Virus record (IMG/VR): IMGVR_UViG_3300027852_000113
Coordinates: 1-36,406 of that record
Strand: one strand, 5' to 3'
Source of the DNA: a virus
DNA length: 36,406 bases
A program made the translations under genes and the position numbers. The notes beneath the pieces are model-generated. The model did not search any database. It was not told where the DNA came from and saw only the letters and a list, made by a program, of their open reading frames with translations. Below, piece after piece: positions 1-36,406 of this stretch. How positions within the stretch are numbered: the stretch's first letter is position 1; each line of letters opens with the position of its first letter.

Positions 1-1
1 G

Positions 2-67
2 CAGAACAGTGGTTTTCAGGCAGAGAGCGAAAACCCCGCCCCCATCAGTGATGAAATCCAGTTCTGA
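2..67 (+). CDS. C-terminal end of a probable single-stranded DNA-binding protein (cut by window edge)
   Basis: The reading frame is open from the left edge to a TGA at 65-67 and encodes 21 residues ending in PISDEIQF. An acidic stretch followed by a terminal Phe is the hallmark of the SSB C-terminal tip (DDDIPF in E. coli), which recruits replication and recombination partners. Only the tail is visible, so the OB-fold cannot be checked. The Q in place of the usual P before the last Phe is a deviation. The position just ahead of NinB and HNH genes fits a phage recombination/replication module. Other proteins can carry SSB-like tips, so the call is tentative. Confidence 0.45.
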   Translation, partial: QNSGFQAESENPAPISDEIQF

Positions 68-119
68 TGGCTACAAAACTGTTCATGCGCCGCTCACTAA
101 GCTCACTTGTCCCAGCTAA

Positions 120-221
120 TGGGATGATAACCGTCCGCAGACGGGCACCTCTGGCGAAGACAATCCGCACCAACATTATGGTGGCGGGGCTGCGCCTATC
201 GACGATGAAATTCCATTTTGA
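120..221 (+). pseudogene. Second SSB-like C-terminal tail without a start codon (remnant)
   Basis: After an in-frame TAA at 117-119, the frame reads 33 residues rich in Gly, Asn and His and ends in APIDDEIPF followed by TGA (219-221). This is a better match to the SSB acidic tip than the preceding gene. No start codon or ribosome site opens this frame. The nucleotides before both stops are similar (GATGAAAT-CCA-TTTTGA pattern). That points to a duplicated or recombined ssb 3' end, or to a frameshifted ssb. Probably a remnant. Confidence 0.4.
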
Positions 222-261
222 GTGCGCCCAATAACACCCCCTAACTAGAGAGAACAAAACA

Positions 262-1185
262 ATGATCTACATTTCAATATTAGTGGCTATAGCAGCGATT
301 GTCGCACTGGTCATAGCTAGGGCGATCAAAGACGATACAGACAAGAAGATGTTTAAGGTGGTTGCCGCCTGCGCAGCAGCCTTGTCAATCGTCTTCGGGG
401 CGTTCTCAGTAATCACAACTATACAAGCCGGACATGTCGGCGTGAAAGTATTGTTTGGGAGTGTGCAAGACGGTTATCTGGAAGAGGGGTTTAATTTGGT
501 TAACCCCCTTGTGTCCGTACACGAGCGCACTGTCCAAACGGTTTCTACAAACATGATCGGCGAAAATGCAATCGACGCGCTTTCCGCAAACGGTCTCAAG
601 ATGCGGATGGATGTCACCGTGAACTATCGTGTGTTGCCCGGTGATGCAGCTTGGGCGTTTCAGAATTTGGGGCGGAATATCCACCAAGACAAAATTCAAC
701 CTGCCTTGCGTGAAGCGGTGAGGAAGGCCGCATCTGAGTTTGAAAGCAACGAACTCTACTCGACAAAGCGACAAGCCGCCGCCGACCGAATGATGGTCCT
801 TTTGCGCGGAAACATCGACAAAGTTATCAACGAATATGGCTACGAGGGCGACGTTGTTTCAATCCAACAAATCCTTGTCAGGAATGTGACTCTTCCGCCT
901 GCTGTGGCAACCGCCATTGAAGACAAGTCGGCAAAAGAGCAGGAAAGCCAAGCGATGGTTTACAGCCTTCAAATCGAGAAGCAAGAAGCCGAACGGAAAG
1001 CCATTGAGGCGGGCGGGATCGCGGAGTTTCAACGGATTGTAAAACAAGGTATCGACAAAGACCTGCTGACCTGGAAGGCCATTGAAGCAACCGCCGCGCT
1101 CGCAGCCAGCCCCAACGCAAAAGTTGTTATCTTTGGATCAAACGAAAGTGGCGGACTTCCCTTGATTTTGAATCCTGGGCAGTAG
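262..1185 (+). CDS. SPFH/prohibitin-family membrane protein (phage-encoded)
   Basis: 307 residues. Two hydrophobic segments open the protein (about residues 2-22 and 30-54). An SPFH domain of the prohibitin/HflC type follows (about 56-215; note QAGHVGVKVLFG and the LRxAVRKAASEFESNELYSTKR region). A charged coiled coil rich in Gln, Glu and Lys runs from about 218 to 265. SPFH proteins form large membrane rings that control proteases such as FtsH, and in lambda HflKC influences lysis-lysogeny choice. A phage copy could act on the same machinery, or shield the membrane or protect against superinfection; these roles are inference. The start is supported by GAGAGAAC upstream. The next gene follows after 4 bases, so it is the first visible gene of an early operon. 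Confidence 0.85.
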   Translation: MIYISILVAIAAIVALVIARAIKDDTDKKMFKVVAACAAALSIVFGAFSVITTIQAGHVGVKVLFGSVQDGYLEEGFNLVNPLVSVHERTVQTVSTNMIGENAIDALSANGLKMRMDVTVNYRVLPGDAAWAFQNLGRNIHQDKIQPALREAVRKAASEFESNELYSTKRQAAADRMMVLLRGNIDKVINEYGYEGDVVSIQQILVRNVTLPPAVATAIEDKSAKEQESQAMVYSLQIEKQEAERKAIEAGGIAEFQRIVKQGIDKDLLTWKAIEATAALAASPNAKVVIFGSNESGGLPLILNPGQ

Positions 1186-1189
1186 GACA

Positions 1190-1585
1190 ATGAAAAAGCA
1201 GACCTTCTTCACCGCAACAGAAAAGGACCGGGAGCACCTGCTTGCATTCGTGCGGGCAGTGCCCCTGGATAACCGTCTTGAATGGTCGGTGGGGGATGCT
1301 GGGGCCGGACGCAGTGCGCAACAAAATCGGCTCTACTGGAAATGGATTGGGATCATTGCAAGTGATACCGGCAACGACGCGGAAGACCTGCATGAGTATT
1401 TCAAGCAGAAGTTCCTAACCCCGCGCACCGTCGAAATCGGCAATGAGTTGCATGAGGTCTACACGACCAAACGCCTCAAGGTTGCGGAAATGAAAGAATA
1501 TCTGGATCGCATAAGTGCCTTTGCAAATGGGTACGGCATCTATCTCCCCCACCCAGAAGACCAACACCAAAGGAGCGCAGGATGA
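1190..1585 (+). CDS. ninB: NinB-family recombination protein
   Basis: 131 residues, close to the length of lambda NinB/Orf. The conserved features are the central QQNRLYWKWIGIIA segment, which matches the QNR..W motif of the family, and the C-terminal KRLKVAEMKEYLDRI helix. NinB is a single-stranded DNA-binding recombination mediator that helps load RecA or phage recombinases in place of RecFOR. It sits 4 bases after the SPFH gene (AGGA ribosome site) and overlaps the next gene by four bases (ATGA), so it is part of a co-translated early operon next to the SSB-like gene. That context fits recombination. Confidence 0.75.
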   Translation: MKKQTFFTATEKDREHLLAFVRAVPLDNRLEWSVGDAGAGRSAQQNRLYWKWIGIIASDTGNDAEDLHEYFKQKFLTPRTVEIGNELHEVYTTKRLKVAEMKEYLDRISAFANGYGIYLPHPEDQHQRSAG

Positions 1586-1779
1586 GGTTTACACCATTCA
1601 CAAAACGCATCCTTGATACGCGCAGGCAAGATCGCGACTTAACAAAGGCCGGATACACCAAACATGAGACGGAATGGGAAATCCTGCGTGGGTGGCGACA
1701 CAGAGAGATTATTACGGACGTAAAAATCAGCCTGGACGGTAAGCACGTCTACGTCAAAACTGGGCTGCCGCAGGAATGA
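1582..1779 (+). CDS. Small basic hypothetical protein
   Basis: 65 residues, rich in Arg, Lys and Thr. No family is recognised. The start overlaps the NinB stop (ATGA) and is preceded by AAGGAG at a good distance, which supports real translation. The second half (ITDVKISLDGKHVYVKTG) looks like a beta hairpin. It is probably a phage early protein; function unknown. Confidence 0.6.
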   Translation: MRFTPFTKRILDTRRQDRDLTKAGYTKHETEWEILRGWRHREIITDVKISLDGKHVYVKTGLPQE

Positions 1780-1822
1780 CCCGCAACTTCACCCTCACCT
1801 CTAAAGTGGAAAGGAATGCAGG

Positions 1823-2125
1823 ATGAGCGAACAACCAAATGGAATGATCCCTCCATGCTTAAAACATCCAGCGTGGGGTTTTTCAGAGGAAGACTTTACA
1901 ACGGATATTTATTTTTGGCGCGATGGAAAGCGCGTTCTGATCAGCTTGATCATGAGCCGAAAACCAGGAAATGGAGCATTCAGTCGACTTGTTAAGCAAA
2001 TCGAGGCAGAGGGCCTTGCTGTTGCCGTCCTAACACCGAGTAACCAAATGCGGGACATTTTATCAAAATGGGGATTTGAACCTCATATAGAAGAAAATGG
2101 GTGTGAAGTTTGGATGCGTCCATAG
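1823..2125 (+). CDS. Hypothetical phage protein with GNAT-like C-terminal half
   Basis: 100 residues. The C-terminal half (FSRLVKQIEAEGLAVAVLTPSNQMRDILSKWGF) reads like the last helices and strand of small acetyltransferase-like phage proteins, where the final segment positions the acceptor helix before a WGF motif. No acetyl-CoA binding loop (Q/RxxGxG/A) is visible, so catalysis is doubtful. The upstream AAGGA supports the start. The stop TAG overlaps the GTG start of the HNH gene (TAGTG), so the two are translationally coupled. Confidence 0.65.
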   Translation: MSEQPNGMIPPCLKHPAWGFSEEDFTTDIYFWRDGKRVLISLIMSRKPGNGAFSRLVKQIEAEGLAVAVLTPSNQMRDILSKWGFEPHIEENGCEVWMRP

Positions 2126-2559
2126 TGACCCGCAGCGAGTTCCCCACCTCCGTTCACAAGGCAGCTATGGAACGCTCTAAGGGCCTCTGTGAGCGCCACC
2201 TCATGCCCCCGGACATCAAGGGCTTTCCAGATGTGTGTACGGATGAAACGAAGGAGCTAGACCACATAGACTGCGATATGTTTGGTGGGAAGCCAACGCT
2301 AAAGAACGCGGCCTATCTTTGCACTTCATGCCACAAGATCAAAACAAAAGCTGATCAGGCGGCAAGGAAGACGCGAAATAAACACGCACCCCGTAAGGAT
2401 CGGCCTAAGTCCTCCTGGTTTGCTGGACCGAAGCAAAAAATCAAAGGCAGGGGCTTCCAGAAGAAAGCAGGCCGCAAGTTCAAATCCACCTGGACGCCCA
2501 ACACCAAGTATATCGACACCCCCTTACCAGAGATGGGAGAGACCAATGTCAGAGATTAA
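2125..2559 (+). CDS. HNH endonuclease domain protein
   Basis: 144 residues from the GTG at 2125. This start gives the family-typical beginning TRSEFPxSVxxAAxERSKGLCE. A TTG at 2110 is the only in-frame alternative upstream. The HNH core is visible: ELDHID (first His), an Asn in KPTLKNAAYLC, then LCTSCHKIKT carrying the CxxCH zinc and active-site residues. The first half of the usual Cys4 knuckle is partly changed (GLCERH). A basic tail follows (KPKSSWFAGPKQKIKGRGF region). In phages, HNH nucleases of this kind act in recombination or DNA packaging; which applies here is unclear. It overlaps the next gene by 14 bases. Confidence 0.8.
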   Translation: MTRSEFPTSVHKAAMERSKGLCERHLMPPDIKGFPDVCTDETKELDHIDCDMFGGKPTLKNAAYLCTSCHKIKTKADQAARKTRNKHAPRKDRPKSSWFAGPKQKIKGRGFQKKAGRKFKSTWTPNTKYIDTPLPEMGETNVRD

Positions 2560-2918
2560 TGCACAAACATCGCCCGTCAGCATAGAGCAAAAAACGCAGG
2601 CAGAAATCCGAGACGTTGGGTCGCAGATTGACAATCTTCGTGCCGAAATGAAACCCATTCAGCAGGCTATTAGCCGTCTGGAGGTTCGCTTGGGAGACGC
2701 CACAACACGCCTTGAATCAGCACGCAAGAAACCACGGGTCAGCGACCATGCGGTCATTCGGTTTTTGGAACGGGTGCATGGTTTTTGTCTTCGAAGAACA
2801 ACGCAAAGCGCTCATGACGCCAGACGTTGAAAACGCAATCAAAATGGGTTGCTCAAAGGTGAAGCGGGACGGCTACAACATGATTATTCAAGACAACACC
2901 ATTGTGACGATCGTGTAG
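2546..2918 (+). pseudogene. Small coiled-coil phage protein interrupted by a frameshift
   Basis: The ATG at 2546, with GGGAGAG upstream, opens a frame with a coiled-coil N-terminal half (QIDNLRAEMKPIQQAISRLE) followed by PRVSDHAVIRFLERVHGF, a start of a domain seen in small alphaproteobacterial phage proteins. That frame stops at about 2830 after nonsense. The missing half continues in the +1 frame as FEEQRKALMTPDVENAIKMG and on to the stop at 2916-2918. Dropping one T from the T5 run at 2782-2786 would join the halves as ERVHGFVFEEQRKAL. The cause could be a real mutation, a sequencing error in a homopolymer or, less likely, programmed slippage. Function is unknown. Confidence 0.65.
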
Positions 2919-2951
2919 CCCACCCCTAACGTGAATGACTGAGGAGAAGAA

Positions 2952-3404
2952 ATGAACATCCCCTATGCCAGCGCCACGAGCGGCATGAACGCCCGCAATG
3001 AGATCGTGAAGATATTGCAGCACTTCGACTGCGAGAGCGTCGGGTTTATGGATATGTTTCATGAGAACGCCATTGTGCTTGCCTTCACATGGCGAGGCCG
3101 AAACGTTCAGCTCAAAGCTAGTGCTCAAGGATGGGCGAATGCGTGGCTCAAGGAGAACCCGTGGTCACACCAAAAACGTTCGACTAAACAAGAGTGGGAA
3201 GATCGCGCCTTCAAGCAAGGAATGATCGCTGTAAACTCTGTGCTACGTGATTGGGTTAAAGGACAAGTTACTGCTGTTGAGACCGGCATTCTAACATTCG
3301 AGCATGTATTTATGCCCTACATGCTGGCAGCAGATGGACGCCCAATTCTAGAGCATATGTCGCAACACCTAATGTTGACAGACAAAAGTGAGACTGTCCA
3401 ATGA
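2952..3404 (+). CDS. Hypothetical phage protein
   Basis: 150 residues, mixed alpha/beta. The N-terminal two thirds (a WRGRNVQLKASAQGWANAWL segment, then an EWEDRAFKQGMIAVNSVLRDWVKGQV segment) resemble a small protein found repeatedly in alphaproteobacterial prophages near replication genes; no biochemical role is known to me. The start is well supported by GAGGAG seven bases upstream. The stop overlaps the next ATG (ATGA). It lies between the HNH gene and the integrase, in the early operon. Confidence 0.7.
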   Translation: MNIPYASATSGMNARNEIVKILQHFDCESVGFMDMFHENAIVLAFTWRGRNVQLKASAQGWANAWLKENPWSHQKRSTKQEWEDRAFKQGMIAVNSVLRDWVKGQVTAVETGILTFEHVFMPYMLAADGRPILEHMSQHLMLTDKSETVQ

Positions 3405-3748
3405 CTAACCCCTCAGACCTCTCCCCACTCATTGAGAGGATAGAAGCAGCGGAGGAAGGGAGCCTTGAACTATCGAGGGCGGTGCGCGACGCATCGAATG
3501 CTCCCGCTCATTGGTTCATTGTTGACCCGCAGTTCTACACCTCCTCCATAGACGCCATAGTAGGGCTTATAGAGAGTGAGTTTGGTGCCTGGGGCGCAGC
3601 CATCGGGTCAAGCCACAAGGGCGGCGCCACGCTCTATCTCAAAGAGCGTCAAAATGGCACGCAACCATTCAAAGGCAAAGGCCACACCCCTGCGCTGGCT
3701 CTCTGTGCCTGTTTCCTCAAAGCCCTTCAGGAAAGGGGGGAAGGATGA
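3401..3748 (+). CDS. Hypothetical phage protein (early region)
   Basis: 115 residues. An N-terminal helix (SPLIERIEAAEEGSLELSRAV) is followed by an alpha/beta part ending in TPALALCACFLKAL. This pattern recurs in small proteins of unknown function in prophages, which are sometimes described as an ABA-sandwich fold; I cannot confirm the family. Both ends overlap neighbours by four bases (ATGA at 3401 and at 3745), so it is translated within a tight operon. Confidence 0.65.
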   Translation: MTNPSDLSPLIERIEAAEEGSLELSRAVRDASNAPAHWFIVDPQFYTSSIDAIVGLIESEFGAWGAAIGSSHKGGATLYLKERQNGTQPFKGKGHTPALALCACFLKALQERGEG

Positions 3749-3876
3749 GACGTGAACGTAAAATATATGAACGCAGAACGCTCGTCGAGGCCTTGGAGGC
3801 GCTAGAACACTTCCAAGTACAGCTTCAAGAGAGACTTGATAGGTTGGACGCCCCCACACCCCCTAAAGGAGACTAA
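3745..3876 (+). CDS. Very small helical hypothetical protein
   Basis: 43 residues, mostly one charged amphipathic helix (TLVEALEALEHFQVQLQERL) with a Pro-rich end. The start overlaps the previous stop in an ATGA and has AAGGGGGGAAGG just upstream. It may be a helical-hairpin regulator or a packing peptide; function unknown. Support is operon position and ribosome site only. Confidence 0.5.
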   Translation: MRRERKIYERRTLVEALEALEHFQVQLQERLDRLDAPTPPKGD

Positions 3877-3923
3877 CAATGGTATGGCAGAATAGAGACC
3901 CAGCGAGTGAGGCCCTCTAACTT

Positions 3924-4097
3924 ATGACCCGTCGCCCTTTCCTTTTCACCAAAACAGACGCGAAGCGCGCCATGCAGGCAGCGGAGGAAAGAGGCTGGAA
4001 ATCTGTGACCATCACCACCAAGGATGGAACCGAGATCACGTTTGGGAAAGATGCGCCTGAAAAACCTGTTGAAGACAAGCAGGAAATCACCCTCTAA
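3924..4097 (+). CDS. Small protein linked to the integrase gene
   Basis: 57 residues. It begins with a basic RRPFLFTKTDAKRAMQAAEE segment, continues with a beta hairpin (SVTITTKDGTEITFG) and ends acidic. Proteins of this layout are common directly before tyrosine integrase genes in alphaproteobacterial prophages. By position and size it could be an excisionase-like or accessory DNA-binding factor, but the sequence is not a clear winged-helix Xis. Its TAA shares one base with the integrase ATG (TAATG), so the two are coupled. Confidence 0.65.
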   Translation: MTRRPFLFTKTDAKRAMQAAEERGWKSVTITTKDGTEITFGKDAPEKPVEDKQEITL

Positions 4098-5200
4098 TGC
4101 CCGACATGCCTAGACAACTTCCCCCATGTGTCCAGCGAGAGATCAAAGGCCCCGCGCATCGCCGGTACACGGTCTACTATGTCCGCCCCGCGCATCATGG
4201 CCCCCGCACCCGCCTAAAGAGTGAGCCCTTCACACCAGAGTGGTGGGCAGAATATCACGCCATCATGACTGGCGCACCCAGGCCCCAGACACCCGAAGAG
4301 GCTAAGCGGATGCCTGCCAAGGGCAATCTGGCATGGCTCATCCAACAGCATAAGAACTCAAGCGACTGGTCCCGGCTTGCCAAATCAACCCGGCGCAACC
4401 GGGATAACATCTTCCTCAACATCATCAAACAGGCGGGCCATGTGGCCTATGACGATGTGGACAAGGGCTCCGTGGTGCGCGGCCTTGAGCGCCGGAGTGA
4501 CAAGCCCTTTGCAGCCAAGGAATATCTCAAAGCCGTTCGGGCGCTCTACCGCTGGGCCATTGCGAATGATTACGTGGCACACAACCCAACCGAGGGCGTT
4601 TCAGCCCCCACACCCAGAACAACCGGATTCCATACTTGGTCAGATGATGAGATTTCTCAATTTAGAAAGTGCTGGGAACACGGCACTATGGAACGGCTTG
4701 CAATGGAGATCATTCTAGGGACTGGCTTACGCCGAGGAGATGCGGTTGTGTTGGGCCGTCAGCATATGCGGGATGGGATCATATCAATCCGACTGGAAAA
4801 AAGCGGCTATCAGGAAGAGGTGTCAATCCCACTACTGCCAGATCTGGCCGAAGCAATAGACCAAGCACCAACGGGCGACTTGACATTCATTGTCGGAAAG
4901 CGGGGTCAGCGATTCACAAAGGAAAGTTTTGGGGAGGTTTTCGCTCAGGCCTGTAAGGCGGCTGGGGTGCCAGGCAGAGCCCATGGGTTGCGGAAGGCGG
5001 CGGCGGTTCGCTTGGCTGAGAATGGTGCTACCGTGCATCAACTCATGGCGTGGTTTGGATGGGGCGACGACAACATGGCAAAGATCTACACCATGGCAGC
5101 AGACAGGAAGCGCTTAGCAGCAGATGCAGGACGCCTAATTGACGGCAGTTCGCCCTCACCCTCAGTTTCCCGCCCTCACCCTAAAAAAAGCGGTAGGTAA
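4097..5200 (+). CDS. int: Tyrosine recombinase (phage integrase)
   Basis: 367 residues. It has an N-terminal arm/core-binding part (about 75-175, with SAM-like helices around LYRWAIANDYV) and a catalytic domain (about 178-345). Catalytic residues are visible: R212 in TGLRRGD, K235 in the beta hairpin LEKSG, H296-x-x-R299 in HGLRK, W322 in WFGWGD where many relatives have GH, and the nucleophile Y331 in IYTMAADR. It integrates or excises the phage by site-specific recombination. Repeated CGCCCTCACCCT motifs start inside its last codons and continue downstream, and are candidate arm-type binding sites. It is the last + strand gene before a terminator. Confidence 0.93.
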   Translation: MPDMPRQLPPCVQREIKGPAHRRYTVYYVRPAHHGPRTRLKSEPFTPEWWAEYHAIMTGAPRPQTPEEAKRMPAKGNLAWLIQQHKNSSDWSRLAKSTRRNRDNIFLNIIKQAGHVAYDDVDKGSVVRGLERRSDKPFAAKEYLKAVRALYRWAIANDYVAHNPTEGVSAPTPRTTGFHTWSDDEISQFRKCWEHGTMERLAMEIILGTGLRRGDAVVLGRQHMRDGIISIRLEKSGYQEEVSIPLLPDLAEAIDQAPTGDLTFIVGKRGQRFTKESFGEVFAQACKAAGVPGRAHGLRKAAAVRLAENGATVHQLMAWFGWGDDNMAKIYTMAADRKRLAADAGRLIDGSSPSPSVSRPHPKKSGR

Positions 5201-5347
5201 ATCAACGGCTTATGGGGTGCAAAATTGATACTGGTACGCCCTAGGGGAATTGAGTAATTGAGAGATTTCAATGACTTAGGTGGCTAAGTGAGGGCAAGAG
5301 GGGGCATTGATTTCATTAAGGTATTTCAAATGCCGCCCTCACCCTAA
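5151..5347. repeat. Repeated CGCCCTCACCCT motifs, candidate integrase arm sites / attP region
   Basis: CGCCCTCACCCT occurs three times in direct orientation, at 5151-5162, 5171-5182 and 5334-5345. Its inner part also occurs inverted (GTGAGGGC, 5288-5295). Short repeats flanking an A/T-richer core directly after a phage integrase gene are typical of attP, where arm sites bind the integrase N-terminus. The core crossover cannot be placed without the host attB. The first copy is within the integrase coding sequence. Confidence 0.5.
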
Positions 5348-5374
5348 TAGGGACAAGGGATCTGTCGTACACAT

Positions 5375-5402
5375 AAAACCTTCACTTCACAATGAAGGTT
5401 TT
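5375..5402 (+). terminator. Hairpin terminator after the integrase
   Basis: The arms AAAACCTTCA (5375-5384) and TGAAGGTTTT (5393-5402) form a 10-bp perfect stem with an 8-base loop. A on one side and T on the other make it usable in both directions. It ends + strand early transcription. The insertion element begins two bases after the T run, so the T run is part of the target sequence. Confidence 0.7.
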
Positions 5403-5404
5403 GC

Positions 5405-5426
5405 GGGTAGTGTCTCAGTTTGAAAT
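5405..5426 (+). repeat. Left terminal inverted repeat of the insertion element
   Basis: 22 bases, perfectly complementary to 7771-7792. The outer end begins GGGTAGTG. The 6-bp TTTTGC directly to its left is repeated to the right of the other terminus. Confidence 0.9.
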
Positions 5427-5493
5427 CTAGCCTTGATATTCTCGAAGATTGCCGCACTTTCCTGTATGCTTACCGCAAAGCATAGGAGAAACC

Positions 5494-5727
5494 ATGGCTA
5501 AAGGACCAAAGGGGCAAAAGCGCCCCACTGACGTTATCAGCAACGCCGTCAAGGTCATGCGGATAGCGACCGGCGAAGAAGGAGAAATCATCGAAGAAGA
5601 AGACGGTAAGGACCCTGCCGCCAAAGCGTTAGGCGCTAAGGGCGGGAAGGCGCGGGCTGAAAAGCTGACGGCTGAACAGCGGTCGGAGATCGCGAAGAAG
5701 GCAGCTGCGAAACGCTGGGAGAAGTAA
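5494..5727 (+). CDS. Small KGG/KRW-motif protein, element passenger
   Basis: 77 residues from the ATG at 5494, chosen because TAGGAG lies at the right distance; the longer frame from 5449 lacks a ribosome site. It has a basic start (AKGPKGQKRPTDVI), an acidic middle (GEEGEIIEEEDGKD) and a conserved end with LGAKGGKARAEKL and AAAKRWEK. This C-terminal pattern, two short helices with a GG turn and a KRW end, is widespread in small bacterial proteins often labelled histone-like or RNA-binding. Its function is unproven. It lies inside the inverted repeats, so it is cargo. Confidence 0.75.
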   Translation: MAKGPKGQKRPTDVISNAVKVMRIATGEEGEIIEEEDGKDPAAKALGAKGGKARAEKLTAEQRSEIAKKAAAKRWEK

Positions 5728-5992
5728 GGCTACTCAATATCGCCGCGCTTTATCTTGATTTCGATTTCATCCGCCACGCCGTAGGACAACTGAAAAGCCA
5801 TCGTCATTAAATTCAACCAAGTAATCCTCTCGGTACTTTCCCATGGACCTTTTGCCGGAAGCTTTGGTGCCAAGCGACTGGTCGCCTGAGCGATGACCCG
5901 AGAACAAGGCTGCTACGCAATCTGTTAGGAAACGCGCAGCAGCCTCTAGGTCGCAGTACATGGCGGCTGGCTTTCGGGCCAGTCGAACAAAT

Positions 5993-6068
5993 ACGCTCGT
6001 AGCTCAGTGGATAGAGCAGGTGCCTACTAAGTTCCGTGTCGTCGGTTCGAATCCGATCGAGCGTTCCA
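5993..6068 (+). tRNA. tRNA-like gene, anticodon position ACT, damaged anticodon stem
   Basis: 76 bases fold as a standard tRNA: 7-bp acceptor ACGCTCG/CGAGCGT, T8 A9, D stem GCTC/GAGC with a GG-containing loop, T stem GTCGG/CCGAT with loop TTCGAAT, and an encoded CCA. The anticodon loop CTACTAA places ACT at 34-36. The anticodon stem GGTGC/GTTCC has a T-T mismatch and a G-T pair. An ACU anticodon would read the Ser codon AGU, yet the short variable region excludes a normal tRNA-Ser. The body resembles tRNA-Arg(UCU), from which it may derive. It may be a degenerate copy or a repurposed tRNA. It lies within the insertion element. Confidence 0.65.
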
Positions 6069-6078
6069 TCCAAATCGC

Positions 6079-6115
6079 AACGGCAGTCATTGTTTAACAT
6101 GATGACTGCCGTTTG
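6079..6115 (+). terminator. Hairpin following the tRNA-like gene
   Basis: The 12-bp perfect stem AACGGCAGTCAT (6079-6090) and ATGACTGCCGTT (6102-6113) has an 11-base loop and a weak T tract (GTTTGTG). Placed 10 bases after the CCA, it looks like the 3' terminator of a tRNA transcription unit. It would also shield the transposase from read-through. Confidence 0.6.
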
Positions 6116-6144
6116 TGAATCCCGTATTAATGTGATTCCAATGC

Positions 6145-6173
6145 TTGACGATAAGCATAAAAGTTCATATATT
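6145..6173 (+). promoter_or_regulatory. Sigma70-type promoter for the transposase
   Basis: TTGACG (6145-6150) and TATATT (6168-6173) are separated by 17 bases, near-consensus -35 and -10 boxes. The predicted transcription start, about 7 bases downstream, coincides with the transposase ATG at 6180, implying a leaderless or nearly leaderless mRNA. Confidence 0.65.
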
Positions 6174-6179
6174 AAGGGC

Positions 6180-7067
6180 ATGAACAAGCTGCCCCTTAAG
6201 ACCCGCACCCAAATCCTCCACATGCTCTGTGAAGGCAATTCCATGCGGTCGATCTCTCGCATGGCGGACGTGTCGATAAACACGGTTTCCAAGCTATTGG
6301 TCGATGCGGGCAAGGCATGTGCGGCCTACCACGACGATGCGGTTCGGGGCGTCACGGCCTCTCGTATCCAGTGTGACGAGATTTGGTCCTTCACCTATGC
6401 CAAGCAGAAGAACGTCAAGACCGCGAAAGCTGCACCGGGTGGGGCTGGCGACACCTGGACTTGGACCGCGTTAGACGCTGACAGTAAATTGATTATCTCT
6501 TGGCTGGTTGGCGGGCGGGACAGCGAATATGCAATGGCCTTTATGGACGATCTGCGGGACCGCCTAGCCAATCGGGTGCAACTCACAACGGACGGCCACA
6601 GGGCTTATTTGGAAGCTGTTGAAGGCGCTTTTGGTGGAGACATTGACTATGCTCAGATCATCAAAATTTATGGCAGTTCACCAGAAAGCGCGAAGGGCCG
6701 TTATTCTCCAGCCGATTGCACTGGTATCCGCAAGAACCGGGTAGAAGGCAATCCAGACGTTGACCACGTAAGCACATCACACGTTGAACGCCAGAACCTC
6801 ACAATGCGGATGCACATGCGCCGGTTTACCCGGCTGACTAATGGCTTCTCCAAGAAATTCGAAAACCACATGCACATGGTTGCGCTCTACACAGTGTTCT
6901 ACAATTTCTGCAAGGTGCATAAGACACTTCGCGTCACTCCTGCCATGGAAGCAGGGCTTTGTGACACGGTTCAGGACTTTGAGTGGATTTGCGGACTGAT
7001 CGACGCTCGGGCACCCAAGCCCGGTCGGCCAAAGACCTATGCAAAGAAGATCAAAGCCTTAAAATGA
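6180..7067 (+). CDS. IS1-family DDE transposase
   Basis: 295 residues from the ATG at 6180. The frame is open further upstream, but that would run into the tRNA-like gene and the promoter. An N-terminal helix-turn-helix (about 18-45, EGNSMRSISRMADVSINTVS) precedes the catalytic domain. Candidate acidic residues are D66 in CDEIWSF, D138 in TTDGH and E203 in HVERQN. The HVERQNLTMR...RLTNGFSKK stretch is characteristic of IS1 InsB-like catalytic regions. It would cut and join the 22-bp inverted repeats bounding the element. A strong hairpin follows four bases after the stop. Confidence 0.85.
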   Translation: MNKLPLKTRTQILHMLCEGNSMRSISRMADVSINTVSKLLVDAGKACAAYHDDAVRGVTASRIQCDEIWSFTYAKQKNVKTAKAAPGGAGDTWTWTALDADSKLIISWLVGGRDSEYAMAFMDDLRDRLANRVQLTTDGHRAYLEAVEGAFGGDIDYAQIIKIYGSSPESAKGRYSPADCTGIRKNRVEGNPDVDHVSTSHVERQNLTMRMHMRRFTRLTNGFSKKFENHMHMVALYTVFYNFCKVHKTLRVTPAMEAGLCDTVQDFEWICGLIDARAPKPGRPKTYAKKIKALK

Positions 7068-7146
7068 CTGACCCCGGGAGCATGCTAAGCAGAGGCCGAC
7101 CCGGGGTATACGAGGCGTAAGATAGTCATCTATCGGTAAAGGGCAA
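7068..7146 (+). ncRNA. Structured segment upstream of the Abi gene, candidate regulatory RNA
   Basis: The 79-base gap between transposase and Abi contains a strong stem ACCCCGGG (7071-7078) / CCCGGGGT (7100-7107) enclosing the palindrome AGCATGCT. A second hairpin GATAG-TCAT-CTATC (7121-7134) ends 12 bases before the GTG start. It could be merely the transposase terminator, but there is no T run. A structured RNA (abiF RNA motif) has been reported upstream of Abi_2-type genes by comparative genomics; whether this matches is untested. Confidence 0.35.
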
Positions 7147-7770
7147 GTGAACAAGTTGAGAACTGACGCAATAAACACTTCGCTGGAACGAACCCTTACC
7201 CGTGACCGCCTAAGCAAATATTTGGCTGAAACTGGCGGGAATCTTGACGAAGCACTCACACTTTATGAGCAAAATACTCGCCTTTCCGAAGCATTATATT
7301 CGCCGCTCCAAAGTATGGAAATATGCTTTCGGAATACCATTAACCACAATATGCAGGTGGTATATGGGGAAGATTGGCTACGTTCCGGCGCGCCGCCGCT
7401 AGGCGTATCAGAGACTGAAAAGATATCAGAAGCTTGGGCAGAACTAAGAGCCCCGACCCATAGCCAGCTTGTGGCCACGTTGAAGTTCTCCTTCTGGGTT
7501 GGGCTGGTCGCCCCAAAATATGATGGAACACTTTGGCGGCATTCAATTTACAAAGGGTTTTCAGTTGGTGCGGGTAAGAAACGAAGAGATGTTCACGGGA
7601 GATTCAATGCTTTGCGACGGTTCCGAAACCGCGTTGCGCACCATGAGCCCGTTTACATAAAGGCAGAACAAATGCATCGAGAAACTATAGAGGCGATAGG
7701 TTGGATGTGCCGCGATACCCAGATTTGGGCCGAAAGCCAAAGTAACTTTGCAGACGTCTACCGGCCTTGA
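7147..7770 (+). CDS. Abi_2-family (AbiD/AbiF-like) abortive-infection protein with two HEPN motifs
   Basis: 207 residues, mostly helical. Two RN-x3-H motifs are visible: R62-N-T-I-N-H67 after MEICFRN, and R160-N-R-V-A-H165 in RRFRNRVAHHEPV. This pair is typical of Abi_2 proteins, which belong to the HEPN superfamily of RNases and act in abortive phage defence. The start is a GTG with only a weak ribosome site (AAAGGGC), preceded by a hairpin-rich leader that may control it. The stop codon abuts the right inverted repeat, so the gene is element cargo. No partner toxin or antitoxin protein is adjacent. Confidence 0.75.
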   Translation: MNKLRTDAINTSLERTLTRDRLSKYLAETGGNLDEALTLYEQNTRLSEALYSPLQSMEICFRNTINHNMQVVYGEDWLRSGAPPLGVSETEKISEAWAELRAPTHSQLVATLKFSFWVGLVAPKYDGTLWRHSIYKGFSVGAGKKRRDVHGRFNALRRFRNRVAHHEPVYIKAEQMHRETIEAIGWMCRDTQIWAESQSNFADVYRP

Positions 7771-7792
7771 ATTTCAAACTGAGACACTACCC
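7771..7792 (-). repeat. Right terminal inverted repeat of the insertion element
   Basis: Perfect reverse complement of 5405-5426, ending CACTACCC. It is followed by TTTTGC (7793-7798), the same hexamer that precedes the left repeat. Confidence 0.9.
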
Positions 7793-7830
7793 TTTTGCGG
7801 TATTCGGTAGCAAACTCACCCACCGAAACC

Positions 7831-7852
7831 GCTAAGGAAAGCCAACCTTAGC
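7831..7852 (-). terminator. Hairpin at the end of the late operon
   Basis: GCTAAGG (7831-7837) pairs with CCTTAGC (7846-7852), five bases beyond the stop of the last late gene. On the - strand it is followed by GGTTTCGG, a poor U tract. A second short stem (TTCGGT / ACCGAA, about 7803-7828) lies beyond. It probably ends late transcription before the element and integrase. Confidence 0.45.
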
Positions 7853-7857
7853 AGTCT

Positions 7858-8745
7858 TCATGAGCTTGGAACTAAAAAAAGATCATAGTTGACGTCAACC
7901 GACGTTGTTGCACCGTTCCCCTTCGCTTCCATCCAGATGTCAGTAAGTGCGGGGATCGGGCGATAAGACACCAGCCGAAAGGAAGCATCGCCCTGAATAG
8001 CTTCCCATTGGTGGACTAGGCGTTTACTTGAGAACGGTGCTGTCGTCTCATATGCCCCCTCACGCTGCCATAGCCTTACGTCGGCGTCTTTGTTGGTCCC
8101 TATTGCAACTTCGACCTCTGCGCGGGTTATGTACGCTGTGTAGCCCAACGGGACCGTATACATAGAGGTTTGAGTTTGACCCATTTCCTCATCGATCGAC
8201 GCGACAACTGCCCCGGTGCTTTCGTTCTCAATCAGGATAATGCCTGTGTTGGCGGCGAACTGAGTACCTACGCCGCTAACATAGGCGCGGTTAATGCGCC
8301 GTCCCGTGACCGTCGTGGTAGCAGAAGCACTAGAGCCCGCTGTTGCAAGCGTTTCAACAGTCTCTACGCCCGTTGCATCCAGAAACTCCAGAACAATATT
8401 CTGTGCCCCCGATCCTGCCGCAGCGTCATTGACATTTCCACCAGCCTTAATCCTAAACTTCTCGGTAGTGGTAGGCCAGTTATAGCTATTGTCAGTCGGC
8501 CCGTAGGTCCATATATCTGCAAAAGTGCCGTTGGGAACTGTCGAGTTAAACCCGAACTTATGAACATCCGTGACCCCAGGAACGAGGCCAGTCGCTATAT
8601 CCAAAGCACCATGACCTGTAATCGCAGCGCCGCTTGTGTTCACAGCCACCGAGGCACTCGCAAGGCTTCCAGAGCCATCCTGCGCAACAATGAACTCTTG
8701 CTTGACGCTGTTGGCGTCTTTCGCGGTAACGGTGTCGAGGGCCAT
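7858..8745 (-). CDS. Putative virion structural protein, last late gene
   Basis: 295 residues, rich in Ala, Thr, Val and Gly, with predicted beta strands throughout and no signal peptide or membrane segment. The middle (DIWTYGPTDNSYNWPTTTEK) and the TVPLGYTAYITRAEVEV segment resemble proteins found in the structural regions of marine phages, possibly fibre or capsid surface proteins; the exact role is unknown. It begins after AGGAAC with an ATG directly following the stop of a small ORF. It lies downstream of the lysis genes, an unusual place for a structural gene. Confidence 0.65.
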   Translation of the reverse strand: MALDTVTAKDANSVKQEFIVAQDGSGSLASASVAVNTSGAAITGHGALDIATGLVPGVTDVHKFGFNSTVPNGTFADIWTYGPTDNSYNWPTTTEKFRIKAGGNVNDAAAGSGAQNIVLEFLDATGVETVETLATAGSSASATTTVTGRRINRAYVSGVGTQFAANTGIILIENESTGAVVASIDEEMGQTQTSMYTVPLGYTAYITRAEVEVAIGTNKDADVRLWQREGAYETTAPFSSKRLVHQWEAIQGDASFRLVSYRPIPALTDIWMEAKGNGATTSVDVNYDLFLVPSS

Positions 8746-8865
8746 CTACAAGGTTCCTATTGAAAGGTTGAAAATGAAGTTGCTCAAAGACGAGAAATCA
8801 AGGCACCCAGGCGGATCCGGCAACGGCGAACAACCACTCAATCCTAGGCACAATCCTAAACCCAT
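8746..8865 (-). CDS. Possible small lipoprotein
   Basis: 39 residues. The short hydrophobic start contains LGLSGC, a lipobox-like motif, but there are no basic residues before it, so export is uncertain. GGGGA sits at the right distance before the ATG. The TAG stop directly touches the ATG of the next gene, suggesting coupling. It could be a third spanin-like or exclusion lipoprotein, or a chance ORF in the 186-base gap. Confidence 0.3.
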   Translation of the reverse strand: MGLGLCLGLSGCSPLPDPPGCLDFSSLSNFIFNLSIGTL

Positions 8866-8931
8866 TGTTTTCCCCTGTCTAAGCTTTTGAAGGCCCTAAA
8901 TAACGTCTCTCTTGCGTCCCATGCCCGCCTT

Positions 8932-9174
8932 CTACTGATCTTGCATGGACCAATCACGCAACCCAGAATAGCACTCACGCAGTATCGAGTAGGCCCCCAC
9001 ATCAACCGCCCATTGATCAATAATTTCTGAAAAACTCATAGGATCGTCAGGGAGCGCCTCTAAGGGCCTATCGCAGATAAGATAGCTATCTGGTGGGTTC
9101 GTCTGTTGGACGATTGCTGTTGAGCAACCGGACACCATCAACAGGCAGCACGCAGTTAGGATCTGTCGGAACAT
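8932..9174 (-). CDS. Rz1-like outer-membrane spanin lipoprotein
   Basis: 80 residues from the ATG at 9174, chosen because GAGG lies nine bases upstream; longer in-frame starts at 9189 and 9222 lack this. A signal peptide (FRQILTACCLLMVSGC) ends in a VSGC lipobox, so Cys17 would be lipidated. The mature part is short, acidic and ends without a membrane segment. The gene starts inside the preceding Rz-like gene in another frame, the classic partial overlap of Rz/Rz1 pairs. Such o-spanins join an inner-membrane Rz protein to fuse the two membranes at the last step of lysis. It is longer than lambda Rz1 and less Pro-rich. Confidence 0.75.
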   Translation of the reverse strand: MFRQILTACCLLMVSGCSTAIVQQTNPPDSYLICDRPLEALPDDPMSFSEIIDQWAVDVGAYSILRECYSGLRDWSMQDQ

Positions 9175-9421
9175 AGGTCCGCACCTCATTTCTGACTCTG
9201 TGTAATTGATCTTCAAGCACACGGGCTCGACGCTCTAATTCAAGGGCGATTTCTGCCCTCTCCGCGTCAAGCTCATCACGGCGTTCTAATTCGGCGGTCA
9301 GTGCGCCGATTTCACCGGCACGGACGAACTTATAGACAGTCCACCCGCCAGCTCCGAAGCTAATAGCGGCAATTAGGGCGTAGATCTGCCAACCGACCAA
9401 GAAGCGTTCAAAGAAGGCCAT
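9086..9421 (-). CDS. Rz-like inner-membrane spanin
   Basis: 111 residues. One N-terminal membrane segment (about 12-32, IYALIAAISFGAGGWTVYKFV) is followed by a long charged coiled coil (about 36-82, rich in Glu, Arg and Leu) and a short tail. This is the typical i-spanin layout: anchored in the inner membrane, with the coiled coil spanning the periplasm to bind the Rz1 lipoprotein. It overlaps the Rz1 start by 89 bases. Its ATG overlaps the upstream stop (TAATG), so it is part of the lysis operon. Confidence 0.75.
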   Translation of the reverse strand: MAFFERFLVGWQIYALIAAISFGAGGWTVYKFVRAGEIGALTAELERRDELDAERAEIALELERRARVLEDQLHRVRNEVRTYVPTDPNCVLPVDGVRLLNSNRPTDEPTR

Positions 9422-9663
9422 TATTTCTTACCCACCATAAGCGCGGTGAACATCCTCACACCCTCCCAGGAGGGCCCAATCAGGTAATAGGTGATGACAA
9501 TACCGCCGAGCCCGACAATGCCCCATTGAGCCTGTGTGGCCGTCGCAGCGGGAGCCAGAAATATGACCGGAGGCCACAACGCAGCCAGATAGATCAGGCA
9601 TAAACGAACGACAAGACGGCGATTAGTCCATGTCGGCCTGTACGGCCCTTGGGGCTCATTCAT
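9421..9663 (-). CDS. Small two-segment membrane protein, holin candidate
   Basis: 80 residues with two hydrophobic segments (about 18-39 and 46-66) and a positively charged C-terminal end (MVGKK). Size and topology fit a class II holin, which would release the signal-less endolysin encoded upstream. It has no recognised family motif. It is directly coupled to the Rz-like gene. Two other membrane proteins in the cluster are competing holin candidates. Confidence 0.55.
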   Translation of the reverse strand: MNEPQGPYRPTWTNRRLVVRLCLIYLAALWPPVIFLAPAATATQAQWGIVGLGGIVITYYLIGPSWEGVRMFTALMVGKK

Positions 9664-9748
9664 TTGTCATTGTCTTTCTGTATGAGAGGGGTAAAATCTT
9701 TGTTGCTGGGGCCGCCCCGAACCTATCTAGACGCTGGACGTTCTGGGC

Positions 9749-10075
9749 CTAATGGGCACTGTTGATTTCTAAGTCACGAATGCGCTGGCGGTTCTCTTTT
9801 AAACTCTCCCACAAAACTCCTTGATCTCGACGGGCATCATGAGCCGTATAGCGGTACAGCATTCCCTCATTTATCCTGTCTTGCATCTCCTTAAGGGTGC
9901 CCTTCATCTCCTTAACATCATCTGCGATGCTCGGAACCTGTCCGGTGGCAGAGATCACATTCCCCCCAAAAGCTATAATCCCAGCCGTCATAATCGTCAC
10001 AAATGCACCTGCTGCAAACTTCAACCCAGCCCACCTGTCGCTGTAATCATCGGCGGGTCTTTTTTGTGACACCAT
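9749..10075 (-). CDS. Membrane protein with coiled coil, lysis cluster
   Basis: 108 residues from the ATG at 10075, the start two bases after the preceding stop; an upstream ATG at 10126 would lie inside that gene. One membrane segment (about 15-40, LKFAAGAFVTIMTAGIIAFGG) is followed by a coiled coil (DDVKEMKGTLKEMQDRINEG). This layout occurs in phage holin-accessory or antiholin proteins. The function is not proven. Confidence 0.55.
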   Translation of the reverse strand: MVSQKRPADDYSDRWAGLKFAAGAFVTIMTAGIIAFGGNVISATGQVPSIADDVKEMKGTLKEMQDRINEGMLYRYTAHDARRDQGVLWESLKENRQRIRDLEINSAH

Positions 10076-10077
10076 CT

Positions 10078-10605
10078 CTACGCGTCCGCATCTTGTGCGT
10101 GGCGTAAGCGCCGAACAAGAACCCAATCAGTGCCAAAACCCCAACCCCCAGCAGCTCCAACATGTGATCGCCTCTGTAGCGCCATAGTTCCAACACTAAA
10201 GATCTGAGCGTATCCTAAAACGGCAAGTATGTCTTGCGCTGGCCTGTGATGTTCGGGAAGCAGGTGCAAAGAAACACCGACAATAAACGTCAGATGTGTG
10301 AGTAACATAGCTGTAAACAGGGCCGCGATAATCCACTGCCAGTCTTTGGTCTGGTTCCACAAAAGCCACACAATAGCAGCCACATCAAAGCCAATGTAAT
10401 AACTGATTGGATACGGATCGCCCGTCCACCAGTTTATAAAGACCGTAGCTATCCAAACAGCCGTCAAAATACACATGGTGCGTAGCTCTGAGTTGCCATG
10501 CCTCAACACAGTCATGGCCGCGCGCCAACTGTTACTTTCAACATGTCTTGCTGAAATTACCCAGCCACCCAGAATTGCAAGGCCGAAGAAAACTGCGTAG
10601 ATCAC
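10078..10605 (-). CDS. Multi-spanning membrane protein, lysis cluster
   Basis: 175 residues with about four or five hydrophobic segments (near 2-18, 43-60, 66-83, 88-112 and 124-142) and a basic C-terminal end. No family is recognised. It begins inside the last codons of the 72-residue gene upstream and is followed at two bases by the next gene, so it is co-translated with the lysis genes. Candidate roles are holin or superinfection exclusion. Confidence 0.55.
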   Translation of the reverse strand: MIYAVFFGLAILGGWVISARHVESNSWRAAMTVLRHGNSELRTMCILTAVWIATVFINWWTGDPYPISYYIGFDVAAIVWLLWNQTKDWQWIIAALFTAMLLTHLTFIVGVSLHLLPEHHRPAQDILAVLGYAQIFSVGTMALQRRSHVGAAGGWGFGTDWVLVRRLRHAQDADA

Positions 10606-10820
10606 TTTCCGCCCCCGCCGCTTGCTAGGATGTAATCGTTCGACACAATAAGCTGCGCACCGACATTGTGTATCTCAAGCATAAGAGCCCGCTCCGTATC
10701 GTTCAGGCGGTCGAAGATTTGCTTTTCAAAACTTGGCACGACCTTTTCAAGCCACTCTATCTTGGCTTGGCATTCGTCTCGTGAGAGCTTCGCTGGTTCT
10801 GGCGCGTGTCCGTCTGGCAT
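10602..10820 (-). CDS. Small soluble hypothetical protein, lysis cluster
   Basis: 72 residues, helical and charged in the middle (QAKIEWLEKVVPSFEKQIFDRL), ending in a GGGGK tail. A good AGGAGA precedes the ATG. The last codons overlap the start of the membrane protein gene. No family is recognised; it may be a cytoplasmic partner of the neighbouring membrane proteins. Confidence 0.55.
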   Translation of the reverse strand: MPDGHAPEPAKLSRDECQAKIEWLEKVVPSFEKQIFDRLNDTERALMLEIHNVGAQLIVSNDYILASGGGGK

Positions 10821-10838
10821 ACTATTCTCCTGGGTTGG

Positions 10839-11255
10839 TTATCCTTGGCGGAACATTTCTGCTATGCGTTCCGATCTGATGCCGACCTGCTCAGCCCATC
10901 GGCTATCAAGCGCTTCAGACGCGGCACGGTCGTAGTCGCCCGCCTCTAGTGCTGTGAGCATGTTCCTAAATCCCGATAGTCTTGGCCAGCCCAGATTAAA
11001 GCACATGTTGACCAGTCCACGTTGACGCGCGTCCGTCATGTCTCGCCACCAAGGGGCATTTCGATCAAGGTCATCCGTAGCAGCGTCGATATCATTGCCG
11101 CACAAGAAGTAAGACTCCTCTTCTGACAACCCGATATCATCGAGATTTCGGCCTATGCCTATGGTGAGCTTCCCCACAGTGTCCTTGTAGGGATGTTTTC
11201 TCAGGCCCTCATCGCGGTGCAATTCGCGCTTAAGTGCGTCCAGGTCAAAAGACAT
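10839..11255 (-). CDS. Phage endolysin, T4-type lysozyme (GH24)
   Basis: 138 residues from the ATG at 11255, supported by GAGGG upstream; the longer frame would run through a terminator. The catalytic triad lines up with T4 lysozyme: E16 in DEGLR, D25 in PYKD and T31 in LTIGIG, with the same 9- and 15-residue spacings as E11, D20 and T26. The C-terminal helical lobe carries the GLVNMCFNLG and RWAEQVG motifs of the family. It cleaves the glycan strands of the cell wall at lysis. There is no signal peptide, so a holin is needed. It opens the lysis gene cluster, just after a terminator. Confidence 0.92.
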   Translation of the reverse strand: MSFDLDALKRELHRDEGLRKHPYKDTVGKLTIGIGRNLDDIGLSEEESYFLCGNDIDAATDDLDRNAPWWRDMTDARQRGLVNMCFNLGWPRLSGFRNMLTALEAGDYDRAASEALDSRWAEQVGIRSERIAEMFRQG

Positions 11256-11288
11256 TACGTCATTTCCCTCTTTCGATTGATACTCATA

Positions 11289-11322
11289 GAAAAACCCGCC
11301 TGAGACGAAGCACAAGCGGGTT
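11289..11322 (-). terminator. Terminator after the dioxygenase gene
   Basis: On the - strand AACCCGC (11322-11316) pairs with GCGGGTT (11299-11293), followed by TTTTTCTATGA. It separates the tail fibre/dioxygenase genes from the endolysin. The tail sequence is shared with the terminators at 14804 and 29732. Confidence 0.8.
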
Positions 11323-11350
11323 GATTTCAAATTGGTCGTGAGCCCTGGGA

Positions 11351-12601
11351 TCAGGCCTGCTGATAAATTGGTTCTGCCAGCTCTGAGTTAAAAAACCTGA
11401 CATCGATACTCGTCCGCTCTTGCGTGTGCTCAGGCTCGAAATAGGTTCTGTGCGGCACAAAGCCCGATAACAAAACAACGTCTCCAAGTTTGTATTCAGG
11501 ACGCCAGAATATCTCAGGGTCGAACAAATCGTTGTCGATCCCACACGCACTAACACAGGGGAAATGCGATTGGCTCCTGACTGGCAAGAACTCCAAACTA
11601 GACATCGGGCCGTGCTCATAGCGAAAGGGGAACCACAAGGTCAGGATTTCCGCATCACTATTGTAAAGTCTGTTGTCTTGATGAAACTCGCCAAATGAAC
11701 GAGACCCGTTTGGCATCATATTGCGTATGTGACAGACGGAAGCGCTTGTATAAAGCTCCGGCATATCCAGGTGATCTTTTACAATTCCGTCAAGCCCCAG
11801 CCGCTCCATCGAGCGGTAGACAAACTTCATCAGGCTTTTATTATCCATGCCCGACATCTTTGCGGGATCGAATAGCTCTGGATAGGAATCTCGGAAACAT
11901 TCTTGAGCCGCCATTTTTTCTGCCGTCGCCATGTAAAGCGGAAACCCGACATTGAAGCTTTCAGCCTGTCCTATTTCTTCATAGATAGAGGTAATGCCAT
12001 CGATATTCTGGGCGATCACCTGATCGAATTTAGTTAGCGGCTCAGGGTCAAAAGCCCCCTTGATCCACGCGCAGCCGAATGTCTTCAAACTTTCAAGTAC
12101 AGCGATGTGGTCGAGCGACCCGGCGTCGAATGTTGCTTTCTCAGGCGAAAAAAATGCCTGCATTGTCTCTCGTTGAGAGTGAGATGTGTCAATCCCAAGC
12201 TTTCTTTCCGCACCGTCTGCGACAAGACTAGCCTCAACTGCAAAGGCAGGGTCTTTTGCCGCTTCCCTTAGGTCTGCAACCGCCTCCTCATATCTCCCCG
12301 CCTCATGAAACACATAGCCCCGCTCAAGACGAAGGGCCGGAACATCCCCATCCGCCCCAAAGCAAAGGTTGGCTAGGCTAACCGCGGTGTCATACTGTTT
12401 TCCGTACCGAAAACTGCGTATCCATCGCCGATGCAAATCCAGATCTGAAGCATCCCGCTGTGCGACGAACTCCGCCATAGGATTTAAAACATCCTGCGCT
12501 TCCAAAACCCCAACACGGCGCTCAATATCTTGAAAGCCCTCTCGAATTGCACTCAAATCAGAACGAAAGGCGCGATAAGACAACAAAACACGATTAAACA
12601 T
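11351..12601 (-). CDS. TPR plus 2OG-Fe(II) dioxygenase-like protein (phage accessory gene)
   Basis: 416 residues. A coiled-coil start (about 10-40) and a helical TPR-like region (about 55-135, ALRLERGYVFHEAGRYEEAVADLREA) precede a phytanoyl-CoA-type dioxygenase domain. Iron ligands are visible: H307-x-D309 in FHQDN and H384 in FVPHR, with R396 in ERTSIDVRF as the likely 2-oxoglutarate binder. Such enzymes hydroxylate small molecules, sugars or proteins. The substrate is unknown; glycan or fibre modification is a guess from its place after the tail fibre gene. It is bounded downstream by a terminator. Ribosome site AGGTGAG. Confidence 0.8.
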   Translation of the reverse strand: MFNRVLLSYRAFRSDLSAIREGFQDIERRVGVLEAQDVLNPMAEFVAQRDASDLDLHRRWIRSFRYGKQYDTAVSLANLCFGADGDVPALRLERGYVFHEAGRYEEAVADLREAAKDPAFAVEASLVADGAERKLGIDTSHSQRETMQAFFSPEKATFDAGSLDHIAVLESLKTFGCAWIKGAFDPEPLTKFDQVIAQNIDGITSIYEEIGQAESFNVGFPLYMATAEKMAAQECFRDSYPELFDPAKMSGMDNKSLMKFVYRSMERLGLDGIVKDHLDMPELYTSASVCHIRNMMPNGSRSFGEFHQDNRLYNSDAEILTLWFPFRYEHGPMSSLEFLPVRSQSHFPCVSACGIDNDLFDPEIFWRPEYKLGDVVLLSGFVPHRTYFEPEHTQERTSIDVRFFNSELAEPIYQQA

Positions 12602-12658
12602 GGCTCACCTAAAATTACCCTTTTGGGATTTGTATCAAGCTCAATCCACATTTTCCAC

Positions 12659-14785
12659 TTATTCCGCAATATAGCCCGTCATGTAAGTTTCAAATTGGCC
12701 CGTTCCCCCGTTCACACGCAACGTAGGTACAACGGTATAGACACCCATTGGAACAGCCGTGCCAATACTAGCGCTAAGATTCACATACCCATTCACCGAC
12801 GGTGTCGTCGCTTTCGCCACTGGTGAAGTTTGAATAAACGGCGCACCCAAAAAGGTGGTTCCCGTAATCTGGATAGCGAGTTCGCCAACTTGTCCTGCGG
12901 ATGAATTGAAGTGACTGGAGTGGGCCTTGAAATACCCAGTGTCTGTAATCCCCGTGGTGACAAACAAGCAGCTCGGTATAGACTGGGCAACAGCAGTCGT
13001 AGACGTAAACCCGCTTACATTGGAAATGTTCGATACAAACGGAAAGCGCCAAACCTTAAAATGAGATTGGACCGACACATTTATGTTAGCCCCTGACAAG
13101 GACGTAGCGATATTCCCGGCTCCAGTCCAAATCATTCCCAGATAGGTTCGGGTGTTATCAACGCCTACCCCGCCAGATATGCTCTTTACATAGATCCCGA
13201 TCTCATTGACGATTGGCGACCAGCCTTCACTCCCCACCCCCGTGTAAGACCGCCAGAAATCCAGAACAACATCCCCGTCACCCGCTCCGACCCTGTCCCA
13301 CAAGTAGACGTGATACAATTGATTATTTGCCAACGCCTGACTCGCAACACCCTCCACATAGTTTGCCGCACCAAACAAGTTTGAGTTCGTGATGACAGGA
13401 CACAGAATGGGCCGGAAGGCACTTGTCGTCGGGTTCCACACAAGAGCACCCCTCCCGTCTTCCTGTGTGAACGAGATAGACGTGGCACCGGAAGCCTGTA
13501 GCTTTCCCGTTGCATGTGGAAAGCTTTGTGTCAAAACCGCCGTCACGCCGGTGACAAAGAAGATATCCAAGGTGGCGTCATATTCAATAGTAACAGGCTT
13601 ATTACTCTGCACATCGCTATACTTAGTGAGGGTGTATTTATCAGACGACATGATGAGCTTCATTGACGAACCATTGAATGAAGCCCTTGATGCGCCGCCG
13701 TCTGATGTTGTCACGGGAGTGAAACGAAGCCGCATCCCATCATAGAGAGGAATTGGAGAGAGCCCAATCGGGGTTAACGTATATTCCGCAAAGCCACCCA
13801 CATTGGCAAAGGTGTTCCCACAATAAACAGTGTCTACATGTCGGGAAAACAGAATATTATTGATGCCTGGGTCTGGATCTTCCGTATCTAGAACATAAAC
13901 CCCAGGCATAGTATCCCCACCCACGACAGAGACAAAAAGCCCTCGCGTCAGGAGACCGCTTGACGAAAAATCAGTGCTACGACCCCAAGTCCCGGAACCA
14001 TTATAAAGATAAATCCCGTTTTCCGTTTGATCTGTCTGAAACAATACAAGAATGCGATCATCATTTGTCGGCGTCACACCATCTACAGTTTGCGTGCCAG
14101 ACAACGTAATATTAGCAGTTGTGGCTACCGTGCAAGGTGCCTTAGCGTAGATGGAGATGGCAGACACAGCAGCTTCGGCTGCACTGATCGCCGCCGCTTC
14201 AGCGCTCGCGTTCGAAGAATCCGCGCTAGAAGCGGCGGCGTCTGCATACCCTTCAGCGTTTGAAATTTCTGTAACAGTCGGGCCCGTAACAATAGCGTCC
14301 CCGGTCCCATTCCACACGCCCACGACCTTATTTGCGGAAGGAGCCGGTACCGTGAAGTCAACACCATCCGGCGTCGAAATTGGCGCCTTTAACGACCGAT
14401 TAATTTCCTCTTGCTGTTGGATATCAATCATTCTGGAATAGTCGAATGTGCCTTCTACCGTGGATGGATTCCAGGCGCCCTGATTTATCAGATCCGTGTC
14501 CTGCGTCAGATCTACCAGACGCGCAATCGTTAGAGTCTCCCCAACAGGCAAAATACCCGCCCCGGACGCTGGATAGGTGATCGACCCTGCACCTGGATAG
14601 GACGAAACATTCATGACGTAATTGCTTGTCCCAACACCTTCGCTGAGAACCGTCTCCACATCGGACGCATCCGTATGTACAACCTGTAAGTCAGCCGTCT
14701 TGTTGACCACAAAGGCAAATGAAAAGTCGGTCGCTACACCATTGCCGTTCTTGATCTCTTTGGACGAGGTGTTTGTGATTGTCAT
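12659..14785 (-). CDS. Tail fibre protein with T7-type N-terminus
   Basis: 708 residues. The N-terminal part (about 1-150: SKEIKNGNGVATDFSFAF, then LPVGETLTIARL and DYSRMIDIQQQEEINRSL) matches the T7 gp17 attachment domain that binds the tail tube. A short Ala/Ser-rich coiled coil (about 178-212) leads to a long beta-rich receptor-binding region of no recognised family, probably trimeric. It would bind the host surface. It has its own upstream terminator and a GGAGA ribosome site. The C-terminus is probably host-range specific and not alignable by eye. Confidence 0.85.
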   Translation of the reverse strand: MTITNTSSKEIKNGNGVATDFSFAFVVNKTADLQVVHTDASDVETVLSEGVGTSNYVMNVSSYPGAGSITYPASGAGILPVGETLTIARLVDLTQDTDLINQGAWNPSTVEGTFDYSRMIDIQQQEEINRSLKAPISTPDGVDFTVPAPSANKVVGVWNGTGDAIVTGPTVTEISNAEGYADAAASSADSSNASAEAAAISAAEAAVSAISIYAKAPCTVATTANITLSGTQTVDGVTPTNDDRILVLFQTDQTENGIYLYNGSGTWGRSTDFSSSGLLTRGLFVSVVGGDTMPGVYVLDTEDPDPGINNILFSRHVDTVYCGNTFANVGGFAEYTLTPIGLSPIPLYDGMRLRFTPVTTSDGGASRASFNGSSMKLIMSSDKYTLTKYSDVQSNKPVTIEYDATLDIFFVTGVTAVLTQSFPHATGKLQASGATSISFTQEDGRGALVWNPTTSAFRPILCPVITNSNLFGAANYVEGVASQALANNQLYHVYLWDRVGAGDGDVVLDFWRSYTGVGSEGWSPIVNEIGIYVKSISGGVGVDNTRTYLGMIWTGAGNIATSLSGANINVSVQSHFKVWRFPFVSNISNVSGFTSTTAVAQSIPSCLFVTTGITDTGYFKAHSSHFNSSAGQVGELAIQITGTTFLGAPFIQTSPVAKATTPSVNGYVNLSASIGTAVPMGVYTVVPTLRVNGGTGQFETYMTGYIAE

Positions 14786-14803
14786 AAGTTTGGGTTCTCC
14801 ATA

Positions 14804-14828
14804 GAAAAACCCGCCTCAAAAGGCGGGT
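14804..14828 (-). terminator. Terminator before the tail fibre gene
   Basis: On the - strand ACCCGCC and GGCGGGT form a 7-bp stem around TTTTGA, followed by TTTTTCTATGG, which merges into the tail fibre ribosome site 18 bases before its ATG. It ends the operon of internal virion proteins. Confidence 0.8.
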
Positions 14829-14854
14829 CCGTCATTCTTAAAATTAGCAGCCTG

Positions 14855-14998
14855 TCAGTCGCAGTATTTCGTGTAGCCAGATCCTACGCAGTTGTCTTGC
14901 TGCCAGCCGTTCTTATCACCAACTAATCCACTCACCAGGATAAAAACGGTGATTGCCACCCACCAGATATAGTGAGGCTCCCACCAGTCAAACATCAT
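14855..14998 (-). CDS. Tiny membrane protein with two cysteines
   Basis: 47 residues (MM start; the second ATG at 14995 is also possible). One hydrophobic segment (IWWVAITVFILVSGLVG) is followed by a polar end with two Cys (DNCVGSGYTKYCD) that could form a disulfide in the periplasm. The start overlaps the stop of the gp16-like gene (ATGATGA-type junction), so it is co-translated. The role is unknown; small ejection or exclusion proteins have this form. Confidence 0.55.
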   Translation of the reverse strand: MMFDWWEPHYIWWVAITVFILVSGLVGDKNGWQQDNCVGSGYTKYCD

Positions 14999-17900
14999 TC
15001 TTTCCCATTCATCTGCTCCCAAACACCCCGAGCATAGAACAGATTTTGGAACGGCATCAAGCGTGCGGCGGTTCTTGCATCCCCCTCAGAGACCTCGCCG
15101 GTAGCCACAGCCCGCGTCACCGTGGCCACATCCCCAATAAAGCCAGATGTCGGCCCTGCCAGCGTTCCTGCCAAATTACGGCTTTGGAAACGTGAAACGG
15201 GCGCGGCCCCTGCCAGCCTAGACAATCCCGGCAAACCAGCCTTTTCTCCCAGATTGTTAGCCTCCATAAAGACCGCCGCGAGACCAGACCTATCCAAGCC
15301 CTCGACAATCCACTGTCTTGGATCATCACTCAATTCACGCCCGCTCGACAACGACTTGAAGTAATAAACCATCATCCCGCCCGCAACCATTGAGGCTACA
15401 CCCGTCGCAAAGGCAGCATCTCGTTGTTGTAGGCCCCGGATTAATACCCGTTGATGAGAAGCCATGGCAAAGCTCTTAAACTGTCCAATTGTTTTGCCTG
15501 TGTCGGTGGTCATCCAAATGGGGACATCCGCGACACCCTTGGAAACAATCGTGCTGTCCACTTCCTTGTTGAGCGCGCCGCGAAAGGTCCGCACCGCGTC
15601 TGGATCATCCCAAAGGTGAGTATTGGCAACCTTCACCCCACCCTCATCAACGCCGTGGGCTCTATATTGCTTTGCGACACGCTGGCGCATTGAGGCATCC
15701 ATGCCCAGAAATGCCATATAGCGTTTCTCAGCCGGTTTAATGTTCAATCCCAACAGCGCATTATCCAGCATCCGGGCTTGGGTCATCGCCGCCGCGACCG
15801 ACTTCTGAAAATCATTCCAATAAACCATGCCGTTGGCCTTGGACATGAAGCTTGCCAGATTATCAAGTGTCCGCTCAAAGGCCGTGCCGCGTGCGTAAGG
15901 ATCGCCCAACTCAGCCAGTGTTGCCAGCCGACCATTCAGCACTGTCTCTGTGATCTGACCCGCCCGCTTGGCCTCCTCAACCGCCATGCGGAAGCCCTTC
16001 ATGTTTGTCATCAGCGGCACAAGGGCGTCTCCAAAGGCCCGCTCAATCCCGTGCGCCATAACGTGCCGGAACACATCAGGAAAACTTGAAACCGTCACCC
16101 CGCCCATTTTGGTGAGAAATTGCGCTTGTCTTAAACCGCGCGCAGCACGAACAAACGGGTTTTGCGGATCGCCGCTAAACTGACCGCGTAATTGATCCCG
16201 CACATGCTCAACATCCTTGATGTCTTGCTGTCGTTGTTTCTCCAGCTTGGTTCTGGCCTTTGCGTCAGGCGCTGTTTCCGCCAGCCGGTTATACTGGAAA
16301 TTGATTTCCTTGATGGTTTCCTCAAGGGTCAAATCCCCATCAAAGGCCCGAGACAGCTCCACATCAGCGCCCATGACCCGCGTATAGCGATCAGCTACGC
16401 GCTTCACGTTGCTTTCAAGGAATTGCTCGACTTTCAGATCTTCAATATCAAAAACACGTTCCGCTAATGGTCCCCGGCTTGAGACTACAAAATCATAGGG
16501 CAGATCATTGTGGGACATGCCCTTGAGCTTAGACGTAACGCTTTCCACAATATCATCAACATAGAGATCCATATTGTTATGGACGTCGAACTCCATCTCC
16601 TCTTTCAGACGAAGATCGTTCTCCAAATCGCGTATCTTGCCCTCTATGCGGGTAATCGCATCGCCACGGCGTGCAGCCTTGATCTTATTTACCGCCGCAA
16701 CCAGCTCATCAATCTGGCGAGAACCGCGTTGAATACCTCGAATGGCATCTTTGGGGTCCCGAACATTAAGGCCCATCTCGTCCAGAGTACGTGAGACATC
16801 ATCGAAATCCTCGACAATGCGCGCCTGACCAAAATCTTCTTCCCTCACCCGCAGCCGGGTCTTGTTAAAATCATCATCGAGCGCTTCGAGAAACTCACGA
16901 ATGCTAGGGCGTTCTGAAAATCCGGGGAAAAAGCCTTCTTCCCATGCCTTCAGTGCCGCATCATCAAGCCTAATTCCGTTTTGACGGATAAAGCCGGGCC
17001 GCGTGCGATTGGTAAGCCCTATGGCCTTTAACTCGTCTTGAGTGTCCCGCAATCCACCTGAGCGCGCCAGAAACGAGGTGAGCCCCTCAGGCTCCTGCGG
17101 TCGCCCCTGTTCAACAAGGCGCACCATATCGACGGCTTGTTCCTGGCTTAGATCCTCTGGGAACTCAACCCGCCCCTCCTCTGCACTCGACTGATCGCGC
17201 GCATTGGCCATTTGCAGCGCGTCACGTTCTTCCCGCAGATTATTGATCTGCCGATTGAAAACCCGCTGTTCAGCCGCAAGCGATCGTTCCGCCGTGCCCG
17301 CCGCCCATTCCCGCGTGATCTCGCGAAACTCGGGCTCATTGGCGGCAATGGCTTCCCGGTTCCAGAGACGGGAGAGATAGCTTTCCGCCGTCGTTACGTC
17401 CACACCGGTGGGCAAAAGACCTTGATCAATGGCTTGTTCTTTTAGAGGATCAAACACCTCTTTGCGAAACCGCTCCGCTGCACGTTGCACAAACTCATTC
17501 TCTGAGACATCGCCCCGGCGCATAGCCAGCCCCACAGCCTGCTCAAACTCATCACGTGACATCCGAGGAGCGCCGGTCGCCTTATTGGCCTGCGAGAAGG
17601 CTGTGAAGGCATCGTTTAATCCCCGGAAGGAATTAGCAAGACCGGCCTGATATTGCTTCATCGCCGTTTCTGCCGCCACAGGCGACGCAATATCGTCTGC
17701 ATTCTTATTTAGAAACATGGCGTTCTCGCCAAGACGCTGGAACACTTGGCGGACAAATTTGCTCGGGCTCTGAGACAGTCGAAGGGCGGGGTTTAAATCC
17801 CGCGTCAGCTTCTCCACAAAGAAGGCAGGCGCCAACCCCTCATCAGCAAGGCTGGTCACATCTGAAACCGCAGCACCCACGCTGCCATTTTGCTGGGAAT

Positions 17901-18609
17901 CAAGAAACTCACCGCGCAGCGTATCAATCGGATCGGGACCATCTGGGATCACCATATCGTCATGAATACGCGCCGCCAGCGCCGCCCGTTCTTTCCCGCT
18001 CATGAGTTTGGCCGCACCGGCCCCCAGGGCGCCGCTCAGAAGCGCCGTTGCAGCGATAGACACAACAGCCTCCTCAAGTGTCTCAGTCTCTCTGACCGCC
18101 GCCAATCCTCCCTGGGCCGCTGTTTCTGCCACACCTCCGGCCATTGAGAATGTCAGAGCAGATCTGGCGACACTGACACCCTTAACGCCCTTCACCAGCC
18201 CCCCGCCTGGAATGAGAATCACTGGGTCGATGACCCCAGCCGCGAGACCCGCAACTAAATTTGGCACCAGACCGGAACGAGCGATGATATCAGCATCCTG
18301 CTTCTCCCGCTCTATGTCAGCCTTTACGTTCTCAAAGTCTCGGCGATTGCGCACATCAACAAAACTAGCTGCATTGGCCTCAAACTCTGTTCCCTTGATT
18401 TCCTCTAAGGGTTCAAAGTCAGGATCAAAAGGCTCAAAGCCCCCAAAGAGGCCGGTGCGTTCTTGAGCTACTACAGCCGCAACGCCATTAAACAGACGGA
18501 AGTTCGCCCCGGCGGTCTCCCCAAAACTTGGCTCGGCATAGTCAACACTCGCAGGCTCAGCAAACTGTAAGAGGGGCGCCGTGCGAGGGTTTGCTGTTTC
18601 AAACGGCAT
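14995..18609 (-). CDS. Large internal virion protein, gp16-like
   Basis: 1204 residues, the largest gene here. There are hydrophobic Ala/Gly-rich stretches near 112-135 and 185-205, long charged helices across the centre (about 440-780) and another hydrophobic segment near 1105. In position (last of four internal proteins before the tail fibre) and size it corresponds to T7 gp16, which is ejected first and forms the channel across the host envelope. No lytic transglycosylase catalytic motif is apparent at the N-terminus, unlike T7. Its ATG overlaps the previous stop (TAATG). Confidence 0.7.
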   Translation of the reverse strand: MPFETANPRTAPLLQFAEPASVDYAEPSFGETAGANFRLFNGVAAVVAQERTGLFGGFEPFDPDFEPLEEIKGTEFEANAASFVDVRNRRDFENVKADIEREKQDADIIARSGLVPNLVAGLAAGVIDPVILIPGGGLVKGVKGVSVARSALTFSMAGGVAETAAQGGLAAVRETETLEEAVVSIAATALLSGALGAGAAKLMSGKERAALAARIHDDMVIPDGPDPIDTLRGEFLDSQQNGSVGAAVSDVTSLADEGLAPAFFVEKLTRDLNPALRLSQSPSKFVRQVFQRLGENAMFLNKNADDIASPVAAETAMKQYQAGLANSFRGLNDAFTAFSQANKATGAPRMSRDEFEQAVGLAMRRGDVSENEFVQRAAERFRKEVFDPLKEQAIDQGLLPTGVDVTTAESYLSRLWNREAIAANEPEFREITREWAAGTAERSLAAEQRVFNRQINNLREERDALQMANARDQSSAEEGRVEFPEDLSQEQAVDMVRLVEQGRPQEPEGLTSFLARSGGLRDTQDELKAIGLTNRTRPGFIRQNGIRLDDAALKAWEEGFFPGFSERPSIREFLEALDDDFNKTRLRVREEDFGQARIVEDFDDVSRTLDEMGLNVRDPKDAIRGIQRGSRQIDELVAAVNKIKAARRGDAITRIEGKIRDLENDLRLKEEMEFDVHNNMDLYVDDIVESVTSKLKGMSHNDLPYDFVVSSRGPLAERVFDIEDLKVEQFLESNVKRVADRYTRVMGADVELSRAFDGDLTLEETIKEINFQYNRLAETAPDAKARTKLEKQRQQDIKDVEHVRDQLRGQFSGDPQNPFVRAARGLRQAQFLTKMGGVTVSSFPDVFRHVMAHGIERAFGDALVPLMTNMKGFRMAVEEAKRAGQITETVLNGRLATLAELGDPYARGTAFERTLDNLASFMSKANGMVYWNDFQKSVAAAMTQARMLDNALLGLNIKPAEKRYMAFLGMDASMRQRVAKQYRAHGVDEGGVKVANTHLWDDPDAVRTFRGALNKEVDSTIVSKGVADVPIWMTTDTGKTIGQFKSFAMASHQRVLIRGLQQRDAAFATGVASMVAGGMMVYYFKSLSSGRELSDDPRQWIVEGLDRSGLAAVFMEANNLGEKAGLPGLSRLAGAAPVSRFQSRNLAGTLAGPTSGFIGDVATVTRAVATGEVSEGDARTAARLMPFQNLFYARGVWEQMNGKE

Positions 18610-20741
18610 TACAGGCCGCTCCCCATAAAGGGACCAGGAAGCACAACAGGATCAGGGGGACCGGCAAAGGGATCAACCTGATGATCTGTAAACTCATCCC
18701 GCTCTGCCGACAGTCGAGCGTTTCTCTTTTCAACCGCTTCAGAGGGATCAAACCGATAAGTCACCGGCGCGCCATCCTGATCTAGCGTTGCCCAAACCCC
18801 ATTATTGTCCTGTAACAAAACCGAATAACCAGGATCACGACCAGCCGTAATATCCCCAACCGTTTCAGGTGTGGCAATCAGCAGCAAACGTCCCTCAAGC
18901 GCGTCGGTTTCAGTTGCCGGACGGCCGATTACTTCTCCGTCCGCTGTCATTACCTGCTTAACGGTAATCCCTGAAAACTCAGCAACATCACGCGCCAATT
19001 GCTCTTGCATCCATTCCGCGTTTTCCGTCGCACCCAGCCCAGACACGGAATAATATTTCTCAGGCGGATAAGCCATGATTGTATTATCTCCCGTCGCGCG
19101 GGAGGCCCCGTAAATCCGGTTGATAGACTGGGTGGCCAACTCCTTTGAGATATCCTCATCCCCGTGTTGCTTAAAGAAGTCCTGATATGATGCCCGATAA
19201 TCAACAAGCATTTGATCTGCTAGAGGTTGAAACTCTGGTGCATCGGGTCCAATAGAGAAAACACCTGGATCAAAGGCCTCTTCCACATCCCCAATGCCTA
19301 TATCTGCCGCAAGCTTAGCCCCTGCCGTCTGGCGCAACTGCCGACTAGCTTCCATCGTTGGATCATTATCAACACGCCCAAGCTCCAAAGCCGTTGCTGT
19401 TGTCATGCCGCGCCTGATGCGCGAATTGAATGCCACCGCATCAGAAATATCTCGCTCGCTAAATGTCCGGTCCAAAGCCCGTGGGGATTGCTCCTCCAAA
19501 CGCGCCACCACATCATAGGCCAGTTGCTTTTGCTGATCAGTGCCGCCCGTCATAAATCCCCGAAGAATTGTCTCCGCTCTCTCCGGCATAACCCCAACCT
19601 GACTTGAGAGGTCAACAAGATCTGTCACTGACTGGGCATTCCCCTCAAGCAAACCCGCAGCCCCACCCTGATCCACATAAACACGGTCCAAGGCCCCTCT
19701 ATGCGTTGAGTTACCGGGGTCTATCGCCCCACCAGACAGGAGAATATCACCAAGCACAGCCTCTTCGCGCAACTGCTCTTGACGTGAGCGCGCGGCTTTT
19801 ACAAAGGCCGTGCGGTCAGAAGGCTTAAGCCAGCCATTACCATCATCATATGCCGCCTCAACGACGGCCTCATCTGCCTCACCGCTATTAATGGCAAGCG
19901 CCAAATCAGACTTGCCACGATCATAGGCCTGCCGATTTGCTGCTTCAGCCGCCGCTCGCAAACGGCTGGTCTCGCGATCAATCTGTGCGTCCAGACGAAC
20001 AGCCCCACCCTCGCCCAGATCCTCTCTGTTTTGATTTAGGAACGCTCGCGCGCCGCGCACATCCGTTGCAACCCAGCGATCACCAACATCACTCAATTGC
20101 TTCATGCGCCACGATTGCATCATTGCCGACGCTTCTTGGGAGGACATCTCGCCCATCGCAACACGAGATGCTGTTACCTGCCGTACATTCTCAAACTCTT
20201 CGCTCAGCCGTTCCGGGTCGTTGAAATTATTGACACTGGCAATCAACCCTCCCGCCCGCACCCCGTCATAAACACTGGCTCGAAAATTTCGCTGCTCATT
20301 GGCCTCATGGCGCGAGACGCTACGCCCGATCTGGTTTGCCCGACGCGCAATAAGCTCCCGTGCCCTGCCTTGCGCCACATCTGACAGGCCTTCAATCTGC
20401 CCGGAGAAATCCCCATCAAAGCGCTTTAGAACGTCCTCTGTAAGACCCTCTACATCGCCGCGCCGCGAAAACGCACCATTCTGAGCATCACTTACATTGG
20501 CAAATTCCCACTTGTCGATCTCGGTCTGAAGTTCATTCAGCCGCGCCTCGTCATTGCGCCGCTGTAGCGCAACGAAAGCTCCCTCTACAGATTTTGCAGC
20601 ACCCGATGCCAAAGCCAGCGTATCAGCCGTGCCCCCCCCAAACGCGCCGCGTGGTGCGTTACCAGACTGAAAAGGAATGCGGGCGTGATTGGCCACACCT
20701 TGGCCAAAGCCAGATTGAAAGGCCGTCGGGACTCTTGCCAT
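18609..20741 (-). CDS. Internal virion protein, gp15-like
   Basis: 710 residues, mostly charged helix with many Asp, Arg and Gln and no membrane segment. N-terminal Gly/Ala-rich part, then regular helical repeats (about 60-330). The gene order (gp13, gp14, this, gp16-like) assigns it to the T7 gp15 role, a part of the ejected periplasmic tunnel. Sequence similarity to T7 gp15 is not visible by eye, so the assignment rests on order, size and composition. ATG preceded by GACGAGATA; next gene overlaps as TAATG. Confidence 0.7.
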   Translation of the reverse strand: MARVPTAFQSGFGQGVANHARIPFQSGNAPRGAFGGGTADTLALASGAAKSVEGAFVALQRRNDEARLNELQTEIDKWEFANVSDAQNGAFSRRGDVEGLTEDVLKRFDGDFSGQIEGLSDVAQGRARELIARRANQIGRSVSRHEANEQRNFRASVYDGVRAGGLIASVNNFNDPERLSEEFENVRQVTASRVAMGEMSSQEASAMMQSWRMKQLSDVGDRWVATDVRGARAFLNQNREDLGEGGAVRLDAQIDRETSRLRAAAEAANRQAYDRGKSDLALAINSGEADEAVVEAAYDDGNGWLKPSDRTAFVKAARSRQEQLREEAVLGDILLSGGAIDPGNSTHRGALDRVYVDQGGAAGLLEGNAQSVTDLVDLSSQVGVMPERAETILRGFMTGGTDQQKQLAYDVVARLEEQSPRALDRTFSERDISDAVAFNSRIRRGMTTATALELGRVDNDPTMEASRQLRQTAGAKLAADIGIGDVEEAFDPGVFSIGPDAPEFQPLADQMLVDYRASYQDFFKQHGDEDISKELATQSINRIYGASRATGDNTIMAYPPEKYYSVSGLGATENAEWMQEQLARDVAEFSGITVKQVMTADGEVIGRPATETDALEGRLLLIATPETVGDITAGRDPGYSVLLQDNNGVWATLDQDGAPVTYRFDPSEAVEKRNARLSAERDEFTDHQVDPFAGPPDPVVLPGPFMGSGL

Positions 20742-20750
20742 CTTATCTCG

Positions 20751-21290
20751 TCAATTCTTAAAGTTGGAAGACGTGCCGGTATTAGAAGCAAACCAGGAAC
20801 TAGAAACACCACCGCCCGCCGACGAAGAGGCAAACGATTGACCCGCAGCAAGGCCAGAGTTCAAGAACGGATTTATGTTATCTGCCGTAGACGTAAGAAG
20901 ACGCGCATCAGCCTCAAAATTGTTCGCCTGGGTTTGAAACGAAAACGCCTCTCGTTCGGTATTAGCCCTAATCGTTTGCGCATCGAACTCCGCCGCCGCT
21001 GCTGTATCAGCCAAAAGATCCACAGATGACCCGGTCGTTACATCAACACCCTGCCCAGCAAGAGACACCGTTTGTAAGCCTGTAAGCTGGCCAACCCTCT
21101 GTCGATGCTGCCTTTCAGTTTCCCGCCCCCGCGCCAGCGCATCGTCTGCCTGCCAAACGGCGACCTGCTTATTATTGCGCGCCACAGCACTTTGATACTT
21201 GGCTTGGGCCTTGGCAGTTTTCGACGAACTATAAGCACTCGCCCCAGAAATTGCCGCCGCCGCTGCTGCAAACGCAAGCACGTAGCACAT
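20751..21290 (-). CDS. Internal virion protein, gp14-like
   Basis: 179 residues from the ATG at 21290, directly after the previous stop; the longer frame would begin inside the gp13-like gene. A short Ala-rich hydrophobic start (VLAFAAAAAAISGASAY) leads into a long helix rich in Ala, Gln and Arg (KTAKAQAKYQSAVARNN), and then a Ser/Gly-rich C-terminal end. This is the typical layout of T7 gp14 relatives, which insert in the host outer membrane after ejection. Confidence 0.75.
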   Translation of the reverse strand: MCYVLAFAAAAAAISGASAYSSSKTAKAQAKYQSAVARNNKQVAVWQADDALARGRETERQHRQRVGQLTGLQTVSLAGQGVDVTTGSSVDLLADTAAAAEFDAQTIRANTEREAFSFQTQANNFEADARLLTSTADNINPFLNSGLAAGQSFASSSAGGGVSSSWFASNTGTSSNFKN

Positions 21291-21291
21291 G

Positions 21292-21762
21292 CTAGTTTTC
21301 CTTCCAGAAATGATGAAACGGAAGCCCCTTAACACCCCAAGGTGTCGCCTCCTCAATCGTGAACCCAAGCCAACTCAGCCACCGCAATGAGGGAAGGTTT
21401 CTGGCATCACAATAATTCTCAACAAACCGCAAATGCGCCGTGATTTCTGGCACCTCAGTCAGTGATTTGCGCAAGAAATGCAAACCACATTCAGACATCC
21501 TATCCGTTCCAACCATCCACACTGACCCACGATCAGATCCCAGCCAATGGCTAGCCGATCCATACATGTAGACAATCTCCCCATCGCACCGTTCGACCCG
21601 CGCAAACTCAGACAAAGACACACACTCGCTCAAGACAGTTACGGCGTCCACGCCAAGAGCGGCGTCCAATTCATCTAGGTCTGATCGACGAAGTTGAGGT
21701 GCCATCTCAAACACATCTGCCTCAATTGCGCTGTGCGTCTGAAACCTATTTCCCAACATCAA
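21292..21762 (-). CDS. gp13-like internal virion/assembly protein (GNAT-like fold)
   Basis: 156 residues. It resembles the gp13 family of T7-like phages, with a fold related to GNAT acetyltransferases: EIVYMYGSASHWLGSDRGSVWMVGTD followed by FLRKSLTEVPEI and ending in LRWLSWLGFTIEEA, then the conserved FHHFW tail. T7 gp13 is needed for assembly of the internal core. Acetyltransferase activity is not implied. It overlaps the tail tubular B stop by 17 bases. Confidence 0.7.
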   Translation of the reverse strand: MMLGNRFQTHSAIEADVFEMAPQLRRSDLDELDAALGVDAVTVLSECVSLSEFARVERCDGEIVYMYGSASHWLGSDRGSVWMVGTDRMSECGLHFLRKSLTEVPEITAHLRFVENYCDARNLPSLRWLSWLGFTIEEATPWGVKGLPFHHFWKEN

Positions 21763-24022
21763 TATTCGTCGTCACAGATAGAATGGTGAGGGGCAAACCT
21801 GGATGGCTTGCGGTGATCACGCTCACATCAGATCCCCAGTCATCGGGAATTGGCAAAGTGATGAGATCATCCTTAAGCGCAGCGGGACCTCCCCACACCT
21901 CAAGCGACCGGGATGGGTAGTTCTCCAAATTATTTTCATCTGTTCCAGCCGATATTCCCCGCGTTCGGTTAACGCGCAATGTGACCTCTTTGACGATCTT
22001 TTTATCTGTGATAGAACCGGCACTGCGATTGATCGGCAAAGACTCAAACAACCCCCTATATGAAAGCCCTACATGAACTTCGAGTGCTTCATTTGGCAGC
22101 GTAATCAACCCGTTGGAGACAGTCAGCCCCTCAACAATATTGCCATCAGCTAGAACAATAACTGGCTTACCTTCCAGATGTTCAAGACCGCTAACTGTCG
22201 TAGTTGCCGTTCCACTATAAGTAAGCCCACAGTCAACAAAATACGCATCACTTATTGCCCCGAATGTCCGCGTGTGCATCCTCTCGACGTAACGCTTCTC
22301 CACCCCATCAATTGTTCTTTTGACAATAAAGTAGAAGACATCCTCTTGCCCCTCGGGGATGTTGCAGAGGCTTTCAAACTCGCCGTCTGTCTCCCATAAC
22401 GTCCACGCAAATATTTGATGCTCTTGCAGGTACGTCATGCACAACATCTTGCCGTCATCACGCTTAGCCAATATCAACTTGTAGGGATGCTCTGAATAGG
22501 CCCATTCATCGAGCGTGTGTCCCTCAAACAAATGTCTCGCCAAGACCGTCAAGTCTGACCCGATATAGCCATCGGCGTCTAACTGGTAGCCAAGCGAACT
22601 GACCTGAAACCCTTTATTCTGCTTGCCCGAAACCATCAGGATGTTTTCCTTGATGGTCAAAGGGGGGACATCCGTTGACGACAAATATGTTTCAACTGAA
22701 ACTTTCTTGCTTGAAGGCGTAATGCCGTCAGCATCCCCCCCAGGCTTTACGTTCCACACCGCACCAGATGTAAAGATGAACAATTGCTCAGAAAAACTGC
22801 GGTAATGTCTAATCTCATTCCCTTGCCCAGTCACAAGGCGGAACGCCACCGCATCACTTGCCCGTGTTGGGCTGGATATGTTGAAATTGTCGAACTGGCT
22901 TGTCTGGGACATCTCCGTGGTTAGTGGGCTTGCGTTGGTATTGCCATACACAATCCGTTGTTCGTGTAGTCCCACGGCACCTGGATAGTTCCCCGGCGCA
23001 TCAAATGGATTTCTTACCGTCTTAACGGGCACATCCGACAAGTCCGGCGCTATGTTTCTATCAACAAACTGTTGTGTCTCAGATGAACCAATAAAACCCA
23101 GGAAGAGTGAATGGTCTTCATCCTTGTAGATATTGTAACTCGTGGCACCCGTGACCGCGTTCCAGGTAAATGTATTGCGATCAAGCGCCACAGCAAAATC
23201 ATTTGCGACCTCCACACGGGTAGACGCAATACTCTCCTCTCCGGTGTTTGAGTTGTACGCGGTAACAACATAACCGTTCACCTTGCCGCCACCGCCCGCC
23301 GTTGCAACAACGGCCGTGCCGGTTGGCGCATCAATACTCGGCTTGAACTGAATATCGGTCAACGTCCAAGAATCATGAGCAGAGCGCGAAAGCTTTCTTG
23401 GTGGATGGGTTTGGTGGACCAAAAACAAAACATCGTTTGACTGGCGAAATTTCAGTTCATCAAGCTGAGACTCTAAATATGTCGTTGAAACCTCATAGAC
23501 CCTCGCGACAGTCCCTCCCCCAGCGTAAGGGACATATGCTGAACTGTCTTCACCATCGAGCAAAAAAGTTGTTGCCGTCACACCAGAAATCGTAAAATAT
23601 CTGTCATTCAATGGCGTCATGCCAGCAACACCACTGATAAAGACCTCATCTCCATTTAAAAACCCGTGCCCAGCCGACACCACAAGAGTGGGGTTCGACT
23701 GATTAACACCCGTGATCGTCTTGCTTGCCTCTAATACAAGACCACCATTACGAATAATCCGAATATAGTTTTCACCGAACTCAAGACCATAGGCCTGCTC
23801 CTCATTAAATTGGAAAGGGATAAGTCGACTTTCCTTCGTCTGGTCTTTTACTTCATGAACAAAGCTGGTCCCAGCCCGATTTGAAATTCCGCCCTCAGCA
23901 TGAACAAACATGTTATCCATCCGCTTTCCGGCAGTACCGAACTTTTGCAGATCAACACGCGCATATGTGGCCGGAGAGAGGACGCCACCGGCAAGCGAAA
24001 TCTGTGTTATTGATGACGGCAT
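21746..24022 (-). CDS. Tail tubular protein B (gp12-like nozzle)
   Basis: 758 residues, beta-rich. The N-terminus (SITQISLAGGVLSPATYARVDLQKF) and the DNMFVHAEGGISNRAGTSFVHE segment are family signatures of T7 gp12-like nozzle proteins. The QFDNFNISS and RSFSEQLFIFTSGAVW parts lie in the beta-propeller region. It forms the tip of the short tail. The ATG overlaps the tail tubular A stop (TGATG). Confidence 0.88.
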   Translation of the reverse strand: MPSSITQISLAGGVLSPATYARVDLQKFGTAGKRMDNMFVHAEGGISNRAGTSFVHEVKDQTKESRLIPFQFNEEQAYGLEFGENYIRIIRNGGLVLEASKTITGVNQSNPTLVVSAGHGFLNGDEVFISGVAGMTPLNDRYFTISGVTATTFLLDGEDSSAYVPYAGGGTVARVYEVSTTYLESQLDELKFRQSNDVLFLVHQTHPPRKLSRSAHDSWTLTDIQFKPSIDAPTGTAVVATAGGGGKVNGYVVTAYNSNTGEESIASTRVEVANDFAVALDRNTFTWNAVTGATSYNIYKDEDHSLFLGFIGSSETQQFVDRNIAPDLSDVPVKTVRNPFDAPGNYPGAVGLHEQRIVYGNTNASPLTTEMSQTSQFDNFNISSPTRASDAVAFRLVTGQGNEIRHYRSFSEQLFIFTSGAVWNVKPGGDADGITPSSKKVSVETYLSSTDVPPLTIKENILMVSGKQNKGFQVSSLGYQLDADGYIGSDLTVLARHLFEGHTLDEWAYSEHPYKLILAKRDDGKMLCMTYLQEHQIFAWTLWETDGEFESLCNIPEGQEDVFYFIVKRTIDGVEKRYVERMHTRTFGAISDAYFVDCGLTYSGTATTTVSGLEHLEGKPVIVLADGNIVEGLTVSNGLITLPNEALEVHVGLSYRGLFESLPINRSAGSITDKKIVKEVTLRVNRTRGISAGTDENNLENYPSRSLEVWGGPAALKDDLITLPIPDDWGSDVSVITASHPGLPLTILSVTTNIDVGK

Positions 24023-24621
24023 CAGAGGCGGGCCTGATCCCAGGGGGATAATGGCTCGGGATCAAACTGCTCTTGGCGATTGTCGATAGATTGTGCGGCA
24101 CGTTTTGTGCGCCCATACACCTCCAGACAATCGCGCTGAAGGTTGCGATCACCCGACAAGGACGGAGCAAGCTCACTTGCTAAATACCAACTGAGGGCAG
24201 ACACGAAGGATGCGGGAAACCCTGATGTGTTCTCATTGTCATAGGTGTAGAGGCCTACAGCCAACGGCTCATCAGTCAGAATTGAGTTCTTATCGCCAGT
24301 CGGCGCCATCTCTATTTTAAATGGGATGGCATTGTCTTCTCTTGTTTGACCCTGGACACCCTGAAATTGCACACAATCAGTCGGCCAATCATAGCGATAG
24401 GCCCATGTGGCAGGAGGTGAACCCACATCAACCAGCGCCTTGCGCTTAGTGGCAAAGGTCCAATTATGGTCCGCCAGAACAAACAATCTGCAAATGTCGT
24501 AGTGAATGCGGCATAGAACCGCCGTGCTGCCCTCATCGGCATCGAGATTGGCAATCGTCGTCTTTGTTTGGCGTATGTGTGCCAACGCTAGATTGCAGAT
24601 TTGCGCCTTGCCAACGGCCAT
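24022..24621 (-). CDS. Tail tubular protein A (gp11-like gatekeeper)
   Basis: 199 residues, helical. The start KAQICNLALAHIRQTKTTIANLDADEGSTA and the RIHYDICRLFVLADHNWTFATKRKAL segment are typical of T7 gp11-like adaptors that sit under the portal and seal the tail. A terminator-like hairpin lies just before it, marking the head-to-tail gene border. GAGGA precedes the ATG. Confidence 0.85.
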   Translation of the reverse strand: MAVGKAQICNLALAHIRQTKTTIANLDADEGSTAVLCRIHYDICRLFVLADHNWTFATKRKALVDVGSPPATWAYRYDWPTDCVQFQGVQGQTREDNAIPFKIEMAPTGDKNSILTDEPLAVGLYTYDNENTSGFPASFVSALSWYLASELAPSLSGDRNLQRDCLEVYGRTKRAAQSIDNRQEQFDPEPLSPWDQARL

Positions 24622-24634
24622 ATTGAATCCTCAT

Positions 24635-24665
24635 GAAAAATGGGGCGACCCCTGAGAGCCGCCCC
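24635..24665 (-). terminator. Terminator/attenuator between head and tail genes
   Basis: On the - strand GGGGCG and CGCCCC form a 6-bp stem around a 12-base loop, followed by ATTTTT. It lies 8 bases after the stop of the last head gene. A partial terminator here would give more capsid and cement mRNA than tail mRNA. Confidence 0.65.
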
Positions 24666-24672
24666 GTCTGTG

Positions 24673-24873
24673 TTACTCGTCACCCGAAGGCCTAGGCCCA
24701 GGTTTAGGACCGGGCTTAGGCCCAGGTTTTCCGCGTGTCTTGATTTCTTCCATCCAAGAGCCAAGCTTCTCGTCGGGACCAAGAACCACGTCAAACTCAT
24801 CGCCCTCGTGGCGATAACACCCGTAATTACCCGGAGCTGTTGCGCGAACGCGGACTGTGCTTCCATCAGCCAT
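24673..24873 (-). CDS. Small SH3-like head-region protein with PGPK repeat tail
   Basis: 66 residues. The first part (TVRVRATAPGNYGCYRHEGDEF then LGSWMEEI) looks like a small SH3-like barrel found after capsid genes in many podovirus and siphovirus head modules. The end is a low-complexity PGPKPGPKPGPRP tail. The ATG overlaps the cement protein stop (TAATG). A role in head completion is possible; unproven. Confidence 0.65.
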   Translation of the reverse strand: MADGSTVRVRATAPGNYGCYRHEGDEFDVVLGPDEKLGSWMEEIKTRGKPGPKPGPKPGPRPSGDE

Positions 24874-25307
24874 TAGCGAGCACCAAAGGCAGATTCAACA
24901 GACGCAATCGCCGCTGTTACCGCACCCGCCGTCGGGGCCGTACCCGTCACCGTGTAATTGACGCGCATATAGCGCTCAGTGGTGTCATAGGGAATTGTCC
25001 GGACTGCGGTTTTCTTACCCGCAACAAGATCAGCAAGAGCAATCACCTCGGTGTAGACCGTTGTCGCCGACCCGAAGGCCACGTCATTGTCCTGTTGAAC
25101 CGCAATGGTCAGGCTGGTGAGGTTGTCGAATGTCTCCGTTACCTGCACCATCAGGGGAATACTCGACACACCCTTATCATCAACAAGAGCCGTCGTTGCC
25201 TGCACCCAAGTGCCAGGAGCACCAAAGTCAATCACATTCGTTGACGCCGCAGTCGCTGTGATCGCCTGGGCGCTTGAGAATGTTTCTTCTGCACTAAGAA
25301 TAGCCAT
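24873..25307 (-). CDS. Bbp16-like capsid cement (decoration) protein
   Basis: 144 residues, beta-rich, no Cys. It starts AEETFSSAQAITATAASTNVIDFG and ends with RYMRVNYTVTGTAPTAGAVTAAI, matching the layout of Bbp16-family cement proteins that stabilise the capsid of BPP-1-type podoviruses. It lies 27 bases after the major capsid gene with an AAGGAAA site, the usual place. Confidence 0.8.
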   Translation of the reverse strand: MAILSAEETFSSAQAITATAASTNVIDFGAPGTWVQATTALVDDKGVSSIPLMVQVTETFDNLTSLTIAVQQDNDVAFGSATTVYTEVIALADLVAGKKTAVRTIPYDTTERYMRVNYTVTGTAPTAGAVTAAIASVESAFGAR

Positions 25308-25334
25308 AACTTATTTCCTTTCTGGCCGAAGCCC

Positions 25335-26381
25335 TTAGACCACACGGGCCTCAGTGTTGAGGAGTTGGTCAACCTGACGAACAGGCATCCCGCGATAGGT
25401 CATGACTTCCTGACCTTGGATCTCCATTGGACGAAGGCGCACGAAGTTGTCCGACGCCCCGGCATTTGTTCCCGCCGCATCCATCGCTTCGAACACATCA
25501 CTGTTGCAATACATGACGGTGTTGCCAGGCTCAAAATTGCCATCCATGCCGCCACCTGGAACAGCCGTGCCATTATCCACCGTGCGCTTGCCGTGGAGCT
25601 TGTAATAAGCTTTACGCAAGAACTTGTAGATATCGACGGTACCGGCCTGAAGATCAGACACATCAATGTTGGCAACACGCGCATTCTTGCGCCAGTCGCG
25701 AACGCTCAAGCCATTGTGCCAACGGAAGGTCTCTTCCAAGGCGTAATAGGGGTTGCCATCACCATCCAAGACGCGCTGCTGGTCGTGATCTTCACGGATC
25801 AAGCCGCCCGTGGAGCCCTTCGGATAGATGCAGTGTGTCGCATCAGCACCCCAGGTCACAAACCATACAGAGGTGTTGTCACTGCCCGTACCGCCCGCAT
25901 CAATGATCTGCGAGCCATTCTCTGCCGAGAGAGAAGAATAGCGCGGCGCAAGCCCCGTGATCTTCTCAGGTGCCGTGTCAGAGCTTTCATATAGGATCGC
26001 CCGCTGCATTTCCTGGCTCAAGGCTTCAATAAAGCCCTGTGCCTCCTGCAAACGAAACGCGCCAAGGTCTGGTTCAATCTCAGCAAGACGGCTGTCAACC
26101 GTTGACAAGCCTTCCACATACCCTGTCACGTCTTTGACTTGGGTACGTTGAGATTTGCTGTTGGGAACGCCCTTGTAGAGCTGGCCCCAAACAACACTTG
26201 GCAAGCCTGACATGATCGTATGCTTGTGATCTACGCCAGAGTTGCATTCACGCGTCACCATGTCGGGCAGCATTGCGTTCGACTGCGCCAGCATGTTGAT
26301 AATTTGGGCAAGTTGCCCTGACCCGTCCTTACCTTTGTAGAGATCGGAAAGGTCGAGGAATTTTTGACCGATGGTAGCCAT
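25335..26381 (-). CDS. Major capsid protein (Bbp17-like, HK97 fold expected)
   Basis: 348 residues. Features shared with BPP-1 Bbp17-type capsids are the ITGLAPRYSS segment, the IYPKGSTGGLIREDHDQQ loop and FRWHNGLSVRDWRKNARVAN, with VMYCNSDVFEAMD and MTYRGMPVRQVDQLL near the end. It forms the icosahedral shell. It follows the scaffold gene by 16 bases with a strong GGAGATA, consistent with high expression. Confidence 0.88.
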   Translation of the reverse strand: MATIGQKFLDLSDLYKGKDGSGQLAQIINMLAQSNAMLPDMVTRECNSGVDHKHTIMSGLPSVVWGQLYKGVPNSKSQRTQVKDVTGYVEGLSTVDSRLAEIEPDLGAFRLQEAQGFIEALSQEMQRAILYESSDTAPEKITGLAPRYSSLSAENGSQIIDAGGTGSDNTSVWFVTWGADATHCIYPKGSTGGLIREDHDQQRVLDGDGNPYYALEETFRWHNGLSVRDWRKNARVANIDVSDLQAGTVDIYKFLRKAYYKLHGKRTVDNGTAVPGGGMDGNFEPGNTVMYCNSDVFEAMDAAGTNAGASDNFVRLRPMEIQGQEVMTYRGMPVRQVDQLLNTEARVV

Positions 26382-26397
26382 CAGTTATCTCCTTGAA

Positions 26398-27111
26398 TTA
26401 ACCCGCATCCTGGTAGTGACCGGGATACATAATTTCAGCGGGTGATTTGGAAGGCGGAGTAACATCGCCAGAAGCGATCTTTGACTCCGTTAGGTGTTGT
26501 CCGACGCGAAAGAACGTCCTGATCAATTCGGGATGGTCCCCAAAGCGAAGTTCGTTCATGGCCTGAACTAATTCCGGTGTACCAAAACGTTGAAGTGCAG
26601 AACGGGCAATCGCGATCTTTTCGTCGTGATCAACACCGCCAATTTCTTTGTCTGCCTTCGCCGTTTCTTGCCAGCCGGTTTGAATATCAGTCCATTGCTG
26701 CTCCTGAGCTTCGACTTGAGCCGCCTGCACGGCCTCGTTCTGCTCCGCGTATAAATCCAGAAGACCTTGAGCCTGTTCCTGGTTGAGGTTGAGATATTTC
26801 ACCCCATCCGTGAACTTGCCCATCATGGCTTCATCGATCACAGCACCCTCAGGCACCGCGAACTCCTCATACGCTTCAGGCGCACCCGCTTTCGCGTCCC
26901 CGTCTTCCTCGTCACCTTTGGTGTCCTTGGATTCTGCGGTTGTTTCGTCAGCGGTCTTTTCGGCTGCGGTAGTGTCGGTCTTACCTTCCACAGCCATCTT
27001 GCCCTCCGTCACACCCTCAACCGGGGCTCCGGTGGTCTCTTCTACTGTCGTGCCAGTTGTCTCGGTGGATTCTGTGAATGATGCACCACCCAGTGCTGTT
27101 TCGTCAGCCAT
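26398..27111 (-). CDS. Scaffold/capsid assembly protein
   Basis: 237 residues, strongly acidic. A low-complexity Thr/Glu/Lys/Asp N-terminus (to about 80) is followed by a helical C-terminal part (GKFTDGVKYLNLNQEQAQGLL, long Gln/Glu-rich helix, then LIRTFFRVGQHL). This is the standard composition and position of a phage scaffold, directly before the capsid gene. It overlaps the upstream gene by 8 bases. No protease motif is seen. Confidence 0.75.
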   Translation of the reverse strand: MADETALGGASFTESTETTGTTVEETTGAPVEGVTEGKMAVEGKTDTTAAEKTADETTAESKDTKGDEEDGDAKAGAPEAYEEFAVPEGAVIDEAMMGKFTDGVKYLNLNQEQAQGLLDLYAEQNEAVQAAQVEAQEQQWTDIQTGWQETAKADKEIGGVDHDEKIAIARSALQRFGTPELVQAMNELRFGDHPELIRTFFRVGQHLTESKIASGDVTPPSKSPAEIMYPGHYQDAG

Positions 27112-27418
27112 TGTCTTGTTCCTCTAAATCTGAAATGTCGTCTTCAATCATCGAGAGGTAAGCCCGTGGACTTGCCGCAAGAATTTCCTGATAGAGCCAG
27201 AGGCCAACTTGACGCTGGCCCAGGTTGTAAAATGTCGTGGAGTTGCCGGTGAACGTGTTGCCGCCCATAAACTTGCTCTCTGCAAGAATGCGTCGCATGA
27301 CGTTCCGGCCTGCTTTCGTCGCAAGGACCGTCCGCAGTTCCTCAATCTCGACATCGCGCTGTGCCGAGATCTTTTTGTTTTGCTTTTGAACCTGTTTGGG
27401 ATCTGAATAGTCGGTCAT
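27104..27418 (-). CDS. Bbp19-like head protein
   Basis: 104 residues, helical. The core LRTVLATKAGRNVMRRILAE, NTFTGNSTTFYNLGQRQVG and LWLYQEILAASP is characteristic of Bbp19-family proteins between portal and scaffold in BPP-1-like phages. Its role is not well known. ATG overlaps the portal stop (ATGA). Confidence 0.75.
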   Translation of the reverse strand: MTDYSDPKQVQKQNKKISAQRDVEIEELRTVLATKAGRNVMRRILAESKFMGGNTFTGNSTTFYNLGQRQVGLWLYQEILAASPRAYLSMIEDDISDLEEQDNG

Positions 27419-29106
27419 CCGCCCACTCCCAGAACATCATTCAAGACGTTGCCGCCCGTCGTGGGTGTGTCCCCAAGGGACTTGGCCGCATTCACCACAG
27501 CGTCCGCGTTTTGCTGCATGGACTGCTGTTGCTCTGCCTGTGCGCGCGCCTCACGAATGGCGGCGATCTTTTCGTCAGACAGCGTGATTTTGGTGGGAAC
27601 GCCAAGGTCATCAGCCATGCCGGTCACCATCTCATCCCAATCAACGGTATCGAGCACCGCCGGGTTGAGATTGGCGACATTCCCGACAAAGCCCGCAAAG
27701 CGCTCAACCGTACCGGTAGACACTAGTTTCTGCGCCTGAGCTAAAGGCGAAATCTTCTCCACCTTTAGCTCTTGACCAGCCAACTCTTGAGGTGGAGGGG
27801 GCAACATCATTGGCCCCATACCGCGCCAACCCGGCTCAGAGAGACGCACTAACATGTTGAATGTCCGATCAATCAAAGGGTCAATCAGATCGTCATACAT
27901 GCCCTCAAGAACAGGGCCGAGTTGTAACAACCCCTCTTCCTTGCGCTCTGCCAGCTCCATAATGTTGCGGGGCTGGACGCCTTCCATGTTGGAAATTGAA
28001 AAGAACAGATCGACAAACATGGCCTTATCAATGCGGCGTTCTGTTTTCTGGATCTTGTCTTCAAGCTCACCCGTGCGGACATTGACGTGATAAAGCTCGC
28101 GGAAGACCTTGCTTTGATCGTCATCGAAGTTCACAGCGCCCGGCAGCAGGCTAATGCGGGCATTCTTGGCACTTGAAGGGGCCACAATTGGAGGCGACAC
28201 CATCTTTGCAATGGCTTTCCCAGACTCACGCTCTTGCACCTGAAGCGACTTCGCATCGCCCAGAGCTGTCATCCCAGGGCAATAAGAGTAGGTATCACCG
28301 GCCTTGGCGTCCCACCGAGGGGCGAGGATAGGCAAATCCTTGTAGCCCTTGACCTCTAGAAACTCATTGCTACCGCTCTGACTGTCTTCCCAGTACACAG
28401 ACCGGAACTTGAAATCGTCAGGAAGCTTGAGTGTCTCATGCTCGTAAGACTTCACAGGCTCGATGATGTTGCGAACATTCACCTTTGTGAGGTAATTCGC
28501 GCTGTCATAGTTGCTCTGCGTGGAAGAAGACGCCTTGTCGTACCCGAAGCGGTCAACGACCTGTTTCACCGTCATCTGGTATTTTCGGCCAAACGTATCC
28601 ACACGGTCATGCCCGTCTGTGTCGAGCATGTATTCGCCAACCGCGAAGGCCTTAAACCGTGTAATGGTGTGGAAGTCTTCTTCTTGGATCATGGCCGCTG
28701 TGCCGACACACCCTGCATCCTCATAAATCAGCGGCAAAACCTTGTAGAGGTTGGACGCAGCAAAAACCCGATACATGAGCTTCTCAACTGCATCGAGCCA
28801 TTCACGTACCGGTGCAAACTCGTTCATCGCGGGATCTGGCGGTTGTAGTCGGAACCAGGGTCGCGCAGGGCTTGTGAGCCCCGTCGTCATACCGGCCCGC
28901 AAGGTGTGCAGCGCAAATATCGGTGTGTTGTTGATCAAGTGGTTGCGCTTATTGCCCTTGTTTTTATCGGAAGCATCAAACCGACCTCGACGCGGTGAGA
29001 AGTTGTCAACCAGCTCCCGCCAATGAGACATCCAAGAGGAGCGTTCCGTTTCCATCTGCGAAAGACGCAGCTCCAGATAGGTGTGGGGCGGTATAATCTT
29101 CTCCAT
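27415..29106 (-). CDS. Portal protein (head-tail connector)
   Basis: 563 residues, near the usual size of T7-like connectors. The N-terminus LRLSQMETERSSWMSHWREL and then HTLRAGMTTGLTSPARPWF, plus LPLIYEDAGCVGTAAMIQE, are hallmarks of the head-tail connector family. The C-terminal region has AVNFDDDQSKVFRELYHVN and a Gln-rich helical end. Twelve copies would form the DNA gate and bind the tail tubular A ring. The stop of the upstream gene is two bases before its ATG. Confidence 0.92.
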   Translation of the reverse strand: MEKIIPPHTYLELRLSQMETERSSWMSHWRELVDNFSPRRGRFDASDKNKGNKRNHLINNTPIFALHTLRAGMTTGLTSPARPWFRLQPPDPAMNEFAPVREWLDAVEKLMYRVFAASNLYKVLPLIYEDAGCVGTAAMIQEEDFHTITRFKAFAVGEYMLDTDGHDRVDTFGRKYQMTVKQVVDRFGYDKASSSTQSNYDSANYLTKVNVRNIIEPVKSYEHETLKLPDDFKFRSVYWEDSQSGSNEFLEVKGYKDLPILAPRWDAKAGDTYSYCPGMTALGDAKSLQVQERESGKAIAKMVSPPIVAPSSAKNARISLLPGAVNFDDDQSKVFRELYHVNVRTGELEDKIQKTERRIDKAMFVDLFFSISNMEGVQPRNIMELAERKEEGLLQLGPVLEGMYDDLIDPLIDRTFNMLVRLSEPGWRGMGPMMLPPPPQELAGQELKVEKISPLAQAQKLVSTGTVERFAGFVGNVANLNPAVLDTVDWDEMVTGMADDLGVPTKITLSDEKIAAIREARAQAEQQQSMQQNADAVVNAAKSLGDTPTTGGNVLNDVLGVGG

Positions 29107-29108
29107 AC

Positions 29109-29717
29109 TCAGCCGCCCTGCCCAAGCAGGGTGACGCGACCGATATTTGCCCCGCCTGATACGCCCCGACCGCCGGTAAGCAGTGTGGACTTGTCGCCGC
29201 GCAAGGAAGAAACCCGGCGTCGCTCATCCTCACGGGCACGGCGTGTGCCTTCATTCACTTGGGTAGGGGGTGGTGGCGGGGGTGTTACAGGATCAGGCGG
29301 CGCGGGTGCCCCTCCGCCGAATCCAGGCAACCAGGCCCTACTGAATAACGATGCCCGCTTCAGCGAGGAACGCTCTTTTCGTAAATGTCGATACAATTGA
29401 TGGGGCGTTATCGACCAAGAGCGGACACCCAGCACAGCTTTCACCATGCCAACACAATTGTTCAAGGTGAGCGGGAGAGGGTTTGCCGACGTGCCTTGAG
29501 ACACCTCAAGCACCTCAAATCCCTCTTTGCGATAGTATGCGGCAAGATCAAGTGAACCAGGCGCCTCTACCTGGACATTTGGAATGCCCCGAGCACCATC
29601 AATACGCACCCAACCTGCATCCGTCTGAACTACACACATAACGTGTCGGTAGCCCGGCTTAAGAAAGCGCGAGAGCGGGTGGTCATTATTGTCGCAAAAC
29701 ACAACGAGAGCCTTCAT
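29109..29717 (-). CDS. Papain-like fold protein with Pro-rich linker, between TerL and portal
   Basis: 202 residues from the ATG at 29717, chosen for the GGGGGA site just before it; an ATG at 29729 abuts the terminator. N-terminal region: H25 in YRHVMCV, then NNCVGMVKAVLG (C88) and TPHQLYRHL. Such a His...Cys-Val-x-x-V-K order suggests a permuted NlpC/P60-like peptidase fold. A poly-Pro linker (about 145-160) leads to an Arg-rich end with STLLTGGRGV, a short motif frequent at the end of phage virion proteins. Possible virion-bound hydrolase; activity unproven. Confidence 0.6.
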   Translation of the reverse strand: MKALVVFCDNNDHPLSRFLKPGYRHVMCVVQTDAGWVRIDGARGIPNVQVEAPGSLDLAAYYRKEGFEVLEVSQGTSANPLPLTLNNCVGMVKAVLGVRSWSITPHQLYRHLRKERSSLKRASLFSRAWLPGFGGGAPAPPDPVTPPPPPPTQVNEGTRRAREDERRRVSSLRGDKSTLLTGGRGVSGGANIGRVTLLGQGG

Positions 29718-29731
29718 GGCTTCCCCCATAG

Positions 29732-29759
29732 AAAAACCCCCGCGAGTGATCCGCGAGGG
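29732..29759 (-). terminator. Terminator after the large terminase gene
   Basis: On the - strand CCCTCGCG and CGCGGGGG form an 8-bp stem (one T-G pair) around GATCACT, then TTTTTCTATGGGGG. The T run is followed at once by the ribosome site of the next gene. It divides packaging genes from head genes. Confidence 0.8.
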
Positions 29760-29787
29760 CTGTCAGTTCAAAAAGTCCGTTAGTTAG

Positions 29788-31302
29788 TTAGGCGTAAGGG
29801 TCAAAATCATGCTCTGCATGGTTCGCCTCACTAAAGCTATCGTCCAACACCGGCATTGCAAAGGTAAGCGCTAAAGCATCTGCCCGGTTAGGAGAGGGGA
29901 TACCCCGGCGTTTCATGTCTTCCTTGCTCTCAAGCTGTATCTTGCCGTCAAGCTTAGGCACCGTCTCTGGACCCGTCAGATCCGTTCTCATCACATCATC
30001 AGGAGGAATTGCCCCACCACCCTTGAGCCAATCCCTCATGTCCTTCCACATCTCAGCACGCTTATTGACACAGCCCATGTCTGAGGACTTGCCAGCAAAC
30101 GAAATCAGATTCCAGCTACGTCCCATCGTCGTGCCCGCAGAGACAATGCCCGTGCCATAACCAAGATCAACATTGACGATTGACGCCTTATGTTCCGTCT
30201 CAAACCGCGCAATGATCTGCGCCATTTCAATGTCATTGTCATTCTTCTCATACTTGCCCAGCATCTCAGAATAGAGACCCTGGCGCTTATAAATCACAAA
30301 CTCATCATCACCTGTCCAGGCAGGATCAACACCGATCACAACCGGCGCGAAACTGTACTGAGGCTCTCTAAGGTGCTTCCCGAAGGCCGCATCTACATCC
30401 ACCTCAGCGATGAACTGTTTGGAACTAGCCGAGGGGAACTCACCCTTCACCCGTATCTTTACAAAGTCACTATCAATTCCATAGTCATCAATCCAGCCTT
30501 GCAAGCGGTCCTTATTCGTGATCGCAACATCACGGCTATCAACCCTTAAAGTTTTCCACCTGTGCCGGAACTTGCGGAAGCACTCTCTAAAACGCCCCGT
30601 GTTCCGCGTGGGATTGCCAAAGACGAACCACATGGGCTCGCCGTCGGTCGTTCCACCTTCTGCAACCTCATAGATCTTGTCAGGTACAGCCGAGGCCTCA
30701 TCAAAGATATAGAACGGCGTTGAATTAGCCGCGTGAAGCCCCGCGAAACTCTCTGAGTTCTCTTCCCGGCAGGTCTGAGCATCTACCCGCCACGTCTCTT
30801 TATGCTCTCTATGGGACAGGGACATAGAGCCCCGGCCCGAATTGTAATCAAACCAATGTCGCGTGATGGACATTCGCCACCACTTGCCAAGCTCTGCCCA
30901 TGTCTTTGTCTTGAGCTGATCACTCGTGTTTGCCGTCACAATGCCCTTGGCAAAAGGCCTCGTTGACATAATGAACATGATCAACCATGCACAGATCGTG
31001 CTCTTGCCAATCCCGTGGCCACTGGCGGCGGCCATCAATATGGGGTCAACAGCGGTAAAGCCATCAAACCCGCGTTCAGCTATCTGTTCCCCTAGATCAT
31101 CCAGAAACTTACAGGCCCATTCATCAGGGCCATATGTGCAATTAAACCGGCTGGCCCAGGGCTCTTTGAGTTCCACCATCTGTATGGATTTCTCAGTGTC
31201 CCAGGGAAAGGCATAGATCACAAACCCCAGTGGGTCTGCGTAATATTCAGCAATGTCTTGGGCCAACTCCAGGTCGGGGTTAGTCTTTCTTTTTGCTGAC
31301 AC
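29788..31302 (-). CDS. terL: Terminase large subunit
   Basis: 504 residues from a GTG at 31302. ATPase: Walker A-like SGHGIGKST (94-102), Walker B FYIFDE (D201, E202) and a coupling FGNPT motif near 228-232. Nuclease (RNase H fold): D326 in GVDPAW, D379 in NVDLGYG and D475 in NRADALAL. It drives DNA into the head and cuts it. The start lies inside the small terminase gene with a 23-base overlap. In T7 this gene is at the far end of the map, so the order here follows the BPP-1 type. Confidence 0.93.
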   Translation of the reverse strand: MSAKRKTNPDLELAQDIAEYYADPLGFVIYAFPWDTEKSIQMVELKEPWASRFNCTYGPDEWACKFLDDLGEQIAERGFDGFTAVDPILMAAASGHGIGKSTICAWLIMFIMSTRPFAKGIVTANTSDQLKTKTWAELGKWWRMSITRHWFDYNSGRGSMSLSHREHKETWRVDAQTCREENSESFAGLHAANSTPFYIFDEASAVPDKIYEVAEGGTTDGEPMWFVFGNPTRNTGRFRECFRKFRHRWKTLRVDSRDVAITNKDRLQGWIDDYGIDSDFVKIRVKGEFPSASSKQFIAEVDVDAAFGKHLREPQYSFAPVVIGVDPAWTGDDEFVIYKRQGLYSEMLGKYEKNDNDIEMAQIIARFETEHKASIVNVDLGYGTGIVSAGTTMGRSWNLISFAGKSSDMGCVNKRAEMWKDMRDWLKGGGAIPPDDVMRTDLTGPETVPKLDGKIQLESKEDMKRRGIPSPNRADALALTFAMPVLDDSFSEANHAEHDFDPYA

Positions 31303-31714
31303 GTGATCTTGCGCCTTGGAGCGCTGTTAGAACATCATCACCCAGCGTGTGTTCAACCCTTTCAACTCCCAGCCCATGCAGTTTGGCCTTACCCATTGAT
31401 GAACTAACCATAGGCCCTGCTTGCTTTTCTCCTCGGGCCAACTCTCTGGCTTCCTCAAGTTCTTTGGTCAGACTGTCCACTGTCACTTCATGACGTTTTC
31501 GGTGCCTAGATTGGAGTTGTTCTATCCTTTGCGCGACCTTGGCGTTTGCGAGCACCTTGTGAGCATTTACCCAGATTGTTGTGGGCTTGCAGTTTTCGCT
31601 CACGTCATAGACTGCGCGATAGGCTGCGGAGGCCTCACCTAATTCCACAAACTTCCTGGCAAAAGCCTCTTGTTTCTGCGTGATTTTGTGATCTTGAGCC
31701 TTAGTCCCAGTCAC
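31280..31714 (-). CDS. terS: Terminase small subunit
   Basis: 144 residues from a GTG whose first base is the last base of the upstream stop (TAGTG). An N-terminal DNA-binding region (ITQKQEAFARKFVELGEASAAYRAVY) is typical of the Terminase_2 family. It is followed by VNAHKVLANAKVAQRI, a coiled coil (about 68-96) and a basic end. It recognises the packaging site and regulates TerL, encoded directly after it. Confidence 0.88.
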   Translation of the reverse strand: MTGTKAQDHKITQKQEAFARKFVELGEASAAYRAVYDVSENCKPTTIWVNAHKVLANAKVAQRIEQLQSRHRKRHEVTVDSLTKELEEARELARGEKQAGPMVSSSMGKAKLHGLGVERVEHTLGDDVLTALQGARSRVSKKKD

Positions 31715-32052
31715 TACGGTGCAACCGTTGCCCGAACGGATACACTGCGCGAGATATTCTCTCTATCTGCATCCTTAGTAGGCGGAGGAACACGCACGGT
31801 CATTTCCACAATGGCAGATTGAGCGGTGAAATTGCCCGTATTGAGGGAATCCTCGCCTTCACGCCATTCAATAGCTGCCTCTCCCCAAATGCGGAGGAAC
31901 CGCGTATCCGAGTGAAGGATCACAACCTCCGCCAGCGCAGTTACATCAACCTTTGTGGCAGGCGCAAGCGGTTGTGACGGATAACCGGGCAGAATATTGC
32001 CTGCACCGTCTACCCCCATAGCGTCATATTGGGTTATGTGGACAACTGCCAT
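31714..32052 (-). CDS. Hypothetical protein before terminase
   Basis: 112 residues, beta-rich, starting VVHITQYDAMGVDGAGNILP and ending NISRSVSVRATVAP. No family is recognised. The composition suggests a small structural or virion-associated protein. A very good AAAGGAGG precedes the ATG. The stop is coupled to TerS (TAGTG). Confidence 0.65.
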   Translation of the reverse strand: MAVVHITQYDAMGVDGAGNILPGYPSQPLAPATKVDVTALAEVVILHSDTRFLRIWGEAAIEWREGEDSLNTGNFTAQSAIVEMTVRVPPPTKDADRENISRSVSVRATVAP

Positions 32053-32084
32053 TTACCGGCCTCCTTTGGAAATAGAATGAATGC

Positions 32085-33293
32085 TCACCAGCTCAACACC
32101 CCGTTGGCCGACGTTATCTGTTCAAGCAGCCCACCAGAATGACGAAACGGCGTACCGTTGTTGGAATGCATCAAAAGAGTCCGTTCAAGTGCCGTCGGCA
32201 TCTGTCCGGCTTTATTGGCCGTCACGGCGGTAGCCCCGTCAATAGACAGAGAAATGTCCCCGGTCAGCCGATTGGCGTAGACGATGGCGGTGTGTTGTCC
32301 GCCATCATCGGAGCCCGAGCCAACATCAACGCCGCCGCGCCACACGGTATCTTGGACGCCCAAATACAAAATATTGTCCGTGCCATAAAACAACGCGATA
32401 CGGTTATTGTCATTCACGCTGTGATCTGCCTCACGTTGAAGCGTCCACAGCATCCGCTCGGTGGCGGTCCCATCTGGAACGGCGTTCCACGTTATAGCGG
32501 CTGTCACCTCGTCGCCGTTGGTCGCTCCCAGAAATGGGAGGGAGCCCGCCCCCTGCACAAGCGTTGGCGCGGCGGCTGCGCGTGTGACAGGAGCGGTTGT
32601 TGTCTCTATCCAAGAGGTTGCACGAGCACCGACTTCCGCCTGGCCCCTTGCCACATAGACATCCACATCTGATGTAAGCGTCTGCTTGAGATAGACAACC
32701 GGATAAATGGCACCGGCTCCTGCGTGGGTTTTCGTCACCGACAGACGCACTAGGGTTCCAACAAACTTAGCAGAATTTGCGGCGGTAATCTCTACCTGAG
32801 GGCTCGCGTCAGAGCCCGTCCAGTAGTAACTCAGTGCCTCACTTCCCGTGAGTTCACGACTAAGCCCAACGTAAAGGCTGTAGGTGGTCTCTATGGCGGT
32901 GAATGCTGCGGTGTGTCCATCCTGCGCTATGCGAGTGCCGAAAAAACCAAGGTCGCCACTAGGCGTGAAAGTCGCCCTGGTGCAGGACACCCCATCAAAA
33001 ACAGTTTGGGTGGCGACACTCGGCGGTGTTGTTCCACTTCCACCGACATGTTGGTCGCACTGGGACTGTTTTAGTAGGTTTGTTGCTTCCCCCTCAACCA
33101 GTAATCCCGAGCTTGTGGGTTGCCCCGTCGGAACGTCATCAACAAGACTTGGTGCTGACGGATAAACAGTGCCACCCGCGTAATAAAGAACGCTGGTGAA
33201 GTCCGCTATGTTTTGAGCGCCTGGGCGCAAGGCGAGAGCGCGTTGAAGTTGTGTTGACCCACCGCCCATTCCCAAGACTAGCCCTTGTCTCAA
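32085..33293 (-). CDS. LamG/concanavalin-like phage surface protein
   Basis: 402 residues from a TTG start preceded by AAGGAA. The N-terminal part (SSGLLVEGEATNLLKQSQCD) is the common opening of phage proteins with two jelly-roll carbohydrate-binding-like domains (about 75-220 and 225-400). The last part (GGQHTAIVYANRLTGDISLSIDG) fits a LamG domain. It is probably a head or tail surface protein that binds glycans. It heads the late transcript, ahead of terminase. Confidence 0.65.
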   Translation of the reverse strand: MRQGLVLGMGGGSTQLQRALALRPGAQNIADFTSVLYYAGGTVYPSAPSLVDDVPTGQPTSSGLLVEGEATNLLKQSQCDQHVGGSGTTPPSVATQTVFDGVSCTRATFTPSGDLGFFGTRIAQDGHTAAFTAIETTYSLYVGLSRELTGSEALSYYWTGSDASPQVEITAANSAKFVGTLVRLSVTKTHAGAGAIYPVVYLKQTLTSDVDVYVARGQAEVGARATSWIETTTAPVTRAAAAPTLVQGAGSLPFLGATNGDEVTAAITWNAVPDGTATERMLWTLQREADHSVNDNNRIALFYGTDNILYLGVQDTVWRGGVDVGSGSDDGGQHTAIVYANRLTGDISLSIDGATAVTANKAGQMPTALERTLLMHSNNGTPFRHSGGLLEQITSANGVLSW

Positions 33294-33370
33294 ATTAGTT
33301 TCCTTTCAAAGAGCCCTGCTCACCGCATCCCCCAGGGTGCGGGAGCAAAGGCCACGCAGTGCCGTCGCTT

Positions 33371-33490
33371 ATGGCAGAGTGGAAACACTGCGCTACCCAA
33401 CCAAGATGCGAGGATGCTGACTGGTCGGGATTTCACAATATAATCGACATCCACCCAGACGATTTCGTCCCTTTTGGCGAAAGTGTTTAA
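33371..33490 (+). CDS. Possible small protein at the accessory border
   Basis: 39 residues with a protein-like composition (AEWKHCATQPRCEDADW, then IIDIHPDDFVPFGESV) but no clear ribosome site. It lies between the late operon start and the first accessory gene. It may be real or a remnant. Confidence 0.25.
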   Translation: MAEWKHCATQPRCEDADWSGFHNIIDIHPDDFVPFGESV

Positions 33491-33506
33491 TATCTGGGTA
33501 CAGATT

Positions 33507-33896
33507 ATGTCCCGATGTCGGGACTCGGCTCGCCCGCGAGGCCTGAACTTGAGTTATCCAAATGCGGAGATAATCGAGCCAGCACGCCAGCAACTATTGA
33601 ACCTACCCGCAATCGAACTAGCCCTTAATGAAATTGGAGCAGATCAGGTCGTCAACCGGACTACCCTTCAGTGCCTTTTGCTAAATTTAGTTGCGGCGAG
33701 AGGTCCCGAGCTACTCGAAGATATGAAGCAGCAAGTTCTGGGCGCAATTGGTAACACCGAGCAGTCAGCCGAAGACCCTCAAGGCGGCGAACGGCGAAAA
33801 CAGCTAACAATGATGAGAGCAGAAAGCATGTTTCTTGAGATTGAGCAGGCGGCGGGGTTATCCTCAGAAGGTCGCGACCCATCGGGAGCAAACTAG
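33507..33896 (+). CDS. Hypothetical helical protein
   Basis: 129 residues from the ATG at 33507; a TTG further upstream (33474) is less likely. Largely helical (ARQQLLNLPAIELALNEIG then LLLNLVAARGPELLEDMKQQ), with a charged end. No family is recognised. The inverted repeat GTCCCGA-TG-TCGGGAC covers its first codons and could be an operator or merely coding sequence. Ribosome site weak, so the start is uncertain. Confidence 0.45.
   Translation: MSRCRDSARPRGLNLSYPNAEIIEPARQQLLNLPAIELALNEIGADQVVNRTTLQCLLLNLVAARGPELLEDMKQQVLGAIGNTEQSAEDPQGGERRKQLTMMRAESMFLEIEQAAGLSSEGRDPSGAN
33509..33524. promoter_or_regulatory. Perfect inverted repeat GTCCCGA-N2-TCGGGAC
   Basis: A 7-bp perfect palindrome with a 2-base spacer, at the very start of the 33507 ORF. 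The size and symmetry suit a dimeric repressor site. There is no regulator gene next to it in the window, so this is a suggestion only. Confidence 0.3.
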
Positions 33897-33930
33897 TTTT
33901 CATTGTTGTGCTTCCTTTTGGCCAGTCTGC

Positions 33931-34071
33931 TCAATCTGCGGGCTTCTCCTTCTTCTTGTTGGCATCTGAATCCGACCCCTCCCCCTCTTTTGGTTGAGGC
34001 GGAGTCTTCAGCATGCGGCGGAGTATCTCGTCGCCTTCTTCTTCATCTGTTTTTTTATCGGTGCCTGGCAT
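33931..34071 (-). CDS. Small charged protein, divergent from the HEPN-like gene
   Basis: 46 residues, very charged (GTDKKTDEEEGDEILRRMLKTP, then a Lys/Glu-rich end). The EILRRMLxTPPQP pattern is common in small alphaproteobacterial proteins of unknown role. Its ATG lies in the palindrome GCATGC that also contains the ATG of the + strand HEPN-like gene, so the two start codons overlap head to head. No strong ribosome site is seen. Confidence 0.5.
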   Translation of the reverse strand: MPGTDKKTDEEEGDEILRRMLKTPPQPKEGEGSDSDANKKKEKPAD

Positions 34072-34621
34072 GCCTGACGAACCCATCGTTGAAATATTCA
34101 AGAAACTAAACGCCTCTCCGCTGCGGAAGCATGCAACGGAGGTTGGTATGATAAGCGTTCTTTGGACCCGGCTTGAACTTTATCTGGATGTTTTGCTGCT
34201 TCCACTACTGAACGCCGACGAACATACCGCAAGCGTCCTCATAACTGGTATGGGGTTGCGGGAAAAGATCCGCACAATTGAGCTTCTTGGGTTCAAAAAG
34301 TCACCCTCAGACGATTGGTTTGAACGACTAAGCAAGTGCTTAAAAACCATCAACGAGAAGCTTCGACCATTGAGAAATCGCTATATCCACGACTATTGGC
34401 TTTCGTCTTCCGAAAGCATAGTTCGGCTACAGCACAATACTAAGTTAGTGCGCCCACAATCCCGGCAGTTTGCAATTCAGTATCACGAGGCGAAAGAAAC
34501 TAAGATCGGTGAACTCATGGCCTTCCAGGTACAAATACTCTTTGAAATCAGCAACCTCGTAGGCTTGATCGGTGATCTTTACGCAAGCGACGTTCCAACT
34601 CCATCATACGATACAGACTAG
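34070..34621 (+). CDS. HEPN-like helical protein, possible RNase/defence protein
   Basis: 183 residues, all-helical. The motif R102-N-R-Y-I-H107 in PLRNRYIHDYW fits the R-x4-6-H active site of HEPN RNases, with a preceding helix (DDWFERLSKCLKTINEKLRP) as in that fold. The front part (LRKHATEVGMISVLWTRLELYLDVLLLPLL) is typical of a family of unknown function with this motif. No nucleotidyltransferase partner is next to it. The start is uncertain: the ATG at 34070 lacks a ribosome site and overlaps a divergent ATG; an in-frame ATG at 34013 exists. The 3' end overlaps an antisense gene by 74 bases. Confidence 0.6.
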   Translation: MPDEPIVEIFKKLNASPLRKHATEVGMISVLWTRLELYLDVLLLPLLNADEHTASVLITGMGLREKIRTIELLGFKKSPSDDWFERLSKCLKTINEKLRPLRNRYIHDYWLSSSESIVRLQHNTKLVRPQSRQFAIQYHEAKETKIGELMAFQVQILFEISNLVGLIGDLYASDVPTPSYDTD

Positions 34622-34745
34622 CGACAAAATCAAACCCATTGTCGTGCTCAGGATCATATGCATTAAGCAAAATGAGACCAGCCTCAACCATCTCAGGCGT
34701 GACCTCAATCTCAGCAGTTTCCTCGGTTTTCTCTGAATTGCTCAT
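34548..34745 (-). CDS. Small hypothetical protein (TPEMVEAG type)
   Basis: 65 residues. VTPEMVEAGLILLNAYDPEH followed by FVASLYRMM is a pattern common to small proteins of alphaproteobacteria and their phages; function unknown. It is convergent with the HEPN-like gene, and the ends overlap by 74 bases, so the transcripts would be antisense to each other. Confidence 0.55.
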   Translation of the reverse strand: MSNSEKTEETAEIEVTPEMVEAGLILLNAYDPEHDNGFDFVASLYRMMELERRLRKDHRSSLRGC

Positions 34746-34846
34746 TTCGGTACGTCACGTATATCGGGACTTGTATACTTTGCAAACCCACTATGAATCC
34801 CCACCTGACCCCGTATAGTGAAACTTAGGATTCAGATGGAGGTGAA

Positions 34847-35083
34847 ATGTTCGGTCACGGAAAATGCCCAAAGTGTGAAGCACCCATAAGCCACTTAGAA
34901 ATCGACAGCATCACTTGGGGCGATAAGTTGAATGGTCCAATCTTTCGAGCGATCAGTGGGTGTTGCCCAAAATGTAAAACCGTAGTTGGAGCCGCAATCG
35001 ACCCAACTTCGCAGAAAAACGATATCGTTTCTGAGGTGCTCGCCGGATTAGGCGTGGCTCCGAAAAAGAGTGGACGGCGTTAG
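34847..35083 (+). CDS. Small zinc-ribbon-like protein
   Basis: 78 residues. Two knuckles, CPKC at 7-10 and CPKC at about 40-43, would bind one zinc. The rest is a short alpha/beta part with a basic KKSGRR tail. GGAGGTG seven bases before the ATG supports the start. No partner is obvious. Confidence 0.65.
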   Translation: MFGHGKCPKCEAPISHLEIDSITWGDKLNGPIFRAISGCCPKCKTVVGAAIDPTSQKNDIVSEVLAGLGVAPKKSGRR

Positions 35084-35120
35084 GATTGTTGGCATCGATA
35101 TTCAGCATTCTCATGGAATC

Positions 35121-35144
35121 AAAAAACCCGCCTATTTGGCGGGC
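35121..35144 (-). terminator. Terminator of the toxin-antitoxin operon
   Basis: On the - strand CCCGCC and GGCGGG pair around AAATA and are followed by TTTTTT. The stop codon TAG of the last small gene lies in the hairpin, so translation ends inside the terminator. Confidence 0.8.
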
Positions 35145-35302
35145 TCCTCTTTCTTGGGTTTCTGTTCTGCTATCCGCTTTAGCCTCTCTTCAAAGGCTTC
35201 TTCGGACTCATCGGCTTCAACTTCCTTGGCCGCATTCCTGAAACGCACTGCTTGATCAGGCTCGACCGGCACGGCGGATTTTGGGGGCTTTGATTTCGAC
35301 AT
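35132..35302 (-). CDS. Third small gene of the Panacea operon
   Basis: 56 residues, helical and charged: a Lys/Pro-rich start, then AVRFRNAAKEVEADESEEAFEERLKRI and a Lys/Glu tail. Similar small proteins (R-F-x-x-A-K-E-x-E-A-D-E) are common in alphaproteobacteria. It begins inside the toxin gene (47-base overlap) and ends in the operon terminator, so it is the last gene of the operon. Its function is unknown; a chaperone or second antitoxin is possible. Confidence 0.65.
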   Translation of the reverse strand: MSKSKPPKSAVPVEPDQAVRFRNAAKEVEADESEEAFEERLKRIAEQKPKKEEPAK

Positions 35303-35546
35303 CTTCAATCACAATCTGAGTTTGGTCGTAAGTATACAGGACATCAACGTCAGGCTGTCCAATTGAGGCAGCGCCATCATAGTGGAACGCACGGGTCGTG
35401 CCAGATTCCGTAGCGGGTGCGCCAAGCCTCGGGTCGCGAGCCAACGCCCAAGTTATGGCATCCCACGCCATAGCAAATCCCGACCATTTTTCATTGGCCG
35501 CATCCACTTTTTGCTGGACGATTAGTTGTTCTGTGATCCCCCGCAC
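35256..35546 (-). CDS. RelE/ParE-like toxin candidate
   Basis: 96 residues from the GTG at 35546, which shares its G with the antitoxin stop (TAGTG); an ATG at 35585 is an alternative giving 109. The pattern AITWALARDPRLG, GTTRAFHYDGAASIGQP, then VDVLYTYDQTQIVIEDVEI follows the helix-sheet order and final beta strand of RelE/ParE-fold toxins. Direct coupling to a Panacea antitoxin supports this. Whether it acts as a ribosome-dependent RNase or a gyrase inhibitor cannot be told. Confidence 0.6.
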   Translation of the reverse strand: MRGITEQLIVQQKVDAANEKWSGFAMAWDAITWALARDPRLGAPATESGTTRAFHYDGAASIGQPDVDVLYTYDQTQIVIEDVEIKAPKIRRAGRA

Positions 35547-36091
35547 TAGTTCAAGCCAAGCTCCTTTGCTCGGCGGCGAGCCCATTCTTCCTCTTCACCT
35601 TCCGGGTCTCTAATTCTAGAAACGAGCAATGCTGAAAAGGGTAACTCTTCCCCCATACGAGCCATCTCCCAGGCTTCATCGTGGGTATCTTCGCTTATTG
35701 ACGCCGCTGTGTGGTTCTCAGCAATGTTGGTGATCCAATAGTCAACCGTCTGCAACTCACCTTCAGAAAAGCCACTTACATCCGGCTGTGTAAGGGCCTC
35801 AAAGGACTTCTGCTCGCGATTGTAGTTTCTGACGGTGCCAACCGTTATAGCGCCCTGGTCCACTAGGCGTTGCCGGATTGGCATTATCTGATGCGGGACG
35901 GGTCCATACTTTTCCCGCACATACTTGCCACCAGTGATTGACTTGCCAGTGGTGGTAAACATGCGCGCGTCTGCATACCACAAAACCTTGTTCAGCTTTG
36001 TAGCTCCAAAGCCCGGCTTTCTACCAGCCTTCCAGATAATGTAGTGAACCAGACGCTCTGCGCGACGTGGATCATATTCTCTATCGACCAT
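35546..36091 (-). CDS. Panacea-domain (DUF4065, SocA-like) antitoxin
   Basis: 181 residues. The signature ATKLNKVLWYADARMFTTTGKSITGGKYVREKYGPVPHQI spans about 30-70 and is diagnostic of the Panacea domain. This domain is found in Caulobacter SocA and in many antitoxins that neutralise unrelated toxins. The C-terminal part has HDEAWEMARMGEELPF and an acidic/basic end. It is the first gene of a three-gene operon, with GGAAAG before the ATG. Confidence 0.85.
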   Translation of the reverse strand: MVDREYDPRRAERLVHYIIWKAGRKPGFGATKLNKVLWYADARMFTTTGKSITGGKYVREKYGPVPHQIMPIRQRLVDQGAITVGTVRNYNREQKSFEALTQPDVSGFSEGELQTVDYWITNIAENHTAASISEDTHDEAWEMARMGEELPFSALLVSRIRDPEGEEEEWARRRAKELGLN

Positions 36092-36148
36092 TCTCGGCGC
36101 TTTCCAACTAACTAGTCACTCCGAACCATTTCGGGGCCCAGCCGCTCT

Positions 36149-36279
36149 TCACGCGCTTTCGCGATAATACAGTCTCTTACCAGAAATATTACTTAAGGCT
36201 TTATGTGCACGAGATATATCGCTGCACCCTTGATTCTCGCGGTTATTGTACCGGAAATCAAATTCGGCCAAATACCGCG
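36149..36279 (-). pseudogene. C-terminal remnant of an IS1595-type transposase
   Basis: The - strand frame reads RYLAEFDFRYNNRENQG, then SRAHKALSNISGKRLYYRESA and a TGA at 36151-36149. This is the standard C-terminal end of ISXO2/IS1595-type transposases. Before it the frame no longer shows transposase motifs (no DDE residues up to the window edge), so only about 43 residues are intact. In the remaining 36280-36406 I see no gene. Confidence 0.6.
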
Positions 36280-36406
36280 CTACCGGCGACCGGGGTCTCG
36301 TTGAGTATCTGGCGGGCCGGGCGCTTATTATCCGGCTCTGGCATTTTTCGATATTTAGCCAAACAGTTGAGAAGCTCTCGCCTCCTGTTTGGAGCGTTTA
36401 GGGGCC

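Follow-up and report, generated by a model that had tools for sequence, protein, structure and literature searches.

tRNAs that misread the code are, as a rule, either mutants from the laboratory or components of recoded phages. In bacteria, natural tRNAs with anticodons mismatched to their identity elements have been described as allo-tRNAs (Mukai and colleagues 2017, reviewed in PMC7609411); they include both nonsense and missense readings, some are able to insert serine or alanine, and one allo-tRNA pseudogene overlaps a transposon-related gene (PMC7609411). Another relevant system is the AbiF RNA antitoxin of C. difficile, in which Abi_2/AbiF proteins are neutralised by RNA partners (PMC12373285). 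In our literature search, no paper was found on transposon-borne tRNAs of the kind presented here. The decoding end of the tRNA that we describe is at odds with its body, and this recurs in relatives, which suggests that mobile DNA may use misreading tRNAs.

A complete IS1-like transposon within a temperate phage

The window, i.e., the whole stretch of DNA that was analysed (36,406 bases), is a record of a temperate phage with integrase, NinB, terminase, head, tail and endolysin genes. It contains a complete IS1-like transposon (5405-7792), and the tRNA gene lies inside this element, 187 nt 5' of the transposase gene and between two hairpins. The element and its borders comprise:

5399-5404, no strand: target duplication TTTTGC, left copy
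5405-5426, plus strand: left terminal inverted repeat, 22 bp, perfect
5494-5727, plus strand: ORF1, a small basic protein conserved in the family ('histone H1' annotation in one plasmid copy)
6180-7067, plus strand: IS1-like DDE transposase (Pfam DDE_Tnp_IS1, 29.7 bits, cutoff 24.1)
7147-7770, plus strand: Abi_2/HEPN-type protein, cargo (also matches PADLOC PD-T4-5 and AbiD)
7771-7792, minus strand: right terminal inverted repeat, 22 bp, perfect
7793-7798, no strand: target duplication TTTTGC, right copy

The perfect ends with TTTTGC on both sides bear out the first-pass annotation, which had placed the tRNA in a transposon. We use the term 'IS1-like' because the window transposase scores 67.9 bits with the NCBIfam IS1 model, i.e., below its cut-off of 100; in databases, plasmid relatives are annotated as 'IS1 family transposase'. 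The position of the tRNA between the transposon ends rules it out as the attachment site of the phage integrase (4097-5200). A homologue of the small minus-strand ORF at 5767-5961 was sought and none was found. The Abi_2-type gene (7147-7770) is possibly a phage defence gene brought into the phage by the transposon, and the 79-nt gap before it contains an inverted repeat.

The tRNA joins an arginine-type body to an anticodon for a serine codon

The tRNA gene and its anticodon arm are located as follows:

5993-6068, plus strand: tRNA gene, class I Arg-type body, anticodon ACU (6026-6028), CCA encoded, U73
6019-6035, plus strand: anticodon arm GGTGCCTACTAAGTTCC, with U29·U41 and G30·U40, common to the relatives L592 and L590 treated below

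ARAGORN finds a single tRNA in the window (5993-6068, plus strand, anticodon ACT), and RF00005, which scores 54.6 bits at 5993-6065 (gathering score 29, E 3e-9), is the sole RNA family detected in the Rfam scan of the window. The tRNA-like gene with anticodon ACU that had been read from the letters alone is thus confirmed by both programs, and the covariance score that had been proposed as a check lies above the gathering score. The acceptor, D and T arms and the CCA had been described as intact, and they are, with 7/7, 4/4 and 5/5 pairs and the CCA encoded. The anticodon loop, CUACUAA, has the normal 7 nt; its stem consists of G27-C43, G28-C42, a U29·U41 mismatch, a G30·U40 wobble and C31-G39. 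This stem, previously called broken, does contain one mismatch and one wobble, and is weakened rather than destroyed. By itself it is weak evidence, since at least one anticodon-stem mismatch is present in 31 of 256 ordinary class I tRNAs from the collected DNA.

The variable loop of 5 nt lacks the long variable arm of tRNA-Ser; therefore, the body is not that of tRNA-Ser, in agreement with the earlier view that this is no ordinary serine tRNA. A20, C35 and U36 are established ArgRS identity positions, and all three are present in the window tRNA and in those of L590, L592 and L256, which makes arginine charging plausible for all four. Among ordinary tRNAs, the D arm of the window tRNA is found in 9 Arg and 1 Met tRNAs. 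Position 73, which is A or G in tRNA-Arg, is U in the window and G in L590 and L592. U73 is atypical for Arg as well as for Ser tRNAs, so the earlier statement that only the anticodon arm is altered was inexact, and this base counts against the Arg reading. What stands out in this gene is that an Arg-type body (A20, C35, U36 and a short variable loop) bears an anticodon for the Ser codon AGU. Class II Ser-type tRNAs of phages with the anticodon ACU (L177:3934-4020 and L471:6467-6555) show A34 at this anticodon elsewhere, with a matching body.

Mismatched tRNAs recur as cargo of the transposon family

Transposase searches yielded 209 distinct copies of the family, 153 of them with an inverted-repeat pair. 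These bounded elements have a mean length of 3.08 kb (470,628 bases/153), and an exact 6-bp target duplication is found in 122 of the 153. The family is mostly alphaproteobacterial, with a few copies in metagenome bins of other phyla, and its usual layout is ORF1, at least one cargo gene, the transposase and sometimes further cargo (RES/Xre-type or Abi_2). A large cargo protein of about 230-330 aa is common (L059:2952-3950, L282:405-1105), with DUF5343 in L282 and no Pfam match in L059.

A tRNA-like gene occupies the same slot in seven copies (the window, L070, L256, L282, L125, L354 and L368), on the transposase strand and 160 to 255 nt before the transposase start. The six besides the window were found by transposase alone, without bias, among the 209, while L559 (copies L563 and L575) and L592 are extra same-slot cases obtained with slot- or arm-targeted patterns. 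Both element ends were identified for the window, L070, L256 (stored in reverse orientation) and L354, and for L125 with more diverged repeats; L368 has the left end only, and L282 is cut by the contig end. At a second site, about 1.2 kb upstream and on the opposite strand, five copies carry Ser-type tRNAs with UUA or CUA anticodons, and L194/L224 represents one further second-site Ser-body suppressor. tRNAs beyond the element ends (e.g., L026, L091, L240, L252) were left out. The tRNA cargo is:

window and L592, same slot: ACU anticodon on an Arg body
L256, same slot: GCU anticodon on an Arg body
L070, same slot: CGU anticodon on an Arg-like body
L354 and L559, same slot: UUA anticodon on a Leu body
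L368, same slot: AGU anticodon on a Glu body, with C33
L282, same slot: shortened, broken anticodon loop on a Gly body
L125:3841-3942, 5' of the transposase: tRNA with a 43-nt hairpin where the anticodon arm would be; the acceptor, D and T arms are intact
L011:2830-2928, minus strand: Ser-type suppressor tRNA, UUA, between ORF1 and the next gene
L020:2813-2903, minus strand: Ser-type suppressor tRNA, CUA, between ORF1 and the next gene
L031:2789-2884, minus strand: Ser-type suppressor tRNA, UUA, between ORF1 and the next gene
L043:2807-2904, minus strand: Ser-type suppressor tRNA, UUA, between ORF1 and the next gene
L059:2658-2747, minus strand: Ser-type suppressor tRNA, UUA, between ORF1 and the next gene

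Every element-borne tRNA has either an anticodon/body mismatch or a broken anticodon loop, and the anticodon arms of L282 and L125 are probably unable to decode. Captured ordinary tRNAs are absent within the elements, and none of the 33 tRNAs outside the inverted repeats in these loci has a non-canonical anticodon (anticodons alone were compared). The suppressor-arm pattern has matches in 2 of 385 alphaproteobacterial genomes, both being copies of the element; most viral matches belong to the tRNA complements of recoded phages and were excluded. Whether other copies of the element hold tRNA-like genes, as had been asked, can thus be answered positively, with six unbiased same-slot and five second-site cases among 209. 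By our estimate, random landing of tRNAs would give about 5% within 300 nt upstream on the transposase strand, and six copies besides the window are observed there. On the transposase tree, 7 changes are needed for the seven same-slot copies and 5 for the five second-site copies; the forks of this tree are weakly supported, and the tRNA cargo may have had a single origin with many losses.

Several further loci were recorded in the course of this census. The viral contigs L182, L195 and L200 have single Leu-type UUA tRNAs and may be further mobile modules; the UUA tRNAs of L195 and L200 adjoin small winged-helix-like genes, and that of L182 adjoins a homologue of the large cargo protein. Members of the family are also inserted at or inside tRNA genes (L091:5855-5926 and L179; tRNA-Trp, a CUA suppressor tRNA). 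Beside the AGU tRNA of L368, an antisense pair (L368:2268-3327) encodes an Xre-like regulator and an uncharacterised, HigB-like-looking protein with no Pfam match, a possible toxin-antitoxin cargo.

Hairpins flank the tRNA upstream of a probably leaderless transposase gene

The region around the tRNA contains the following elements:

5908-5944, plus strand: second upstream hairpin GGCTGCT...AGCAGCC, tentative, with a counterpart in L070
5964-5985, plus strand: upstream hairpin of 9 bp, adjoining the tRNA, with a counterpart in L070 and most other same-slot copies
6075-6118, plus strand: long hairpin 3' of the tRNA, about 19 bp, probably acting as terminator or insulator
6145-6173, plus strand: transposase promoter TTGACG-N17-TATATT, conserved in relatives, ATG directly after

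A hairpin of 12 bp had been reported after the tRNA; it is present and is longer, about 19 bp. The terminator scan made no call at 6075-6118 because this hairpin has no T-run. Besides it, a second hairpin was found on the 5' side (5964-5985), and the minimum free energy fold of 5955-6125 is hairpin-cloverleaf-hairpin, with a z of -3.4 and none of 200 shuffles equally stable. An upstream hairpin with a z below -1.5 is present in 7 of the 8 same-slot copies, versus 21% of 178 control elements. In most transposon copies the promoter TTGAC-N17-TATATT abuts the start codon, and since it leads directly into this codon, the transposase mRNA is probably leaderless, likely throughout the family.

The anticodon arm appears to be the part that is kept

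Two relatives of the window tRNA were compared with it. L590, an unrelated phage without the transposase, was found by a pattern with eight anticodon-arm positions left open, seven of which match the window; a second pattern led to L592, a second transposon, whose transposase is 53% identical and which also has its tRNA in this slot. The arm GGU[G/C]CCUACUAAGUUCC, mismatches included, is common to the window, L592 and L590 (search form GGTSCCTACTAAGTTCC). Among these three, the anticodon arm is identical at 16/17, 16/17 and 17/17 positions, numbers that are to be read knowing that the patterns fixed part or all of the arm, while identity is 6-10/14 in the acceptor and 12-15/17 in the T arm. 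Two-sided changes affect 6 pairs in the acceptor and T stems and none in the anticodon stem, a count of 6 being reached by 1 of 500 shuffles, and the anticodon-stem mismatch is kept in all three sequences. Judged from these three sequences, the anticodon arm with its internal loop would be the part that is kept, which argues both against decay and against a mimic that does without its anticodon.

For a tRNA mimic, the first-pass annotation had predicted compensatory changes in the body together with drift of the anticodon arm. The compensation is indeed seen in the acceptor and T stems, but the arm does not drift, being identical at 16-17 of 17 positions in L592 and L590; the closest relatives thus show the reverse of a kept body with a drifting anticodon arm. 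Nor does the body decay at random, as had been named as the contrary outcome: no intact copy shows such decay, and the variation in the acceptor and T stems is compensatory. A decoy or regulatory RNA is possible. The pair of the window and L070 does resemble the predicted pattern, with identity at 5/17 positions of the anticodon arm and 44/56 of the rest, but the slot may hold different tRNAs in these two copies. In annotated phages and plasmids, ordinary tRNA-Arg relatives alone were present among the matches examined.

Proposed misreading and its alternatives

The explanation that we favour, with doubt slightly outweighing confidence, is a maintained tRNA of arginine identity which misreads the Ser codon AGU and is one of a recurrent transposon cargo of misreading tRNAs. 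It is based on the intact fold, the position inside the element, the reused slot and the anticodon arm conserved amid compensated changes. The window tRNA would be transcribed on its own and processed to a CCA-ended tRNA, ArgRS would charge it with arginine, and the charged tRNA would read AGU, perhaps AGC, at low efficiency, with the weakened anticodon stem limiting or shaping the reading of AGU. In this way it could act as a missense suppressor and be a counterpart of the ochre and amber suppressors that sister elements carry, and misreading is the simplest common denominator of the window tRNA and the Ser/Leu suppressors of these elements. The element might gain by harming rival phages or the host, by tolerating changed codes or by controlling the expression of its own genes; mild poisoning of, or interference with, host or rival-phage translation is our guess. 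It might also be, and this we put forward as a tentative and rather doubtful proposal, that the transposon family repeatedly took up re-aimed tRNAs in fixed slots (Ser/Leu at stop codons, Arg at Ser codons), which were kept because mistranslation serves the element, e.g., to attack rival phages or to exert control. Among the points against the favoured explanation are these: the conserved stem mismatches might lower decoding and so suit a non-decoding role, and the arms of L282 and L125, as they probably do not decode, are counted against misreading cargo. In the transposases of the window, L592 and L256, no AGU/AGC codon lies at an Arg column, with the exception of one AGC at a K/R column in L592; several lie at conserved Ser columns. 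AGY is thus not used for arginine in these transposases, and no codon reassignment that would benefit the element was found.

Other explanations make no use of decoding. The tRNA body could be a processing and insulation device with an irrelevant anticodon, where RNase P, RNase Z and the flanking hairpins would cut or stop transcripts coming from upstream and the transposase's own promoter and leaderless start alone would be used. The constant slot and strand just 5' of the leaderless transposase, the stable upstream hairpins of the same-slot copies, the origin of the bodies from different tRNAs (Arg, Gly, Leu, Glu) and the disabled anticodon arms of L282 and L125 all speak for such a device; we nevertheless hold it to be unlikely, as it leaves unexplained the conserved ACU anticodon arm, the repeated UUA anticodons and the opposite-strand suppressors 1.2 kb away, and about 95% of elements are without a tRNA. 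Somewhat less probable is an RNA that acts without decoding, its conserved anticodon arm with the internal loop serving as bait or inhibitor of an anticodon-cleaving or -binding enzyme from host, phage or cargo; the unpaired U29, U40 and U41 are conserved in three otherwise diverged tRNAs, toxin cargo is common in the family and RNA antitoxins that neutralise Abi_2/AbiF proteins are known (PMC12373285), but from one same-slot copy to another the anticodon arm varies.

The bait explanation is further weakened by the distribution of Abi_2, which does not co-occur with the tRNA across element copies: L070 and L125 have a tRNA-like gene without an Abi_2 gene, while L044, L049, L060, L080 and L087 have Abi_2 without a tRNA-like gene. 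The same distribution speaks against a partnership of the tRNA with the HEPN protein. The first proposal, a tRNA mimic connected with the HEPN/Abi_2 protein, has in its favour that both genes lie in the same element; with either gene occurring without the other, and an anticodon arm that is conserved and not free, we regard it as very improbable. A type III-like RNA antitoxin would be adjacent to, and co-occur with, the Abi gene, and here the transposase lies between the two; moreover, the RNA antitoxin described for AbiF is not presented as a tRNA (PMC12373285). As to a tRNA-Arg captured from host or phage and now decaying without function, a single copy alone shows few changes, anticodon-stem mismatches are not rare (31/256), and L282 and L125 look damaged. 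Decay, however, would not keep the mismatched arm in the window, L592 and L590 amid compensated changes, nor repeat UUA anticodons in independent elements, and captured ordinary tRNAs are absent; we therefore give it little credence.

Comparison with known systems

The window element resembles the IS1 family in its transposase domain, terminal inverted repeats and target duplication. Its family differs in that ORF1 is nearly always present, usually with other cargo, and the target duplication is of 6 bp, whereas that made by IS1 itself is longer. Phage suppressor tRNAs connected with changed stop codons are likewise stop-reading tRNAs on mobile DNA, and many were matched in our scan; they are found in phage genomes, often among many tRNAs, whereas here single tRNAs reside in a small transposon, and they read stops, while the anticodon of the window tRNA reads a Ser codon. 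The tRNA-Arg (UCU or CCU) of alphaproteobacteria and phages shares A20, C35, U36, the class I body and a similar D arm with the window tRNA, which differs by ACU, the internally looped anticodon stem and U73.

If our favoured explanation of misreading is true, mobile DNA can spread altered decoding between bacteria and phages, with consequences for code drift, competition between phages and elements and new suppressor tRNAs. The nearest idea is that of the allo-tRNAs, which are likewise natural tRNAs with a mismatched anticodon. Their acceptor branch is 8/4 or 9/3 and their identity mostly Ser or Ala (PMC7609411), whereas the window tRNA has 7/5 pairs, is of class I Arg type and resides in a defined transposon, and such defined elements make the question of allo-tRNA purpose testable.
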